Both the position numbers and the translations under genes were made by a program. From Pontibacter oryzae (GTDB taxonomy: Bacteria > Bacteroidota > Bacteroidia > Cytophagales > Hymenobacteraceae), in the NCBI RefSeq assembly GCF_003576375.1, contig NZ_QWGE01000004.1, forward strand, positions 372,001-436,000: a stretch of DNA of 64,000 nt, read 5' to 3'. Shown piece after piece: positions 1-64,000 of this stretch. The notes beneath the pieces were generated by a model. The model ran no database searches. It worked only from the letters and a program-made list of their open reading frames with translations, and was not told the origin of the DNA. Position 1 is the first letter of the stretch; every line of letters begins with the position of its first letter.

Positions 1-78
1 ACCTACTCTGACCGCACAGCCAGCATAAACAGTTCAATTATTTCTTTTGATGGGCTTTGCCAATATTTATGCCAAACA

Positions 79-106
79 CTAAATATTTGCGAAGCGTAAT
101 ATTTAG
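79..106. repeat. Small inverted repeat downstream of pyrB
   Basis: CTAAATATT at 79-87 is perfectly complementary to AATATTTAG at 98-106, with a 10-nt spacer. It lies about 70 bases beyond the pyrB stop on the strand pyrB is read from. It could be a weak AT-rich transcription end or protein site. No T-tract follows, so the terminator role is doubtful. I see no gene in 1-176. Confidence 0.4.
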
Positions 107-176
107 CCACTATTACTGGTAAAAGGCGAGTAAACCTTTCCAATTATGGGACTTAGCGACTCATGTCCGGGAAAAT

Positions 177-1100
177 TCAACCCTTCTGCGCAAGCAAGTA
201 TAATACAGCCATGCGCACAGCCACACCGTTTTCAACCTGGTTAAGTATAATGGAATGGTGCGAGTCGGCGGCATCGGAGCTAAGTTCTACGCCTCTGTTA
301 ATCGGGCCTGGGTGCATCAGTACGATCTCCTTGTCCAGGCTGTCTAGCATTTTTTTGTCGATGCCATAGTATAAGGTGTACTCGCGCAACGACGGGAAGT
401 ACTTCATTTGCTGGCGCTCCAACTGTATGCGCAGCACGTTGGCAACATCGCACCAGGCCAGAGCCTTGCGCACATCGGTTTCCACTTTCACGCCAAGTGC
501 CTGAATATACTTAGGCAATAGCGTGATGGGCCCGCAAACCATAACCTCGGCACCTTGTTTCTGAAGCGCGAAAATATTGGAGAGCGCCACCCGCGAGTGC
601 AGAATATCCCCGATGATCACTACTTTTTTGCCGGCCACCTCGCCAAGTCTCTCCCTGATAGAGAAAGAGTCCAGCAATGCCTGCGTAGGGTGCTCATGGG
701 TGCCATCGCCGGCGTTTACAATGTTGGCGGGTATGTGCTTGCTCAGAAAGTGCGGGGCACCTGGGCTGGAGTGGCGCATCACGATCATGTCCACTTTCAT
801 GGCCAGGATGTTATTTACCGTGTCCAGTAGGGTTTCGCCTTTTTTTACAGAGCTACCGCTGCTGCTAAAGTTGATCACATCGGCGGAAAGGCGTTTCTCG
901 GCCAGTTCAAATGAAAGCCGGGTTCGCGTGGAGTTCTCGAAGAACACATTGGCGATGGTAATATCGCGCAGCGAAGGCACTTTTTTAATCGGCCTGTTAA
1001 TTACATCCTTAAAATTATCCGCGATCTCAAAAATGAGCTGGATGTCTTGCGGGGTAATGTCTTTGATGCCTAACAGGTGCCGGACGCTGAGCTCTTGCAT
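177..1100 (-). CDS. pyrB: Aspartate carbamoyltransferase catalytic subunit
   Basis: Cytoplasmic enzyme of de novo pyrimidine synthesis that joins carbamoyl phosphate and L-aspartate to N-carbamoyl-aspartate. The 307 residues match the catalytic chain length. The carbamoyl-phosphate loop FENSTRTR is at 54-61, the flexible-loop KKGET at 86-90, HPTQ at 137-140, the aspartate-binding RIQLERQ at 224-230 and HPGPINRG at 263-270. It begins 12 bases after pyrR ends and is clearly co-transcribed with it. No pyrI regulatory subunit gene is adjacent, so the enzyme is probably the unregulated trimer or of a PyrR-controlled type. ATG start. Confidence 0.97.
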   Translation of the reverse strand: MQELSVRHLLGIKDITPQDIQLIFEIADNFKDVINRPIKKVPSLRDITIANVFFENSTRTRLSFELAEKRLSADVINFSSSGSSVKKGETLLDTVNNILAMKVDMIVMRHSSPGAPHFLSKHIPANIVNAGDGTHEHPTQALLDSFSIRERLGEVAGKKVVIIGDILHSRVALSNIFALQKQGAEVMVCGPITLLPKYIQALGVKVETDVRKALAWCDVANVLRIQLERQQMKYFPSLREYTLYYGIDKKMLDSLDKEIVLMHPGPINRGVELSSDAADSHHSIILNQVENGVAVRMAVLYLLAQKG

Positions 1101-1112
1101 GGGTAAGAATAT

Positions 1113-1661
1113 TTATTCGTCGGATTTAGTTACTAGCCAGATGGCATCTTCGTTGGCTTGCTGCTCTTTCCACTCTACCAGTACACGCTGGCTTTGCAGG
1201 GAGTTTACCTGGTGGCCCACATAGGTTGGTTGTATGGGCAGGTGGCGCGTATACAGGCGGTCTACCAGCACCAGCAGTTCCACGTTTGCCGGGCGTCCAA
1301 AGGCTATCATGGCATCCAGGGCTGCGCGCACCGATCGGCCCGTATACAGCACATCATCCACCAGGATCACTTTTTTGCCTTCTATCAGAAAGTCAACCTT
1401 TGTGGCGTTGGCGGTAAGCGGTGTTTCCCTTCTCCGGAAATCGTCGCGGTAAAACGTGGTATCGAGGTAGCCCGTAGGTACTTGCTTGCCAAGTATGGAA
1501 GCTAGGGTATGCTGAATGCGCTGCGCTACAAACTTGCCGCGCGGCTGCAGGCCCAGGATAACAGAATCAGAAAAATCACCATGGTTCTCGATGAGCTGGT
1601 GGCACAGGCGCGTCACCATAATTTCGAGCAGTTGCTGGTTTACGATAAGTCTTTTCTGCAT
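1113..1661 (-). CDS. pyrR: Bifunctional pyr operon regulator / uracil phosphoribosyltransferase
   Basis: PyrR-family protein of 182 residues. In Firmicutes it binds pyr mRNA leaders in response to UMP and has weak uracil phosphoribosyltransferase activity. The PRPP-binding motif VILVDDVLYTGRS lies at residues 98-110, preceded by the flexible YRDDFRRR segment (71-78). It is the first gene of a pyrR-pyrB pair. The -7-like element at 1681-1688 leaves only about 15 bases of leader, so there is no room for a classical PyrR attenuator ahead of this operon. PyrR may therefore act on other pyr mRNAs, or mainly as a UPRTase. Confidence 0.93.
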   Translation of the reverse strand: MQKRLIVNQQLLEIMVTRLCHQLIENHGDFSDSVILGLQPRGKFVAQRIQHTLASILGKQVPTGYLDTTFYRDDFRRRETPLTANATKVDFLIEGKKVILVDDVLYTGRSVRAALDAMIAFGRPANVELLVLVDRLYTRHLPIQPTYVGHQVNSLQSQRVLVEWKEQQANEDAIWLVTKSDE

Positions 1662-1680
1662 AGCCGGAAGATGTTACGTG

Positions 1681-1688
1681 CAAATATA
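1681..1688 (-). promoter_or_regulatory. -7-like element for pyrRB
   Basis: Read on the minus strand this is TATATTTG, an exact match to the Bacteroidota -7 consensus TAnnTTTG, about 20 bases before the pyrR ATG. No convincing -33 TTG is present at the usual 17-23 spacing; the nearest is a TTC. Confidence 0.5.
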
Positions 1689-1863
1689 GCTTTCCTGGTG
1701 AAGAAGCGAAAGTTTTAAGAGATTTAGCAGCCAGGAGTTTTCGGTTGAGATTTACTCGGCCCTGTGCCATACGTTGGTTGTAAAGCGGGTTTTAAAAACA
1801 TAATACTCCCATTACAGGCATAAGACAAACGCTTAAAATAGCGCCAGCCACGTATGGCCGTTG

Positions 1864-3351
1864 CTAAAAAGTGAGCTTGTTAATATAGAAAACCATGCGA
1901 TTATCACCGTTTTTCGGCTTGATGCGCTGAAAACCGAAGGCTGCCATACTATTGCCGTACCACCGGATGATGCCTGCCTGGTCGGTGTCAATAACCTTCT
2001 CATCTTCTTCGTAAGTGAGTAACTCCAGTTCAGTTTCTTCGCGGTCATACTTGTCTTCATCCATCAGGTGGTAGATGATGGTGTTATCGCGTGGGTAGGC
2101 CATTAGCACACGCCCATCGGGCAGGCTTTGCACCTCCACAGCATGTGTAAGCTCGTAAGTGGATACACCAACCAGCGGAAACGTATTGTCCCAGAGCAGG
2201 ACACCATTTTTATCGAAGCCCAGGGCAATGGCATGCGTACGCTTATAACCATCCTGTAGCTGGCCCAGGGTGATGGTGCGGTCTATGCCCATGTTGCGGG
2301 TGTTGCTGCTATACTGAGGGTAATAAGCTTCGGCGGCCAGTACATAGCCTGTTGGAGTGGTAATCAGGTCGTGGAGTAGCAGGCGGTAATGGTAGCGTGG
2401 CGTGCGGCCCATTTTAAGGCGTTTGGCCTCGCGGCGGCGGGTGCGTTCCTCACGGCGCGGCTTCATATACTTCAGGAAGTTTTTGAGCTGCAGCATGTTG
2501 TAAAATTCGCCATCAGCGATGGCTGTAGCACCAAGCGGAGCTGTAAAGAAACCCTGGTTGTAGCGCAGGTCGCGTGTGCCATACGTGCCGATCAGTAATT
2601 TTTGCGTACTGTCGCCGGGTGTCACTTCTGCGTTGAGCAGGCTTTTGTCTTCTTTCTGAAGTATAAAATAGTTGTTAAGCAGCTTCCCTTTTGTGTCGAA
2701 ACTCTTTACTTGCAGCCTGGATATCCTGCCATTCGACTCCGTGATTACGGCATCCACGCGGTTATACTCAGGGTCTGTGAGCAAGTCCGAGAAACTGGAT
2801 TCATCTCCGTAAACTGATGGCAGCGGTTTTAAATGGCCGTTGGCAGGGTTCAGGTAGAGCATCAGTTGTTTCTGGTCTTTCTTGTTGCGGCCAATGACAA
2901 AGAAGTTTCCGTGCAGCACCTGGTACTCGTAGATAGCATCCAGTGGGTCCAGTTCATACCTTTTATGCGCGAGCTGTCCGGTAGCGTTATGGAGCTGCAC
3001 AAAGGTATACTCTTGCTGGTCATCGGCCCCAAAAACCATGTAGGTGTATGGCTGCTCGGTATAGGATCGGATATAGTAACTGTCGGGTGAGAGGGATGCC
3101 GTATCGGACCATACTTGCTCTAGCTGACTGTTATACTTTGTAAAGTGAAAAGACGCTTTAGTTTGCCAGGCGTTGCTGCTTTTATGGTATACTAATAAGC
3201 TGCTGTCTGGTAACGCAATTACTTCTACATCGATGTTCTCGCTTGTAAAGGGCAGTTCCAGGCGCACCGGTTGAGAGGGTTCCTGGGCCAATACAGGTAT
3301 GAGTATAACTACGTGCAGCAGCAGGGTGAGCAGGGTACGGATGTATGGCAT
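1864..3351 (-). CDS. Secreted protein of unknown function
   Basis: A 495-residue protein whose first 22 residues form a signal peptide (hydrophobic LLTLLLHVVILIPVLA, then AQE). The rest has no membrane segment. It is rich in short beta-type stretches with aromatic and acidic residues, and contains one basic patch around residues 295-320 (RREERTRRREAKRLKMGR). The spacing of hydrophobic strands and of phrases such as 'ALGFDKNGVLLWDNTFPL' suggests a beta-propeller-like fold, but I cannot assign a family. It stands alone between pyrR and the EVE gene, in the same direction. Function unknown; periplasmic location inferred from the signal peptide only. Confidence 0.8.
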   Translation of the reverse strand: MPYIRTLLTLLLHVVILIPVLAQEPSQPVRLELPFTSENIDVEVIALPDSSLLVYHKSSNAWQTKASFHFTKYNSQLEQVWSDTASLSPDSYYIRSYTEQPYTYMVFGADDQQEYTFVQLHNATGQLAHKRYELDPLDAIYEYQVLHGNFFVIGRNKKDQKQLMLYLNPANGHLKPLPSVYGDESSFSDLLTDPEYNRVDAVITESNGRISRLQVKSFDTKGKLLNNYFILQKEDKSLLNAEVTPGDSTQKLLIGTYGTRDLRYNQGFFTAPLGATAIADGEFYNMLQLKNFLKYMKPRREERTRRREAKRLKMGRTPRYHYRLLLHDLITTPTGYVLAAEAYYPQYSSNTRNMGIDRTITLGQLQDGYKRTHAIALGFDKNGVLLWDNTFPLVGVSTYELTHAVEVQSLPDGRVLMAYPRDNTIIYHLMDEDKYDREETELELLTYEEDEKVIDTDQAGIIRWYGNSMAAFGFQRIKPKNGDNRMVFYINKLTF

Positions 3352-3462
3352 AGGGTTTCAGGTGTTTGTGCTATACAAGGGCGGAATAATAACAAAAATA
3401 GCAGCTACTGCATTTTACTGCAAATAGCTGCTATTCGTTGTTGATGCAAGCATTTTTGTGGC

Positions 3463-3873
3463 TTAGTTGCCCATTGCCAGCAAAATATCAAACTCTTCGG
3501 GTTTTAGTGGCATCACCGAGAGGCGCGACTGGCGCAGCAAGGCGATGTCTTGGAGGCGTTCGTCTTTTTTGATCTGCTCCAATGTTACAGGCTCCTTAAA
3601 ATCCCGGAAAGGTATCAGGTCCACTACCACCCATTTGCCTTTGTCTTCTGCGGCGGTTGGATCGGGATAGGCGGGCTTGTCTACCTTGGCAATGCCCACA
3701 ATGGCTTTTTCGGATACGCTATGGTAAAACAGCACCAGATCGCCGGGCTGCATTTGCTGCATGTTGTTGCGGGCTTGGTAGTTGCGCACGCCGTCCCACA
3801 TGGTGCGGCCGTCTTTCACTAAATTAGCCCAGGAGTATGCTTCAGGTTCTGATTTTACTAACCAGTGTTGCAT
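3463..3873 (-). CDS. EVE domain protein (thymocyte nuclear protein 1-like)
   Basis: A 136-residue single-domain protein. It starts with the characteristic MQHWLVKSEP and continues with WDGVRNYQARN and a PGDLVLFYHS strand, the hallmarks of the PUA-like EVE family. EVE proteins bind nucleic acids, and several recognise modified bases such as 5-methylcytosine. In bacteria some are fused to restriction enzymes, but stand-alone versions like this one are common housekeeping genes of unclear role. No restriction or methylase gene lies nearby. Full length, ATG start. Confidence 0.92.
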   Translation of the reverse strand: MQHWLVKSEPEAYSWANLVKDGRTMWDGVRNYQARNNMQQMQPGDLVLFYHSVSEKAIVGIAKVDKPAYPDPTAAEDKGKWVVVDLIPFRDFKEPVTLEQIKKDERLQDIALLRQSRLSVMPLKPEEFDILLAMGN

Positions 3874-3907
3874 GAGTAAAGTTGTTATAGATGTAAAGTT
3901 TTAGGTA

Positions 3908-4318
3908 TTACTTACGTGCAATGGCCTTAGGGTTGCGGGACTGGCGGTACATTAGAATTTCGTTAGCGATCAGGCCTGAAAGTATACCGAGCACCAAGCC
4001 TCCCCAGAAAGTATTTGCAACCTCAAAAATAACGAGGACAACTAATAGAGCCAGCAGCATAAGCCGCAGCAGCCTTCTGTATTTATCTGGCAGGCTTTCG
4101 TAGGAGCGGATTAGCACGGATGGCCTGCCAGTGCCTTGTAACCTGTGCCTGAAAAATATGCGGACCTCCAGTGCAAACTGCATCAGCAGCACGCCCAGTA
4201 GCACACCTCCAAAGAAACTGATGAAAAGGTCTGTAACCACAAGCGCCATAAATACCATCAGCAAAACCGTGGCAACCATAGTGCGGGTTGATTTGGTGAG
4301 CTTTTCGTAGTTCAGCAT
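3908..4318 (-). CDS. Small four-helix membrane protein
   Basis: Predicted inner-membrane protein of 136 residues from the ATG at 4318; a TTG at 4354 would add 12 residues and overlap the upstream gene. It has two hydrophobic helix pairs. The segments TDLFISFFGGVLLGVL and FEVANTFWGGLVLGIL are alike, so the protein seems built from an internal duplication of a two-helix unit with an FxGGxxLG turn. Ends in a basic tail (RQSRNPKAIARK). No known family recognised. It follows a lipoprotein gene by 28 bases and is probably in one operon with it. Confidence 0.7.
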   Translation of the reverse strand: MLNYEKLTKSTRTMVATVLLMVFMALVVTDLFISFFGGVLLGVLLMQFALEVRIFFRHRLQGTGRPSVLIRSYESLPDKYRRLLRLMLLALLVVLVIFEVANTFWGGLVLGILSGLIANEILMYRQSRNPKAIARK

Positions 4319-4346
4319 AAGCGTTTCGGGTTGGTTGAAGAGTTCT

Positions 4347-4739
4347 CTACTCAATGCGCTTTAACTTTAGGATAGTCTTATCCTGCGCCAAAATCCTGAT
4401 CTGATACTGCACGGGCGGGTTGCTTCCTTCGCCCATTTGTATGCGGTACAGGTTTGTATCTAGCTGCTCCCATTCTCCTTCCTCTTCCTGCAGGCCATCG
4501 GCTGGGGCAATCTCGTAGCGCTTAATTACGCCACCCGGTTCCAAGCTAAACCCCGTGCGGCCCCTAGACGGAGGAAAGTCGAAGGTGTTGGGGCGGTAAA
4601 CCCATACGCCATCTTCGTCTTCCTCGAAAGAGTGCAGCCAGGTTTTGCCCACTAGTTCAGCAGCTTTCTTATCTCCTTTTTTGCACGTTACGGCCATAAA
4701 CAGCAGGCCAATCAGGCAAATAAATGAAGCGTATTTCAT
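4347..4739 (-). CDS. Small lipoprotein of unknown function
   Basis: 130 residues from the ATG at 4739. A lipoprotein signal ends in FMAVTC with the modified cysteine at residue 19, followed by KKGDKK. The mature part carries the phrases GKTWLHSFEEDEDGVW and GEWEQLDTNLYRIQMGEG, which recall the lipocalin-like small lipoproteins of Bacteroidota, but the match is too weak to assert. First gene of a probable two-gene unit with the membrane protein downstream. Confidence 0.75.
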   Translation of the reverse strand: MKYASFICLIGLLFMAVTCKKGDKKAAELVGKTWLHSFEEDEDGVWVYRPNTFDFPPSRGRTGFSLEPGGVIKRYEIAPADGLQEEEGEWEQLDTNLYRIQMGEGSNPPVQYQIRILAQDKTILKLKRIE

Positions 4740-4913
4740 AGGGACCATCATGAGTTTATATGCTAAGATAGGTATTTCTGGCTACACATGTAAGTATTGC
4801 AATGTAACTATTTGTATGTTGGAAATTAAAAGCAGATTAATTGGATTTTATAAAGCAGGCGCTTGTGGGCCTATTCAAGCGGAGGGCAACTGCCAAGGTT
4901 CGGTCGCTTTTCC

Positions 4914-4921
4914 TATCTTTG
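4914..4921 (+). promoter_or_regulatory. -7-like element for polX
   Basis: TATCTTTG, a perfect TAnnTTTG -7 element, 25 bases before the polX TTG start. It supports that start by implying a leader of roughly 15-20 bases. No clear -33 TTG. Confidence 0.55.
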
Positions 4922-4945
4922 TAACGCACAGACAAGACGTAAGCT

Positions 4946-6649
4946 TTGGAAAATAAGAAGATCATAAAACTGTTTAAGCTGGCTGCCGAGCTAATGGAGC
5001 TGCACGACCAAAATCCTTTCAAGATCCGGTCTTACACCAATGCCGTGGGAGCCCTGGAACTAGTGGAGGAGCCACTCGAAGGGATGGCGCAAGCCCAGCT
5101 GGAAGGCATTCAGGGTGTGGGCAAAGGCATTGCCGCCAAAATAATTGAGATAAACGAAAAGGGCTCTTTTGCCGAGCTGGACCAGATGCTGGAGGTAACG
5201 CCGCAGGGCGTGGTGGAGATGCTGCGCATCAAAGGCATCGGCCCGAAAAAGGTACGCAACCTCTGGAAAGAGCTGGGCGCCGAGACCGTGGAAGAACTGC
5301 TGGAAGCCTGCGAGCAGGATAAAGTTAGCAAGCTAAAGGGCTTCGGGGCAAAAACCCAGGAGAACATAAAGCAGGCGCTACTTTTCACGCAGCAAAACCG
5401 TGGCAAACTGCTTTACGCCGAAGCCGAAAGTATGGCTTTGGACCTACTGCAAAGTATAAAAAACGCCGCACCCGATGCGCAGATAGAACTGGTGGGAGAG
5501 GTGCGCCGCCGCATGGAGATTGTGGAGAGTTTGCAGTTTATACTTGCCACCGATGCGCCGGTAAGCGCCCACGCGGCCCTGAACAAGATGCCGGAATTGC
5601 AGGAGGACGAAAAGAACTCCGGGCCCTTTGCCTGGCGCGGTAGCCACACGGCAAGCAAGCTGGATGTAGAAATTAAGCTGGTTGCACCGGAGCGTTTTGC
5701 AAACGAAGTATTACTGCACTCGGCTGCCCCAGCGCACCTGGCGCAGTTTTTTACCAGCAGCACTAACCTGCTGACTGTGGCGCGCGAGCAAGGCTATGCC
5801 TCCGAAGCGGATATTTACAAATCGGCGGGGATGGCCTACATTGAACCCGAACTGCGCGAAGGCACCAACGAGCTAACGCTGGCCCTGGAGAACAAGCTGC
5901 CTAAACTGCTGGAGCTCTCTGACCTGAAAGGCAGCCTGCACAACCACAGTACCTATTCTGACGGGGCGCATACCCTGGAGCAAATGGCAACTTTCTTAAA
6001 GGATGAAGGCTACGAGTACCTAGGCATCTCAGACCACAGCAAAACCGCGTCTTATGCCGGTGGCTTGCGCGAGGGCGATGTGCTACGCCAGCAGAAAGAG
6101 ATCGACGAGCTCAATAAAAAACTGGCCCCGTTCAAGATATTCAAAGGCATTGAGTCGGATATTCTGGGCGACGGGTCGCTGGATTATGCGGAGGATATCC
6201 TGAAAACCTTTGACTTTGTAGTGGCCAGCATCCATAGCACCCTGAACATGGATGAGAAAAAGGCCACCACGCGTCTGATCACTGCCATCGAGAATCCTTA
6301 TACCACCATACTTGGCCACCCAACAGGCAGGCTGCTGCTGCGCCGCGAGGGCTACCCGATCAACCACAAAATGGTAATTGATGCCTGCGCTGCCAATAAT
6401 GTCATCATTGAAATTAACGCTAACCCGTGGCGCCTGGATTTGGACTGGCGACATGTGCAGTATGCCCTGGAAAAAGGCGTGATGCTAAGTATAAACCCGG
6501 ATGCCCACCACACTAGCGGCTACGCAGACATGAAGTATGGCGTATTGGTCGGCCGAAAAGGCGGGCTTACCAAAGAAATGACCTTTAATACTAAATCAGC
6601 GGAGGAGGTTGAGAAGTATTTCAGGGAGCGGAAAGAAAAGGTAAAGTAA
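4946..6649 (+). CDS. polX: PolX-family protein with intact PHP nuclease and degenerate polymerase site
   Basis: 567 residues, usual length for bacterial PolX, which acts in base-excision repair. Helix-hairpin-helix motifs lie near 55-66 (GVGKGIAAKI) and 95-107 (IKGIGPKKVRNLW). The polymerase core reads VGEVRRRMEIVESLQF at 183-198: where family X polymerases carry the two metal-binding aspartates (DxD) this protein has Ser195 and Gln197, and the third position is Glu242. The C-terminal PHP domain is complete: HNHS 332-335, SDH 362-364, Glu403, His430, His458 and NPDAHH 517-522. It probably acts as a PHP exonuclease/AP-endonuclease but is unlikely to polymerise. Start is a TTG placed shortly after a good -7 box. 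Confidence 0.9.
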   Translation: MENKKIIKLFKLAAELMELHDQNPFKIRSYTNAVGALELVEEPLEGMAQAQLEGIQGVGKGIAAKIIEINEKGSFAELDQMLEVTPQGVVEMLRIKGIGPKKVRNLWKELGAETVEELLEACEQDKVSKLKGFGAKTQENIKQALLFTQQNRGKLLYAEAESMALDLLQSIKNAAPDAQIELVGEVRRRMEIVESLQFILATDAPVSAHAALNKMPELQEDEKNSGPFAWRGSHTASKLDVEIKLVAPERFANEVLLHSAAPAHLAQFFTSSTNLLTVAREQGYASEADIYKSAGMAYIEPELREGTNELTLALENKLPKLLELSDLKGSLHNHSTYSDGAHTLEQMATFLKDEGYEYLGISDHSKTASYAGGLREGDVLRQQKEIDELNKKLAPFKIFKGIESDILGDGSLDYAEDILKTFDFVVASIHSTLNMDEKKATTRLITAIENPYTTILGHPTGRLLLRREGYPINHKMVIDACAANNVIIEINANPWRLDLDWRHVQYALEKGVMLSINPDAHHTSGYADMKYGVLVGRKGGLTKEMTFNTKSAEEVEKYFRERKEKVK

Positions 6650-6674
6650 CTAGCAAAGTATAAACCTAGATCTG

Positions 6675-6749
6675 GCGAGCGCATCCGCTTGTGCCGTTTC
6701 TATCTTTGTTACGGTGACAAGAGTTAGCAGCACAAGCGGACGCTTGCGC
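6675..6749. repeat. REP-like inverted pair between polX and GT9
   Basis: Two short hairpins in opposite orientation: GCGAGCG/CGCTTGT at 6675-6692 (7 pairs, two of them G-T) and GCACAAGC/GCTTGCGC at 6730-6749 (8 positions, one mismatch). The 14-mers at 6681-6694 and 6730-6743 are complementary at 13 of 14 positions. Such paired palindromes are the layout of bacterial REP/BIME elements; a RAYT gene is present at 48.5 kb. A TATCTTTG box sits between the arms. Confidence 0.55.
6701..6708 (+). promoter_or_regulatory. Possible -7 element for the GT9 gene
   Basis: TATCTTTG lies 60 bases before the GT9 ATG, inside the spacer of the inverted pair. It has no -33 TTG at a proper distance. If used, the transcript would start near 6715 and include the right hairpin in its leader. 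Confidence 0.35.
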
Positions 6750-6767
6750 TATAGTTGTAAGTATAAA

Positions 6768-7739
6768 ATGCCCAAAATTCTCATACTTCGTTTTTCATCC
6801 ATCGGCGATATTGTGCTGACAACGCCGGTTATCCGTTGCATAAAGCAGCAGGTGCCGGGGGCGGAAGTGCATTACTGCACTAAAAAAGCCTTCCAAAGTA
6901 TACTTGCCAATAACCCGCACGTGGATAAGGTGCATGTACTAGGCGATAGCCTGAAGGAAATGGTACGCACCCTGAAAGCCGAAAACTTTGACTACGTGGT
7001 GGATTTGCATAACAACCTGCGCACCCGCATCATCAAGGCCAGGCTAGGCAAGCCAAGCAGCAGTTTCAATAAACTCAATTACGAGAAGTGGCTGATGGTG
7101 AACTTTAAACGCAACCGCCTGCCCGACGTGCATATTGTACAGCGCTACCTGGATGCCGCCACCGCGCTTGGCGTAGAAGATGATGGACAGGGGTTAGACT
7201 ACTTTATTCCGGTGCAGGACGAAGTGGATGTTCATACCTTGCCTCAAGGCTTCCAGAATGGGTATGTGGCTTTTGCCATTGGGGCGCAGCACTATACCAA
7301 GCGTTTGCCAACCCAACGCATAATTGAGCTGTGTGAGCGCCTGCAGCAGCCTGTTATACTTTTAGGCGGAAAGGAAGACGCCGCTGCCGGCGAAGAGATT
7401 GCCTTGCATTTCTCAACAGTTAATAACAAGCAACCAACAATCATTTACAACGCCTGCGGCAAGTATAACTTAAACGGCTCTGCCTCGTTGGTGAGGCAGG
7501 CAAGCAAAGTGGTAAGCCACGATACCGGCCTGATGCACATTGCGGCAGCTTTTCGCAAAGATATTATCAGCGTGTGGGGCAACACTATTCCGGAGTTTGG
7601 CATGTACCCGTTCCGGACAAAGTATAAAGTGCTGGAGGTGCAGGGCCTCAGCTGCCGCCCTTGCTCCAAAATCGGTTACAACAAGTGCCCCAAAGGGCAT
7701 TTTAAATGCATGCGCGATATTTCGTTTGATACGTTGTAG
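6768..7739 (+). CDS. Glycosyltransferase family 9 (heptosyltransferase-like)
   Basis: A 323-residue ADP-heptose:LPS heptosyltransferase-family protein that would add a sugar to the LPS core on the cytoplasmic face. It opens with MPKILILRFSSIGDIVLTTP, the family's N-terminal nucleotide-sugar fold. The second half carries VSHDTGLMHIAAAF and the GNTIPEFGMYP loop typical of GT9. I chose the ATG at 6768 over an upstream in-frame GTG (6714) because the family begins at this methionine. The sugar actually transferred cannot be told from sequence. Downstream gene is convergent with no spacer: stop at 7739, neighbour's stop at 7740. Confidence 0.92.
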   Translation: MPKILILRFSSIGDIVLTTPVIRCIKQQVPGAEVHYCTKKAFQSILANNPHVDKVHVLGDSLKEMVRTLKAENFDYVVDLHNNLRTRIIKARLGKPSSSFNKLNYEKWLMVNFKRNRLPDVHIVQRYLDAATALGVEDDGQGLDYFIPVQDEVDVHTLPQGFQNGYVAFAIGAQHYTKRLPTQRIIELCERLQQPVILLGGKEDAAAGEEIALHFSTVNNKQPTIIYNACGKYNLNGSASLVRQASKVVSHDTGLMHIAAAFRKDIISVWGNTIPEFGMYPFRTKYKVLEVQGLSCRPCSKIGYNKCPKGHFKCMRDISFDTL

Positions 7740-9467
7740 TTAAGGCGTATACTTATAAAAGCTGTTAAAGCAGCTTAGCATTGAGTTAACCTTAAACATG
7801 CCGACATACAGCGTATTATCTGTAGCGAAACCGGCGAATGCCATGCCATCATTGTTATTATATGGGTCAGACATACAGCCTGGGTAAAATGCAGCTTTCT
7901 CCCACGTGTTAGTGGAGGCCTGATAATGATAGAGTGTTGGGTTCTGTGACTGAGTGAGCAAATATGCCTCAGAGTACCCTACAGTAAATGCGTAGGTACT
8001 GCTCTGGCTGAACTGACTGTGTGTCTCCCAAGAATCCAGAATTGGGTTATACTCTATTACATTATTGTTAATTAGCACATAAGCTTTGCCGCTGCGGATA
8101 AAAGCTTTGCCATAAGAAGTATAGCCTGGCACCCTGCTATGTGCCGTAAATTGATCTGTTTTCGGGTCGTAACGAAATAGAGTATAGGCGCTTTGGCTGT
8201 TGGTGCCTCCTGTAAAGTATATTTTGCCGTTCAGCACAAAGCTGGCAGCCTGCTTCACTGAAAATGTAGGGCTTGTTTTCTTCTGCCAGGTTGCTGCTCT
8301 AAAATCATATTCCCATACATCGCCATAGTAGTAAATCCCCTCAGTGCCGCCTATCAGGTAAGCCTTATCGCCCACACGGTTCCAAATAGGGTAAGTACGG
8401 GGCGGGCCAGGAAACTTACTCTCCTCACGCCATGTGCCAGTAGCTGTTGAATAGCTCAACACACGATCGCGGTCAAAAAAGTAGCCTTTCCCATCAGCTT
8501 CAAAAGCCGGAAGATACCATGACTGAAATGACTGTGGCTGTGAGGTTACTTGGCTAAATTTAGAGTGTATATACAAGTAAGAGCCAAAAAATGCTGTTTT
8601 TTCACCGGCTCTTACCGAAATGGATAATGGCTTGTCGAACTGATCGGGTTTAGGAAAGGGCACCTCTACGAGTATTTTGGTGTCTGAGGAGGATAGTACC
8701 TTGTAGCTTGTTCCGCCAACGGTCACATATGGCCCCCATCTGCCGCCACTAAAACGCTTGCCAAATATAGTTAATGTGTCGCCGGGTATGGCATCGAGCT
8801 TTGATACTTTTGTTATCTCAGGCCCCCAGATTTTAAAAGACTCCTCTGATACCGTTGTCTGGCCGTTGCACTTTATCTGAATAGGAAAAGAGCCGAACGT
8901 CTGTGATTCAGGAACTCTTATAACCAGCTTGTCGGGGGTAGCTGATAATAGGTAGGCTCTTACAGAGCCAATATAGACTTCGGGGTTATACTTATCCGAT
9001 GCAAAGTTAAAGCCAGAAATAGTAACCTCAGTAAAGTCAGGGCCCTCTTTAGGAAAGAAATCTGTAATAACAGGCGGGCTGAATATTGTGCTTGTGGCCA
9101 CCAGGAGCGTGCTGTATACGGTCTTCGCATTCACAATGGCATAAGCTCGTATCTCATAGGTGCTTTTTTTGGTGAGCCTCTCGGATAACACGGCGCTAAA
9201 GGCATTATTAACCATAGGGGCGGGTATTCTTATCTCCGACTGCTGGTCTGCGGAAACAACTTTATAAGCAAAGCCATACTCTGTTGCAGCGGTTTTGCCG
9301 GGGTGCAAAATCTCTGCCGACACTCTTATTCCTGTGCTATCTGCGTTGGCATATTGCATTTGCAAGTACGGGTACTCGAGTGCATTCGGAAATTCTTCCT
9401 CCTTGGCGCAGCTGTATAGGCAAAACAAAGCCAGGTACAGCAGGTAATAGGTTAAGCGGGTTTTCAT
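7740..9467 (-). CDS. TIG/IPT- and kelch-repeat lipoprotein
   Basis: 575 residues with a lipoprotein signal ending LFCLYSC (modified Cys20, then AKEEE). After an N-terminal beta domain (about 30-130), two IPT/TIG immunoglobulin-like domains follow (about 130-215, starting PPVITDFFPKEGPDFTEV, and 215-300, starting GPEITKVSKLDAIPGDTL). From about 310 to the end there are kelch-type propeller repeats (phrases GDKAYLIGGTEG, NGKIYFTGGTNS, SGKAYVLINNN). This layout is known in surface or periplasmic proteins of Bacteroidota. Its start overlaps the stop of the upstream gene by 4 bases, so the two are translationally coupled and likely work together in the outer envelope. Ligand unknown. Confidence 0.85.
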   Translation of the reverse strand: MKTRLTYYLLYLALFCLYSCAKEEEFPNALEYPYLQMQYANADSTGIRVSAEILHPGKTAATEYGFAYKVVSADQQSEIRIPAPMVNNAFSAVLSERLTKKSTYEIRAYAIVNAKTVYSTLLVATSTIFSPPVITDFFPKEGPDFTEVTISGFNFASDKYNPEVYIGSVRAYLLSATPDKLVIRVPESQTFGSFPIQIKCNGQTTVSEESFKIWGPEITKVSKLDAIPGDTLTIFGKRFSGGRWGPYVTVGGTSYKVLSSSDTKILVEVPFPKPDQFDKPLSISVRAGEKTAFFGSYLYIHSKFSQVTSQPQSFQSWYLPAFEADGKGYFFDRDRVLSYSTATGTWREESKFPGPPRTYPIWNRVGDKAYLIGGTEGIYYYGDVWEYDFRAATWQKKTSPTFSVKQAASFVLNGKIYFTGGTNSQSAYTLFRYDPKTDQFTAHSRVPGYTSYGKAFIRSGKAYVLINNNVIEYNPILDSWETHSQFSQSSTYAFTVGYSEAYLLTQSQNPTLYHYQASTNTWEKAAFYPGCMSDPYNNNDGMAFAGFATDNTLYVGMFKVNSMLSCFNSFYKYTP

Positions 9468-10567
9468 AAGTTGATGCTGGCCGTTACGGATTGGTTGCTA
9501 ATATTGAAATGCTTGCTATAAAACTTATTTTGGCTTATCCCCAACGATATGTAATGTTTGGGGCGGTAGAAATAGCTGATACCTGCACTTACTCCAAGCC
9601 CGTACAAGGTCTCTGATTCAATTGGGGAAGATGATATGTCGCGAAGCCATACGTTGTCTCCCTCGGTCAACGCCTCCATCGCGTGGCTATCACTTTCCAG
9701 GATATGCATTACATTCAGGCCTGCCTGTGCAAACACACGGAACTTTGGCAAACTAAGGCTATACTTTGGCAGGAGTGAGAGCATGGCAAAGTCTAGGTTT
9801 ACTTTATAATCATAGCGCGCATCTTCGGAGGCAAGGGTTCCGTTAAACCTCATTTTGCCATAGCTAGCCTCGGTTTGCACCGAAAGGTTGTTAACTTTCC
9901 AGAGAGGAAGGTCTGCAAAGGCACCCGCACCGATGTTGTATGATGTTGCCTCTGCCGGGCTTAGCGGAGCTACATTAAGCCATGAGTGCTGAATGGTAAT
10001 GACAGAGCGGTTGAAGGAAGAGAACACGCCTGCGCTGGGAAATAAAACCGTAGGCGATTTACTTGCCTCTATGTTTTTAGCGAAATACCGCAGCGAATTA
10101 GGCTTAAGTTTGAACAGGTGCAGGTCATCATGCCACTTGGCAGAAGAAGCTGTGATTGACTGAAGATAGGGCAACAGCTCTTTTTCTGTTATTTGCTCGG
10201 AAATATTAGATGGTTTAAAGAAGACTTTATCGCGTTTAAGGTAGAAAAAGGCACTATCGCCTATAACCTCTACAAAAAGAGACAGGGGGGTGCCATCAAC
10301 GCTAACGGTTTTTACAGCATACTTTTTGCCGTTTTGCAGTGTAAACCCTTCAAGTTCCTGTAAGTTGTATGTTAGAGAAGAACCATTGCGCATGCGGCTG
10401 AACTGCACATGATCTGGCAATTTAGGATCAAAGTCTATAAACCCTTGGCTTTTAAGACCATCCTTCATGATGATGGTTCCCTTGGACTGGCCGTAGCTTT
10501 GCAGCACATTAAAGCTCAGCGTAAGTAAAAGGAGCAGCAGAATTGTTTGTTTTCTGAATAGTAACAC
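9464..10567 (-). CDS. Probable outer-membrane beta-barrel protein
   Basis: 367 residues beginning at a GTG, with a strongly hydrophobic signal peptide (TILLLLLLTLSFNVL) cleaved near QSYGQ. An N-terminal soluble part contains two recurring phrases (GTIIMKDGLKSQGFIDF, LEGFTLQNGKKYAVKTV) of the type seen in Bacteroidota surface proteins. The second half alternates hydrophobic and polar residues in long strands (YDYKVNLDFAMLSLLPKYSL, FRVFAQAGLNVMHIL, HYISLGISQNKFYS), consistent with an 8- to 10-strand barrel. Overlaps the kelch lipoprotein gene by 4 bases. Function not known. Confidence 0.75.
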   Translation of the reverse strand: MLLFRKQTILLLLLLTLSFNVLQSYGQSKGTIIMKDGLKSQGFIDFDPKLPDHVQFSRMRNGSSLTYNLQELEGFTLQNGKKYAVKTVSVDGTPLSLFVEVIGDSAFFYLKRDKVFFKPSNISEQITEKELLPYLQSITASSAKWHDDLHLFKLKPNSLRYFAKNIEASKSPTVLFPSAGVFSSFNRSVITIQHSWLNVAPLSPAEATSYNIGAGAFADLPLWKVNNLSVQTEASYGKMRFNGTLASEDARYDYKVNLDFAMLSLLPKYSLSLPKFRVFAQAGLNVMHILESDSHAMEALTEGDNVWLRDISSSPIESETLYGLGVSAGISYFYRPKHYISLGISQNKFYSKHFNISNQSVTASINL

Positions 10568-10674
10568 GTGGTATTGGAGCTAGTAATAAACTATAAATAT
10601 AGATACAAAATTATATATTGCAAGGAAAATATTTCTGCCGGCACGGTATAGAAACACTATTGAACAAGAAAACT

Positions 10675-11079
10675 ATGGCCAAGTATAACTTAGAATGGCA
10701 GAAGCCAGATGCGCAATTACTCGAAGCCTTGCTGCTGGCAACAGGTGGTGAGGGAGGTGCTCCGTTGCAGGAGATATTGCTGATGGCCGATGCCGTGGAT
10801 GGCACCGTACTAACGCATGAAGAACTGGAGCAAGGGCTCGAAAAGCTGATGTCGGTTGGGTATGTGATGATCCAGAAAAACAAGCTGCTTCTAACGCCCG
10901 CCTTTATGCAGGATTACGATGATATTATGGGCGCGGAAGATGAGGAAGAGGCCCTAATGCAATTGCTGAAAGGCAGAAGCCTGCAAGCCGAAAACATGGA
11001 CGAGCCTAAAATCCTGATCAAGAAGTATAAACTCAAAAGCCAATACGAGGCATACCTGGAGCAGTTCGGGGGAGAATAA
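10675..11079 (+). CDS. Small conserved cytoplasmic protein, unknown function
   Basis: 134 residues from the ATG at 10675; an in-frame TTG at 10618 is not supported. No signal or membrane segment. The N-terminal 60 residues (LEALLLATGGEGGAPLQEIL, HEELEQGLEKLMSVGYVMIQ) look like a winged-helix-type helical unit. A very acidic stretch (MGAEDEEEALM) and a basic C-terminal helix follow. Single gene, facing a shared terminator with serS. No family recognised. Confidence 0.7.
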   Translation: MAKYNLEWQKPDAQLLEALLLATGGEGGAPLQEILLMADAVDGTVLTHEELEQGLEKLMSVGYVMIQKNKLLLTPAFMQDYDDIMGAEDEEEALMQLLKGRSLQAENMDEPKILIKKYKLKSQYEAYLEQFGGE

Positions 11080-11096
11080 GTAACACGGAATAAAGT

Positions 11097-11140
11097 ATAA
11101 ACAGAAGGGCCACTGATCACTCAGTGGCCCTTCTGTTTAT
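11097..11140. terminator. Bidirectional terminator
   Basis: Perfect 20-base arms around a 4-base loop (TCAC): ATAAACAGAAGGGCCACTGA at 11097-11116 and its complement at 11121-11140. It sits between two convergent genes (ending at 11079 and 11161), so it can stop transcripts from both sides. An AAGTATA copy overlaps the left edge. Confidence 0.9.
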
Positions 11141-11160
11141 AAAGCTATAATTTCTCTGAA

Positions 11161-12435
11161 CTAAGAAATCTTCTCGAATCCTAAGTACGGGTGCAGCACC
11201 TTTGGCATGTTAATGCCATCCGGCGTCTGGTTATTCTCCAGAATAGCGGCCACAATGCGTGGCAGGGCCAGGGCACTGCCATTCAGCGTATGCAGCAGCT
11301 GTGTTTTGCCACTCTCGGTTTTGTAGCGCAGCTTCAGGCGGTTGGCCTGGTAGGTCTCGAAGTTAGAGGCCGAGCTTACCTCCAGCCAGCGGTTTTGTGC
11401 GGCAGAGTATACTTCCATGTCGTAGGTCAGGGCAGAGGTAAAGCCCATATCGCCGCCGCAAAGGCGCAGCACGCGATAAGGCAGCTCCAGTTTCTGCAAC
11501 AGCCCCTGTATGTAGCTGCTCATATCCTCCAGCGCCTCATAAGACTTCTCCGGCAGCGTTACCTGCACAATCTCTACCTTGTCGAACTGGTGCAAGCGAT
11601 TCAGGCCGCGCACATCGGCACCCCAAGAGCCAGCCTCGCGGCGGAAGCATGGCGTATGGCCGGTGTTCTTGATCGGCAGTTTCTCCACCGGAACGATTTC
11701 ATCGCGGTACATGTTCGTAATAGGAACCTCCGCCGTCGGGATCAGGTACAGGTTATCTGCCGTGGCATGATACATTTGTCCATCCTTATCAGGCAACTGA
11801 CCGGTGCCGTACCCGGAAGCCTCGTTTACCAGAATAGGTGGCTGTACCTCTATATAACCCGCTTTCATGGCCTCGTCCAGGAAGAAGTTGATCAGGGCAC
11901 GCTGTAAACGGGCACCCTGCTTCTTATAAAACGGAAAACCAGCGCCGCTTACCTTGTTGCCCAGTTCAAAGTCAATGATATCATACTTCTGGATCAGTTC
12001 CCAGTGCGGTTGCGCGCCTTCATGCAGTTGTGGAATCTGGCCATGTTCCAGCACAACCTCATTGTCTTCGGCACTTCTGCCAAAGGGCACGCTATCGTGC
12101 GGCAGGTTAGGCAACTTATAAAGCGCTTTCTGAATGTCTTCTTCTATCGAGGAGAGTTGCTCAGCCAGAGATTTAGTCTGCTGCTTAAGCTCAGAGGTTT
12201 CGGCTTTGGCGGCTTCGGCCTTCTCACGTTCCCCGTTCTTCATCAGCATACCAATCTCTTTGGATATAGAGTTGGCGCGGCTCTGAAGTGAATCATGCTC
12301 GTTCTGGATCTGGCGTCGCTGCTGGTCGAGCTCCAGCAGAGCGGCTACTTCTGTGGCCGCATTTTTGTAGTTTTTCTTGGTCAAACCGGCAATAACCTGC
12401 TCGGTCTGCTCTCTTAAAACTGGTAGCTGTAGCAT
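11161..12435 (-). CDS. serS: Seryl-tRNA synthetase
   Basis: Class II aminoacyl-tRNA synthetase charging tRNA-Ser, 424 residues from the ATG at 12435 (MLQLPVLREQTEQV); the reading frame extends 24 bases further but without family support. The N-terminal long coiled-coil arm (about 27-105) that grips the tRNA variable arm is present. Motif 2 (CFRREAGSWGADVRGLNRLH) and motif 3 (ALPRIVAAILENNQ) with the ATP-binding arginines are intact, as is TAEVPITNMY for serine binding. Single gene ended by the shared terminator. Confidence 0.97.
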   Translation of the reverse strand: MLQLPVLREQTEQVIAGLTKKNYKNAATEVAALLELDQQRRQIQNEHDSLQSRANSISKEIGMLMKNGEREKAEAAKAETSELKQQTKSLAEQLSSIEEDIQKALYKLPNLPHDSVPFGRSAEDNEVVLEHGQIPQLHEGAQPHWELIQKYDIIDFELGNKVSGAGFPFYKKQGARLQRALINFFLDEAMKAGYIEVQPPILVNEASGYGTGQLPDKDGQMYHATADNLYLIPTAEVPITNMYRDEIVPVEKLPIKNTGHTPCFRREAGSWGADVRGLNRLHQFDKVEIVQVTLPEKSYEALEDMSSYIQGLLQKLELPYRVLRLCGGDMGFTSALTYDMEVYSAAQNRWLEVSSASNFETYQANRLKLRYKTESGKTQLLHTLNGSALALPRIVAAILENNQTPDGINMPKVLHPYLGFEKIS

Positions 12436-12721
12436 ATTTTGTGTTAAGTATGAACACAAAAATATACTTTTTTGGGTATTTAGCGGCTTTTTGCAAATCT
12501 TTTAAGCTGATTTTGAAACTTTTTGTCTAAAATACCCCGTAATATTTGTTAATTAAGAGGCATTGCAATAACATTGCGGTACAATTGACGAAGGCCCTTT
12601 TTCCCGTGCCTATCTGACTCTTTCGCAACCTATTCTGTTTTCCTGAATTAAAAAGATAATCTCTCGCTTTGTTCGCCAACCGCGAAACCTGGCAGGTTAG
12701 TTAACTACCATACCATTATTT

Positions 12722-14479
12722 ATGTACAAAATTGAAGAATTGAAAGATAGACTTCTTTCAGAACTCAAAGAAATTGCTGAACAACTGGGCGTTAAGAACT
12801 TTAAAAAACTTAGCAAACAAGACCTCATCTATAAGATACTAGATCAGCAAGCTGTTACTCCTCCCGAAAGCATCTCAAAAAAGTACAAGCCCGCTACTCA
12901 AGCAGCCGCCTCTGGCACCACCGAAACAGTTGAAAGTACAGTTGTGGTAGAAGAAAGTGCACCCGAAGCGCCTGCACCTGCAAAGGAAGAGAAGCGTGCA
13001 CGCATCCAAACGGCGCCGCGCCGCGAAGACCGCGCACAGGCAGCTGTCGTTACTGAATCTCCGGTGAAAGACCATGGCGCACAAAATCACCGCGAGCGCA
13101 GCCCACGCCGCGACAACCGTAACGAGAACAGAGAAGATAACCGCAACGATAACAGAGATACCAGCAGGGAAACCCAACCCCGCAACGATAACAAAGGAGA
13201 GCGTGAGAATCGCCACGACAACCGTGGGAACGATAGCCGCGATAACCGCAACGATAACCGTGGCAATGATAACCGCGGCAACGACAGCAGAGAGAGCCGC
13301 AGCAGCGATAACACGCGCCGTAGCAACCAGCAAAACGCTGCCAACACCAATAACTTTAAAGAGTTTGATGGCATTATCCTGAACGAGGGTGTGCTGGAAC
13401 TGATGCAGGATGGGTATGGTTTCCTGCGCTCCACGCATTATAACTACCTTGCCTCTCCGGATGATATTTATGTATCGCCTTCCCAGATCAAGCTTTTTGG
13501 CCTGAAAACAGGAGATACCGTGAAAGGCCAGATCCGCCCACCAAAAGAAGGCGAAAAGTATTTTGCCCTATTAAAGGTTGAAACAGTAAACGGACGCACC
13601 ACCGAGGAAATCCGCGACCGTATCCCGTTCCAGCACCTAACGCCGCTTTTCCCGGAAGAGCGTTTAAAACTAACAACCCGCCCAAGCCAGTTATCAACCC
13701 GTATTCTTGACCTCTTTGCCCCAATCGGTAAAGGCCAGCGTGGTATGATTGTGGCGCAGCCTAAAACAGGTAAAACCGTGTTGCTGAAAGAGATCGCCAA
13801 CGCTATCTCCGAAAACCACCCGGAAGTATACCTGATGATCCTGCTGATTGACGAGCGCCCGGAAGAGGTTACCGATATGGCCCGTAGCGTGAAAGCGGAA
13901 GTAATTGCTTCTACGTTTGATGAGACCGCAGAGCGCCATGTAAAAGTATCCAGCATTGTATTGGATAAAGCTAAGCGCATGGTAGAATGTGGCCACGATG
14001 TAGTTATCCTCCTGGACTCCATTACGCGTTTGGCGCGCGCCTATAACACCGTAGTGCCTTCATCTGGTAAGATTCTATCAGGTGGTGTGGATGCCAACGC
14101 GCTGCATAAGCCGAAGCGCTTCTTCGGAGCGGCTCGTAACGTGGAAAACGGCGGTTCGCTTACCATCATCGCCACAGCCCTGATCGATACAGGCTCTAAG
14201 ATGGATGAGGTAATCTTCGAAGAGTTTAAAGGTACCGGTAACATGGAACTGCAGCTGGACCGCAAACTGGCCAACCGCAGAGTTTACCCGGCTATCGATG
14301 TGCCTGCTTCTGGTACACGCCGCGAGGACCTGCTCATGGATCGCGACGAGCTGAACCGTATCTGGATTCTGCGCAAGTTTATGTCGGACATGAACTCAAT
14401 CGAGGCTATGGAGTTCCTAAAAGAAAGAATGAAGGGTACCAAGAGCAACGAAGAGTTCCTAATCTCGATGAACGGATAA
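12722..14479 (+). CDS. rho: Transcription termination factor Rho with a large disordered insert
   Basis: RNA-dependent ATPase hexamer that ends transcription. 585 residues, against about 420 in E. coli. The SAP-like Rho_N domain is at 1-45. An insert from about 50 to 212 is first Ala/Glu rich, then almost entirely Asn, Arg, Asp, Gly and Glu (repeated DNRN, NDNRG and NRGNDSR units, 128-200). The cold-shock RNA-binding domain spans about 218-290. The ATPase has P-loop QPKTGKT (346-352), Walker [15 protein letters not shown], the Q-loop [10 protein letters not shown] and the R-loop near [17 protein letters not shown]. Such inserts are known in Bacteroidota Rho and may promote condensates or RNA binding. 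A leader of roughly 200 bases or more precedes the ATG. Confidence 0.97.
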
Positions 14480-14507
14480 GAACGAGCGTTAGCTTGTCAT
14501 ATACTTA

Positions 14508-14550
14508 CAGCCTGCCATACCTTGTGTATGGCAGGCTGTTTTGTTTTTTA
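14508..14550 (+). terminator. rho terminator
   Basis: CAGCCTGCCATAC at 14508-14520 pairs perfectly with GTATGGCAGGCTG at 14526-14538 over a 5-base loop, followed by TTTTGTTTTTT. A textbook intrinsic terminator 28 bases after the rho stop. Confidence 0.92.
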
Positions 14551-14986
14551 TACTTGCTGGTCTGGGGTGTAGATGTAGCAAAGTATGATTTCTGTACCTG
14601 ATGAAGGTAGTGTGAGGTAACATTAGCTTTCAATCATATCCGCTGATCCGGACAGCCCTGTGCGGAACTTTCCTGCTGCGGATTTCCTAATCCGCGTATT
14701 TATACTTGTGCTATACTTTCTGTCTACTATTTATCCTCAGCCCTAAGTGCCTGTTGTTTCATATCTTGCTTTGGTGCGCTCAAGCCCGCAGGGGCTCCCC
14801 GAAATGCTTAGGGTAAACTGTTTCCCATTCGGGGCAGCTTTCACAAGACCTCGAGCTACAAAGCTTATACTTAGATTAACATGATTATCTCAAACCCTAC
14901 TCATACATTGCAGAACCTGAATTTGATTCGGATAGGGGAGATGCCAGACGGACTAGAAGTTCCAATCAAATACCTGAGCTTATCTT
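14551..14986. other. Structured non-coding stretch
   Basis: About 435 bases without a credible gene. It holds a REP-like hairpin (14678-14695), two AAGTATA copies within 20 bases near 14701 and another at 14866. It also holds a larger imperfect fold in which CCCCGAAATG (14807-14816) faces CATTCGGGG (14826-14834), beside AGCCC/GGGCT. A short open frame at 14881-15078 overlaps the next gene antisense and has no coding character. The stretch could be decayed mobile DNA or an unrecognised RNA. Confidence 0.45.
14678..14695. repeat. REP-like palindrome
   Basis: GCGGATT/AATCCGC, 7-base arms with a TCCT loop, resembling in size and GC-edge design the palindromes beside the RAYT gene at 48.4-49.1 kb. 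Just upstream GGAACTTTCC forms a similar minor dyad. Confidence 0.45.
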
Positions 14987-15460
14987 TTACCACCAAAACT
15001 CATAGCCTGGGCGTAGCAGCAAATAGTAGGTGTAGGATGCGAAGAAACCAAATACGATGTGCGCGAAAACCAGTGTGATGAGGTAGACTTTAAGTGTGAT
15101 AAGCGGCGGGTGTGGATGCACCATAAAGAATAGGTACCACGCTAACATAGCTATAAGGCCATGCGCCAGGCCAAACAACAGGCCCCAGGAGGCTGTAGGC
15201 AAGCCAACGCTAGAATCCCAGAGAGCAAGGTAGATTACCGCAAAGAAAATACCTATTGCATAATGCGCGATAGTACCAGCCACTTTAGTGCCCGCCAGTT
15301 GCGAGAGGCTGCCGTCAGGTTGTGTGCGGTTAAGCAGCATGGTGCCTAAGATGCGTACCACTTTCATAACACGGTGCGTGATGAACGAGAGCAAGTATAA
15401 AAAGGCAGTCATGGCGGCAGTACCGATGATGCCTGCTACTACAGCATCTAGAAACTTCAT
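14987..15460 (-). CDS. Four-helix membrane protein, unknown
   Basis: 157 residues, ATG start. Helices at about 8-28 (VVAGIIGTAAMTAFLYLLS), 62-82 (GTIAHYAIGIFFAVIYLAL), 93-113 (GLLFGLAHGLIAMLAWYLFF) and 122-150 (LKVYLITLVFAHIVFGFFAS). Short histidine-containing loops (HYAIG, HGLIA, VHPHPP, AHIVFG) fall close to the membrane, hinting at a metal, haem or lipid contact, but this is only suggestive. Resembles small uncharacterised Bacteroidota membrane proteins. Separate from the UbiA gene by 42 bases and read in the same direction. Confidence 0.75.
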   Translation of the reverse strand: MKFLDAVVAGIIGTAAMTAFLYLLSFITHRVMKVVRILGTMLLNRTQPDGSLSQLAGTKVAGTIAHYAIGIFFAVIYLALWDSSVGLPTASWGLLFGLAHGLIAMLAWYLFFMVHPHPPLITLKVYLITLVFAHIVFGFFASYTYYLLLRPGYEFWW

Positions 15461-15502
15461 AGGCTTAGCATTTTAGAGCTATTCCATACTACGCAAGCAA
15501 GG

Positions 15503-16456
15503 TTAAGTTTGCCACATTTTTAAGGCAATCATCAATAGAAAGGCCGCACTGATGCACAGAGAGGATATTTTATTCATCAGCATGGTGTTTTCGTAATTCA
15601 CTTCTCCTGCATCCTTTTGGGCACGCAATACCCATCCTGTAAAGAAGTATAAAACAGGAGCGGTGCAAACCAAGAAAACAATAATATTCTGCACCTGGTG
15701 GGTACTAAAGTATAACCAAAGTAACAGCCCGGAACCTGTCAGCAAACTGAGCGCCGCAAACAGATAAGTGCCGTTTATCCCTAGCAGCAAACTAAGCGTG
15801 CGGTCGCCGCGGCGGCTGTCTTCGGTGTGCTGGTAAATCTGGGTAAGGGGGTAAGAGCCACACAAAAAAAGCGTGCTCACCAATGCAAACCAGATATTGG
15901 GCTGCGCTAACACCAAGTGCCATGACAGCCCGGCCCCTACCTGCACCATCGCATACGTAAAGGCCCCCTGGAAAAAGGTAACCACAAAGGTGCTGGCGAT
16001 AGGGTATTTCTTCAGACGGATGCCCTCGTAGCTGTAAGCCTTAGAGATAACTAGGTATAAAGCTACAAGCGCAGCAAACAGCGGCGAGAGCAATAGGCTG
16101 CAAAGTATGGCCAGTGCATCGAACAGCAACACCAGATGCATCAGCTGCCGGTTAACTTTGGGCGGGTTCTTAAGGCCTCCTATGCTGCCTTCGTCGCGGT
16201 CGTAGTATGAGTTATAGCCGTTGCTGGCCGGGTAAACCAACACATGCAAGATCAGGAACACGATTACGGCTTGCCAAAAAACGACATGCTGCAGGGTGCT
16301 TAAGGCAAACCAGAAAACGGGCATCAGGTATACCGAAAACGGAATGCGCATAAGCGTGAAGGCGCTGCTATACTTTTCTGGGAACTTCAAGGGGTGCTGA
16401 TTAAGTGGTTTTCTGGTATGCTTTTTTGCCGCATGGTCAAGGGCATCATTATACAT
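15503..16456 (-). CDS. UbiA-family prenyltransferase
   Basis: Integral membrane protein of 317 residues with about eight helices. The first family signature is NSYYDRDEGSIGG (about residues 82-94), which supplies the Asn/Asp residues that bind Mg-diphosphate. The second, YQHTEDSRRGDRT, lies near 205-217. UbiA enzymes attach prenyl chains to aromatic or other acceptors in quinone, haem, chlorophyll or archaeal-type lipid synthesis. The start overlaps the upstream methyltransferase gene by 8 bases, so the pair is one unit. Neither MenA nor UbiA proper is indicated: the partner methyltransferase and absence of men genes argue for a small accessory prenyl-lipid or pigment pathway. Confidence 0.88.
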   Translation of the reverse strand: MYNDALDHAAKKHTRKPLNQHPLKFPEKYSSAFTLMRIPFSVYLMPVFWFALSTLQHVVFWQAVIVFLILHVLVYPASNGYNSYYDRDEGSIGGLKNPPKVNRQLMHLVLLFDALAILCSLLLSPLFAALVALYLVISKAYSYEGIRLKKYPIASTFVVTFFQGAFTYAMVQVGAGLSWHLVLAQPNIWFALVSTLFLCGSYPLTQIYQHTEDSRRGDRTLSLLLGINGTYLFAALSLLTGSGLLLWLYFSTHQVQNIIVFLVCTAPVLYFFTGWVLRAQKDAGEVNYENTMLMNKISSLCISAAFLLMIALKMWQT

Positions 16457-17246
16457 TCTCTTTCTCCTTTGGGTAACCTATTAGGTAAATAACATGCTTG
16501 CCCAACTCAGAGCCAACACGACCAGCCTGCCAAGTATAGCCTGGGGCATTTAGGTTTGCTACCATGCGTTTCAGCATCTCCGGAGGATATATGCGAAGCA
16601 GCGACACGGTACCATCCCAAATAATCCCGAGCGGAATAAGCGGAATGATATACGTGAAAAACAACCTGCTAAACTTAAAAGGGCGGATAAAAGGCGTGAT
16701 TAAAAGTATAATCACCGGGAAGACGAGCCACAGAAGCAGCAGCTCGGCCCAGGTTTTGCGTGCGCCCTCAAAAATCCCGATGGAGGCGCCCTTCTCAACA
16801 GCATCCTGAAGTATGGCCTGTGCGGTTTCCGGTGGGAAATGGTGAAAGGATGAGAATATGGTTCTTACGCCGCTTACCTGCGGCGGCACATTGGTGCAAT
16901 CCACGGGTTCAGGTATAAAGTTGATGGTGCCGTATGAGCTGTTGCTGAGATACTGGTAAGCTTCAATGTTAGGATAGAGATCGGAGAGCGTAACGTGTAC
17001 CGAGGTGCCCATGCGCTTGCTCAGCTCCAGCCGAATGGGGGCGATGCCGCCCCCTGCGCCAGAGCAAAGGTCTGTAATGTGTTGTTGCCGCGAGTGCTCC
17101 AGTAATTCCTGCAGCTGTGGCAATGCAGCCTCATAGGTGTTGAGTTTAGTAATCATGAAGCGCAGGTAGTCCTGCATGCCTTCACGGATTACATGCGGAA
17201 ACCACTTCTGGTCTTCCAGTTCAAAAAGTTGCAGGCGGAGTTTCAA
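16449..17246 (-). CDS. SAM-dependent methyltransferase with C-terminal membrane segments
   Basis: 265 residues from a TTG start; the conserved LQLFELEDQKWFP opening supports it. The SAM-binding motif is ITDLCSGAGGGIAPI (about 57-71), with an acidic residue in TLSDLYPN and a FHHFPPE post-motif. From about 170 to 220 there are two hydrophobic segments (LLLLWLVFPVIILLITPFI, LFFTYIIPLIPLGIIW), placing the active site at the membrane. Such proteins often sit beside UbiA genes. Translationally coupled to the prenyltransferase gene, so it probably methylates the same lipid or quinone. Confidence 0.85.
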   Translation of the reverse strand: MKLRLQLFELEDQKWFPHVIREGMQDYLRFMITKLNTYEAALPQLQELLEHSRQQHITDLCSGAGGGIAPIRLELSKRMGTSVHVTLSDLYPNIEAYQYLSNSSYGTINFIPEPVDCTNVPPQVSGVRTIFSSFHHFPPETAQAILQDAVEKGASIGIFEGARKTWAELLLLWLVFPVIILLITPFIRPFKFSRLFFTYIIPLIPLGIIWDGTVSLLRIYPPEMLKRMVANLNAPGYTWQAGRVGSELGKHVIYLIGYPKEKENV

Positions 17247-17313
17247 ACGTTCTTTTTTGTAAACGTACTGTACCGCCTTGCTAAAGGTTGCCCACAGCTT
17301 CTAACGTGTTAGC

Positions 17314-17820
17314 TTATTGTATGCCGTTGCTATTGGCGCCCACGCTAAAGCCATCACCGGTGTTGCTGAAAAACTGCCAGGATTCCTCCGCCGCCTGTTC
17401 GGTTGGCTCAGGCATGACCGAGATTGTGGTGCCATCACTGAAGTATAGCATCAGGCCAAATGTGCCTTGCTGCTCGGCGCGCTCCACAATCAGGTTTGGA
17501 TTATCATTTACAAGGGCCATCAGGCGCTGGTCTAAAAGGCTGGAGCCAGGCTTTTTCCAGTCCCAGACTGGGTTGGGCAAGCCTGCCTCACGCTTACGGA
17601 TATATACTTCGCTATGCTTTATAACATTGTTTGCGGGCTGCTCCAGTTGCCAGGCGCAGTTTATGGCAAGTGTTAGTTCGCCTACATCCAGCACCAAACC
17701 TTGCGGCGTAGCGTAATGCGTGTGCCCAAAATGAAAATACTGCACAGTTTCGGTGCGCGTGGTTTTGGAAAGCGGTAGCCCAATTAACCTGTCAAAAGCT
17801 TGCTGGAGTGTGTGCTGCAT
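17314..17820 (-). CDS. Conserved protein of unknown function
   Basis: 168 residues, no signal or membrane helix. Distinctive phrases are HFGHTHYATPQGLVLDVGEL, which describes a beta-sheet with two histidines, and SEVYIRKREAGLPNPVWDWK. Reads as a small alpha/beta cytoplasmic protein, perhaps binding a ligand. Lies 67 bases before the methyltransferase gene in the same direction and divergent from PBP1A. I do not recognise the family. Confidence 0.65.
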   Translation of the reverse strand: MQHTLQQAFDRLIGLPLSKTTRTETVQYFHFGHTHYATPQGLVLDVGELTLAINCAWQLEQPANNVIKHSEVYIRKREAGLPNPVWDWKKPGSSLLDQRLMALVNDNPNLIVERAEQQGTFGLMLYFSDGTTISVMPEPTEQAAEESWQFFSNTGDGFSVGANSNGIQ

Positions 17821-17948
17821 GGCCTGAAAGTATGTTTAAGATAGCATCTGGGGCAAATATACTTAGCCTATGCCTAAGTATGCCAGTTTAGGCACAGCTT
17901 CTGGCTAAGTTTTGTATCCGATAATCCTTAGATATCGTGTACAAAAAG

Positions 17949-17956
17949 TATCTTTG
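17949..17956 (+). promoter_or_regulatory. -7-like element for PBP1A
   Basis: TATCTTTG, matching TAnnTTTG, 61 bases before the ATG at 18017. A -33 TTG at normal spacing is absent; TTAG at 17928 is the closest. Confidence 0.5.
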
Positions 17957-18016
17957 CAGTCGTTTTGATTGAAGTGTGAAAGGGAATTTTACGAGGTAAT
18001 CCTCTGTTTGTTAGCA

Positions 18017-20347
18017 ATGCCGAAGGAGCAAGAGAAAGTACAAGAACCTAAAATATCAGCATTCAGGAAGGTAGTAAGCTTTGTCTGGAAAGTGTTTTTC
18101 CTGGGCTTTGCCGTGGTATTGCTGTACCTGCTGAGCGTAGAGTATAACCTGTTATACTTATTTGGCGCCTCGCCAAGCCTTGACAAGCTGGAAAACCCGC
18201 GCTCCGACCAAGCCTCGGAGCTTTACACTGCCGATGGCAAACTGATCGGGAAATACTTCCGGGAGAACCGTAGCCCTATCAGCTACAGTAAAATGTCGCC
18301 GCAGCTCATACAGGCTTTGGTTGCCACCGAGGATGTACGCTTTTACGAGCATTCCGGCATCGACCCACAGGCGATTATGTCTGCAGTGTATGGCAGCTTT
18401 AAGGGCGATGCCCGCGGCGCCAGTACCATTACGCAGCAGCTGGCCAAAAACCTCTACAAAACCAGAACCAACGACTCGAAAGGCGTGCTGGGCCATGTGC
18501 CGGGCCTCAACATCGTTATCTCTAAAACCAAGGAGTGGTTAACGGCTATTAAATTGGAGCAACGTTATACCAAAGAGGAAATACTGGCCATGTACCTTAA
18601 TACGGTGGATTTTGGATCAAACTCCTTCGGTATAAAAGTGGCCTCCAACACCTTTTTCAATACATCGCCGGATAGCCTGAAAGTTGAGCAGGCCGCTATT
18701 CTGATAGGCTTGCTGAAAGCGCCAACATACTACAGTCCACGCTTTAACCCTAAAAACGCCATGCGCCGCCGCAACACGGTGCTGGGACAGATGGCTAAGT
18801 ATGGCTACTTGACCAAAACCGATGCCGACTCGCTGAGCCAATTGCCACTAGTGTTGGATTACAGCGTAGAGAACCATTACGATGGCCCTGCCACCTACTT
18901 CCGGGGAGCCGTGGCCGATTACCTTCAGGAGTGGTGCAAAGAGAACGGCTACGACCTTTACCGCGACGGCCTCAAAATTTATACTACCATCGACTCTAGG
19001 ATACAGGCGCACGCTGAGGCGGCCATGGAAGAGCACATGCGCTCGCTGCAGCGCCGCTTCGATAACCATTGGAAAGGCCGCAACCCCTGGGTAGATGAGA
19101 AGGATCAAGAAATTCCGGGCTTCATTGAGGAAACCATTAAGCGCACTGCTTACTACCATCGCCTGAAAGAGAAGTATGGCAACGATGTAGCCGCCATAAA
19201 CCGAGAGTTGAACAGGCCGCGCGAGATGAAGGTGTTTACCTGGGAGAACGACTCGCTGGAGAAAACCGTGACGATGAGCCCCCTAGACTCGCTGGCGTAT
19301 TACAAGCATTTCCTGCACGGCGGCATGATGACCATGGACCCGTTTACCGGGCATATTAAGGCTTGGGTAGGCGGCATCAACTTTAAATACTTTAAGTATG
19401 ACCACGTAAAGCAGGCACGCCGGCAGCCGGGTTCCACGTTTAAGCCCTTTGTGTATGTTGCGGCCATTGATAACGGTTACGCACCCTGCGACAAGATCGT
19501 GGACAAGCGCATCACTATAAACTATGTGGAGAAAGGCGAGAAGAAGGATTGGTCACCGACCAACGCGGATTGGGAGTATACGGGCGCCCCAATGACCCTG
19601 CGCCGTGCCATGGGTAAATCCGTTAATTCTGTTACCGCGCAGCTCACCGAAAAAGTTGGCTGGGAAACGGTCGTAAAGTATGCCCACAAGCTTGGCATTA
19701 CCAGCCCGCTGCAGGCGGTGCCGTCTATCGGCCTTGGGCCAAGCGATGTTTCAGTGTATGAGATGGTAGGGGCATACAGCACATTTCCGAACCATGGCTT
19801 CCATACGGAGCCGATGTTTATTACCCGCATCGAGGACCGAAACGGCAACTTAGTGCATCAGTTTACCCCAAAACAGAAAAAGGCCCTGAGCGAAGAAACC
19901 GCTTTCCTGATGATGCACATGCTGAAAGGCGGCATGGAAGAACCCGGTGGTACCTCGCAGGCGCTGTGGGAATATGACCTTTGGAAGCAAGGCAATGAGA
20001 TTGGCGGCAAGACAGGAACTACCTCTAACCATTCGGATGGCTGGTACATGGGCGTAACCAAAGATTTAGTGACAGGCGTTTGGGTTGGTGGCGAAGACCG
20101 AAGTATACATTTCCGGACGTCGCAGCTCGGAGAGGGCTCTAAAACCGCTTTGCCTATCTATGGCTTGTTTATGGAGCGGATTTACGAAGACCAAGCGCTT
20201 GGCTATACATTAGGCCGTTTCCCGAAGCCAACAGTAGATATCAACAAGAAGTATAACTGCACCACCGTGCTGCCAAGGCAAACCGTCCCAGATTCTGCTG
20301 CTGTGGATTCGGTGCTGGAACTGCTCAATATCGGGAATGTGCTCTAA
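18017..20347 (+). CDS. Penicillin-binding protein 1A (transglycosylase/transpeptidase)
   Basis: Bifunctional class A PBP that polymerises lipid II glycan and cross-links the peptides. 776 residues from the ATG at 18017 (MPKEQEKVQEP). One transmembrane anchor at about 21-42. The GT51 domain has ATEDVRFYEHSGID (catalytic Glu about 105) and GASTITQQLAKNLY (about 134-147). The transpeptidase has SxxK in QPGSTFKP (Ser about 473), SxN as SVN (about 535) and KTGT (about 665-668). All catalytic motifs are intact. Monocistronic, closed by a strong terminator. Confidence 0.96.
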   Translation: MPKEQEKVQEPKISAFRKVVSFVWKVFFLGFAVVLLYLLSVEYNLLYLFGASPSLDKLENPRSDQASELYTADGKLIGKYFRENRSPISYSKMSPQLIQALVATEDVRFYEHSGIDPQAIMSAVYGSFKGDARGASTITQQLAKNLYKTRTNDSKGVLGHVPGLNIVISKTKEWLTAIKLEQRYTKEEILAMYLNTVDFGSNSFGIKVASNTFFNTSPDSLKVEQAAILIGLLKAPTYYSPRFNPKNAMRRRNTVLGQMAKYGYLTKTDADSLSQLPLVLDYSVENHYDGPATYFRGAVADYLQEWCKENGYDLYRDGLKIYTTIDSRIQAHAEAAMEEHMRSLQRRFDNHWKGRNPWVDEKDQEIPGFIEETIKRTAYYHRLKEKYGNDVAAINRELNRPREMKVFTWENDSLEKTVTMSPLDSLAYYKHFLHGGMMTMDPFTGHIKAWVGGINFKYFKYDHVKQARRQPGSTFKPFVYVAAIDNGYAPCDKIVDKRITINYVEKGEKKDWSPTNADWEYTGAPMTLRRAMGKSVNSVTAQLTEKVGWETVVKYAHKLGITSPLQAVPSIGLGPSDVSVYEMVGAYSTFPNHGFHTEPMFITRIEDRNGNLVHQFTPKQKKALSEETAFLMMHMLKGGMEEPGGTSQALWEYDLWKQGNEIGGKTGTTSNHSDGWYMGVTKDLVTGVWVGGEDRSIHFRTSQLGEGSKTALPIYGLFMERIYEDQALGYTLGRFPKPTVDINKKYNCTTVLPRQTVPDSAAVDSVLELLNIGNVL

Positions 20348-20361
20348 ATGAAATTATGCCT

Positions 20362-20404
20362 AAAAGCGAAGGGCCAGCTATACTTTAGCTGGCCCTTTGC
20401 TTTT
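20362..20404. terminator. Bidirectional terminator
   Basis: AAAAGCGAAGGGCCAGCT and AGCTGGCCCTTTGCTTTT pair along 18 bases with a single G-T. The loop carries a TATACTT copy, and another overlaps the right edge. Lies between convergent PBP1A and the epimerase gene. Confidence 0.88.
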
Positions 20405-20417
20405 ATACTTTGGGAGA

Positions 20418-21335
20418 TTAATCTTTTTCCTCTTCGTAAAAAGATTCCAGTGCCTCCTCCAAATGGTTGTACTCGAAGGTAAAGCCAGTGTGCAGTACCT
20501 TATTGGCGCTAACGCGCTGGCTAGCTAGCACCACCTCACTCATCTCACCCATCATCAGGTTAATGGCAAAGGCTGGCACCTTAGGCAGCACAAGCGGCTT
20601 CTTCATGGCTTCGGCCAGTTCCTTGGTAAACTCCTTGTTTGTAACCGGATGTGGCGCCACGGCGTTGTAAACACCCTCAAACTGGGTTTCTTCTATGGCC
20701 CGGATAAACAGGCTGCACATATCATCAATATGAATCCAGGACATGTACTGCTTGCCTGAGCCCAGCGGGGCGCCTGCCATCATCTTAACGGGGCGCGCCA
20801 TCTGTGGCAAAGCGCCTCCTTTTATACTTAGCACAATGCCAAGCCTGAAAATAACGGTACGCAGGTGTAGGTCGCGCATTTGCCAGGCGGCAGCCTCCCA
20901 TGCCTTGCATACTTCAGCTAGAAAATCATCGGCGTAGGTGCTTTCTTCAGACATAAGCTGGTCGCCGGAGTCGCCGTAAATGCCAATGGCTGATGCAGAG
21001 ATAAAGCCTTTTACATGGTGCTCGGCGTTGCTTAGCGCCTTATGCAACAGGTTTACGCTTTCGGTGCGGCTCTGCAGGATCTCTTTTTTGCGCTCCTCGC
21101 TCCATTTCTCGCTGGCCACACTGGCTCCTGCCAGGTTAATGATGTAGTCGGCGTAGGTAACGGCGCTCTCATCTATATAGCCTGCTTCAACATCCCATCG
21201 AAAAGTCTTGTAAGTAGATACTTTCTCTGGGTTGCGGCTAAGGTGCGCCACTTCGTAGCCCTGGTCTATCAGCATTTCCGATAAACGCATTCCTACTAAA
21301 CCTGAACCTCCTGTAATTAATATCTTACCTGGCAT
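20418..21335 (-). CDS. SDR39U1/TIGR01777-family NAD(P)-binding epimerase
   Basis: 305-residue atypical short-chain dehydrogenase. The dinucleotide motif ITGGSGLVG is at 7-15, followed by the Arg of LSRNPEK. The family signature NLAGASVASEKWSEERK is near 69-85, with SASAIGIYGDSGD (catalytic-like Tyr) near 113-125. The YMSWIHIDDMCSLF block and an ending domain (GEMSEVVLASQRVSANK) are typical. The biological substrate of this family is not established; it is related to cell division inhibitor SulA-like annotation, which is historical. Single gene. Confidence 0.92.
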   Translation of the reverse strand: MPGKILITGGSGLVGMRLSEMLIDQGYEVAHLSRNPEKVSTYKTFRWDVEAGYIDESAVTYADYIINLAGASVASEKWSEERKKEILQSRTESVNLLHKALSNAEHHVKGFISASAIGIYGDSGDQLMSEESTYADDFLAEVCKAWEAAAWQMRDLHLRTVIFRLGIVLSIKGGALPQMARPVKMMAGAPLGSGKQYMSWIHIDDMCSLFIRAIEETQFEGVYNAVAPHPVTNKEFTKELAEAMKKPLVLPKVPAFAINLMMGEMSEVVLASQRVSANKVLHTGFTFEYNHLEEALESFYEEEKD

Positions 21336-21455
21336 AGAATCTTAAGCATTTTTGCGCTGGAGTTATCCTATACGCAACTTATGTATATTTAAGTTTTTTA
21401 ATGTAGCTTAGGAGTAAACAGAGCAGGATTTTAGGGTAGCTGGCCTGTGCTTGGC

Positions 21456-22124
21456 TTAACGTTTGCCGCCGCGTACGTGGCCCAAAAACTCGGCACGGTA
21501 CTGCTCTTGCTCAAACAAGCCAGAGTACTCGGCGGTTACCGTGCTGCTGCTCACATCGTTCACGCCACGGCTCATTACACACAGGTGGTCGGCTTCAATC
21601 AGTACGGCCACGTTCTCGGTTTGCAATGCCTGCTTTAGCTCGTTGGCTATTTGCATGGTAAGGCGCTCCTGCACCTGCGGGCGGCGGGCATAGTAGTGCA
21701 CCAAACGGTTAAGCTTGGACAGGCCAATTACATGCTCGTTCGGGATGTAGGCTACGTGCGCCTTGCCAATAATTGGCACAAAATGATGCTCGCAGGAAGA
21801 GTACACGGTAATATCGCGCTCCACCAGCATTTTGTGATATTTATACTTATTCTCGAAGCGGCGCGCCACCGGCTTGTTATCCGGGTGCAGGCCATGGAAG
21901 ATTTCCTTCACATACATTTTAGCCACGCGGTGCGGCGTACCTTTCAGGCTGTCGTCTGTCAGGTCCAGGCCAAGCGTATGCATGATCTCGCGGAAGTGCC
22001 CCTCGATAATCTTAATTTTCTCGTCATCAGAGAGGTCAAAGGCGTCAGCCCGCAACGGTGTCTCCAAAGAGCTCATGATGTGGTCGTCCATTGCCTCCTC
22101 TTTCTCCAGGTCGTGGTTATCCAT
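21456..22124 (-). CDS. folE: GTP cyclohydrolase I
   Basis: Converts GTP to 7,8-dihydroneopterin triphosphate, the entry step to folate, tetrahydrobiopterin and queuosine. 222 residues from the ATG at 22124. The zinc site is complete: SSCEHHFVPIIGKAHVAYIP provides Cys and two His, and LCVMSRGV provides the second Cys. The N-terminal 40 residues are an extra acidic tail (NHDLEKEEAMDDHI). Overlaps the preceding PTPS/QueD-type gene by 8 bases, so the two enzymes are made together and act in consecutive steps. Confidence 0.96.
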   Translation of the reverse strand: MDNHDLEKEEAMDDHIMSSLETPLRADAFDLSDDEKIKIIEGHFREIMHTLGLDLTDDSLKGTPHRVAKMYVKEIFHGLHPDNKPVARRFENKYKYHKMLVERDITVYSSCEHHFVPIIGKAHVAYIPNEHVIGLSKLNRLVHYYARRPQVQERLTMQIANELKQALQTENVAVLIEADHLCVMSRGVNDVSSSTVTAEYSGLFEQEQYRAEFLGHVRGGKR

Positions 22125-22524
22125 TATATTCCACAAAGTTTCTTTCTGTCTCATACAGGGTAATAGCCAGCTCGTAGTCAGGGCTGATTTTTTCTCGGAG
22201 CTTGTTCCAGATTACTACTGCAATATTTTCTGCGGTAGGGTTCAGGTTCTTAAACTCTTCAACATCCAGGTTCAGGTTTTTATGATCAAATCTATTGATG
22301 ACCTCTTCCTTTACTAGGGTACTCAGCTTCTTCATGTCATACACATAGCCTGTTTCAGGATCTACCGACCCTTTCAGCTTTACGGTTAGCTCATAGTTAT
22401 GCCCATGGTAATTTGGGTTATTGCATAAGCCAAACACCGTGGTGTTTTCCTCTTCCGTCCAGGCTGGGTTGTGAAGTCTGTGTGCGGCGTTAAAGTGTTC
22501 CTTTCGGCAAACGGTTACTTTCAT
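22117..22524 (-). CDS. 6-pyruvoyltetrahydropterin synthase / QueD family enzyme
   Basis: 135 residues. The zinc ligands are His in NAAHRLH and the HGH of CNNPNYHGHNYEL; the catalytic Cys is in the same block. The spacing CNNPNxHGH, then DHKNLNLDV, TAENIAVVIWNKL and a terminal LYETERNFVEY, resembles animal 6-pyruvoyltetrahydropterin synthase more than E. coli QueD. Either product is possible: 6-pyruvoyl-tetrahydropterin, or 6-carboxytetrahydropterin for queuosine. First gene of a two-gene unit with folE. Confidence 0.9.
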   Translation of the reverse strand: MKVTVCRKEHFNAAHRLHNPAWTEEENTTVFGLCNNPNYHGHNYELTVKLKGSVDPETGYVYDMKKLSTLVKEEVINRFDHKNLNLDVEEFKNLNPTAENIAVVIWNKLREKISPDYELAITLYETERNFVEYNG

Positions 22525-22736
22525 AGTGTGTTTAACAACTATTATGGTGTCAATGTTTGGCGCCAGGTATGACCACCTTCTGACTGCGGGTGCTATAAGC
22601 TGACAAAGTTAGTGCAGTCAACCCGAATCCCAAACCAAAACAAGGCTAAATTAATTCGTTTGGCTTCGGTCTTTCTCATCCGTATTCTGTAATTTCGTAT
22701 TCAGAAGTAAACATAGTACAATAAATTAAGTGCCAC

Positions 22737-23438
22737 ATGAGAGGATTTATACTTGCGGTTTTGTTGATGATGACTGGTATCTGCCATGCGCAATCGGTTC
22801 AGGTGAAGGAGGTAGACCAGGAAGTAAATGGCGTTAAAAGGCGGGGGCAGCAGCTTTCGGTGCAGCTGGATACTAAAACGGTAGAGAAAACATGGAAGGA
22901 TTACCTAGGGCAGAAGGCCGGCCGGGTGAAGAGTAGCAAAGGTGTGCTGTCTGTAGAAAATGCAGTAATCGATACAATTTCTGATGCGCCTATACAGGTG
23001 CTCTCCACCGTCAGCAGCGATGCCATGGGCAGCAACGTATGGTGGAGCCTAGACATGGGCACGGCCTACGTTAACAAAACAGGAACTCCAGAGGCCTATA
23101 CCGCAGCGGAGAACTTCCTGCGTGGCTTTGCGAAAAAGCTTTACCGCGATGATGTATTCCGGCAGATTAATGCTGCTGAGGATGTACTGGCAGCCACCAA
23201 GGCCGAGCAAGACCGCGTGGTAAAAGAAGCAAATAGCATACAACTAAGTATAGAAAAGAATAAGCAGCGCCGGCAAGAGCTGGAAGCCGAGTTAGTACAA
23301 AACGCCGACGAGCTGAAGCAGCTTGAGCAAAACGTGCAACTAAATCTGCAAAAGCAGGAGCTAAGCCGCCAGCGGGTGCAAGACATGGAAAAGGCCGTTG
23401 ATGCCGTGCGTGCCAAATTACTGGAAGTAACGCGTTAG
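22737..23438 (+). CDS. Secreted coiled-coil protein, unknown
   Basis: 233 residues. Signal peptide MRGFILAVLLMMTGICHA, then a beta-rich domain of about 110 residues containing TWKDYLGQKAGRVKSSKGV and VWWSLDMGTAYVN. From about 140 to 230 a continuous coiled coil is rich in Glu, Gln and Lys (KQRRQELEAELVQNADELKQ). The domain-plus-coil layout suggests a periplasmic structural or adaptor protein, but I know no named family. ATG start; ends 22 bases before a 28-base-arm terminator. Confidence 0.78.
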   Translation: MRGFILAVLLMMTGICHAQSVQVKEVDQEVNGVKRRGQQLSVQLDTKTVEKTWKDYLGQKAGRVKSSKGVLSVENAVIDTISDAPIQVLSTVSSDAMGSNVWWSLDMGTAYVNKTGTPEAYTAAENFLRGFAKKLYRDDVFRQINAAEDVLAATKAEQDRVVKEANSIQLSIEKNKQRRQELEAELVQNADELKQLEQNVQLNLQKQELSRQRVQDMEKAVDAVRAKLLEVTR

Positions 23439-23460
23439 GCAGCAGAATTTATACTTGGTG

Positions 23461-23521
23461 AACAAGAGAAAAGGGCTGGTTTATACTTCCATAAAGTATA
23501 AACCAGCCCTTTTCTCTTGTT
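23461..23521. terminator. Long bidirectional terminator
   Basis: Arms of 28 bases (23461-23488 and 23494-23521) are perfectly complementary around a 5-base loop. The arms begin AACAAGAGAAAAGGGCTGG and end at the loop with TATACTT, so the motif occurs on both sides of the loop. It separates convergent genes. Confidence 0.9.
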
Positions 23522-23556
23522 ATGAGTGGTAAGCTACTGCTATAGACCTGCTGTGC

Positions 23557-24141
23557 CTACAGCTTCATCCAGCGCTGAATTTCTTTCTCCGCAAACTTCT
23601 CATCGCGCCAGCCTACAAAGCGTGTTCCGGCAGATTTATTATAGTTTGAAAACCAGATCTGAAGTATGGCCTTTGCCCCCGGGTATTCCGTGCTGAAGCT
23701 CTTATAGTTTGTAGCCTGTATTTGCCTTTCGCTTGGGCGCGCAGGCACTGCCACTACAATATGACGCAATTCCCCTTTGTTTTCCAATTGCATCAGGCCA
23801 ATGGCAATTACCTCCATTTGCGTGCCCGACTCCTGGCGTTCCGAGAGCACTATTATTTCCAGGCCTTTTCCGCTTTTATCTATCTCCGTGGATGGTATAA
23901 AGCCGAAGTTGGCGGGGTAGGGCAGGAAGCTTACCTCGCGTTGCTTACCGGCATCCTGGTCAACTATAAACTCTTGTTGTTCTAAGTCATAGATAAGCTT
24001 GTGGGCATTACCAGCAGGCGTTTCGATTACGGCCTGTAGCTGCTTGTTGCCTGTGTAGGTTGGTAAGTTTGCATAGTCGGTTTTGCAGGCTGACAATAGA
24101 AGGATAAAAGCCGAAAGCAGGAGAAATGTGTAGCCTTTCAT
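23557..24141 (-). CDS. Lipoprotein homologous to inorganic pyrophosphatase, metal site lost
   Basis: 194 residues from the ATG at 24141, with lipobox LLSAC (Cys19). The mature part follows family I inorganic pyrophosphatase throughout: AVIETPAGNAHK (37-48), YPANFGFIPST (75-85), IIVL (96-99), VAVP (130-133) and a terminal GW-x-AEKEI helix. The metal-binding DGDPxD cluster is replaced by KSGKGLE (89-95), the later acidic pair is ENKGEL, and the Arg of VDRF is Gln. Ancestral Glu40 and Lys48 remain. So the fold is kept but two-metal catalysis is unlikely. Location is the periplasmic face of a membrane. Perhaps a binding or structural protein; no operon partner. Confidence 0.8.
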   Translation of the reverse strand: MKGYTFLLLSAFILLLSACKTDYANLPTYTGNKQLQAVIETPAGNAHKLIYDLEQQEFIVDQDAGKQREVSFLPYPANFGFIPSTEIDKSGKGLEIIVLSERQESGTQMEVIAIGLMQLENKGELRHIVVAVPARPSERQIQATNYKSFSTEYPGAKAILQIWFSNYNKSAGTRFVGWRDEKFAEKEIQRWMKL

Positions 24142-24226
24142 GGGGGTAGATTTATACTTTGGCCACAAAGGTAAGCAGATCTGCGTGATAAAGTATAAAG
24201 GGCTTTACCGGAAGCATGGGCAATAA

Positions 24227-24255
24227 AAAAGGAGCCGAGGGAATCGGCTCCTTTT
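24227..24255 (-). terminator. rplS operon terminator
   Basis: AAAAGGAGCCGA (24227-24238) pairs with TCGGCTCCTTTT (24244-24255), with an A-run on the plus strand giving a T-tract on the minus strand. It lies 38 bases after rplS. Confidence 0.85.
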
Positions 24256-24292
24256 CACAATAATTATGGAAAACTTATGAAAACAGGTATTC

Positions 24293-24646
24293 TTATCGTC
24301 TTTCCTTGATACGAGCAGCCTTGCCCTGAAGTCCTCTCAGGTAGTACAGTCTTGCTCTTCTTACTTTACCTCTTCTGATCAGCTCGATCTTCTCGATAGA
24401 TGGAGACAGAAGTGGGAAGATACGCTCTAAGCCAATCTGGTTAGATACTTTTCTTACTGTGAACGTCTCACCGTTTGTGTTCACGTTTTTACGCTGAATC
24501 ACAACGCCTTGGAATTGCTGAACACGCTCTTTGTTACCCTCGCGGATTTTAACGTGTACGTTTACAGTATCACCCGCTTGAAAAGCTGGGAATGAGGCGC
24601 GCTTGTCAGTATATTCCTGCTCTATGAATTTAATTAGTTCGCTCAT
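24293..24646 (-). CDS. rplS: 50S ribosomal protein L19
   Basis: 117 residues, normal length. Contains the L19 blocks [48 protein letters not shown] and [19 protein letters not shown]. Structural protein of the large subunit at the 30S interface. Last gene of the rpsP-rimM-trmD-rplS set. It has its own -7 box in the 170-base gap after trmD, so it can be transcribed independently. Confidence 0.98.
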
Positions 24647-24690
24647 GATGGCTATGTTCTCTTAAAGTATCTTCTTCAAAATTCGGACTG

Positions 24691-24698
24691 CAAAGATA
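24691..24698 (-). promoter_or_regulatory. -7-like element for rplS
   Basis: Minus-strand TATCTTTG, 45 bases before the rplS ATG, is a perfect TAnnTTTG. It implies a short leader of about 38 bases. No obvious -33 TTG. Confidence 0.55.
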
Positions 24699-24751
24699 TG
24701 TAAATATTTATTACATAAGAACATTTGCAGAAAAAAAATGTAATTTCTGGC

Positions 24752-24779
24752 GGCTATCTTCTAAATAAAGCGGATAGCC
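24752..24779 (-). terminator. Possible trmD terminator
   Basis: GGCTATC (24752-24758) and GATAGCC (24773-24779) form a 7-base stem. On the minus strand an 8-base T-run begins about 13 bases later, too far for a strong terminator. It may let part of the transcription pass into rplS. Confidence 0.4.
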
Positions 24780-24815
24780 TAAGTATTTTCTGTTTAACCG
24801 TTTAGGTTTAGATTC

Positions 24816-25496
24816 TTATTCCTCGTTGAGCAGGTCTGGGCGGCGCTGTTTGGTGCGCGCTATGGCTTGCTCAAATCGCCACTGCTCAATCTTGGGCGTG
24901 TCGCCAGACATAAGAATGTCCGGCACGGCCATGCCTTTGTATTCAGCAGGGCGGGTGTATACCGGCGGTGCCAGTAACCCATCCTGGAAAGAATCTGTAA
25001 GCGCTGATGATTCATCGTTTAGTACCCCCGGAATAATGCGGATAATTGCGTCTGCCAAAACGGCTGCGCCAAGCTCTCCGCCCGATAGTACGTAGTCGCC
25101 AATGCTGATCTCGTGCGTAACGTAATGCTGGCGCACACGCTCATCCACGCCTTTATAGTGGCCGCAAAGTATAATCACGTTCTCTAACAGCGAAAACTTG
25201 TTTACAATGCGTTGGTTAAGCGTTTGCCCGTCCGGCGTCATGTAGATGATGGCATCATACGTGCGCGCGGCCTGCAATTCCGAAATACACTTGTCAATCG
25301 GTTCGATCATCATTACCATTCCCGCGCCACCGCCAAAAGCATAGTCATCAATCTGGCCATGCTTGTTTACGGCATACTTACGCAAGTCGTGGATGTGGAT
25401 CTCAACCAAACCTTTTTGCTGGGCTCTCTTCAGGATAGAATGGCTGAAGGGGCTTTCGAGCAAATCGGGCTGGCAACTGATAATGTCAAAGCGCAT
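24816..25496 (-). CDS. trmD: tRNA (guanine-37-N1)-methyltransferase
   Basis: SPOUT-class enzyme methylating G37 next to the anticodon, preventing frameshifts. 226 residues. Knot motifs: [13 protein letters not shown] (about 109-121), [19 protein letters not shown] (about 131-149) and the [15 protein letters not shown] segment. Its start overlaps the rimM stop by one base (TAATG), so translation is coupled. Second-last gene of the ribosomal operon. Confidence 0.97.
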
Positions 25497-26083
25497 TATT
25501 TTTTCTCCTCCTCGGTGTCTTCTTCGTCAATATCATCGGCTTCGTCGGGGCTGGATGGCTGCGTGTATACTTCCAGCAGGCCTTCTGGCAGGCTCACGTG
25601 CAGCTGCTTTGCCTCGTGGTCTGCGTGCAGGAAGATCTCGTCCATTACCGGTACCAGCATTTCCTGGTCCAGGTACTCCATTACCATAAGCTGCTGCTGT
25701 GGCAGGTCGTAAAACTCTTTTACGGTTCCCATCGCGCCGTGCTGCTCATCCACTACCTGGTAGCCAATTACATCATGGAAGTAAAACTGGCCTTCTTCAA
25801 GCTCCGGGAGCTCATCCAGTGGCAGGTAAATAGAGGTGTTGCGTAGCGCCTCGGCCTGTTCGATGGTATGTATGTCCTCGAACTTAAGTATAAACCGGCC
25901 TTTAGGCTGCGTCTCAACGGACGTTATAAAAAAAGGAACCAGTCTTCCCTTTTGCTCCAGGAAAACTGATTCCAAATCTTCATAATCTTCAGGATAGTCT
26001 ACGTCGAAAAACGCAACTACTTGCCCCTTGGTGCCATGAGTCTTGACGATATAGCCTAATAGAAAGCAGTCATCAATATGCAT
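25496..26083 (-). CDS. rimM: Ribosome maturation factor RimM
   Basis: 16S rRNA-processing factor that binds ribosomal protein S19 and helps mature the 30S head. 195 residues. N-terminal RimM barrel from [18 protein letters not shown], then PRC-barrel around [19 protein letters not shown]. The final 25 residues are a strongly acidic tail ([16 protein letters not shown]). One-base overlap with trmD and 11 bases after rpsP, in the classic order. Confidence 0.96.
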
Positions 26084-26094
26084 GGCACACCGAA

Positions 26095-26637
26095 TTATGC
26101 TTGCTCTTCAGTAGACTCTTCGCCACCTTCAGCTGGGGCTTCAGTAGCCTCTGCAGCAGGAGCGTTAGCAGCAGCTTTCTCAGCGTCACGCTGACGGATA
26201 GCCTCTGCACGAGCCTCTTTAACTTTACGCTCAGCCTCAAGAGCAGTAGCACGCTTGGCTTCTTTCTCAGAACCCAGTTTCTGGCGCTTCTCTTCGATTT
26301 TGGCGTCTTTAGTTTCTTTCCACTCGTTAAAACGAGCATCAGCAGTTTCCTGAGTGATAGCGCCTTTCGCCACACCAATTTGCAGGTGTTTCTTGAAAAG
26401 GATACCTCTGTAAGAAAGCATTGCTTTTACAGTGTCAGTTGGCTGAGCACCGTTCATAACCCACTGGAACGCTTTATCTTCGTTGAAGTCGATGTAAGCA
26501 GGGTTAGCGTTAGGGTTGTAAGTACCCAGTTTCTCGATAAATTTACCATCACGTGGTGCACGAGCATCAGCTACTACGATATCGTAGATAGCGGCTTTCT
26601 TGCGGCCTCTGCGGGCCAGTCTGATTTTTACTGCCAT
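26095..26637 (-). CDS. rpsP: 30S ribosomal protein S16 with long C-terminal extension
   Basis: 180 residues; the S16 core is the first 85 or so ([39 protein letters not shown]). The remaining 95 residues are a charged, Ala/Glu-rich helix with a tail containing [19 protein letters not shown]. Long S16 tails are usual in Bacteroidota, while E. coli S16 has 82 residues. First gene of the operon. Confidence 0.97.
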
Positions 26638-26659
26638 TTTATAATGTGTTTTTTCAGTC

Positions 26660-26676
26660 GGCGGAACCCGTCCGCC
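26660..26676 (-). promoter_or_regulatory. Leader hairpin before rpsP
   Basis: GGCGGA/TCCGCC with a 5-base loop lies in the short rpsP leader, 22 bases before the ATG. It may be an autoregulatory site for a ribosomal protein or a REP-like remnant; the sequence does not decide. Confidence 0.35.
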
Positions 26677-26688
26677 TGTTTAGAATCG

Positions 26689-26696
26689 CAAAATTA
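26689..26696 (-). promoter_or_regulatory. -7-like element of the ribosomal operon
   Basis: Minus-strand TAATTTTG fits TAnnTTTG, 51 bases before the rpsP ATG and just upstream of the leader hairpin, so the hairpin would be in the mRNA. Confidence 0.5.
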
Positions 26697-26775
26697 GGGA
26701 AATAATTTCTGATTAGCTACAGCCCTTTGTTATTTATTAATTCTCTGAGGATTAGGGAAAGTATGAGGCACGAAA

Positions 26776-26803
26776 AAAGCCCTCCGTTTCGGGGGAGGGC
26801 TTT
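26776..26803 (-). terminator. Desaturase gene terminator
   Basis: AAAGCCCTCC (26776-26785) pairs with GGAGGGCTTT (26794-26803), with A-rich flank on the plus side giving T on the minus strand. It lies 18 bases beyond the desaturase stop. Confidence 0.88.
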
Positions 26804-26821
26804 CTCTATACTTGTTAGAGC

Positions 26822-27586
26822 CTAAGCGGCTATTTTAGCTCGTTTCTCAGCTTTCACCTTCACCGGCTTCAGCTTAATGATGCTTAGCTTATCGAGCGTC
26901 CAGATAACTGGCCAGGTTGGGTCTACTTCCCACCACTTCACTCCGAAGTTTACGCGGTTAGGCAGTTTATGGTGGTTGTTCTGGAACAGCTCACCGCCTG
27001 TCAGGAAGTCGAAGAAAAGCGAGTTTCTTGATTTATCGTTGTTATCGAAGTTCTGGTAGCCATACTTGTGTCCGCTCCAGTTTACGATGGCGCCATGTAC
27101 CGGGCCCATCAGGAAATGGAGCGGCAGCAGCAGGAACATCCACCACTGCGTGGCAAAGGCAATGTAAAACAACACGTAAAATACGCCCCAGCCTATGCGG
27201 GAGAAGTATGAATCGCCTAGCTTTTCCAAAGCTGGCCATACCGGATAGTCTCCGTCGAAACGGCGCTCCGGCTCCACGCGGTGGTTCAGTACGTTATTGT
27301 AAATCTCCTTCGTCTTCCACATCATCGTGAAGGCGTTGTTAGAGAAGTGCGGCGAGTGCGGATCACGCTCTGTGTCGGAGAAGGCGTGGTGCATGCGGTG
27401 CAAAATAGCATAGGCACGCGGCGACAGGAACGAGGAGCCCTGCGCAATGTAGGTGAGCAGGTAAAATGCTTTCTCCCAGAATGGGTTCATGGTAAACATT
27501 TTATGCGCTGCGTAGCGGTGCAGGTAGAATGTCTGAACGAAAAGCGACAGGTACCAGTGCACCACAAAAAAGATGAGTATTGCCAT
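26822..27586 (-). CDS. Fatty acid (acyl-CoA) desaturase
   Basis: Membrane di-iron enzyme, 254 residues from the ATG at 27586; upstream frame extension lacks support. The three histidine boxes of the delta-9 family are HRYAAH (23-28), HRMHH (63-67) and QNNHH (202-206), along with NWSGHKYGY near 169-177. Three or four membrane helices. It introduces a double bond to keep membranes fluid, using O2 and ferredoxin or cytochrome b5-like electrons. C-terminal tail is Lys/Ala rich. Single gene. Confidence 0.93.
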   Translation of the reverse strand: MAILIFFVVHWYLSLFVQTFYLHRYAAHKMFTMNPFWEKAFYLLTYIAQGSSFLSPRAYAILHRMHHAFSDTERDPHSPHFSNNAFTMMWKTKEIYNNVLNHRVEPERRFDGDYPVWPALEKLGDSYFSRIGWGVFYVLFYIAFATQWWMFLLLPLHFLMGPVHGAIVNWSGHKYGYQNFDNNDKSRNSLFFDFLTGGELFQNNHHKLPNRVNFGVKWWEVDPTWPVIWTLDKLSIIKLKPVKVKAEKRAKIAA

Positions 27587-27754
27587 TAATGTATCTGGTA
27601 AATAGTGTGTTAAGATTCTTGTGCGATAGGTGACATGCGGTAACCCTGCCACTTATAATGCAAAGCTACAACACGAATTTATAGTAAAATAGATATGCCT
27701 AATGAAAAGTTCAGAAAAGTGACGAAAATCATTAGTTGTAGCTATCCTAAACTT

Positions 27755-28432
27755 TTATCTGAACGGAGCCCAAACCGGAGCAGCCGGTGGTGGGGCACTA
27801 ACAGTTATAGGTGTTTTTAACGTAGGGTGATCAAATTGCAGCTTGCGGGCATGCAGCGCTATACTTTTATCGGGCAAGGGCTGTGCTGCGCCATACTTTA
27901 GATCGCCTAAAATCGGGCAGTTCATCGAGGAGAGCTGCACACGTATCTGGTGGGGCCGGCCAGTTATAGGGTTTACTTCCAGCAGGTGTTTGCCTTGGTT
28001 TGTGCTTAACAGTTTATAGTTGAGCTCAGAGCGTGAGCCGGCAGCATTCTCTTTGGCAAAAGCCTTTGTTACGTTGCGCGAGCTGTCTTTTACTAGCCAG
28101 TGTACCAGGTTGCCCTGTTCCTGCTTTGGTCGGTTTTGCACCACGGCCCAGTAGGTTTTAACCGTTTTCTTGCTCCGGAAAAGCTCGTTCAGGCGCGTGA
28201 GGGCTTTTGAAGTTTTGGCCAGTAGCACCACACCGCTCACCGGCCTGTCCAGGCGGTGCACTACGCCTATAAACACATTGCCAGGCTTGTTATACTTCTC
28301 CTTAATATACTCTTTGGCAAGGTCAGCTAATGTTACATCGCCAGTCTCATCGCCGTGCACCAGCAGGCCTGCAGGTTTGTTTACCGCCAGCACATGGTTG
28401 TCTTCAAAAAGAACGTCTAAAAACATAGGCAT
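27755..28432 (-). CDS. RluA-family pseudouridine synthase
   Basis: 225 residues with no S4 domain. Catalytic HRLDRPVSGVVLLAKTSKAL includes the Asp nucleophile. NPITGRPHQIRVQLSSMNCPILGD closes the fold. It modifies uridines in rRNA or tRNA; the short form without S4 is close to TruC/RluC-type enzymes, so the exact target is uncertain. ATG at 28432; another ATG two codons later is possible. Single gene. Confidence 0.93.
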   Translation of the reverse strand: MPMFLDVLFEDNHVLAVNKPAGLLVHGDETGDVTLADLAKEYIKEKYNKPGNVFIGVVHRLDRPVSGVVLLAKTSKALTRLNELFRSKKTVKTYWAVVQNRPKQEQGNLVHWLVKDSSRNVTKAFAKENAAGSRSELNYKLLSTNQGKHLLEVNPITGRPHQIRVQLSSMNCPILGDLKYGAAQPLPDKSIALHARKLQFDHPTLKTPITVSAPPPAAPVWAPFR

Positions 28433-28551
28433 AATTCAGGAGCGGAAAAAGGTAAAGTATAGCTGTAGGGGGTAAATTATAGGATAGAGTTAGAAAGCTA
28501 CACCGCAAAAGATGTCAGGCTGTAACTCTCTAACTTTTTAACTTCTAAACT

Positions 28552-29370
28552 TTAGTATGCTTCTTTCTCGCTTGGGAAATCCTTGGCCTTAACGTCTTTT
28601 ACATAGTTCTGCACGGCATCGGTCATGATGGTGTGCAGGTCGGCGTAGCGGCGCAGGAAACGAGGCTTAAACTCTTTGTTGATGCCCAGCATATCGTGCA
28701 CTACAAGTACCTGCCCATCTACATGCGGGCCAGCGCCAATGCCAATAATCGGGATAGTCAGTTGCTCGGCCACACGCTTGGCAAGCTCCGACGGAATTTT
28801 CTCCAGAACAATGGCAAAGCAGCCAAGTTCCTGAAGCAGCAGTGCGTCTTCAATCAATTTTTGTGCCTCGGCTTCTTCCTTAGCACGAACGGTGTAAGTG
28901 CCAAACTTATAGATAGACTGCGGCGTTAGACCTAAGTGGCCCATCACCGGCACGCCCGCACTCAAAATACGCGTAATAGATTCTTTTATCTCAGCGCCGC
29001 CTTCCAGTTTTATACCATGCCCACCAGACTCTTTCATGATCCGGATAGCTGAGCGCAAAGCCTCTGAAGAGTTGCCCTGGTACGATCCGAAAGGCATATC
29101 AACCACTACAAAAGCTCTGCTCACACCGCGCACCACAGAGGATGCATGGTATATCATTTGGTCCAGCGTAATAGGCAGAGTGGTTTCGTGGCCTGCCATC
29201 ACGTTAGAGGCGGAGTCGCCAACCAATAATACGTCTACACCTGCCGCATCCAGAATGGTTGCCATGGAATAATCGTAAGCAGTAAGCATGGAGATTTTCT
29301 CGCCGCGCTCCTTCATGTTCTGCAACTGGTGTGTGGTAACCTTTTTTATATCGTTTTTATGTACAGACAT
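28552..29370 (-). CDS. panB: 3-methyl-2-oxobutanoate hydroxymethyltransferase
   Basis: First step of pantothenate (CoA) synthesis, adding a hydroxymethyl from methylene-THF to ketoisovalerate. 272 residues from the ATG at 29370. Motifs [38 protein letters not shown]-like [25 protein letters not shown] and [15 protein letters not shown] cover the full TIM barrel with its metal ligands. Starts after lptD with a terminator between. panC is not in the window. Confidence 0.96.
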
Positions 29371-29412
29371 AGCTACTAAATATGTGTGAGGTTGTAAAGC
29401 TATAAAATCCTG

Positions 29413-29444
29413 AAACAAAAACAGCCACATTTTACTGTGGCTGT
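29413..29444 (-). terminator. lptD terminator
   Basis: ACAGCCACA (29421-29429) pairs with TGTGGCTGT (29436-29444). An A-rich run just left of the stem on the plus strand supplies the T-tract on the minus strand. It begins 7 bases past the lptD stop. Confidence 0.85.
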
Positions 29445-29450
29445 CTGGTA

Positions 29451-32126
29451 TCAATATCCATAAACGGAGTTGCTTCGCTTGGTTAGTTTCAGGTCTTGTA
29501 AGAGCGATGACCTGGCATTTATTGTAAGGTTGTAGCCTCGCAGCTGCCCAAAAGGTATCCAGCCGATGCTCATGTCCCAGCAGTGCAGGTCGCGGTAGAT
29601 TTGCACGTTGGCATATGAGATGTTCTGGTTCGAGATATCATAGGTGCTGGTATACGTTACCTTCCACTTATCTGTGATATTCAGGGAGCCGTCAATTCCT
29701 ATCGTTTGGGTCAGGTTTGAGCTGGATGTGGCTCCAAACCCACGGGTATAGTAGAAAGTATAGCTCAAGTTAAGTGTCCACGGAATTTTAAAGTCCACGT
29801 ACTGCGGCAGCCCCAGCGGCGCTTGGTCTGGCGAAAGAGAAGGCAGGTTTGCGGGAGGCGTAGCTGGCGTGGCAGCAGAACCCGAGCGGAACGCCTCAGG
29901 GCTCAGGCTTGCCGTAAGGTTCAAGTTTGCGTTAGTAAGCCTTGCTAGTTTCAGCTTCTGCGGGTTAAAAATGTATTTGTCTATGGAACTACCTAAGCTG
30001 TCGGTTTGGTAAGGATTAAAGGAGGAGCTGAAGTTCAGGTTTATCATCTTAAACAGCTTAGTATACATGGAAAGCTGAATTTGAGATAGTTTGAGTGAGT
30101 CTGCTGCAAAGTTATAGCTGGAGCTTATTTGCAGGTTATCAATTAGGCTTACTTTCTCAAACTTGTTCTCGGTAGAGTCGTTTTCCGACTTCACTTTCAT
30201 CTCCAGGCTATTTGCAACACTAAAATTAAGCGATGACGAGAGCCCGGTTGACGGAAGCCCGGTCCGGAAGCGGCCTAAATCGCGGTACTGTGGCAAGTTA
30301 GTGCTTGGGTCAGCACCTACCAGAGTGCGCTGGTAAAACCCAAAGCGCTCATCTCCAAAGTCGGGGCGGTAGCTGTAGCCAATGCTTGGGCGCATCAGGT
30401 GGCGGATTGCCTCCACTTTCTCGCCCTTAACATACACAGTGCCATAAATAGTGGTGTTAAGCGAGGCCCCGGCACTATACTGGTACACACGGCCAAAACC
30501 CGTGGTGTCCACATCCACGCGCTGTGAGTCAGGGTTAAACGTGAATTTATACTTCTCATCCACCCAGGTCTCGCTGTAGCTTACGCTTGGGCTAAAGTTC
30601 AGGTATTTGAGCACTTTGTAGTTACCCAAGCCAATGCCAAAGGTATGAATAGCTGATTTCTGACCGCTGTCCCAAAGGCGTTGCAGGTTGCTGAAGTTTA
30701 CATCAATGGTATCTGCCGGAGACGACTCGAGCACAGGAAAGCTGCTGGTTGTACGCGCTGGCTGAATGTTTGAAATGGTGTTTGATGCGCGTACGTTGTA
30801 CGTTAAAGTAAACTTGTCGTACCAGTTCGTGTTGGTGGCAGGCTGGCTAGATAACAGGTCCGAAATAGAAACCTGCGACATGCTGAAGTTAAGGTCAGGC
30901 AGTACGAAGTTCATGGTTCCTGTTTGGGTGCTTTGGCCCTGGCTTGCTTTTATAGTATAACTGAACGGCGAGTTAGGAATCGTTTTCTGGTAAGAGACAT
31001 ACGAGTTGAACGTAGGCGAAAGGTACTGCGCCGTTCCGTTGTAGTTTACGCGCTGGTGCAGCTGGCTACCTGCGTTTACACTGGCGCTGAATGAGCCACG
31101 CCCAGGCTTTGTGACCGGGTTATGCGTCCAGTAAATCCAGAATGTGCGCTGCGTGGGTGGCAGATCGTCGAAAATATTGTCCGTGGATCGGGAAGCCTCA
31201 ATATCGGCCTCATCATTTTTCAGGAAATCATATGTGAACCGGAAGTTGCCCCGGTACGCGTAGCGCTTCACGTAATCGTTGCTCAGGTCCACGTTGTAGC
31301 CACCCAGCGAGTAGATGTCGCCGGTTAGTTTGGTGCCTATATAATCGTTCCAGGCAAAGTAGTAGCCACCGTTGTTCAGAAAGAAACCCCGTGTATTTTC
31401 GCCGTAGCTTGGCACAATAACACCCGATGAGCGCCTATCTTTAGGTGTAGGGAAGAGGCCGAACATAAAACCAAGCGGTGTGGGGATATCGCCGATTACA
31501 AGGTTAAAAGGCCCTGACATGACCTTATCATTGGGGATGGCTTTGATTTTACCGGCGTTGATGTAGAAGTGCGGATGCTCCAGGTTGCAAGTTGTGTACT
31601 TGTTGTGCAAACCAAAGAATTCGTTTTCCTCGTTGCGCTTCACAACCTCTGAATGTATGTATCCCTCTCCTTGCTGTGTTACTACCTCAGCAATGCGGCC
31701 TTTACGCGTTTTGTAGTTGTAGGTGATGCGCTTTGCGGCATAATTTTCCTGGCCTTGCGCAAAAACCGGTGTGCCCACCTCTTTCCCGGTAGAGTCGGTG
31801 AGAGTGGTAGCAAGCAAAGTGTTTGTTTCGTAGTTTATCTCGATGTAGGCAGCCTCCAGCTTCATATCGCCGTAATCGATTTTGGCATCGCCATACAGGT
31901 GCACCACTTTTCTGTCCACTTCAAACTGGATGGAATCTCTGGCTGAATATTTGATAGTGGTCTCGATGTCGCCTTTTGGAGCGCCAATATTTAGGGTGTC
32001 CTGGCTGGCAACAACAGGTGTATCCTGGCGAGCCACAGCGGGCCTGAGCACTCGCTGACCGAGGGCCGACGGGGAGGAGAATAAAGCGATCTGCAGCAGC
32101 AGTAAAAAAATGAAAATGTAGCGCAA
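29451..32126 (-). CDS. LptD-like LPS assembly outer-membrane protein
   Basis: 891 residues with a signal peptide ([20 protein letters not shown]). The N-terminal OstA/LptA-like jellyroll (about 50-200; [20 protein letters not shown]) is followed by the LptD motif around [20 protein letters not shown] and a long beta-barrel with many aromatic-ended strands. In diderms LptD receives LPS from the periplasmic bridge and inserts it into the outer leaflet. Start is a TTG. Divergent from the amidase gene and beside MCE, a group of envelope genes. Confidence 0.88.
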
Positions 32127-32199
32127 CTTCTTCAGAGTTCCCTAAAAGTTTACTTAATTTGTACAAAGTTATTGTTTTAGCTTTTAACTAACGAGCGTT

Positions 32200-32982
32200 G
32201 TGAGAAATATTGTTACTGTTTCTGTTCTGTCTTTTATTTTTTTACTGTGCTCCTCTAACAAACTCGAATTCAGGAAAGAGTACAAGTTGCGTACCGTAGT
32301 GATCGATGCAGGGCATGGGGGCAAGGATGTAGGGTGTAACGGCAAGTTTTCGCATGAGGCGGATGTTGCCCTCCGTATCGCTAAAGAAGTCGGCAGCCTG
32401 ATCGAGAAAAATGTGCCCGACGTGAAGGTTGTGTACACCCGCAAGGACGACACCTTTGTGGAACTGATAGACCGTGCAGGCATCGCTAACAAGAATAACG
32501 CAGACCTTTTCTTATCCATCCACCTTAACTCTGGCCCCTCGGCAGCCTACGGCACCGAGACCTATACAATGGGGCTTCACACTTCCGAAGGAAACTTGAA
32601 TGTTGCCAAGCGCGAGAACGCTGTAATTTTGCAGGAAGATAACTATGAGGCTAACTATAACGGCTTTGACCCGAACTCCCCGCAGAGCCATATCCTGTTT
32701 GCCCTGCACCAAAGCGCTTACATTGATAACAGCCTCCGTTTTGCCGAAAAGATTGAACGAGAGTTTAAAACCAGAGCAGGCCGCAAGAGCCGTGGCGTGA
32801 AACAGGCGGGCTTTCTGGTACTCTGGAAATCATACATGCCAAGTGTGCTCATTGAGTGCGGTTTCCTTACAAATCCCACCGAAGAAAAATTTCTTAACGA
32901 TAAAACCGGGCAATCGTATATTGCATCAGGTATATATCGGGCCTTCAAAGAATATAAACAAGAATTGGAGGCTATGAACTAA
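32200..32982 (+). CDS. N-acetylmuramoyl-L-alanine amidase (Amidase_3)
   Basis: 260 residues from a GTG. N-terminal hydrophobic signal or anchor (VSVLSFIFLLCSS). Zinc amidase motifs: VVIDAGHGGKDVGCNG (His), the Glu in SHEADVALRIAKEVG, SIHLNSG (His) and VLIECGFLTNPTEEKFL (catalytic Glu). Cleaves the peptide from glycan strands during cell separation or recycling. Divergent from lptD and 20 bases before an MCE gene, probably one transcript. Confidence 0.93.
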   Translation: MRNIVTVSVLSFIFLLCSSNKLEFRKEYKLRTVVIDAGHGGKDVGCNGKFSHEADVALRIAKEVGSLIEKNVPDVKVVYTRKDDTFVELIDRAGIANKNNADLFLSIHLNSGPSAAYGTETYTMGLHTSEGNLNVAKRENAVILQEDNYEANYNGFDPNSPQSHILFALHQSAYIDNSLRFAEKIEREFKTRAGRKSRGVKQAGFLVLWKSYMPSVLIECGFLTNPTEEKFLNDKTGQSYIASGIYRAFKEYKQELEAMN

Positions 32983-33002
32983 CATAGCTAAGCACACCCT
33001 AC

Positions 33003-34103
33003 GTGAAAATATCAAAAGAAATTAAAGTTGCGCTACTAGGAATTGTAGCCATTGCCATACTTTACTTCGGTTTTATGTTCCTGAAAGGGTCAGATATTTT
33101 TTCTGACTCACGCACATATTACGTTGTATATGACAGCGTTGACGGACTTGCAGTTTCCAACCCGGTTATACTTAACGGGGTGCAGGTGGGTACCGTACAG
33201 GATATGAAACTGATGACTGAGCAGGATAACAAAATCCTGGTGGAGTTGGATGTGCTTAAAGACCTGGCCGTTGGCGACTCTACCATTGCTGCACTTACCA
33301 GTTCCGACTTGCTAGGCAGCAAAGCCATAATGATTTACCTGGGCAACAGCTCGAAGCGCTACGAAGGTGGCGAAAAGCTTATCCCTTACAAAGAAAGCAG
33401 TATCACAGATATTATCTCCAGCAAAACGGTGCCGGTTATTGATAAGGTGGATACTACACTAGCCCGTGTAAACCGCCTGCTCGACAGCGAAGCCAAAGAT
33501 AACCTGCAGGGCATTTTGGCAAACACTAAAACCACTACAGACGCTATCAACAGAATTCTGTTGGCTAACCAGGAAAACATTAACCAGATTACCAGCAATA
33601 TAAGCCAGCTGACAACCTCGCTGCGCCGCACGCAACGCCATATTGATAGACTGGCGCTAAATATGGCTGAAATCACCGATACGCTGAAACAGGTAGAAAT
33701 TAACAAGTTGGTAAACAATGCCAACAAAGCCGTGATGGAACTGGAGTCTGTGGCCACGAAGCTAAACTCTAACCAAGGCTCACTGGGCAAACTGATGAAC
33801 GATGAGCAGATGTATGAGAACCTGAACCAATCCTCAGAAGCCTTAAACTTGCTGCTCCGCGATATTCAGGCTTACCCAAAGCGATATGTGAGTTTCTCGG
33901 TGTTTGGCCGCAAAGACAAGTATAAAGTAGACGAAACAGGCCGGGTAATAACACTGGAAGAAGTGAAGGAGATGCAGGACCGCCACCCGGCGGAATTTAG
34001 AACAGTACCGGACACAGTATATGTGCCTGTTCCTGAGAAAACTCCACTGAAAGGGACAGCGGCTGCACCAGGCGCAAAGGCTACCCCGAAATCTAACCGA
34101 TAA
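33003..34103 (+). CDS. MlaD/MCE-family protein
   Basis: 366 residues from a GTG. One N-terminal membrane helix (VALLGIVAIAILYFGFMFL), then an MCE domain (about 38-115; YDSVDGLAVSNPVILNGVQV, LLGSKAIMIYLG). A long amphipathic region (about 145-270) contains NxxQ-type coiled-coil heptads that form the tube in MCE proteins. The tail is Pro/Ala rich. MCE proteins carry lipids between membranes with an ATPase and permease, which are absent here. Follows the amidase by 20 bases. Confidence 0.9.
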   Translation: MKISKEIKVALLGIVAIAILYFGFMFLKGSDIFSDSRTYYVVYDSVDGLAVSNPVILNGVQVGTVQDMKLMTEQDNKILVELDVLKDLAVGDSTIAALTSSDLLGSKAIMIYLGNSSKRYEGGEKLIPYKESSITDIISSKTVPVIDKVDTTLARVNRLLDSEAKDNLQGILANTKTTTDAINRILLANQENINQITSNISQLTTSLRRTQRHIDRLALNMAEITDTLKQVEINKLVNNANKAVMELESVATKLNSNQGSLGKLMNDEQMYENLNQSSEALNLLLRDIQAYPKRYVSFSVFGRKDKYKVDETGRVITLEEVKEMQDRHPAEFRTVPDTVYVPVPEKTPLKGTAAAPGAKATPKSNR

Positions 34104-34129
34104 GCATTTATGTAAAATTGTATATTTGT

Positions 34130-34155
34130 AAAATCCGCTTCTGTAAGCGGATTTT
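34130..34155 (+). terminator. MCE gene terminator
   Basis: AAAATCCGCTT pairs with AAGCGGATTTT around a 4-base loop, 27 bases after the MCE stop. The following TTTTATACTT combines a T-rich run with the heptamer. Confidence 0.8.
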
Positions 34156-34194
34156 CGCGTTTTATACTTACCCAAACTAATCAAGCTAACCTGA

Positions 34195-35823
34195 ATGGAT
34201 ATTGAATTCAACAAGAACGAAGACGCACTGAAGCAGCTTACCTTTCAGCTGCAAAGCAAACTGAAAAAAGTATACTTGGGCGGTGGCGAGAAACGCATCG
34301 AGAAAGAACACAAGAAAGGCAAGATGACCGCCCGCGAGCGCATTGCTTACCTGCTGGATGAAGGTACAGAGTTTCTGGAGATAGGCGCCTTTGCCGGCGA
34401 AGGCATGTACGAGGAAGTTGGAGGTTGCCCTAGCGGAGGCGTGGTAACCGGCATTGGCTACATTAAAGGCCGCCAGTGTGTGGTAGTTGCCAACGATGCC
34501 ACTGTAAAGGCCGGTGCCTGGTTCCCGATCACGGCCAAGAAAAACCTGCGCGCCCAGGAAATTTCTATCGAAAACAAACTGCCAATTGTATATCTGGTAG
34601 ATAGCGCTGGCGTGTTTCTGCCGATGCAAGACGAGATCTTCCCGGATAAGGAGCACTTCGGGCGGATGTTCCGTAACAACGCCGTGATGAGCTCGATGGG
34701 CATTGTGCAGATCGCCGCCATTATGGGTAGCTGCGTGGCAGGCGGTGCTTACCTGCCCATCATGAGCGATGAGGCGCTGATCGTAGAAGGTACAGGATCT
34801 GTTTTCCTGGCCGGGTCATACTTGGTGAAATCTGCCATTGGCGAGAGCATTGATAACGAAACGCTGGGCGGCGCTACCACGCACTCGGAAATCTCCGGTG
34901 TAACAGACTATAAGTGCAAGGATGATAAAGAAGCGCTAGATCATATCCGAAACATCTTCGATAAGATGGGCGAGAAGCCGAAGGCTGGTTTTAGCCGCAC
35001 AGCACCAGCAGCCCCGGCACAAAATCAAAAAGAGATTTACGGGTTGCTGCCATCTGACCGCGTGAAGCCATACAACATGATGGATATTATTGAGCGGCTA
35101 GTGGATAACTCAGAATTTGAGCCCTACAAAGAGCTATATGGCCAAACGCTTATCTGCGGCCTTGCCCGCATTGACGGTTGGGCAGTAGGTATTGTGGCTA
35201 ACCAGCGCAAGATCATGAAAAGCAAGAAAGGCGAGATGCAGATGGGTGGCGTTATCTACTCCGACTCAGCAGACAAAGCCGCCCGCTTTATCATGAACTG
35301 CAATCAGAAGAAAATCCCGTTGGTGTTTCTGCAGGATGTTTCCGGATTTATGGTAGGCAGCAAATCGGAACACGGTGGCATTATTAAGGACGGTGCCAAA
35401 ATGGTAAGTGCCATGTCTAACTCGGTGGTGCCTAAATTTACCATACTTATCGGTAACAGCTACGGCGCAGGCAACTATGCCATGTGCGGGAAAGCCTACG
35501 ACCCGCGCCTGATCTACGCCTGGCCTACGGCCCAGTTGGCTGTAATGAGCGGTGCGGCGGCGGCAAACACGCTGTTGCAGATACAGGTATCGGCCCTGAA
35601 AGCCAAAGGCGAGGAAATTACACCGGAGGCAGAGAAGGAATTGTTGGAGCGCATCACAAACAAGTATAACGAGGAGCTTTCGCCATACTATGCGGCCGCG
35701 CGCCTGTGGGTAGATGGCATTATAGACCCGCTGGAAACCCGCAAGGTAATCTCGATGGGCATAGAGGCTGCAAACCATGCGCCAATCGAAAAACCATACA
35801 ACGTGGGTGTTATCCAGACGTGA
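34195..35823 (+). CDS. Acyl-CoA carboxylase, carboxyltransferase (beta) subunit
   Basis: 542 residues, two-domain crotonase-fold carboxyltransferase. ARERIAYLLDEGTEFLEIGA opens the N-domain, and CVAGGAYLPIMSDEALIVEG forms an oxyanion region. TGSVFLAGSYLVKSAIGE and GNSYGAGNYAMCGKAYDPR resemble methylcrotonyl-CoA carboxylase beta more than propionyl-CoA carboxylase. It would transfer carboxyl from biotin to a branched or short acyl-CoA. No biotin-carboxylase alpha subunit is adjacent; it must come from elsewhere. Followed by a small inverted repeat, then SirB1. Confidence 0.93.
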   Translation: MDIEFNKNEDALKQLTFQLQSKLKKVYLGGGEKRIEKEHKKGKMTARERIAYLLDEGTEFLEIGAFAGEGMYEEVGGCPSGGVVTGIGYIKGRQCVVVANDATVKAGAWFPITAKKNLRAQEISIENKLPIVYLVDSAGVFLPMQDEIFPDKEHFGRMFRNNAVMSSMGIVQIAAIMGSCVAGGAYLPIMSDEALIVEGTGSVFLAGSYLVKSAIGESIDNETLGGATTHSEISGVTDYKCKDDKEALDHIRNIFDKMGEKPKAGFSRTAPAAPAQNQKEIYGLLPSDRVKPYNMMDIIERLVDNSEFEPYKELYGQTLICGLARIDGWAVGIVANQRKIMKSKKGEMQMGGVIYSDSADKAARFIMNCNQKKIPLVFLQDVSGFMVGSKSEHGGIIKDGAKMVSAMSNSVVPKFTILIGNSYGAGNYAMCGKAYDPRLIYAWPTAQLAVMSGAAAANTLLQIQVSALKAKGEEITPEAEKELLERITNKYNEELSPYYAAARLWVDGIIDPLETRKVISMGIEAANHAPIEKPYNVGVIQT

Positions 35824-35842
35824 GAAAAACTAAAAATTATCA

Positions 35843-35922
35843 ATTAGAAATTAGAAATGGAAGTATAATTAAGTATGGCTCAGATTTGAACTACACAAAA
35901 ACATCAGTTTCTAATTTCTAAT
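35843..35922. repeat. AT-rich inverted repeat with internal tandem
   Basis: ATTAGAAATTAGAAA (35843-35857) is perfectly complementary to TTTCTAATTTCTAAT (35908-35922). Each arm is itself a partial tandem of ATTAGAA. The 50-base loop holds AAGTATA and AAGTATG. Origin and role unknown; could be a small transposable remnant. Confidence 0.5.
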
Positions 35923-35948
35923 CTTGAATTTCCATTTGATTAAGCATA

Positions 35949-36797
35949 GTGACAAAAGGAGAAATAAAGGCCCTTATTTCGCTGTTGGACGACAGTGATT
36001 ATGAAGTGGCACTGCACGTAGAGAAGCAGATAGAGGAGTTGGGCGAAGGGATTATTCCGTTTCTGGAAGAAGAGTGGGAGGAAACCCTGAACAGCGATTT
36101 ACAAAAGAAGATTGAGGACCTGATCCATAACCTGCAGTACGATGGCCTGGGCCGCCGCCTGCGCGAGTGGAAAGACAAAGGTGCCCATGACCTGATTGAG
36201 GGAATGTATCTGGTAAATTCATACTTGTACCCAGACGTAGACTTGGCTAGCATTTCTAAAGCCCTGGACCAGCTATACTTCGACGCCTGGACCCAAATGA
36301 AGGATGAGATGCACCCTTACGACCAGGTGAAAACACTGAATAACGTATTGTTCCGGGAGAAACGCTTTTCGGCAAACACCAAAAACTTTCACTCACCGGC
36401 CAACTCTATGTTACATCTGGTGTTGGAGAGCAAGCGCGGCAACCCTTTAACGCTGTGTGTGATTTACCTAACGCTGGCGCAGCGCCTCAAAATGCCGGTG
36501 TATGGCGTAAATCTGCCCAACCTGTTTATACTTACCTATAAGCTGGATGGTATGCAGTTTTACATCAATGTGTACAACAAGGGCCTCATCCTAAGCAAAG
36601 CTGACATCGACAATTACATTCTGCAGCTCAACCTAAACCCTATCGATATCTTTTATGAGCCCTGTGCAAACCTGGATATCGTGAAGCGCGCGCTCCGCAA
36701 CCTGGCCTTCTCGTTCGAGAAGATGGATGACCCAGAGAAAGCCACAGAAGTTAACAAACTGCTGGACGCCCTTACGGATGAGGACATGCCGATTTAA
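35949..36797 (+). CDS. SirB1/transglutaminase-like protein
   Basis: 282 residues from GTG. The N-terminal helical repeat (LISLLDDSDYEVALHVEKQI) is HEAT-like. The SirB1 core includes LHLVLESKRGNPLTLCVIYL with the catalytic-type Cys and VYGVNLPNLFILTYKL. The terminal part has tetratricopeptide-like helices (NLAFSFEKMDDPEKATEVNK). Members are peptidase-like or scaffold proteins of uncertain activity. Closed by a very strong bidirectional terminator. Confidence 0.85.
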   Translation: MTKGEIKALISLLDDSDYEVALHVEKQIEELGEGIIPFLEEEWEETLNSDLQKKIEDLIHNLQYDGLGRRLREWKDKGAHDLIEGMYLVNSYLYPDVDLASISKALDQLYFDAWTQMKDEMHPYDQVKTLNNVLFREKRFSANTKNFHSPANSMLHLVLESKRGNPLTLCVIYLTLAQRLKMPVYGVNLPNLFILTYKLDGMQFYINVYNKGLILSKADIDNYILQLNLNPIDIFYEPCANLDIVKRALRNLAFSFEKMDDPEKATEVNKLLDALTDEDMPI

Positions 36798-36816
36798 AGC
36801 TAAGTATATATCATAA

Positions 36817-36857
36817 GCAAAACGGCCACCCGATATTATATCGGGTGGCCGTTTTGC
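36817..36857. terminator. Perfect bidirectional terminator
   Basis: 20-base arms (GCAAAACGGCCACCCGATAT and its complement) with a single-base loop, between convergent SirB1 and redoxin genes. Confidence 0.93.
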
Positions 36858-36874
36858 TTGGGTAAAAAGTAAGC

Positions 36875-37456
36875 TTAGTATTTTTTAATCAGGCAGCCCG
36901 TTACACGCTTATCGCTCGGCGATACATTGCGGTTTGCAAGCACCTCATCAATAACATTCTTTAAGTAAAAGTTTTTAACAGCGCTTTCCATTTGCGGGTT
37001 ATCGTCAATGCTGCCTTTATACTTTAGAGTAAAGTTACCGTTATCATTGTGCAGCACAAAAACCTCTGGTGTCTTCATTGCGCCAAATTGCGTGCTAATG
37101 GCTTGGCCCTCATCGGCAAGGTATGGGCGGTATTGTTTTGCAGCCATATCCTGAAGGGTTTCGCCAGTGTCGCCGGCGCCAGGGTTGATAAAAATAAACT
37201 GCACGCCTTTGGCTCCATAGCTGCCGGCCAGGTTTAATAATCGGCTTTCATACATCTTAGCGTAGGCGCACTGGTTGTTAGTAAACACAAGCACTACTGT
37301 TTTGGCATTCGTAAAATTGCTAAGTGAAACGCTTTGGTTCTGGGCGCTCTTCAACGTAAAATCCGCCACTTTATCGCCTAGCTGATATCCGCCAGACTGT
37401 GCAAAAACACTGGCTGAGAACAGAAGAGTTGTAAGAAGAGAGGCTACGTATTTCAT
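36875..37456 (-). CDS. Secreted redoxin (AhpC/TSA, thioredoxin fold) with one N-terminal active Cys
   Basis: 193 residues with signal MKYVASLLTTLLFSASVFA. The thioredoxin fold is seen in LGDKVADFTLKSAQNQSVSL and VVLVFTNNQCAYAKMYESRL. The active region has a single Cys63; the second position of a CxxC is Ala-Tyr-Ala, as in CPYA-type peroxiredoxin-like proteins. The only other Cys is at 188 near the end and could resolve it. Periplasmic peroxidase or thiol protein. Overlaps the upstream PPTase gene by 4 bases. Confidence 0.87.
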   Translation of the reverse strand: MKYVASLLTTLLFSASVFAQSGGYQLGDKVADFTLKSAQNQSVSLSNFTNAKTVVLVFTNNQCAYAKMYESRLLNLAGSYGAKGVQFIFINPGAGDTGETLQDMAAKQYRPYLADEGQAISTQFGAMKTPEVFVLHNDNGNFTLKYKGSIDDNPQMESAVKNFYLKNVIDEVLANRNVSPSDKRVTGCLIKKY

Positions 37457-38118
37457 GGCTTTTTTGAGTTAATTGCTTGGTCAGGAGCCTTGTCTATGCA
37501 ATAGGTTAGTACATGCTCGTGCAGCGTGTCGTGGTAAATCCGATACAATTTAGAAAAATTTTCGGTTTGCACACGGCCTTGCAGCACATTAGGTTCATCA
37601 GTGGGGGCTACCCCCAAGTTCTCCTTAAACACTAGCCGTTTCCGGCTATACAGCTTATACAAGGTTTCCTTAGCGCTCCAGTACAGACAGGTTTCGCGTT
37701 CATCGGCCAACGTATAGTTTTTCTCTTCGTCCGTCAGAAACTTCTCCTGCACACGCAGCGCTTTCGGTGATACTAGTTCAATATCTATGCCAACCTCATA
37801 CTTATCGGAGAGTATAACGGCGGCCAACTTAGGCGAGTGCGAAATAGACACATGAAAGCGCGAATCAGGAAAGTATGGCTTGCCGTATTGGTTCCGTAGC
37901 AGCTGCAACGGTAGCGGGGTAAACTCTTCCAGAACTCTGTAAACGAGCACTCGGCTGGCCAGCCACTCGCGCTGCCTTTTGGCGTGCACCTGTGCCAACC
38001 GTTGGTCTATGGCAACATAGCCGGGCAATGCCTCCCGCAGCTCTTCCAACGTTTCGGTAAGCTCCCAAAAGCCAATCTTAGTATGCGGGTCTAATGTGTT
38101 AATGTGTAGCAGGGGCAT
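37453..38118 (-). CDS. 4'-phosphopantetheinyl transferase (Sfp/AcpS superfamily)
   Basis: 221 residues from the ATG at 38118; a TTG at 38124 is an alternative. Catalytic blocks: FHVSISHS, VGIDIE (Mg-binding Asp and Glu) and YWSAKETLYKLYSRK (Glu and Lys). It moves phosphopantetheine from CoA to carrier proteins such as ACP. The double length and motif spacing fit the Sfp type, which acts on polyketide or fatty-acid carriers. Coupled to the redoxin gene by a 4-base overlap (ATGA). Confidence 0.92.
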   Translation of the reverse strand: MPLLHINTLDPHTKIGFWELTETLEELREALPGYVAIDQRLAQVHAKRQREWLASRVLVYRVLEEFTPLPLQLLRNQYGKPYFPDSRFHVSISHSPKLAAVILSDKYEVGIDIELVSPKALRVQEKFLTDEEKNYTLADERETCLYWSAKETLYKLYSRKRLVFKENLGVAPTDEPNVLQGRVQTENFSKLYRIYHDTLHEHVLTYCIDKAPDQAINSKKP

Positions 38119-38227
38119 AGGCAATATTCTGCGTTAGCAGTGGTTTTAGAAGTATAGGCACGGCTGGTTAAGCGTAATTGTTGTAAATTTAGATGATTTT
38201 TCAATGAAGACTAGAGCATAAGCCACT

Positions 38228-39160
38228 ATGGCGAGTAAAGTACAAATACAGAAAGTAGCAACCCTTACTGGCCACCGCGACAGTGTGTATACGTTAGCGC
38301 CGTCAGATAGGGAGCAGGTTTTTTTCTCTGCCGCCGGCGATGGCATGGTGGTAGCCTGGAACCTGCAAGACCCCGAAAACGGCGAACTGATAGCCCGTGT
38401 AAGCACTTCTGTGTATGCCCTGCGCTACGTGCCGGAGCGCCACCTGCTGCTGATCGGCCAAAACCAGGAAGGCCTGCAGGTGATCGACCTTAAGAGTAAG
38501 CAAATCCTGAAGTCGGTGGCTTTACCCAAAACGGCCATTTTCGATATACTTTATACTTCCCAGGAAGGCAAAGTATACGTTGGCATGGGCAATGGGGCCA
38601 TTTGCATACTGGATGGAGAAACGTTTGAGTTGCAAACCATTATCAGGAAATCGGAACAGAGCGTGCGCTGCTTGGCTTACAATAAGTTTACCCATGAGGT
38701 GGCAGCCGGCTACAGCGATAACAAAATACGCGTGTTTGATGCCACAAGTATGGCACTAAAGTATGAGCTTGTCTCGCATACTAACTCAGTGTTCAGCGTG
38801 GTTTACTCCCCGGATGGCAAGCTGCTGCTCAGCACTGGCCGCGATGCCCACTTACGGGTATGGGAGGTAGAGAAAAGCTATACCGAGCGCGGTTACGTAA
38901 TTGCGCACATGTATACCGTAAACCACATTACTTACAGCCCCGACGGCCAGTATTTTGCCACCTGCAGCATGGATAAATCCATAAAAGTATGGGATGCGCA
39001 AAGCTTTAAATTGCTGAAAGTGATAGACAAAGTGAGGCACGCCAGCCACGGCACCTCGGTAAATAAATTATTTTGGTCGGCTCATCAGAATCAGTTAGTT
39101 TCGTGTAGCGATGACCGCACCATTTCGGTTTGGGATATAAATTTAGGTTTTGAGTTATGA
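38228..39160 (+). CDS. WD40 repeat protein
   Basis: 310 residues forming one seven-bladed propeller. Repeat ends are visible as VVAWNLQD, RVWEVEKS, KVWDAQSF and SVWDINLG, with GHRD/SPDGK-type turns (TGHRDSV, SPDGKLL, SPDGQYF). No signal peptide, so a cytoplasmic scaffold. Its stop overlaps the start of the DivIVA gene (ATGA), and folB follows, suggesting a coordinated unit at the cell pole or septum. Confidence 0.93.
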   Translation: MASKVQIQKVATLTGHRDSVYTLAPSDREQVFFSAAGDGMVVAWNLQDPENGELIARVSTSVYALRYVPERHLLLIGQNQEGLQVIDLKSKQILKSVALPKTAIFDILYTSQEGKVYVGMGNGAICILDGETFELQTIIRKSEQSVRCLAYNKFTHEVAAGYSDNKIRVFDATSMALKYELVSHTNSVFSVVYSPDGKLLLSTGRDAHLRVWEVEKSYTERGYVIAHMYTVNHITYSPDGQYFATCSMDKSIKVWDAQSFKLLKVIDKVRHASHGTSVNKLFWSAHQNQLVSCSDDRTISVWDINLGFEL

Positions 39161-40137
39161 AGATTACACCATTAGAGATCAGGCAAAAAACATTTGAGAA
39201 GGCTTTCAGAGGGTTAGATAAGGATGATGTAAATGCATTTTTGCTAACGCTCTCGCAGGAATGGGAAAGGTTGCAGGATGAGAACAAAGATCTGCGCATG
39301 AAGCTGGATGCCTCTCATCGTGAGACACAGAAGCTGCGCGAAGTGGAATCATCGCTTTACAAAACCTTAAAAACCGCCGAAGATACAGGAAATAGCATTC
39401 TGGAGCAGGCCAAAAAATCAGCGGAGCTGCAGGTGCGCGAGTCTGAGCTGAAAGCCGATGAATTGCTGAACCAAGCCCGCAATGAGGCCCGCCAGATGCT
39501 GGAAGAGTCCAAAAAGCAGTCGGAGCGTGTGATCATGGAAATGCAGCAGCAGGTGAAAGCCCTGGATCAGGACTGCCAGCGCATGGAAAGCTACCTTGAC
39601 CACCTGATACGCGACCTGCGCCACCTGGCTAATGAGGCAATTGAGAACGCCGAGAAAGCCAAGGCAAAACCTAAAGCCGGTACACACAGTATTCTTTCAA
39701 AAGCAGCCAACACCGAAGTAGAAAGTTCGGAGCTGCTCAAAAAACTGAAAGATATGCAAACAACGACAGCAGATACCAAACCATACCAATTAGCGGAGTC
39801 TACGGCTGCCAACGCGCCTGTAGCCGTAATCAGCAACGGAAACGGCTATGACCCTATGGGCGACCCTGCCCCGGACGTAACACAGCCGCAGCGCGAAATG
39901 CCGCAACCAACAACACCGGTGCCAAATATCCCGGCCCCGGAAATAGAGCAGCCTGAGCCGGATTATCCGGGTCGTGTGCCAGCGCCGGACATCGAGCAGC
40001 CAATACCTGATATACAGCCTGTAACCCCTGAAACGCCTGAGATACAGCCACCGATGACGGAACCATCGCGCAACAACTACGCCTCTAACGGCGCGGTGAA
40101 GCAAGGTTCTGGTTCTTTCTTTGATGAGATAGGCTAA
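39157..40137 (+). CDS. DivIVA-domain coiled-coil protein
   Basis: 326 residues. The N-terminal DivIVA motif MKITPLEIRQKTFEKAFRGL with LDKDDVNAFL binds curved membrane. A long coiled coil from about 28 to 170 is rich in Glu, Gln and Leu. The last 120 residues are Pro/Glu rich with repeats of PDIEQP and PxxPEIQPP. DivIVA proteins organise poles and septa. Bacteroidota versions are little studied. Overlaps the WD40 gene by 4 bases, and folB starts 8 bases later. Confidence 0.9.
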   Translation: MKITPLEIRQKTFEKAFRGLDKDDVNAFLLTLSQEWERLQDENKDLRMKLDASHRETQKLREVESSLYKTLKTAEDTGNSILEQAKKSAELQVRESELKADELLNQARNEARQMLEESKKQSERVIMEMQQQVKALDQDCQRMESYLDHLIRDLRHLANEAIENAEKAKAKPKAGTHSILSKAANTEVESSELLKKLKDMQTTTADTKPYQLAESTAANAPVAVISNGNGYDPMGDPAPDVTQPQREMPQPTTPVPNIPAPEIEQPEPDYPGRVPAPDIEQPIPDIQPVTPETPEIQPPMTEPSRNNYASNGAVKQGSGSFFDEIG

Positions 40138-40144
40138 GCTGGGA

Positions 40145-40501
40145 ATGGGACAGATTACATTGGAAGGCATGGAGTTTTTTGCCTTCCATGGGTATTACGA
40201 CGAAGAACAGAAGATCGGCAACAAGTATGGCATAGACCTGGTGATAAACACCGACCTGCGCCGCGCTGCCGAAACTGATAACTTGGACGAAACTGTAAAC
40301 TACGAAGTGCTGTATGCGCTGGTGCTGGAAGAAATGAAAACGCCAGCCCGCCTGCTCGAGCACCTCGGCCACCGCATCATCGACAAAGTATACGACAAGT
40401 TTCCATTTGTGCAGTCGGTGAAGGTGAATGTGTACAAGTTTAACCCACCCCTTGGAGGCATTTGCAAATGGGCAAAAGTTAGCCTGGAGGAAGCACGCTA
40501 A
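40145..40501 (+). CDS. folB: Dihydroneopterin aldolase
   Basis: 118 residues, the usual size. Folate enzyme splitting dihydroneopterin to 6-hydroxymethyl-dihydropterin. ITLEGMEFFAFHGYYDEEQKIG opens the protein, a central NYEVLYALVLEEM helix and LLEHLGHRIID follow, and KVNVYKFNPPLGG ends it. Same direction and 8 bases after the DivIVA gene, though in a different pathway. Confidence 0.95.
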   Translation: MGQITLEGMEFFAFHGYYDEEQKIGNKYGIDLVINTDLRRAAETDNLDETVNYEVLYALVLEEMKTPARLLEHLGHRIIDKVYDKFPFVQSVKVNVYKFNPPLGGICKWAKVSLEEAR

Positions 40502-40565
40502 AAGATTGATTTATTAAAGGCAGCTGGTTCAGAAATGGGCTAGCTGTTTTTGTTTATACTATACC

Positions 40566-41228
40566 TCAAAAGCCTGCCTTCCCGTTCAGTTCTTTATAAA
40601 GATGTTCTTGAAGTTGCCCAAATTCTTCTTTGCTGTAAGTCTGTGCAATTGAGTTGTTGCCCAAACGGTATATATAATCGCAGGTAGAAGAGAGGGTTTC
40701 GAAAATGTGGGAAGTGAGCAAGATAGTTTTGCTTAGCTTGATATCGGATATGATTCGCTTTACTAGCCAAATGCTCTCTAGGTCCAAACCGTTGAACGGC
40801 TCATCGAGCAGGAGCACAGGCTTATCCTGTAGCAGAATGCCCAGCAGTGCCAGTTTCTTCTTCATACCTGTTGAGTAACCCTCTATTAAATTGCCTAAAG
40901 GGAGCTTAAACACACTGTTCCATATTTCATAATCATGCGGGCTACTGTTACGGAAAAGCCGCAGATACTCTTGGCCAGTTATGTTGCTATAGAAAAAAAT
41001 ATCCGTTTCGAGGTAAGATATGTGCATTTTGTTGAGCCCGGTGCCTTGGTACAAAACCTCACCAGTAGAGGGTTTAATAAAACCGAAAAGGGTATTAAGC
41101 AAAGTAGTTTTGCCTGTACCATTTAATCCAACAATGCCGTGTACCTTGCCTGTTTCAAAACAAGCGTCTACATTTTTCAGCACAACCTGCTGGTTAAAAG
41201 ACACACTGAGGTTATGAATTGAAATCAT
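40566..41228 (-). CDS. ABC transporter ATP-binding protein
   Basis: 220 residues. Walker A VGLNGTGKTTL (about 33-43), signature YSTGMKKKLALLG and Walker B VLLLDEPFNGLD, plus the His of LLTSHIFETLS. It energises export by the neighbouring membrane protein, whose gene overlaps its start by 17 bases. Substrate unknown. The region is AT richer than its neighbours. Confidence 0.92.
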   Translation of the reverse strand: MISIHNLSVSFNQQVVLKNVDACFETGKVHGIVGLNGTGKTTLLNTLFGFIKPSTGEVLYQGTGLNKMHISYLETDIFFYSNITGQEYLRLFRNSSPHDYEIWNSVFKLPLGNLIEGYSTGMKKKLALLGILLQDKPVLLLDEPFNGLDLESIWLVKRIISDIKLSKTILLTSHIFETLSSTCDYIYRLGNNSIAQTYSKEEFGQLQEHLYKELNGKAGF

Positions 41229-42168
41229 GAAGAAAAGGATTAAGGCGGTAGATTGCTTGTTTATAACTGCGGATGCTACTTATTAATGGGAAAAATATCA
41301 GGAAAGGTAATAAAGGACTTGCCAGATTTAGTGCATTTAGGATAGAAGATGCAGAAGATACTTTCTCGTTTGGCTCATAGTGTGCGTATTTGAGCAACAC
41401 CGAGCTCATTAGCACCAACAGAAACATACTATAAGCAATTAGGATAATTATAAAATGTGTTGGTTGTAATGCAAGGTGCAAGAGTAGTATCGGGACGGTA
41501 AAGATGATGTACTGGAATAGGTGCAGCTTAATTTTATATACTAGAAATTGGCTGGGTTTTTTCTCGAGGATCAACAGCAAGTTGTACGGTTCGCATTCCT
41601 GCAGAAAAGTGCACACGACCAATAGCAGTAGCCACAGCATAAAGAGCGTGGCATAGGGCATAGGAGCTAGGGCTACACCTAAAGTATAAATCAGCAGGAA
41701 AGGAAGGAAGTTCTTTCGCATACCGGCCTTCCACTCAAAGTTTTGGTGGTGAATGAAAGGGTATGGCCTAGCTTTACTTTTCTGCAAACTGCTAATTTGG
41801 AGGTGTGAAATGATTAGCAACAACATTTCTAATGGCAATATCAAAAGCCCTTGCCCCGCAAATAATAGCAGCAGGTGTAATGGTAACAGGAGTAAACTAT
41901 ACTCTACCCAAAATATGAGTTGATGCCGCGCAGCTAAGTGCTGCATGAATCTTATATCAGATCGAGAAGCATGAAGAAGAAGCATGATAACTACAGCACC
42001 TGCTACTAAGACTATGGCAAAAGGATCCTCTTGCAATCTTTGGAACAACCACCAATATAGAAAAATAGCTATGGTAAATAACACAGGTATATGATACCAG
42101 CTAAGACCTTGTAAAGCCCGAACCATCTGTTTGATTCTAATGCTAAAAAGTGCCTGAAGGAGCTCCAA
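41212..42168 (-). CDS. ABC transporter membrane protein (putative permease)
   Basis: 318 residues from TTG at 42168 (ATG at 42126 is also possible). At least seven hydrophobic segments, for example IPVLFTIAIFLYWWLF, IVLVAGAVVIMLLLHA, LLLLPLHLLLLFAGQGLLIL and HFIIILIAYSMFLLVLM. No known permease family is recognisable. Its place before and overlapping the ATPase gene is the only functional evidence. AT-rich region with one AAGTATA copy. Confidence 0.75.
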   Translation of the reverse strand: MELLQALFSIRIKQMVRALQGLSWYHIPVLFTIAIFLYWWLFQRLQEDPFAIVLVAGAVVIMLLLHASRSDIRFMQHLAARHQLIFWVEYSLLLLPLHLLLLFAGQGLLILPLEMLLLIISHLQISSLQKSKARPYPFIHHQNFEWKAGMRKNFLPFLLIYTLGVALAPMPYATLFMLWLLLLVVCTFLQECEPYNLLLILEKKPSQFLVYKIKLHLFQYIIFTVPILLLHLALQPTHFIIILIAYSMFLLVLMSSVLLKYAHYEPNEKVSSASSILNALNLASPLLPFLIFFPLISSIRSYKQAIYRLNPFLHDFNS

Positions 42169-42235
42169 TAGAGTATGAGTTAAGTTTAAGTTTGTGATGA
42201 AGTATAGGCGTGCTGCTATGTCATGAATATAGGTG

Positions 42236-43216
42236 CTACACCAATTTCAACAACTCGGCGGCTGCCGCAAACGCGGATTTCTGGCCGGTTTTTACCGCCT
42301 CGGCGATGCCGGGCAGCTGTTGCTTTACTTGCTGGTGGGCGTAAAAATTTTCTTCAAGGCCCTGCCGGATGGCTTCATACATCCACTGCAGGTTTTGGTC
42401 GCGGCGCTTTTGCTGGAAGAAGCCATTCTGTTGCGTGAGTTCGAGGTAATCCGAAATAGTGCCCCAAATGTCTGGCAGGCCGGTTTGCTTTAAGGCAGAG
42501 CAGGTGCTTACCTGCGGCAGCCAGCCCGAGGCGGCCATCGGGTACAAATGCAGTGCGTTCTGGTACTCAGCTTTGGCAACTCTAGCCTTGTCAATGTTAG
42601 AGCCATCGGATTTTGTAATAGCTATGGCATCAGCCATTTCCATAATGCCGCGCTTAATGCCCTGCAGCTCGTCGCCGGCGCCGGCAAGCATCAGCAGCAA
42701 AAAGAAGTCGACCATGGCATGCACGGCTGTTTCGGATTGGCCCACGCCCACGGTCTCCACAAAAATCACATCAAAGCCAGCGGCCTCGCAAAGTATGATG
42801 CTCTCGCGCGTGCTCCGTGTGACGCCTCCCAACGACTTGCCCGCCGGCGAAGGTCGGATAAAAGCCTGTGGGTTGGTAGATAGCAGCTCCATACGGGTTT
42901 TATCGCCCAGAATACTGCCGCCGGTGCGTTGGCTGGTAGGGTCTATGGCTAGCACAGCCAGCTTTTTGCCCTGCTCCTGAATTACGTAATTGCCGAAGGC
43001 TTCTATAAACGTGCTCTTGCCCACGCCCGGCACGCCGGTAATGCCAATGCGCACCGAGTTACCGGCTTTGGGCAGCACCTGGTTAATTACCTGCTGCGCC
43101 AACTCCTGATCGCTTGGCAGGCGGCTTTCCACCAGGGTTATGGCGCGGCTCAGCATCACGCGGTCACCAGCTAAAATGCCATCTACATACTTATCAGGGC
43201 TGAAACGTTTGGCCAA
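42236..43216 (-). CDS. meaB: Methylmalonyl-CoA mutase-associated GTPase MeaB
   Basis: G3E-type GTPase chaperone that protects and reloads methylmalonyl-CoA mutase with cobalamin. 326 residues from a TTG. P-loop GITGVPGVGKSTF (about 58-70), IDPTSQRTGGSILGDKTRM, FVETVGVGQSE and ITKSDGSN for guanine. Its partner mutase genes lie 6-10 kb away in the same window (mutB, mutA). Confidence 0.95.
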   Translation of the reverse strand: MAKRFSPDKYVDGILAGDRVMLSRAITLVESRLPSDQELAQQVINQVLPKAGNSVRIGITGVPGVGKSTFIEAFGNYVIQEQGKKLAVLAIDPTSQRTGGSILGDKTRMELLSTNPQAFIRPSPAGKSLGGVTRSTRESIILCEAAGFDVIFVETVGVGQSETAVHAMVDFFLLLMLAGAGDELQGIKRGIMEMADAIAITKSDGSNIDKARVAKAEYQNALHLYPMAASGWLPQVSTCSALKQTGLPDIWGTISDYLELTQQNGFFQQKRRDQNLQWMYEAIRQGLEENFYAHQQVKQQLPGIAEAVKTGQKSAFAAAAELLKLV

Positions 43217-43254
43217 GGGAGTCGGGGTTTATTGCTGTAAACAGTTCTTGTTTG

Positions 43255-43262
43255 CAAATTTA
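43255..43262 (-). promoter_or_regulatory. Possible -7 element for meaB
   Basis: Minus-strand TAAATTTG, 39 bases before the meaB start, fits TAnnTTTG. No -33 TTG at a usual distance. Confidence 0.4.
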
Positions 43263-43476
43263 ATATTTCTGGGCTGCCATGCCACTCTAGCCATGGTAAC
43301 ACATCATATATATAATTTGGCTACTGCATCTGCAATTCTCAAAAAAAAGCCTGAACTTGTAGCTGTTAAGGTAATTGCTTGATAATTATAGCACTTAAAG
43401 ATGCTTTCTTTATACTTGCCGCTTTAGCCCGTTTATACTTCCGTTTACCAATTCCAGATTTATTGAAACTACTTTT

Positions 43477-44874
43477 ATGAAAAAGTTTTGGATGCTGGCT
43501 GTAGCCCTTACAGCTATGCAAGCTACGGCATTTGCCCAAACCGATTACAGCAGTATGAGTGCCACAGGCCGTGGCGGCGTAATTAACACCTTCGCCCACG
43601 ACTACCAGGCCATCGGTGTGAACCCGGCTAACCTGGGCCGCAGTAATTACACCGTTTCGTTTACGCTGCTTGAGGGCGGCCTCGGCGTAAGCTCAAAAGC
43701 CTTCACCCACGACATTATACGCGACTTTGCGGACCGAGCCGATAACGAAGGCAGCATAAGTATGGCAGAACGGCAAAAGTATGCTAAGGCTTTCACTTCT
43801 GATGACGTGCTGAACATTGGCGCCAACATGCACACCCTTGCCATATCGGTTAACCTGCCCAAAATAGGAGGCTTTGGTTTTAGCAACCGCCAGCGCATGC
43901 TTGGGCACGCTGGTTTCAACAAGAATTTTTCAGAGCTTCTGTTCCTGGGCCAGGATGCCCCGATTGTACAACAAACCGGTGCTAATGAGGTAGTGTACGT
44001 TGCCGATATCTTTGATGGCACGGAATTGAAGGCCTCCTGGGTAAACGAATGGAATTTCTCTTACGGCCGTAAACTCATAGACTTGCCGGGCATTAACATC
44101 TATGCCGGGGCTGGGTACAAGTATCTGCAAGGACTGGCCCTGTATGAGTTCAGCGCCAAAAATGGAGAGGTAAAAGCCTACAGCGCTTCCTCGCCTGTGC
44201 TGGACATCGACTACGAAAAATACCTGAACGACCCGAAGTTTAGCTACAACGATGCTGATGAATTTCTAAGCCCTGTGGGCAAAGGCCATGGCTTTGATGT
44301 TGGCCTTTCGGCGGAGGTTGCCAAGATCGTGAAACTGGGCGTGTCTATAACGGATATAGGTACCATGCGCTGGACAGAAAACCTGCTGCAAGGCCAGGAC
44401 AAAGGCTTTAAGCTATCTGACATCAAAACTGACGAGGACTATGATTTTGAGGGAGCCATTGATATAGCCCAGCAAATAGTAGACACTGCCATGACATTTA
44501 CCGCCGTAGATGCGCTTGAGACTGACCTGCCAACCAGGTTCAGAGCTGGCGTTGGCGTGAAACTAGGCAGCAAAGTAGAGGTTGGCCTTGACTATGTGCA
44601 CGCCCTGAACGACGCACCCGGCAACCTGACGCAGGACTTTGTAGGTCTTGGAATTAATGTGATGCCCACTCCATTCTTCCGCCTGAGCTCAGGTGTCTCC
44701 ACCGGTGCCGGCGACAAGGTAAACCTGCCGATAGGCATCACGTTCGTTACGCCAGTGTATGAGTTCGGCATCAGCACCCGCGATATTACCGCACCGTTTA
44801 CCGATGAGAACCCGGGGGCTTCGTTTGCCTTTGCGTTTCTGCGGTTTAAGATCGGGAAGCTGCAAGTGCTCTAA
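43477..44874 (+). CDS. DUF5723-type outer-membrane protein
   Basis: 465 residues with signal MKKFWMLAVALTAMQATAFAQ. The opening YSSMSATGRGGVINTFAHDY with AIGVNPANLG is the signature of this Bacteroidota family of barrel-like proteins. The rest has repeating amphipathic strands (VGLSAEVAKIVKLGVSI, FRLSSGVSTGAGDKVNL, YEFGISTRDITAPF). An outer-membrane channel or shell protein is likely, but the function is unknown. Single gene. Confidence 0.83.
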   Translation: MKKFWMLAVALTAMQATAFAQTDYSSMSATGRGGVINTFAHDYQAIGVNPANLGRSNYTVSFTLLEGGLGVSSKAFTHDIIRDFADRADNEGSISMAERQKYAKAFTSDDVLNIGANMHTLAISVNLPKIGGFGFSNRQRMLGHAGFNKNFSELLFLGQDAPIVQQTGANEVVYVADIFDGTELKASWVNEWNFSYGRKLIDLPGINIYAGAGYKYLQGLALYEFSAKNGEVKAYSASSPVLDIDYEKYLNDPKFSYNDADEFLSPVGKGHGFDVGLSAEVAKIVKLGVSITDIGTMRWTENLLQGQDKGFKLSDIKTDEDYDFEGAIDIAQQIVDTAMTFTAVDALETDLPTRFRAGVGVKLGSKVEVGLDYVHALNDAPGNLTQDFVGLGINVMPTPFFRLSSGVSTGAGDKVNLPIGITFVTPVYEFGISTRDITAPFTDENPGASFAFAFLRFKIGKLQVL

Positions 44875-44892
44875 GGCAACAGCCATGCTATA

Positions 44893-44937
44893 AAACAGCA
44901 GCGCCGGCTTCTCAGTAAAGAGGCCGGCGCTGTTGTT
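44893..44937. terminator. Bidirectional terminator
   Basis: AACAGCAGCGCCGGC and GCCGGCGCTGTTGTT pair with one mismatch around a 15-base loop, followed by TTTTATACTT. Between convergent genes. Confidence 0.85.
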
Positions 44938-44955
44938 TTATACTTTATACTATGC

Positions 44956-46080
44956 TTACTTCTTACTGATACCCTGTGCAAAATTAGGTAAGCCGAGGTC
45001 GCTTTTCTGCTTGCCCAAGTGGAAGCCATCATCCACATAGTTACTTGCCTCTCCTTTAGCGTTCGGGTTGCTGATGACCCCGAGGTAGTAATTATCCTGG
45101 CGGGCCACATAAATTTTGCCATCCGGGCCAAGCTGCAGCGCCCCAATGCGCGGGCTCTTGGAAGTGCCAACCACTACTGCCGATTTGGCAATTGCGTCTG
45201 CGCTACCAGCCCTTAAATCGAACTGAACGATCTGGGCTTTTCCGCCACCAGCGCCGTTGGCCGTGCCATACAGTTTACTGCCATCCGGAGAGAAAACCAC
45301 ACCATAAGCCTCTACAAAGCCTTTCAGAAGTATAGGGTCAGATATCTTGCCTGTGCTTCGGTCAAAGTTTAGGATCTCGAAGTTACTGTCTGCATCCCAG
45401 AGGGCGGCGGCCAGCTTCGTGCCGTCGGGGGAGGCGTTGAGGTAGCCGATGGCCTTACGGTTAGGGCCGCCGTGTACGGTGCCAACCATACTTAGTACTG
45501 GCCGTGTGGCCACACCTTCGTCATTTACCAGGAAAGCCATATAGCCATTGCTGTTCCAGCGGTGCGCTATCAACCACCAATCACGGCCATTGCTATGGCG
45601 CACGGCGGTAAGCTTTTCAGTGGCTGGGGCAATCATAAAGTTGTTTCGGGAGATAATATCGCCTTTGCCCTCCTGCTTAGCCATATCTACCACGGTATAC
45701 CGCAAGCCATCAGACTGGGCCTGAATATCCGTTGTGAAGATGTAGTAAATGTTGCTGCTACCTGGCTTGGGAAGTATAAGTGCCGACTGCGTGGATGATT
45801 TTCCGCCCATCAGGCCGTTTCCGTTTGGCATCACGCGGTGCTCCCGGTTCCAGACGGTAATGCCGTTGGTGTAAAGCAGTAAATTACCCTCCGCATCGGA
45901 TAAGGTGGCGCTGCCCTCCTCAGTGAACAACCTGCTATTGGTGGCAACTACTGAGTCCCCGGAAAATATTATACCCGCGCCTTTCCCGAAATACCAGTTG
46001 GCTTTCTCACCTTGGGCAAAGCCCGAAAAGCTAGTGAGCGTAAGTATGGCGGCAGCGGCTAAGTGTCTTAGTTTGATCAT
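44956..46080 (-). CDS. Secreted beta-propeller protein
   Basis: 374 residues with signal MIKLRHLAAAAILTLTSFSG. The mature start NWYFGKGAGIIFSGDSVV with LLYTNGITVWNREHRVMPNG is typical of the N-terminal propeller of gliding-motility/T9SS-associated Bacteroidota proteins, here without the usual C-terminal sorting domain. Later blades read ASPDGTKLAAALWD, FSPDGSKLYGTANG and LGPDGKIYVARQDN. Periplasmic or surface; ligand unknown. Confidence 0.82.
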   Translation of the reverse strand: MIKLRHLAAAAILTLTSFSGFAQGEKANWYFGKGAGIIFSGDSVVATNSRLFTEEGSATLSDAEGNLLLYTNGITVWNREHRVMPNGNGLMGGKSSTQSALILPKPGSSNIYYIFTTDIQAQSDGLRYTVVDMAKQEGKGDIISRNNFMIAPATEKLTAVRHSNGRDWWLIAHRWNSNGYMAFLVNDEGVATRPVLSMVGTVHGGPNRKAIGYLNASPDGTKLAAALWDADSNFEILNFDRSTGKISDPILLKGFVEAYGVVFSPDGSKLYGTANGAGGGKAQIVQFDLRAGSADAIAKSAVVVGTSKSPRIGALQLGPDGKIYVARQDNYYLGVISNPNAKGEASNYVDDGFHLGKQKSDLGLPNFAQGISKK

Positions 46081-46182
46081 AGGGTTGAGATTTATACTTG
46101 TAACAGAGCTTTTGCAAACCTAGTGCCAAGTATAGCTTTTCAGAGTTTTGCATCTAAAACCATTTACGGTATTAACAAAAAA

Positions 46183-46205
46183 GAGGCGCTACACGGTAGC
46201 GCCTC
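46183..46205 (-). terminator. Trehalase gene terminator
   Basis: GAGGCGCTAC/GTAGCGCCTC, perfect 10-base arms around ACG, with an A-run on the plus strand for the minus-strand T-tract. 28 bases past the trehalase stop. Confidence 0.9.
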
Positions 46206-46232
46206 CTTCAATTTAAAATTAAATATAAACTC

Positions 46233-47867
46233 TTACTGTGCCTGTTTTTCCAGCTCTTGCAGGCTCATATCCAGTAGTTCGGGGTGAAGGGAGATCAGTT
46301 TTAGCAGCACGCCATTGGTCCAGCCAAAGCCATCCTGGTTAGGGTATTCACCACCGCCGGCTTGCAGGTTCATGTCCTGCACGTTATACTTCTCCATCAG
46401 TTTGCCGGTGTTATGGAAGATGTCCTCGTTCTTCTCTACCCAGCGCTGCGCAACCTCGTCGGCCAGTTGGTCGTGTTTGTAGTTGCGTAACGCCTGGACG
46501 CCCATCCATTGCAGCGGCGCCCAGCCGTTTGGGGAGTCCCATTGCTGGCCGGAGCGGTTAAGGGTGGTAACCAGGCCGCCGGGTTTCAGGAAATCCTGCT
46601 GCAATTTTTGAGCAACTGCGGCAGCCTGTTTCTTTTTGGCCATACAGAAGTAAAGCGGGAAAACAGCGGCTAGCGTAGGAATGTCGGTAGTTTTGCCAGC
46701 TACAAAATCATAATCGTAAAAGAAGCCGGCATCGTCGCTCCAAGTGTACTTTAATAAAGCCTTGCGGCGGTTTTTGGCGAGCTTTTCATACTTGTTTGCT
46801 TCTTCCTTATTACCTTCCAGCGATGCCATGTCGGCCAGGGTGCGTTCCACGTGGTAAAGCAGGGCGTTTAGGTCCACGGGGATGATATCAGTTGTGTGGA
46901 TGGTGCTGAGGTTTTCCTGGTCGGCAAACCAGCGGCTGCTGAAATCCCAGCCAGACTCAGCGGCAGCCCGAATATTGCGGTAGACTTCCTCGTGCTTGCG
47001 GCCCGACTGCTCGGCCAACTCTACATCTTCTAAGTAAGACTCCGGGCGTGGCTCGGGCTGGTCATCCCAATAGCGGTTTAGGATGCTGCCATCAGGCAGG
47101 CGCACCACACGGCGGTGCGAAGGCGCATCGGCCGTAACGGTTTCGGCGCCATCCATCCAGAAAGCATACTCTCGGCGCAAGGCAGGGGCATAAGTTTTAA
47201 GCACCTCATGGCCTTTTTGCTGTGCCAGGATGCGCAACATCAGGGCATAGAAAGGCGGCTGCGAGCGGCTGAGGTAATAGGTGCGGTTGCCATTCGGGAT
47301 GTGGCCTGTCGTATTGATCAGGTGGGTGAAATTATCCACCATGTGCTGTATAAGCTGCGTTTCGTGGTTGGCTTGCAGGCCGAGCATCGTAAAGAAGCTG
47401 TCCCAGTAATAGATCTCCCGGAAACGGCCGCCCGGCACAATGTATGGCTTGGGCAAAGGTATCAGCGAGCCGCCATCGGCTCCGGGCTCACGGGTAAGTA
47501 TAGGCCACAAGCGCTCAATATGCTGTGTTACCGAAAGCGAAGTATCTGTGGTAAAGCCAGAGGCAGGCTGCGGCGGCATGGTAAAATGCTCCAGCACGAA
47601 AGCCTCCAGGTTAAAGCCCGGCTGGTCTTTCTGCTGCCGGTATTTTTCAAGGATCTGTTGCGGCGCGGCCTGCGGAACAGCATCCGGGAAAGTTTTAGAG
47701 TCGGGGAAGACGCGCTGCATCTGCACCTGCACAAACAGTTCGCCCAAGTCTCGCTCCGGCCTGTACATTTGCTGTGCACGCAAAGGCTGTATTACAAAGG
47801 TGAAAGGTAGTAGTAGCAGAAATAAAAAAGTTAGGTGGCTGAAAGTATGATTTTTCTGATGCCTCAT
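46233..47867 (-). CDS. treA: Periplasmic alpha,alpha-trehalase (GH37)
   Basis: Hydrolyses trehalose to two glucose. 544 residues from the ATG at 47867; a TTG 24 bases earlier is possible. Signal peptide HLTFLFLLLLPFTFVIQPLRA. Family signatures PGGRFREIYYWDSFFTMLGL and QWDSPNGWAPLQW are exact. Catalytic Asp in GWDFSSRWF and Glu in LMEKYNV match the E. coli TreA pair, and GGGEYPNQDGFGWTNGV completes the site. Single gene. Confidence 0.96.
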   Translation of the reverse strand: MRHQKNHTFSHLTFLFLLLLPFTFVIQPLRAQQMYRPERDLGELFVQVQMQRVFPDSKTFPDAVPQAAPQQILEKYRQQKDQPGFNLEAFVLEHFTMPPQPASGFTTDTSLSVTQHIERLWPILTREPGADGGSLIPLPKPYIVPGGRFREIYYWDSFFTMLGLQANHETQLIQHMVDNFTHLINTTGHIPNGNRTYYLSRSQPPFYALMLRILAQQKGHEVLKTYAPALRREYAFWMDGAETVTADAPSHRRVVRLPDGSILNRYWDDQPEPRPESYLEDVELAEQSGRKHEEVYRNIRAAAESGWDFSSRWFADQENLSTIHTTDIIPVDLNALLYHVERTLADMASLEGNKEEANKYEKLAKNRRKALLKYTWSDDAGFFYDYDFVAGKTTDIPTLAAVFPLYFCMAKKKQAAAVAQKLQQDFLKPGGLVTTLNRSGQQWDSPNGWAPLQWMGVQALRNYKHDQLADEVAQRWVEKNEDIFHNTGKLMEKYNVQDMNLQAGGGEYPNQDGFGWTNGVLLKLISLHPELLDMSLQELEKQAQ

Positions 47868-47929
47868 GTTGCGCTGTTCTTTGATGGTCAAACTCTCTTA
47901 CGCAATTCAGCGGCAAAGCGACAAGTATA

Positions 47930-48325
47930 CTATCTGTAAGGAAAGCGTACAAACAAAACCTGCCCCATAGCATCTTTTTCGTATTTGGCTACAGTATATT
48001 GTTGAAATCGTTCTTCAAAATTTAACTTTCCTGGGTATACTTCTGGCGGTAACGGTTTAGTATTCAGGAAGTAATATACTTTGGTGTTGCCATATTTAGT
48101 ATGCGGCATAAAGTCTCCGTAGGCCTGCATCTGCGCCCAAAGCGTATCCTCTACAGTTACCGCGTAGATGCGGGTAATGGGCCCGGTATTATTTTCGTTT
48201 CGGTACATGGCTATCTCTTTAAAGTTGCCTTCCAAATCGTTTACACTTGGCTGAGATAGGGCATCGTACATAAACCATACCACAAGGAGGCAGGCAAGGG
48301 CTATGAGTATAGTTTTAAGCTTCAT
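47930..48325 (-). CDS. Small membrane-anchored protein, unknown
   Basis: 131 residues. One N-terminal hydrophobic helix (TILIALACLLVVWFMYDAL), then an exported soluble domain with phrases YAVTVEDTLWAQMQAYGDF and NTKVYYFLNTKPLPP. No lipobox and no recognised domain. Possibly an inner-membrane-tethered periplasmic protein. The gene stands alone beside the RAYT element. Confidence 0.7.
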   Translation of the reverse strand: MKLKTILIALACLLVVWFMYDALSQPSVNDLEGNFKEIAMYRNENNTGPITRIYAVTVEDTLWAQMQAYGDFMPHTKYGNTKVYYFLNTKPLPPEVYPGKLNFEERFQQYTVAKYEKDAMGQVLFVRFPYR

Positions 48326-48421
48326 GCGGGCTAAGGTAACTAGTTATGCTGATGCAAAACCAGCGTTAATGTATAAAGTTTGGAAAAAGCAGTGCTCTTT
48401 CTCTATATATGGGAATGCTTT

Positions 48422-48444
48422 GGCGCGGAAGTTACTTCCGCGCC
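48422..48444. repeat. REP palindrome, left of RAYT gene
   Basis: GGCGCGGAAGT-T-ACTTCCGCGCC, a perfect 11-base-arm palindrome with one central base, 57 bases before the RAYT start. It shares the 17-base core CGCGGAAGTTACTTCCG with the copy at 49049-49071. Confidence 0.75.
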
Positions 48445-48500
48445 GGCAGAAGAGCTTGGAAGCGTGTAACTTATCTTGCCAAATCTGCGTGCTGCTTGTT

Positions 48501-49043
48501 ATGAGCGAAAAGTACAAGGCAGGGGATACGGAAGGCATATACTTCGTCACGATATCCGTCATCCAATGGGCAGATGTGTTCACCCGCCGCGACTACTGTG
48601 AAATTATCTGTAACAGCCTCGCCTACTGCCAAAAAGAGAAAAACCTGACCCTCTACGCCTGGTGCATCATGACCAACCACTTGCACCTTATTTGCTCATC
48701 CCCTGTGTTGCCAAACATTATGCGGGACTTTAAAAAGTATACTTCCAAGGAGTTGTACAAAGCCATCAAGCAAAACCCGCAGGAAAGCAGAAAAGGATGG
48801 TTGCTATGGTTGATAAACGCAGCAGGGGAGCAAAGCAGCAAGCACGAGGAGTATAAGTTCTGGCAGCCCGGGTATCATCCCATCTTACTGCACGATAACC
48901 AGACCATGGAGCAGAAGTTAGCGTATTTGCACCATAACCCCGTGAAGGCCGGTTTTGTGGAGGAACCGGAGCAATGGTACTACAGCAGCGCCAGAGACTA
49001 TGCCGGGGAGAAGGGCAGGCTAGAGGTTGTATTGTTAGAATAA
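48501..49043 (+). CDS. REP-associated tyrosine transposase (RAYT, Y1_Tnp)
   Basis: 180 residues from the ATG at 48501; the frame runs further upstream without family support. The HUH motif is in WCIMTNHLHLICSS. The catalytic tyrosine helix is LAYLHHNPVKAGFVEEPEQW, the usual Y-x-HHNPVxAG signature, ending in YSSARDYAG. RAYTs are single-copy IS200-like enzymes that recognise REP palindromes. Three or more such palindromes flank this gene. Full length and probably active. Confidence 0.9.
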   Translation: MSEKYKAGDTEGIYFVTISVIQWADVFTRRDYCEIICNSLAYCQKEKNLTLYAWCIMTNHLHLICSSPVLPNIMRDFKKYTSKELYKAIKQNPQESRKGWLLWLINAAGEQSSKHEEYKFWQPGYHPILLHDNQTMEQKLAYLHHNPVKAGFVEEPEQWYYSSARDYAGEKGRLEVVLLE

Positions 49044-49048
49044 CACCT

Positions 49049-49071
49049 AGCGCGGAAGTTACTTCCGTGCT
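49049..49071. repeat. REP palindrome, right of RAYT gene
   Basis: AGCGCGGAAGT-T-ACTTCCGTGCT has one mismatch to a perfect 11-base-arm palindrome and nearly equals the left copy at 48422-48444. It begins 6 bases after the RAYT stop. Confidence 0.75.
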
Positions 49072-49083
49072 TAGCTTATATAG

Positions 49084-49129
49084 GCGAATCTGAGATTCGC
49101 TATTATTGCATGTCACGGAGCTAAGCTCC
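49084..49129. repeat. Further REP-like palindromes
   Basis: GCGAATCT-G-AGATTCGC (49084-49100, perfect 8-base arms) and GGAGCT-A-AGCTCC (49117-49129, perfect 6-base arms) follow the right REP. They have the same design, a short GC-edged dyad with a one-base centre, but different sequences, so they are probably a second and third REP family. Confidence 0.6.
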
Positions 49130-49146
49130 ACGCCGGGACAAGAAAA

Positions 49147-49174
49147 AGCCGCAGCTGATTTCTCAACTGCGGCT
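49147..49174 (-). terminator. mutB terminator
   Basis: AGCCGCAG pairs with CTGCGGCT (8 bases) with a T-tract on the minus strand from the AAAAA at 49143-49147. 20 bases past the mutB stop; it may also stop RAYT transcripts. Confidence 0.8.
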
Positions 49175-49193
49175 AACTATTAACTTTAAGCCT

Positions 49194-51338
49194 TTAACTC
49201 TTCACTGATGCAATGAGTTTTTCCAGGATGTTCTGCGCGGCCACCGAAATAATGGTGCCCGGGCCGAACACGCCCACGGCACCGGCTTTAAACAGAAAGT
49301 CGTAGTCCTGCGCCGGAATAACACCACCCACAATCACCAGAATATCCTCGCGGTCGAGTTTGCGGAGCTCTTCGATGAGTTGCGGCACCAGCGTTTTGTG
49401 GCCGGCTGCCAGTGAGGATACACCTACTACGTGCACGTCGTTTTCGGCGGCTTGCATGGCTACCTCGGCTGGGGTCTGGAACAGCGGCCCAATATCCACA
49501 TCAAAGCCAAGGTCGGCGAAGGAGGTGGCGATTACCTTGGAGCCACGGTCGTGGCCGTCCTGGCCCATCTTGGCGACCATGATTCTTGGCCTGCGGCCTT
49601 CCAGTTCTTCAAACTCATCGGCCATGGCTTTGGCCCGTTCGAAGTTTTCGTCGTCGGTTAGTTCTGCGGAATACACGCCTGATATTGCTCTGATTACTGC
49701 TTTATGCCTGCCAAAAACTTTTTCCAACGCATCGGAGATCTCACCCAAAGTGGCTCTGCGTCTGGCAGCCTCTACGGCTAAATCCAGCAGGTTGCCCTCT
49801 CCGGATTCCGCCGCATCGGTTAAAGCCTGCAGCGCATTTAGCACACTACCTTCATCTCGGCTTTCTTTTATACTTGCCAGCCTGCGCAGCTGCGATTCGC
49901 GCACGGCGGTGTTATCAATATCCAGAATATCAATTTCCTGGATTTGGCTTGGTTTATACTTGTTAACGCCAACAATGATGTCTTTGCCGGAGTCGATGCG
50001 GGCCTGCTTGCGGGCGGCGGCCTCCTCGATGCGCATTTTCGGCAAACCAGTCTCGATGGCTTTAGCCATACCTCCGAGTTCTTCCACCTCCTGCATCAGC
50101 GCCCAGGCTTTATGTGCGATCTCGTGCGTGAGTGCCTCAACGTAGTATGAGCCACCCCAAGGGTCCACTACATTGGTGATGTGCGTTTCCTGCTGCAGGT
50201 AAATCTGCGTGTTGCGGGCAATACGTGCCGAGAAATCCGTTGGCAAGGCAATGGCTTCGTCGAGGGCGTTGGTATGCAAACTTTGCGTGCCACCCAGCGC
50301 AGCAGCCAAGGCCTCCACGCAGGTGCGGGTAACGTTGTTGAACGGATCCTGCTCGGTTAAGCTCCAGCCAGAAGTCTGGCAGTGTGTGCGCAGCGCCAGT
50401 GATTTCGGATTTTTCGGGTTGAACTGTTGGATGAGCTTGGCCCACAGCATACGCGCGGCGCGCATCTTGGCTATCTCCATAAAATGGTTCATGCCGATGG
50501 CCCAGAAAAACGACAAGCGCGGCGCAAAATCATCAATGTCCATACCTGCCTTCAGACCGGTGCGCACATACTCCAAGCCGTCGGCTAAAGTATAAGCCAA
50601 CTCGATATCGGCAGTGGCGCCTGCCTCCTGCATGTGGTAGCCCGAGATAGAAATAGAGTTGAAGCGCGGCATCTTCTTGGAGGTATACTCAAAGATATCC
50701 GCAATGATTTTCATACTTGGCTCCGGCGGGTAGATATAGGTATTTCGCACCATAAACTCCTTCAGGATGTCGTTCTGAATCGTTCCTGAAAGCTGCTCCG
50801 GCTTTACGCCCTGCTCTTCGGCGGCCACAATGTAGAACGCCATGATCGGCAGTACGGCCCCGTTCATCGTCATGGAAACCGACATCTGGTCCAGCGGAAT
50901 CTGGTCGAAGAGGATCTTCATGTCTTCTACCGAGTCGATGGCTACACCGGCTTTGCCCACATCGCCCACCACGCGCGGGTGGTCGGAGTCGTAGCCGCGG
51001 TGCGTGGCTAGGTCAAACGCTACCGAAAGGCCTTTCTGGCCGCCCGCCAGGTTGCGGCGGTAAAAGGCGTTGCTTTCCTCAGCGGTAGAGAAACCGGCAT
51101 ACTGGCGGATGGTCCAGGGCTTTTGCACATACATGGTGCTGTAAGGGCCGCGCAGGTATGGCGGCAAGCCAGCGGCAAACCCGGTGTGCTCAAAGTGCAC
51201 GGCATCCTCCGAAGTATAAAAGCTTTTAACGTCTATTTGCTCCGGTGTTTTCCAGGTGCTCGGCTGCAACGGGTCTTTTGGGCCTTGCCCTCCGGCAGCC
51301 ACCTGGTTAATATCTATCTTAGAAAAGTCAGGCTTCAT
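49194..51338 (-). CDS. mutB: Methylmalonyl-CoA mutase, large (catalytic) subunit
   Basis: 714 residues, full length. B12-dependent isomerase converting methylmalonyl-CoA to succinyl-CoA. The N-terminal TIM barrel starts near [20 protein letters not shown], and the active-site segments [17 protein letters not shown] and [14 protein letters not shown] are present. The C-terminal cobalamin domain has [20 protein letters not shown] with the Co-ligating His596 and [12 protein letters not shown]. Partner of the small subunit encoded just upstream, separated by an unrelated NTF2-like gene. MeaB lies at 42.2 kb. Confidence 0.97.
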
Positions 51339-51350
51339 GTTTTAATTTTG

Positions 51351-51423
51351 AATGACTGAATAGTTGATTTTTTGAATAATTAATACCTGATTCAGTTATT
51401 CGATTATTCTAAATTCAGTTATT
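51351..51423. repeat. AT-rich imperfect inverted repeat upstream of mutB
   Basis: A left part containing GAATGACTGAATAG and GAATAAT is repeated in inverted, slightly diverged form as ATTATTC and ATTCAGTTATTG on the right, with ATTCAGTTATT occurring twice. It fills the 87-base gap between the NTF2-like gene and mutB. May affect mRNA between the genes. Confidence 0.4.
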
Positions 51424-51425
51424 GT

Positions 51426-51866
51426 TTAGCTCGCGTGTTCCGAGGTTACTACCCAGCGGCCGTTTAGCTTTTTCCATACTTGCGAGGACACGCCACCCAT
51501 CAGTTGCTTGCCATCCAGCGCTATCTTCCAACGGAAAACAAAGTATACCGCCTCGTTAGAGAGTTGCTCGATATGCAGCGGCTCATAGGTATAAACGCCC
51601 ATCTTGCTGCGGTCCGCGAAGTCCTGTAGGAACATGTCGTATACTTCCTGGTAGCCCTTGTCGGTGCCGTTTTTACTTACCCAAAGCATCTCCGGCGAGT
51701 TCCAGTAATAGGTCATGGCGGTTTCCAGGTCACCGCTGTTCCACGCGGAAATCTGGCCCTCAAGGGCTTTTTTTACTTCCTGCACGGCATAGCCGGTGGG
51801 CAGGGTAAAGGCAGATGAAAGTATGGTTGTGGCCATAAGCAGCAGGAATAAGTATAACTTATGCAT
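51426..51866 (-). CDS. Secreted NTF2-like (DUF4440/SnoaL-type) protein between mutA and mutB
   Basis: 146 residues from the ATG at 51866. Signal peptide LYLFLLLMATTILSSAFTL. The body has the NTF2-like fold phrases ISAWNSGDLETAMTYYWNSP, YQEVYDMFLQDF and VYFVFRWKIALDGKQLMGG, ending VWKKLNGRWVVTSEHAS. Members bind small hydrophobic ligands or dimerise. The start overlaps mutA's stop by 8 bases, so it is translated with the mutase although it would be exported. Its role there is unknown. Confidence 0.85.
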   Translation of the reverse strand: MHKLYLFLLLMATTILSSAFTLPTGYAVQEVKKALEGQISAWNSGDLETAMTYYWNSPEMLWVSKNGTDKGYQEVYDMFLQDFADRSKMGVYTYEPLHIEQLSNEAVYFVFRWKIALDGKQLMGGVSSQVWKKLNGRWVVTSEHAS

Positions 51867-53709
51867 TTCCGTTTTCCTCGTCCTGAGCCAGGCGCTGCTG
51901 CACTGCCGCAAGCAAAGATTTCATGTCACAGCCATCAAATATGAAGTCATTATAGCCATTGGCCACCATCTCTTCCTTCATGTGCTGTGGGTCATCGGCA
52001 AGTATAATTGTTGGCTTGGCGTGATGGTTGCGCAACCTTGGGCCAAACTCATGGGCAAAGGCTGCTTCCGAGGCAGCCACAATAATTACTTCGGCAGCAG
52101 TACTCGTTAACTTATCAGAGGCTTCCTCTACCGTGCTAAAGCGATGCTGCTCCGTTTCGAAACCTGCACAACTAAAGAACTCTTGAGCAAAAGTGGCGTT
52201 AATATGGCGCTTCTCAATGTCGCCGATCTGGGCAACAATGGCCTTTGGCTTGCGGCTACGCTTTCGCAGGTGCAGTTCGGTGGCCATGCGCATCACTTCC
52301 GTTGGGTAGGCGGCACGAGTCGTGTCAAAGTCAGCGCTTTGGATTAACTCCTCCGGGTCAAAACTGATACCTTCTTTAGGGTTCGGATACTTGTTGGTGC
52401 CAACCAAAACGTCGTGGCCGTTAGCTATGTTCTTAAACTTCTGGCGGCTTACTTCGGTAATGGAGCCAAGTATAAATCCGCTATCGTAAGCGTTCTCAAA
52501 TCCGGCTTTTTCTTCAACCTCCTTAAACAACTCCCAGGCCTTTTGCGCCAGTGCATTCGTGAGCGATTCCAGGTAATAAGAGCCAGCGGCCGGGTCAATG
52601 GCCTTATCCAGGTATGCCTCTTCCTTCAGGATGGTGGATACGTTGCGGGCAATGCGCTCCGAGAACTCATCCGAGGCCTTAAACGTGCTATCAAAAGGCG
52701 ACACAGTCAGCGAATCGCAGCCGGCAATTACAGCAGCCATCGCCTCGGTGGTGGTGCGCAGCATGTTCACGTAGGGGTCCAGGGTGGTTTGGTACCAGCT
52801 GGAGGTGGCGCTATGGATGCGCAGTTTGGCAGCCAGCGCCGGCTCGGCCTGATAGGCCTCCACCACGGCAGACCACAACAGGCGCAGCGCACGCAGCTTG
52901 GCAATCTCAAAGAAGTAATTGGTGCCCGATGCCACCGTAAACTGCATGTTGCGCAGCACCGACTCCAGCGATTCCCCAGCAGTAGTCAGGCGGTCAGTGT
53001 AGGCTAGTGTAGCGCTCAGGGTATAAGCAATCTCTTGCACCACAGATGCCCCGATATTGCTAAAGTTGGAGCCGTTAACGGTAACGCCGTAGAACTCCGG
53101 ACTATCCTTCGTCAGGTCAAGTATGGAAACGATCTCTTTGCTTTCTTCCTCGGTCAGCTTCCCTTTCCCCGTCATGGGGTCATAGTGCAAGAAGCCTTTC
53201 AGGTTGCGGTGCGATACCTGCTGCTGCTCGAGTTGCTGGTAAAGTCGCTTCAAAAATGCTTTCGGCTGAGAGGCTACGGTGTAACTGATGCTATACTTGC
53301 CCAAAGCAATATGCTCTGCCAGATAGGCTACATCAAACTGGTCCGGCTGTTTTACCACGAAGTGGATACCATCGGCGCCGCGTTGCAGGGCGTCGGCAGC
53401 TTTATCGATGGCAGGCTTGCCATCTGCTTCGGCGTTTATCTGCTGCACGTTCTGCCACAGGTTATTGCCGGTTTTGTTGCCACGCATAAACGGGAAGTCG
53501 CCGGGCTTTTGCTGCAGAAAAGGCAGGTTGGCAATATCTTCCTGTGCATAATATGGCTTTATGTCGATGCCTTCGTAGGTATGCCAGGTAAGGTTTTCCA
53601 GAGGCGTTTCCCGCAGGTCTTTGCGTGCTTTCTGCTCCCACTCAGTGGCTGTGGCAGGGGTGAACGCTGCAAACAGGCGCTGTTGGTTATGCTGCTCGTC
53701 AGTCATCAT
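51859..53709 (-). CDS. mutA: Methylmalonyl-CoA mutase, small subunit
   Basis: 616 residues. Non-catalytic partner of MutB: the TIM-barrel part is recognisable (HSATSSWYQTTLDPYVNMLR; FSERIARNVSTILKEEAYLD), but the C-terminal B12 domain has IGDIEKRHINATFAQEF instead of DxHxxG, so it does not bind cobalamin, as expected for MutA. First gene of mutA-NTF2-mutB. The heterodimeric type fits Bacteroidota. Confidence 0.95.
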   Translation of the reverse strand: MMTDEQHNQQRLFAAFTPATATEWEQKARKDLRETPLENLTWHTYEGIDIKPYYAQEDIANLPFLQQKPGDFPFMRGNKTGNNLWQNVQQINAEADGKPAIDKAADALQRGADGIHFVVKQPDQFDVAYLAEHIALGKYSISYTVASQPKAFLKRLYQQLEQQQVSHRNLKGFLHYDPMTGKGKLTEEESKEIVSILDLTKDSPEFYGVTVNGSNFSNIGASVVQEIAYTLSATLAYTDRLTTAGESLESVLRNMQFTVASGTNYFFEIAKLRALRLLWSAVVEAYQAEPALAAKLRIHSATSSWYQTTLDPYVNMLRTTTEAMAAVIAGCDSLTVSPFDSTFKASDEFSERIARNVSTILKEEAYLDKAIDPAAGSYYLESLTNALAQKAWELFKEVEEKAGFENAYDSGFILGSITEVSRQKFKNIANGHDVLVGTNKYPNPKEGISFDPEELIQSADFDTTRAAYPTEVMRMATELHLRKRSRKPKAIVAQIGDIEKRHINATFAQEFFSCAGFETEQHRFSTVEEASDKLTSTAAEVIIVAASEAAFAHEFGPRLRNHHAKPTIILADDPQHMKEEMVANGYNDFIFDGCDMKSLLAAVQQRLAQDEENGNA

Positions 53710-53797
53710 GCTTTTTGTTCTAATTTCCTGTAAAGATAGACTTTTATACTTTACGACATAACCCCAAGCAGGTGTGATATCGGCTGGTTTTCATACT

Positions 53798-54178
53798 TTA
53801 ATCGATGCGCTCCATGTAAGCCTGGTACACCCAGTAGCCAATCAGCAACCATACTATAACCACCACGCCAGCCATTACATAGTTGGGTTTTCGTTCGTGT
53901 ATCTGTGCCTTGGCCTTGCGGCGATAATACTGCAGCAGTGGCTCCGGCACCAATTTAATGGATAGCCAGATGCCAAGTGGCACCAGTACCATGTCATCCA
54001 GGTAACCAATAATAGGTATAAAGTCCGGTATCAGGTCGATAGGACTGAAGGCGTACGCCACTGTTACCAGAATCATTACCTTGGCCGCAAAGGGCATCCG
54101 GGGGTCTTTGGAGGCGAGGTATAACGTATAAATATCCTCTTTCAGGCGCTGCACAAATTCTTTCCATTTTCGAAGCAT
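53798..54178 (-). CDS. DUF1232 (YkvA-type) small membrane protein
   Basis: 126 residues from the ATG at 54178; a longer frame from 54283 is less likely. The family signature is VTVAYAFSPIDLIPDFIPII followed by GYLDDMVLVPLG. A second membrane helix comes near the end (VMAGVVVIVWLLIGYWVY). Role of the family unknown. Divergent from the M20 gene. Confidence 0.85.
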   Translation of the reverse strand: MLRKWKEFVQRLKEDIYTLYLASKDPRMPFAAKVMILVTVAYAFSPIDLIPDFIPIIGYLDDMVLVPLGIWLSIKLVPEPLLQYYRRKAKAQIHERKPNYVMAGVVVIVWLLIGYWVYQAYMERID

Positions 54179-54288
54179 GCTAGGTTGTACGGGATAAAAG
54201 CGCTGCAAGTAAACTATGAATGCGCGGGCTGGCAGGTAAATACCCGTAAAAGCTGTATATTCATACTTCACCTTAAAGCGCATGCATC

Positions 54289-55617
54289 ATGAAACCAACC
54301 AAATCAATACATAAGAAAACTATACTTGCCATACTTGGGCTGGGCTTGCTGGCCGCGCCGGGCATGGCGCAAAACACAAAACTGCTGGCCAAAGCCGATA
54401 ACCTGGCCGACAAAGTTGAGCCGCAAGTTGTAGAATGGCGCCGCCATTTCCATGAGCACCCGGAGCTAAGCAACCGCGAGACAGAAACCGCCGCACGCAT
54501 TGCCGCAGAGCTCAAGAAAATGGGCATAGAGGTAGAAACCGGCGTGGCTAAAACAGGTGTGGTTGGTATTCTGAAAGGCGGCAAGCCCGGCCCGGTGGTG
54601 GCCCTGCGCGCCGATATCGATGGCTTGCCTGTAACCGAGCGTGCCGATATTCCCTTCGCCTCCAAAGCCAAAGGCGTTTACAACGGCAACGAGGTAGGCG
54701 TAATGCATGCCTGCGGCCACGACACGCATATTGCCATGCTGCTGGGCGCGGCCGAGGTGCTATCAAGTATGAAAAAGGAGTTGCCGGGCACCGTGAAGTT
54801 CATTTTCCAGCCTGCCGAAGAAGGCGCCCCAGCCGGTGAGGAAGGCGGCGCTTCGCTGATGGTGAAAGAGGGCGTGCTAACGAAAGGGCCAAAGCCTGAA
54901 GTGATTTTCGGGCTGCACATTAACTCACAAACCGAAGTAGGCACGGTAAAGTACAGGCCAAACGGCATCATGGCAGGCTCCGATGTGTTCCGTATCAAGG
55001 TGAAGGGCAAGCAGGTGCATGGCGCCAGCCCGTGGGCCGGCGTAGACCCTATTGTGGTGTCTTCGCAGATCATTTATGGTTTGCAAACCATCATAAGTCG
55101 GCAAACGGAGCTTACCGAGGATGCCGCTGTGGTAACGGTGGGCATGATTCACGGCGGCGTGCGCAACAACATCATCCCGGAAGAGGTGGAGATGGAAGGC
55201 ACCATTAGGACGCTGAACACGGAGATGCAGCAGAAGATACACGAGAAGATCAGGCGTACGGCCACCAGCATTGCCGAAAGCGCAGGCGCCACCGCAGAGG
55301 TATCCATCCGGCAGAGCGCCCCGGTAACTTTCAACAACCCGGACCTGATGGCGAAAATGCTGCCAACCCTGCAGGCCACAGCAGGCAAGGACAAGGTGGT
55401 GCACATGAAAGCCGTAACCGGAGCCGAGGATTTTTCTTACTACCAGAAAGAGATCCCGGGGCTTTACCTGTTTGTGGGTGGTATGGCCAAAGGGCAGGAC
55501 CCTGCTACAGCACCCGCGCACCACACCCCGGATTTTAAAATAGACGAAAGCGGCATGAAGCTAGGCGTAAGAACGCTTACCAACCTGACGCTGGATTATA
55601 TGAGCAGTAAGAAGTAA
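54289..55617 (+). CDS. Secreted M20-family amidohydrolase
   Basis: 442 residues with a signal peptide (TILAILGLGLLAAPGMA). Di-metal peptidase fold of the IAA-amino-acid/N-acyl-amino-acid hydrolase group. ADIDGLPVTERADIPF at about 109-124, MHACGHDTH at 139-147, QPAEEGAPAGEEGG near 184-197, GLHI and a terminal APAHHTPDF. Would release acyl groups from amino acids in the periplasm. A pair of ATA-CTT codon pairs near the start reflect the heptamer. Confidence 0.93.
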   Translation: MKPTKSIHKKTILAILGLGLLAAPGMAQNTKLLAKADNLADKVEPQVVEWRRHFHEHPELSNRETETAARIAAELKKMGIEVETGVAKTGVVGILKGGKPGPVVALRADIDGLPVTERADIPFASKAKGVYNGNEVGVMHACGHDTHIAMLLGAAEVLSSMKKELPGTVKFIFQPAEEGAPAGEEGGASLMVKEGVLTKGPKPEVIFGLHINSQTEVGTVKYRPNGIMAGSDVFRIKVKGKQVHGASPWAGVDPIVVSSQIIYGLQTIISRQTELTEDAAVVTVGMIHGGVRNNIIPEEVEMEGTIRTLNTEMQQKIHEKIRRTATSIAESAGATAEVSIRQSAPVTFNNPDLMAKMLPTLQATAGKDKVVHMKAVTGAEDFSYYQKEIPGLYLFVGGMAKGQDPATAPAHHTPDFKIDESGMKLGVRTLTNLTLDYMSSKK

Positions 55618-55624
55618 GCATACT

Positions 55625-56416
55625 TTAAAGGGAATTATAATAAGATACCAATTTTACTAAATCAGTTGGTGAGGAGAAGTCAATTCGGTTAGCTTTTATA
55701 AAATCATCTATTATTTTTCCTTTGCTGCTGAAGTGATATAAATTTTTTTTCTTTCGTTTACTTACTTCTAAAAGTTCAGGATGGTCCAATTTCCTTAAAT
55801 AATAGGTTACCTTTTTAATTATGCGGTCTTGCTTATCACCGGCGTTTAGGGCAACATTATAGCTTGCATGTAATATTTCAGCTTCAGTTTTTCTATAAAG
55901 ACTCATTGTGTCGTCATTTATTAGCACTTCTAGGAAACCATTAGCGCTTTGCCCATCTATGATAAATCCAGCGTTAGTTGAGTTGATGAAAAACCTATCT
56001 GGCTTTTGAGGTGTTTTCAGAGAGAATGCATTTACTGTACTGCTATTGATTACTTTTATATTATCGAGGCTTTCTTCTTGAGAATCACCGGTTTTTATCA
56101 AAAACTGGTGATTCTCTAAATCATATTTCAGATAATCTGTCTCAAGCAGCCTGTTTAGGGTAATAAACAGGCTGCCTTTGGCCCATTCCTCATTTAAATA
56201 AGTAGACCCTAAAACTTTTGGTTGTTCTATTTCTAAGGCATCTGTGCCCACAGTTCTATACTCTCCATACCCAGTACCTACGTTTGTGGTCAACTCTCCA
56301 ACATAAGTTGGCATGGAGCTAGCAGTTTTCCCAGAGAGTGTCGATTGAGCAAGTAAATCTACAGAGTTGCAAAGGCAAAAACACAAAAGCATTTGAACGA
56401 ATAACAATTTTCTCAT
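55625..56416 (-). CDS. Secreted protein of unknown function, AT-rich
   Basis: 263 residues, signal peptide LLFVQMLLCFCLCNSVDLLA. The body is predicted mostly beta with a basic patch (EVSKRKKKNLYHF) and a C-terminal helix (DDFIKANRIDFSSPTDLV). No recognised family. The gene is visibly more AT-rich than its neighbours and contains no copy of the AAGTATA heptamer, in keeping with recent arrival or relaxed selection. Convergent with the M20 gene, whose stop is only 7 bases away. Confidence 0.7.
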   Translation of the reverse strand: MRKLLFVQMLLCFCLCNSVDLLAQSTLSGKTASSMPTYVGELTTNVGTGYGEYRTVGTDALEIEQPKVLGSTYLNEEWAKGSLFITLNRLLETDYLKYDLENHQFLIKTGDSQEESLDNIKVINSSTVNAFSLKTPQKPDRFFINSTNAGFIIDGQSANGFLEVLINDDTMSLYRKTEAEILHASYNVALNAGDKQDRIIKKVTYYLRKLDHPELLEVSKRKKKNLYHFSSKGKIIDDFIKANRIDFSSPTDLVKLVSYYNSL

Positions 56417-56492
56417 AATTATGATGAGTTATTTACAAATATAAGGTAATCATTTTTCCGGCTTAAATCAAAGTATCGACTGCAGCTTGGCT

Positions 56493-57887
56493 TTACCTCA
56501 CAATCAACCGGCCCGTGCCTACAGGTTTTTGGCGGCTGGAAATAGTGTATAAGTATAAACCGCTGGCCAGTTGGGGCGGCTTTACAAAGTGGTTTCGGCC
56601 AGGTTTAAGCGACAGCACCTGAATGGCTTTGCCAGTGGCATCGCGCAACTGCAGGTGCATATCAGGCATGTCGGGAGCCTCTATCATAAACTTATCCGCA
56701 GTGGGGTTAGGGTAAAGTATGAAACCAGCCTTGGCTAAGTCGCCCTCGGAGGAGGCGGGCTGTTGCTCCCCAACCAGTACATAGGTAAATGCCCAGTTAT
56801 CTTCTATTGCATAATTATACTTGTAATCGGAGAGTACATTTGATCTGCCCCTTAGCCCAATAAGGTATGGTTGCGATCTTTTCAGGGCATCGGTGGGGGT
56901 GAAGCGCAGCGTGAGCGCGTAGCCATCCACAGTGTCCCGTGCAGTCAGCGAAGTAGGGGAGAGGTTCAAGGTATCTAGCTCGGAAAACTGCCGCGTGCTT
57001 AAGGTAAGTGCTGGGTTAATGCCTTTGCGTAAGTAGTACTCCAGTTTTAGTGGCTGGTTTGGCCTGGCAAGCACAGAGCCATCACTGTTTAGGGTTAAGC
57101 GGTTTTTATTAAGCCAAACCATCTCCGGCTGTTCTTCCGGGTCCAACACAAACAGGTTAATGTATACAAGCGTGGAGCCCATTACCTGGCCATCGCGCTT
57201 TTCGGTAACCTCCAGGGCGATTACGTATTGGCCTTTTGTGCCTGGGTTTTTCCAGCGTAGTTCCCCGAACTGATCGACTGTCAGCCCATCCGGGAATTGG
57301 TAGCCAGGCACATATGTGATTGCGCCGTCAGGCCTTCGGTACTTAGGTGGCACCAGGTCATATATCAGTTCATCCCCATCGGCATCGTAAGCAAGCAGGT
57401 TGTAAGAAAACGGCACCCCTGGGCGCGGCGATAAAATCGGTACTCCTGCAAGCTGGGCACTGTGCATGTTTTTGTACAGAGGGTCTACTTTTACAATAGT
57501 GTACACATTCAGACTTATCTGATTTGATGGAGGGGGGATGTTAAGGATGTTCGCATTCAGGTTTTCGCCTATCCAGTATACCGTATAGTTGCCGGCATTA
57601 AGGTAGGTATAGCTCCATTTATATATTTCCTTATCATATGTCCTACTATAGCGGGTCACGCTGTTTCGGACTACATTTACTCTGTTGCCATCGCCCATAT
57701 ACATGTATCCTTCCGGGTCTTCGACAGATGAGTAATGGTTGGTATAGAGGGTAAAAACAAAGTTAAACTTGTTTGGATTTTGCGTATCGCGGGTATAACT
57801 GATGTAACCGCTGTGCAAGTGCGTGGCCTGCACCAGAAACGGCAGCAAGAGTACCGCTAAGATGCTGATAGTTAGTTTTGTTTTCAT
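56493..57887 (-). CDS. T9SS type A-sorted cell-surface protein
   Basis: 464 residues with signal ISILAVLLLPFLVQA. Central Ig/cadherin-type beta domains (YDADGDELIYDL; FPDGLTVDQFGELRW) recall gliding-surface proteins. The last 75 residues (FILYPNPTADKFMIEAP, then GLYLYTISSRQKPVGTGRLI) are the T9SS C-terminal sorting domain, which takes the protein across the outer membrane and anchors it. No T9SS machinery gene is in the window. Ligand unknown. Confidence 0.92.
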   Translation of the reverse strand: MKTKLTISILAVLLLPFLVQATHLHSGYISYTRDTQNPNKFNFVFTLYTNHYSSVEDPEGYMYMGDGNRVNVVRNSVTRYSRTYDKEIYKWSYTYLNAGNYTVYWIGENLNANILNIPPPSNQISLNVYTIVKVDPLYKNMHSAQLAGVPILSPRPGVPFSYNLLAYDADGDELIYDLVPPKYRRPDGAITYVPGYQFPDGLTVDQFGELRWKNPGTKGQYVIALEVTEKRDGQVMGSTLVYINLFVLDPEEQPEMVWLNKNRLTLNSDGSVLARPNQPLKLEYYLRKGINPALTLSTRQFSELDTLNLSPTSLTARDTVDGYALTLRFTPTDALKRSQPYLIGLRGRSNVLSDYKYNYAIEDNWAFTYVLVGEQQPASSEGDLAKAGFILYPNPTADKFMIEAPDMPDMHLQLRDATGKAIQVLSLKPGRNHFVKPPQLASGLYLYTISSRQKPVGTGRLIVR

Positions 57888-58018
57888 AAGGTATAAGGTA
57901 AGCGTGGAGGGATTGAAAATACATATTTAAAACGAAATAAAACTAAGCGGTATTTGAATTTTTTAATAATTTTTTGAGGCTGAGGTGCTATGCCTGCCGC
58001 AAGCAGAACCATAGCCGC

Positions 58019-58049
58019 TTGGTTGGTGTTGGGGAGGCTGGTAACTTTG
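58019..58049 (+). promoter_or_regulatory. Bacteroidota-type promoter for the 5'-nucleotidase pair
   Basis: -33 TTGG at 58019-58022 and -7 TAACTTTG at 58042-58049, with about 19-20 bases between them, fit TTG-N17-23-TAnnTTTG. It is the only site in the window where I can see both halves. Start codon 24 bases later. Confidence 0.65.
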
Positions 58050-58072
58050 AGTCCAGATTCTGAAAACCTGAT

Positions 58073-58828
58073 ATGCGAGTACAATTCACGAAAGCCATAC
58101 CAGCTCTGCTGCTGGCGTTAAGCCTTGCCGGTTGCCAGCGCGCATGGCACGCGTCACCCTCCCTAAGCACCACCGATGTGCCCGTGGATACCACCATCAC
58201 CGCTGACCCTAAACTGGAGGTGCAGATTGCCCCGTACAGGCAGCAGGTTACCGACAGGATGTCTGAAGTGGTGGGCACAGCGCCCGCAGCCCTGAACAAG
58301 GGAAATTACGAGTCGGCGCTGGGCAATTTTGTGGTGGACTTGCAGCTTGCTCAAAGCGAGCCGCTGTACGGCCAGCCAATAGACCTTTCGCTGACCACCA
58401 ACGGGGGCCTGCGCGTGCCGCTACCTCAGGGAGAAATTACTACGGGTAATATATTTGAGCTGATGCCTTTCGAGAATGAGCTGGTCGTGCTTACGCTGAA
58501 AGGTGAAACCGTAAAGCAACTCTTTGACTATGCCACAACAAGGAAAGACGCCCCGATCGGGAATGCAACCTATACTGTACAGCAGGGCAAGGCAAGCAAC
58601 ATCCGCATCAAGGGCAAGCCGCTGCAGCTGGATAAAACCTATACCCTGGTTACCTCTAACTACCTTGCCAGCGGCGGCGATGACCTGAAGCTGCTGAAAG
58701 ACGCGGTAAAGTATGAAAACGTGGGCCTGCTGCTCCGCGATGCCATCCTCAACCAGATCAGGCAACTAACAGCCGCTGGAAAACCCGTAACAGCCAAAAC
58801 CGGCGACCGCGTAACCATCCTCCCTTAA
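58073..58828 (+). CDS. Lipoprotein: 5'-nucleotidase C-terminal (substrate-binding) domain
   Basis: 251 residues. Lipobox ALSLAGC (Cys21). Family signature LTTNGGLRVPLPQGEITTGN with ELMPFENELVVLTLKGETVK and TSNYLASGGDDLKLL gives the substrate-holding domain of UshA-type 5'-nucleotidases. The metallophosphatase half is encoded separately, 12 bases downstream, so the usual single protein is split and in reversed gene order. Must pair with the next protein in the periplasm. Confidence 0.9.
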   Translation: MRVQFTKAIPALLLALSLAGCQRAWHASPSLSTTDVPVDTTITADPKLEVQIAPYRQQVTDRMSEVVGTAPAALNKGNYESALGNFVVDLQLAQSEPLYGQPIDLSLTTNGGLRVPLPQGEITTGNIFELMPFENELVVLTLKGETVKQLFDYATTRKDAPIGNATYTVQQGKASNIRIKGKPLQLDKTYTLVTSNYLASGGDDLKLLKDAVKYENVGLLLRDAILNQIRQLTAAGKPVTAKTGDRVTILP

Positions 58829-58840
58829 AGTATACACTAG

Positions 58841-59773
58841 ATGCAACGTAGAGATTTTCTGAAGACCACAGCACTTGGGGCGGCTGGTATAAGCCTGTTG
58901 GGCATGCCCTTTTCCGCAGAGGCAGCTCAAAGTATAAACCTCACCATTTTGCACACCAACGATCAGCACTCGCGCATCGACCCGTTCCCGAACGATGGCC
59001 GGCGCTACGGCGGCATGGGCGGCATGGCCCGGCGCGCCACGCTTATCGAACAAATCCGGAAAGAGGAGCCAAACGTGCTGCTGCTCGATGCCGGCGATAT
59101 CTGGCAGGGCACGCCATACTTTAATTTTTTTAAAGGAGAACTGGAGTATAAACTCATGAGCGAGATGAAGTATGATGCCGCTACCCTCGGCAACCACGAC
59201 TTCGATAACGGCCTGCAAGGTTTGGCACAGCAGTTGCCAAACGCAGGCTTCCCGTTCATTAGTGCAAACTATGATTTCAGTAAAACCATACTCAAAAACA
59301 GATTTGAGCCGTACAAGATTTTCGAGAAGCAGGGCGTGCGCATCGGCGTGTTTGGATTGGGTATTGAACTGGCTGGGCTTGTGAGCAAAAATAATTATGG
59401 CGAAACCGTATACCTGGACCCGATAGAAACTGCCCGCCAGATGGTGCAGGAGCTGCGCAACAACCAGCAGTGTAACTTAGTGATCTGCCTTTCACACTTG
59501 GGTTACAAATATGAGGACGGCAAGGTAGACGACGTAACACTGGCGCAGCAGGTAGATGGCATAGACCTTATTATTGGCGGGCACACGCATACCTTTATGG
59601 AGCAGCCGGAGGTTTTCAGGCATCCATCAGGCCACGAAACGCTTGTGAACCAGGTGGGTTGGTCGGGCATTTTCCTGGGCCGCATAGACTATAGCTTCAG
59701 TAAAAAGACAAAGAAAAAAACGGATGTGAGAACCGCCCTGCTGCCCGTAAACACACCTGTAACAACTTCGTGA
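58841..59773 (+). CDS. Metallophosphatase: 5'-nucleotidase N-terminal (catalytic) domain
   Basis: 310 residues. Starts MQRRDFLKTTALGAAGISLL, a twin-arginine signal. Two-metal phosphoesterase motifs: ILHTNDQHSRIDP (Asp, His), DAGDIWQGTPYF (Asp), LGNHDFDNG (Asn, His), CLSHLGY (His) and GGHTHTF (His pair). Acts with the preceding lipoprotein to hydrolyse nucleotides outside the cytoplasm. Short leader from the same promoter. Confidence 0.93.
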   Translation: MQRRDFLKTTALGAAGISLLGMPFSAEAAQSINLTILHTNDQHSRIDPFPNDGRRYGGMGGMARRATLIEQIRKEEPNVLLLDAGDIWQGTPYFNFFKGELEYKLMSEMKYDAATLGNHDFDNGLQGLAQQLPNAGFPFISANYDFSKTILKNRFEPYKIFEKQGVRIGVFGLGIELAGLVSKNNYGETVYLDPIETARQMVQELRNNQQCNLVICLSHLGYKYEDGKVDDVTLAQQVDGIDLIIGGHTHTFMEQPEVFRHPSGHETLVNQVGWSGIFLGRIDYSFSKKTKKKTDVRTALLPVNTPVTTS

Positions 59774-59878
59774 AAAAATAATTTTTTGTTTACAGATTAT
59801 TAAGCAAATTTGTAACCCCCTGCCGATAAAGGAGCCGTTTGTTACACCAAACAAATCTTATGAGTTTTGGAAAATTGG

Positions 59879-61303
59879 ATGATCAAAGACTGTTCAACCG
59901 TATGGAATAACTGTCTCCAGGTGATTAAGGAGAACATTGGCGAGCAAAGCTTTAAAACTTGGTTCGAGCCGATCAAACCTGTATCCCTGCGCGACAGCGT
60001 ATTGACCATACAAGTGCCTAGCCAGTTTTTTTACGAGTGGCTGGAGGAGCACTATGTGCAGCTTCTGAAAAAGGTCATTTACCAGGAACTCGGAAGCGAG
60101 GGCCGTTTGGAGTACTCTATTATTGTAGATAGAGGCAACGAAGTAAACAAACCGCAGACTGTAAACATACCTACCAAGAAGATACCACAAGCTGTGGTAA
60201 ATTCTTACCGCCCGGAGCAGAATTTCATTAAGAGCCCGTTCGAATCAAAGACGATCGACCGCAACTTCCTGAACTCACAGCTGAACCCGGCCTATACGTT
60301 TGAGAACTACATTGAGGGAGATTGCAACCGTTTGGCACGCTCGGCAGGTTATGCCGTGGCCAACAAACCCGGTACAACCTCTTTTAACCCGCTCATGATC
60401 TATGGCGGTGTTGGCCTTGGCAAAACACACTTGGTGCAGGCCATTGGCAACAACATTAAAAATAGCAACCCCGAAAAGTTTGTGCTGTACGTTTCCTCCG
60501 AGAAATTCGTGAACCAGTTCATCGAGTCCCTCAAGACAAACAACGTGCAGGATTTCGCTAACTTTTATCTGCTGGTTGATATCCTGATTATTGACGACGT
60601 GCAGTTTTTGAGCGGTAAGGAGAAAACGCAGGAGATGTTCTTCCATATCTTTAACCACCTGCACCAGTCGGGCAAGCAGATCGTGATGACCTCAGACTGC
60701 CCGCCACGCGACCTGAAAGGCTTAGAAGAGCGCTTGCTGTCCCGCTTTAAGTGGGGCCTCACCGCCGACCTGCAAAGCCCGGACTTCGAGACGCGCATGG
60801 CCATTATCCATAAAAAGATGCAGAGCGATGGTATTGATATTCCGGATAACGTAGTGGAGTACCTGGCCTACAGCGTAGACACCAACGTGCGTGAGCTGGA
60901 AGGCGTGCTGATCTCTCTGATCGCGCAGTCATCGCTGAACCGCAAAGAAATTGACTTGGAGCTTGCTAAGCAGGCCCTGAAGCATATTATTGAGGATGTT
61001 GAGACAGAGGTAAACCTCGACTTCATCCAGAAAACTGTAGCCGAGTACTTCCAGGTAAGCCTGGACTCGCTCAAAGCTAAAACCCGTAAGAAGGAGATAG
61101 TGACGGCACGCCAGGTGGCCATGTACTTCGCTAAGGAGTTTACCAGCCACTCGCTTAAGTCTATCGGCTACCACTTCGGCGGCCGCGACCACAGCACTGT
61201 GATCCACTCGGTACAAACCGTATCCGACCTGATCGACACAGACAAGAAATTCAAGGCCAGCATTCAGGAGCTTCAGAAGAAATTCAAATCCAAAGCAGGT
61301 TAA
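59879..61303 (+). CDS. dnaA: Chromosomal replication initiator protein DnaA
   Basis: 474 residues from the ATG at 59879 (MIKDCSTVWNNCLQVIKENI, the conserved start); a TTG 12 bases earlier is an alternative. AAA+ core: Walker A GGVGLGKTHLVQA, Walker B ILIIDDVQFLSG and the sensor II helix. The DNA-binding signature GRDHSTVIHSVQTV is at the C-terminus. Binds DnaA boxes to open oriC. I see no box cluster near the gene, so oriC is probably elsewhere. No AAGTATA copy inside the gene; two follow its stop. Confidence 0.96.
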   Translation: MIKDCSTVWNNCLQVIKENIGEQSFKTWFEPIKPVSLRDSVLTIQVPSQFFYEWLEEHYVQLLKKVIYQELGSEGRLEYSIIVDRGNEVNKPQTVNIPTKKIPQAVVNSYRPEQNFIKSPFESKTIDRNFLNSQLNPAYTFENYIEGDCNRLARSAGYAVANKPGTTSFNPLMIYGGVGLGKTHLVQAIGNNIKNSNPEKFVLYVSSEKFVNQFIESLKTNNVQDFANFYLLVDILIIDDVQFLSGKEKTQEMFFHIFNHLHQSGKQIVMTSDCPPRDLKGLEERLLSRFKWGLTADLQSPDFETRMAIIHKKMQSDGIDIPDNVVEYLAYSVDTNVRELEGVLISLIAQSSLNRKEIDLELAKQALKHIIEDVETEVNLDFIQKTVAEYFQVSLDSLKAKTRKKEIVTARQVAMYFAKEFTSHSLKSIGYHFGGRDHSTVIHSVQTVSDLIDTDKKFKASIQELQKKFKSKAG

Positions 61304-61318
61304 AAAGTATAAACAAGT

Positions 61319-61370
61319 ATAAAAACAGCGGCGGCCATACTTTGCAAAGTATGGCCGCCGCTGTTTTTAT
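61319..61370. terminator. dnaA terminator, perfect palindrome
   Basis: 26-base arms with no loop (left 61319-61344, right 61345-61370), beginning ATAAAAACAGCGGCGG and containing CATACTTTGCAAAGTATG at the centre. The flanks carry two AAGTATA copies. Serves convergent dnaA and the next gene. Confidence 0.92.
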
Positions 61371-61384
61371 GGTTAAGAAAGAAG

Positions 61385-61894
61385 TTAAATCCTGTTGCTT
61401 AGCGTGTCGGTCAGTTCGTAGTTATGAAGCTCGGCCATGTCGCGGATCTTGTTTTTGATCTTCTTGAGGTCGCGCTTTTTACGTACCTGCTTCAGGTCGA
61501 GGTATACTTGCGAGCCGTCGCGCAGGGTTAGGCGCAAGGCCAGCGGCGTAATGTGCACGGCGGCAACGTCTGGTATCTGGATCAGATGCTTGGTGCGGAA
61601 CACGCCGAACTTCTGCACAATGTACTGCGGCGTAACCTCAATGTAGGACTGCACCCCGAAAACTGAGGTATTTTGCAGCATCACGTAAAAGAAGAAAACA
61701 ATGGCTAGCCCAAAGAAAGCGTAGTACAGGTAATTCTGATCATAGCTGCGATCAGCTGAGAAAAGAAGCATAGAAGCCCATGCCAGCCAGAACAGCGTAA
61801 GTATAAGCTGTACGGTAAAAGAGAGTTTCGCACTGCGGGTTGGGCTTAGTTGCACAATTAACGTCGATCGCGCACTACTACCAGATGCTGTCAT
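61385..61894 (-). CDS. Small membrane protein with PH-like C-terminal part
   Basis: 169 residues. Two transmembrane helices at about 27-48 (VQLILTLFWLAWASMLLF) and 53-75 (YLYYAFFGLAIVFFFYVML). The remaining beta-rich part (YIEVTPQYIVQKFGVFRT; LIQIPDVAAVHITPLALRLTL) matches the bacterial PH-like (YdbT/YcxB-type) layout: membrane hairpin plus soluble barrel. Function unknown. Single gene. Confidence 0.75.
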   Translation of the reverse strand: MTASGSSARSTLIVQLSPTRSAKLSFTVQLILTLFWLAWASMLLFSADRSYDQNYLYYAFFGLAIVFFFYVMLQNTSVFGVQSYIEVTPQYIVQKFGVFRTKHLIQIPDVAAVHITPLALRLTLRDGSQVYLDLKQVRKKRDLKKIKNKIRDMAELHNYELTDTLSNRI

Positions 61895-61959
61895 TTATGA
61901 TTTGATTTGGTGAAACAATAGAGGGCGCCAGCATACTGGGCCTCCTGCAATATACTGAA

Positions 61960-62391
61960 TTATTCGACAAGTGTGGCCTCCAAACCTATGACCGGTACAC
62001 CGGACAGGGCCACAGAGATAGGGCAGTTTTTTTTAGCCTTTTCAGCCAGTTCCAGGAACTGCTGTTCTGTTATGCCAGGCACGCACGCATCAATCTTCAT
62101 CTCTATCTTTTCAACAAAGGGGTTGCCATCTTTTTGGCCTAAGTATACTTTAGAGCCCGCATCAATATAATCAGGCACAAAGTTGTGCTGGCCCAAAAGC
62201 ATGCTCAGAAACATGGAATAGCAGCCTACGAGTGCAGCGGCCATCAGTTCTTCGGGCGAGGTGCCATTTTTCCGGCCTTCAAAACGTGTGCTATAGCTGT
62301 ATCCCGAATCCACAGTGCCGTTACCGGTTTTTACATTTCCTTGTCCGGTCGTCAGCCCCTTTTCCCAATGGGCTTGTGCGGTATGCTGCAT
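61960..62391 (-). CDS. OsmC-family peroxidase-like protein
   Basis: 143 residues from the ATG at 62391; a longer frame from 62472 is not supported. The two catalytic cysteines are in GTSPEELMAAALVGCYSMFL and AKKNCPISVAL, the Ohr/OsmC pair. The fold segments VKTGNGTVDSGYSY and KIEMKIDACVPGIT complete it. It detoxifies organic hydroperoxides or resists osmotic stress. Divergent from the GH3-type gene. Confidence 0.92.
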   Translation of the reverse strand: MQHTAQAHWEKGLTTGQGNVKTGNGTVDSGYSYSTRFEGRKNGTSPEELMAAALVGCYSMFLSMLLGQHNFVPDYIDAGSKVYLGQKDGNPFVEKIEMKIDACVPGITEQQFLELAEKAKKNCPISVALSGVPVIGLEATLVE

Positions 62392-62469
62392 TTTGTTGTT
62401 TGGTTTTGTTTTCAACGTGTAAACTATGGTTTTAGCAAGATAGTTTAAAGCCTCATCAATTTTATGCAC

Positions 62470-62477
62470 CAAAGATA
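62470..62477 (-). promoter_or_regulatory. -7-like element for OsmC gene
   Basis: Minus-strand TATCTTTG, 79 bases before the ATG, fits TAnnTTTG; on the other strand TATCTTTA at 62518-62525 could serve the divergent GH3-type gene. Neither has a well-placed -33. Confidence 0.4.
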
Positions 62478-62546
62478 CAGGATTTAGTTAAGTTATGGCA
62501 TTGCCGTATTATCTGGTTATCTTTACCTGCCACTAAAATTAACTGT

Positions 62547-64000
62547 ATGGGTGTAAAAGCGTTGTTGAGCAAGCTGCTAGCTGCCTATGTGCACAAGAAG
62601 CACCAAAGCTGGATTGAGCATCCGGTGGAGGCGCAGGAGGCTGTTTTCCAGAACATCGTAAAGCAAGCGCAGCACACTAAATTTGGCCGCGACCACGGCT
62701 TTGCAAGTATAAAAACGCATGCTGATTTTGTGAAGGCAGTGCCTGTGCGCGACTATGAGGGCCTTGCCTCATACTTCAACCTGGTTAAGCAAGGCCAGAA
62801 AGATGTAGTTTGGCCCGGCAAACCTTTGTACTTGGCAAAAACGTCTGGCACTACTTCCGGCACTAAGTATATCCCCATCACCAAAGACTCTATCCCCAAC
62901 CACATCAACGGTGCCCGCGATGCTCTGTTGGCTTATGTACATGAAACAGGAAAATCCGCTTTTCTGGATGGGAAACTGATATTTTTATCAGGCAGCCCGG
63001 AACTGGAGGAGGTTGGTGGTACTAAAACCGGACGCCTATCGGGGATTGCAAACCACCACGTGCCCGGCTACCTGCGCACCAACCAGTTGCCTAGCTACCA
63101 GACAAACTGCATCGAGGATTGGGAAACCAAGCTGGACCAAATTATAGAGGAGACCCTGGACGAGGACATGACCCTGATCTCAGGCATTCCGCCCTGGGTG
63201 CAGATGTATTTCGATAAGCTGATACGGCAAACCGGAAAGCCCATAAAAGACATCTTCCCGAACTTCGGGTTGTTCGTGTATGGGGGCGTTAACTTTGAGC
63301 CTTACCGCAAAAAGCTGTTCGAGTCTATTGGCAGGCAGGTTGATTCTATCGAGCTGTTCCCGGCCTCGGAGGGCTTTTTCGCTTTCCAAGACAAGCAAAA
63401 CGACCCCGGCTTACTACTGCTGCTAAACTCCGGAATCTTCTACGAATTTATACCTACCGATGAGTTCTTCAGCGAGAACCCCACGCGCCTGACCATTGGC
63501 CAGGTGGAGCCGGGTGTAAATTATGCGCTGGTGGTTAGCAGCAATGCCGGCCTCTGGAGCTACTCCATCGGGGATACCGTAAAGTTTACCTCCGTTAAGC
63601 CTTACAAGCTTATCGTGAGCGGGCGCATAAAACACTATATTTCTGCCTTTGGTGAGCACGTGATTGGTGAGGAAGTGGAAAAGGCCATGAAGCATGCCAT
63701 GCAGCAGTTCCCGGAAGTAGAGCTGACGGAATTTACCGTGGCACCGTTTGTGAGCCAGAACGAGGGGGCCTCTTACCATGAATGGCTGGTAGAGTTTGCA
63801 CATCCTCCGATAAACACCGATGCCTTTGCTGCCGAGCTGGATAAGCAACTGCGCAAGTATAACTCATACTACGACGACCTGATTTCTGGCAATATCCTGC
63901 AGAAACTAAAGCTAAGCGCACTGCCGAAAGGAGCTTTCCAGGAATACATGAAATCGCAGGGCAAGCTAGGCGGCCAAAACAAAGTGCCAAGGCTTAGTAA
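62547..64000 (+). CDS. GH3-family protein, truncated by window end
   Basis: 484 residues visible from the ATG at 62547, with no stop before 64000. The adenylate-forming GH3 fold is clear: LYLAKTSGTTSGTKYIPITK (ATP loop), NFGLFVYGGVNFEPYRKKL, ELFPASEGFFAFQDK, LWSYSIGDTVKFTS and SAFGEHVIGEEVEKAM. In plants GH3 enzymes join amino acids to jasmonate or auxin; the bacterial role is unknown. The last visible residues (GQNKVPRLS) are those that normally come about 10-15 before the end, so little is missing. Confidence 0.92.
   Translation, partial: MGVKALLSKLLAAYVHKKHQSWIEHPVEAQEAVFQNIVKQAQHTKFGRDHGFASIKTHADFVKAVPVRDYEGLASYFNLVKQGQKDVVWPGKPLYLAKTSGTTSGTKYIPITKDSIPNHINGARDALLAYVHETGKSAFLDGKLIFLSGSPELEEVGGTKTGRLSGIANHHVPGYLRTNQLPSYQTNCIEDWETKLDQIIEETLDEDMTLISGIPPWVQMYFDKLIRQTGKPIKDIFPNFGLFVYGGVNFEPYRKKLFESIGRQVDSIELFPASEGFFAFQDKQNDPGLLLLLNSGIFYEFIPTDEFFSENPTRLTIGQVEPGVNYALVVSSNAGLWSYSIGDTVKFTSVKPYKLIVSGRIKHYISAFGEHVIGEEVEKAMKHAMQQFPEVELTEFTVAPFVSQNEGASYHEWLVEFAHPPINTDAFAAELDKQLRKYNSYYDDLISGNILQKLKLSALPKGAFQEYMKSQGKLGGQNKVPRLS

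Follow-up and report, generated by a model that had tools for sequence, protein, structure and literature searches.

The window, a 64-kb stretch of the Pontibacter oryzae genome, holds a gene for a REP-associated tyrosine transposase (RAYT) set among short palindromes. A gene for a 131-residue protein lies on one side; on the other is a longer gene which we take to be mutB, encoding a methylmalonyl-CoA mutase-like subunit. The features of the locus are collected in table 1.

Table 1. Features of the RAYT locus, in positions of the window.
Feature	Positions	Strand	Basis
Gene for 131-aa protein, neighbour of the RAYT gene	47930..48325	-	ORF
Upstream palindrome GGCGCGGAAGT-T-ACTTCCGCGCC, foot TTGG	48420..48444	.	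read as collapsed (double-foot) REPIN; sister locus L007
RAYT coding sequence, 180 aa	48501..49043	+	ORF, profile matches, 30-row alignment
H1 of downstream REPIN, foot CTA, stem GCGCGGAAGT...ACTTCCGTGC, G.T mispair	49047..49071	+	sequence, orthologs, folding
Linker, TATA-containing, T1 type	49072..49083	+	ortholog comparison
H2 GCGAATCT-G-AGATTCGC	49084..49100	.	dyad search, ortholog comparison
H1', inverted, GGAGCT-A-AGCTCC, somewhat decayed; REPIN right end	49112..49136	-	ortholog comparison
Terminator-like hairpin at mutB 3' end, outside REPtron	49147..49174	.	sequence
mutB (presumed), conserved neighbour	49194..51338	-	ORF

The gene product is a Y1/HUH RAYT with the motifs, length and HuH–Tyr spacing of Bacteroidetes subclass 2.6. 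It matches the NF047646 REP_Tyr_transpos model at 117.4 bits (4.6e-34; cut-off 80), which bears out the earlier note's naming of the gene, and Pfam Y1_Tnp at 6e-8. The IS200 model gives 20.5 bits, far below its cut-off of 55. The HUH motif is N-H60-L-H62, followed by WQ at 121–122, Tyr142 within YLHHNP and SS at 162–163; 82 residues separate H60 from Y142. These three catalytic-motif residues, H60, H62 and Y142, do not vary in any of the 30 aligned rows, and neither do W121, N146, P147, S162 and S163. The best solved relative is TnpArep 4er8 (6.3e-8), an E. coli enzyme (PMC6006769). The signature described for subclass 2.6 comprises NH[LIV]H, WQ, YIH[QN]NP, about 179 residues, a median HuH–Tyr spacing of 82 and an SS extension (PMC6006769). 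NHLH, WQ, the length, the spacing and SS all fit; the tyrosine motif departs from the signature at two letters. The genome encodes three RAYTs, the other two only 49–53% alike to this one. The third (L006, 1340–2200) is flanked on both sides by a mixed set of hairpins of its own, GCCAGTTTGTAACTGGC among them.

The arrangement that the earlier note had described, a complete Y1 gene between two near-identical palindromes with two dyads close by, is present in full. The palindrome at 48422–48444 has 11-bp arms around a one-base centre, that at 49050–49070 contains one mispair, and the further dyads lie at 49084–49100 and 49117–49129. In the window, perfect arms of at least 8 bp around a one-base centre occur three times, against 0.8 for five Markov sequences, and arms of at least 9 bp twice, against 0.2. 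Two of the three stand at the RAYT gene; the third is a long terminator-like hairpin at 36815. Very long perfect hairpins with arms of 21–28 bp are found at 11096–11141, 23461–23521, 36815–36859 and 61319–61370, and these four are probably bidirectional terminators.

Folded as single-stranded DNA (ssDNA), the hairpins at the RAYT locus close on a 3-nt loop. The one-base centre noted earlier thus holds for the sequence of 48422–48444, but not for the folded strand. H1 has CGC in its 5' arm and GTG in its 3' arm, and hence a G.T mispair, where the complement carries A.C. In all three hairpins tried, the G.T strand folded more stably than its complement (-9.1 against -7.1, -7.2 against -6.6 and -9.3 against -7.1 kcal/mol). 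The upstream palindrome pairs CGC with GCG and has no mispair; its two strands fold nearly alike (-13.6 and -13.4). The feet at this locus are CTA and TTG. No GT[AG]G abuts the stem, in line with the earlier note, which saw no obvious GTAG head.

The dyads constitute one REPIN and one palindrome resembling a collapsed REPIN, not separate REPs. Treatment of the four as separate elements was dropped once aligned orthologs gave one composite unit: the three downstream dyads form H1, linker, H2 and inverted H1'. The full unit, as seen in relatives, is H1-H2-H2'-H1', two REPs paired head to head over about 120–130 bp with halves of 52–55 nt each; a short form carries a single H2. A terminator-like hairpin similar to that at 49147–49174 precedes the REPs in relatives. 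Each half of the upstream palindrome resembles an outer half of H1, and a whole H1-H2-H1' unit occupies the same site in the sister locus L007, so that 48422–48444 looks like a REPIN that has lost its middle. The double-foot REPs of subclass 2.4 have been proposed to arise when an inverted REP pair loses its centre (PMC6006769).

A hairpin rule for Bacteroidota RAYTs

The REPs of these RAYTs often follow a common rule: a foot (G)-H-T-R, then a hairpin S-CGC-N5-N3-N5'-GTG-S', mostly of 21 nt, with one G.T mispair at a fixed place. The training set comprised 78 of 89 loci, those in which the RAYT match spanned 150 residues or more; the 11 with shorter matches were dropped. L051–L064 and L078 were excluded, as each (15 of 15) has an exact 100-mer in common with one of L007–L024. 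Sequence within 400 bp of the RAYT gene was counted as flank, and that beyond as outside. The 61.0 kb of flanks contained 105 hairpins of the form S-CGC...GTG-S', spread over 51 of the 78 loci, and the 275.3 kb outside contained nine; here and in the held-out loci below, the enrichment beside RAYTs is about 50-fold. Their length was 21 nt in 90 of 105. Of the 105 feet, 98 have T at -2, 95 have a purine at -1 and 96 have either C or A at -3.

Perfect-stem versions occurred at three and two sites in the training flanks (six and four counting both strands), the upstream palindrome of the window being one of the three. Nine other stem versions were found zero or one time each, and the reversed mispair (CTC..GGG) not at all in these flanks. 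A search for one-mispair hairpins that did not presuppose CGC returned 129 with G.T or A.C against 20 with other mispairs in the flanks (61 of 78 loci), and 27 against 23 outside. In the commonest form (70 of the 129), 6 bp separate the 3-nt loop from the mispair. When the RAYTs were grouped by single linkage at 65%, a strict-rule hairpin was present in 14 of 24 clusters, 12 of which have T at -2 in their modal foot. It was missing from the other ten clusters, and from 27 of the 78 training loci.

The motif and its predictions were recorded before 69 new loci were taken from a phylum-wide search, which found a match in 93 of 395 genomes; the 69 are among the matches listed. They have no exact 60-mer in common with the training loci, and come from related RAYT lineages, so that the test is not fully independent of training. 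A division at a profile score of 200 bits was made during the analysis, outside the recorded predictions. The 52 loci at or above it have 55 rule hairpins in 41.2 kb of flanks (25 of 52 loci) against three in 111.8 kb outside, whereas the 17 lower-scoring RAYTs have none beside them. Pooling all 69 gives 55 in 54.8 kb against three in 148.8 kb. Perfect stems, by strand counts, amounted to two and two in the flanks of the 52 and two and none outside. Of the 55 held-out feet, 54 have T at -2, 53 a purine at -1 and 46 G at -4. A strict hit was missing at 27 of the 52 loci; with about half of them lacking one, the rule is not universal, or the hairpins there have decayed. The recurrence of foot and mispair in training and held-out loci agrees with the earlier suggestion that the recognition rule may differ here, as it does seem to.

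REP copies in this genome and in relatives

In this genome the REP family of the window RAYT is probably now confined to the gene, and its core is not dispersed. A 16-base core with free centre has exactly two copies in 4.23 Mb, both flanking the RAYT gene and none away from it, which places the pair beyond chance. Allowing up to three mismatches gives 17 matches on each strand, where a reversed-pattern control gives 22, and these additional matches are therefore at background. The earlier note had proposed a search for the core and its variants, holding that a lack of other copies in the genome would speak against a REP set; taken literally, other copies are indeed lacking. Its REP set survives in part: the palindromes are of REP type and their class is dispersed in related species, but they do not form a dispersed set here. 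The core searches by themselves would have led to the verdict 'not a REP'.

Dispersal was followed with a strict H1 pattern, CTGGCGCSGRN{5,9}YCSGTGMC, in 50 genomes of the genus Pontibacter. It is present in 35 of these (reversed control 0–1) and absent from 15; the richest carry 39, 38, 36 and 32 copies. The matches listed are all 25 nt long, with one further match of 24 nt, and the stem tips of the dispersed class sort into few types. Among 50 loci fetched around dispersed hairpins, 45 have no RAYT match and the other five are the mutB locus itself. H1 copies greatly outnumber RAYTs, for example 38 to three in one genome (G011). Some congeners also have dispersed copies of a GCGARTC dyad, as many as 11, but in the window genome this dyad does not exceed its control; a looser H2 pattern gave one match there against two in the control.

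The only strict H1 match in the window genome lies at L164 (1501–1610, contig C3), in a related, longer REPIN whose ends are CTGGCGC and GCGCCA and which, by eye, contains three or more hairpins. The 3-kb locus L164 has no RAYT match, and the tip type of this REPIN is the commonest among the H1 matches listed for G011 and G020. The REP of the second RAYT, L005, has 12 near copies in the genome (up to two mismatches, control 0), three of them at the L005 gene; one REP of this sister family (TATAGCGCAAGCGTCCGCTTGTGC) stands at 6730–6749 of the window, on the minus strand. Several congeners have REPs 26–28 kb away from the RAYT gene. A 14-kb stretch of the window genome chosen by that distance (L139) contains no rule hairpins.

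Two REP types, T1 and T2 (the CCGGTATC type), were assigned by reading of ortholog alignments. At one intergenic site, adjoining a gene presumed to be hisI, T1 and T2 REPINs swap or stand in tandem between species (L127, L136 and orthologs L215–L244). The comparison covered 30 of the 50 genomes, with one locus unreadable; in the 29 readable loci, by eye, seven have a T2 REPIN, four a T1 REPIN, one both side by side and 17 none. Such a filled or empty site would be the trace expected of mobile elements, its edges being too diverged for the target to be read.

History and orientation of the gene at the mutB locus

The RAYT at the mutB locus is under purifying selection, and the locus is fixed and vertically inherited. 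mutB adjoins the gene in 17 of the 18 closest orthologs; the 18th is on a short contig, beside the 131-residue protein gene. dN/dS is 0.05–0.12 in the five unsaturated ortholog pairs of 120, the three stop-carrying orthologs being left out. In-frame stops in those three of 18, together with the lack of an ortholog in 31 of 50 genomes, make the RAYT dispensable. The mutB end was located in 30 of the 31, and at least five of these 30 (L176, L178, L182, L196 and L200, by eye) keep a REP at the mutB place without a whole RAYT, one of them with a broken RAYT piece.

In the RAYT tree, whose root was not inferred, the 19 genes of the mutB locus share one branch (support 91/97, not starred). Outside it fall two RAYTs from Rufibacter and one from a metagenome, which carry the same GGAAGTTACTTCC tip as T1. 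On the branch, 11 rows are T1, seven are T2 and one has no REP in reach; to judge from the alignments, the REP type would most simply have changed once, from T1 to T2.

The gene itself also differs in orientation. Six T1 genes (L008, L010, L011, L012, L014 and L015) are reversed relative to mutB when compared with the other 13, of which 12 were judged against mutB and one (L018) against the 131-residue protein gene. The mutB-side unit has the same direction in turned and unturned loci, which means that the gene segment alone has turned. The turning amounts to two changes on the RAYT tree, with one unresolved fork. Turned genes are confined to loci with REPs on both sides; in L016 (T1) and the T2 loci, whose REPs are one-sided, the gene is unturned. 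Exact inverted matches across the gene reach 10–35 bp in unturned T1 loci, 9–27 bp in the turned six (9, 11, 12, 14, 15 and 27 bp individually) and 6–9 bp in T2 loci, so that present-day repeats are long at some turned loci only.

Two routes to this pattern were weighed. The gene may have turned in place, most simply via recombination of the inverted REPs on its two sides. Alternatively, the RAYT may have been lost and have later re-entered the same REP in reverse, with no inversion in place. The REP-only loci among the 30 genomes suggest that loss is common and that REPs could be landing sites, and at most of the turned loci the inverted match is short today, as re-entry would allow. Re-entry fits less well with a tree that places all six turned genes within the mutB-locus clade at a cost of two changes, and with the finding that no turned gene was seen among loci with one-sided REPs. 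Loss and re-entry is accordingly somewhat unlikely, though a serious contender, and inversion between flanking REPs is the route kept in the mechanism below.

Proposed mechanism and relation to known systems

Taken together, the locus is very probably a REPtron of Bacteroidetes RAYT subclass 2.6, in which a domesticated, vertically inherited single-strand HUH nuclease would recognize its own REP hairpins as ssDNA. The following steps are proposed. (i) The RAYT would recognize its REP hairpins once these are exposed as ssDNA. (ii) The enzyme would read foot and mispair and so distinguish the REP strand and the complementary one. (iii) Cleavage would take place near the foot. (iv) REPINs would have been moved in the past by the RAYT as non-autonomous elements. 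(v) The gene would have turned relative to mutB as set out above. The foot (G)-H-T-R may be read as GT[AG]G into which a single base has slipped. Strand specificity is described for the enzymes of E. coli, Stenotrophomonas and Marinomonas, which rely to varying extents on GTAG and on irregularities of loop or stem (PMC8266576); by analogy with these, the fixed G.T mispair is likely to be a strand mark.

A wider proposal joins several of these points: a second code for subclass 2.6, made up of the (G)-H-T-R foot and a strand-marking G.T mispair; a variable stem tip that would set the pairing of RAYT with REP, the tip having passed from GGAAGT to CCGGTATC in the mutB-locus lineage; and a RAYT that turns its own gene between inverted REPs. 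That all of this holds at once is distinctly unlikely.

The locus could also be an insertion sequence of the IS200/IS605 kind that transposes as a whole, with the palindromes as its left and right termini. A Y1 gene between two palindromes, with hairpins on either side, in a genome with three RAYTs is what such an element would present. The IS200 score below cut-off, the fixed place beside mutB in 17 of 18 orthologs, the divergence of the genome's other two RAYTs (no recent copies) and the excess of H1 copies over RAYTs in G011 make this very improbable. Least probable of all is that the palindromes are terminators or mRNA hairpins of the flanking genes, unrelated to the RAYT: they do lie between convergent genes and beside a terminator-like hairpin of mutB, but that hairpin is already a separate one, the REP hairpins retain mispair and foot and accompany RAYTs in other genera with the enrichment given above, and the same GGCGCGGAAGTTACTTCCGTGCC flanks two Rufibacter RAYTs (55% protein identity) at loci without mutB.

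As a REPtron, the locus belongs to a kind already known. Bacteroidetes RAYTs with unusual repeats lacking GT[AG]G have been published (PMC6006769), and the RayT of Chryseobacterium has been used in PMC11194056, with no palindromes described in the passages covered. Subclass 2.6 resembles the present system in its phylum, in motifs and length, and in atypical flanking structures without GT[AG]G (PMC6006769). Copies of those structures are described elsewhere in the host genome, whereas here they are confined to the gene; and foot, fixed mispair, usual length and paired REPIN form are here defined and tested. A consensus for subclass 2.6 REPs was not found in the sections covered of PMC6006769, PMC8266576, PMC3733652 or PMC11194056; Table S1 of PMC6006769 may hold part of one.

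The E. coli REPtron (TnpAEc, REP y/z, BIME; group 2) is similar in its HUH RAYT, in inverted REP pairs beside the gene and in an imperfect palindrome with a conserved irregularity (PMC8266576). Strand-specific recognition was shown for E. coli (PMC8266576), and would apply here by extension. The E. coli REPs have a GTAG foot and an AA-GC bulge, in contrast to the (G)-H-T-R foot, single G.T mispair and few REP copies found here. Group 3 REPtrons, of Stenotrophomonas (Sm) and Marinomonas (Mb), share small hairpins at the side of the gene, and the Marinomonas REPs are concentrated near the gene (PMC8266576); theirs are perfect palindromes with GTAG, whereas perfect stems are the rare form here. 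The double-foot REPs of subclass 2.4 are likewise symmetric palindromes attributed to central deletion (PMC6006769), as proposed for 48422–48444, but belong to another RAYT subclass and have another foot. New here are the hairpin rule together with its test on held-out loci, the anatomy of the REPIN and the turning of the gene.

The rule concerns the GTAG-less REPs of a RAYT subclass that dominates one phylum, REPs so far labelled 'atypical'. Since it predicts substrates, it makes in-vitro cleavage tests of such a RAYT possible, and it is also a way of finding REPs of this kind in Bacteroidota genomes. The mutB locus offers a natural series, in which the same gene at the same place is accompanied by a changing REP tip and a changing orientation, for the co-evolution of a tamed transposase and its target.
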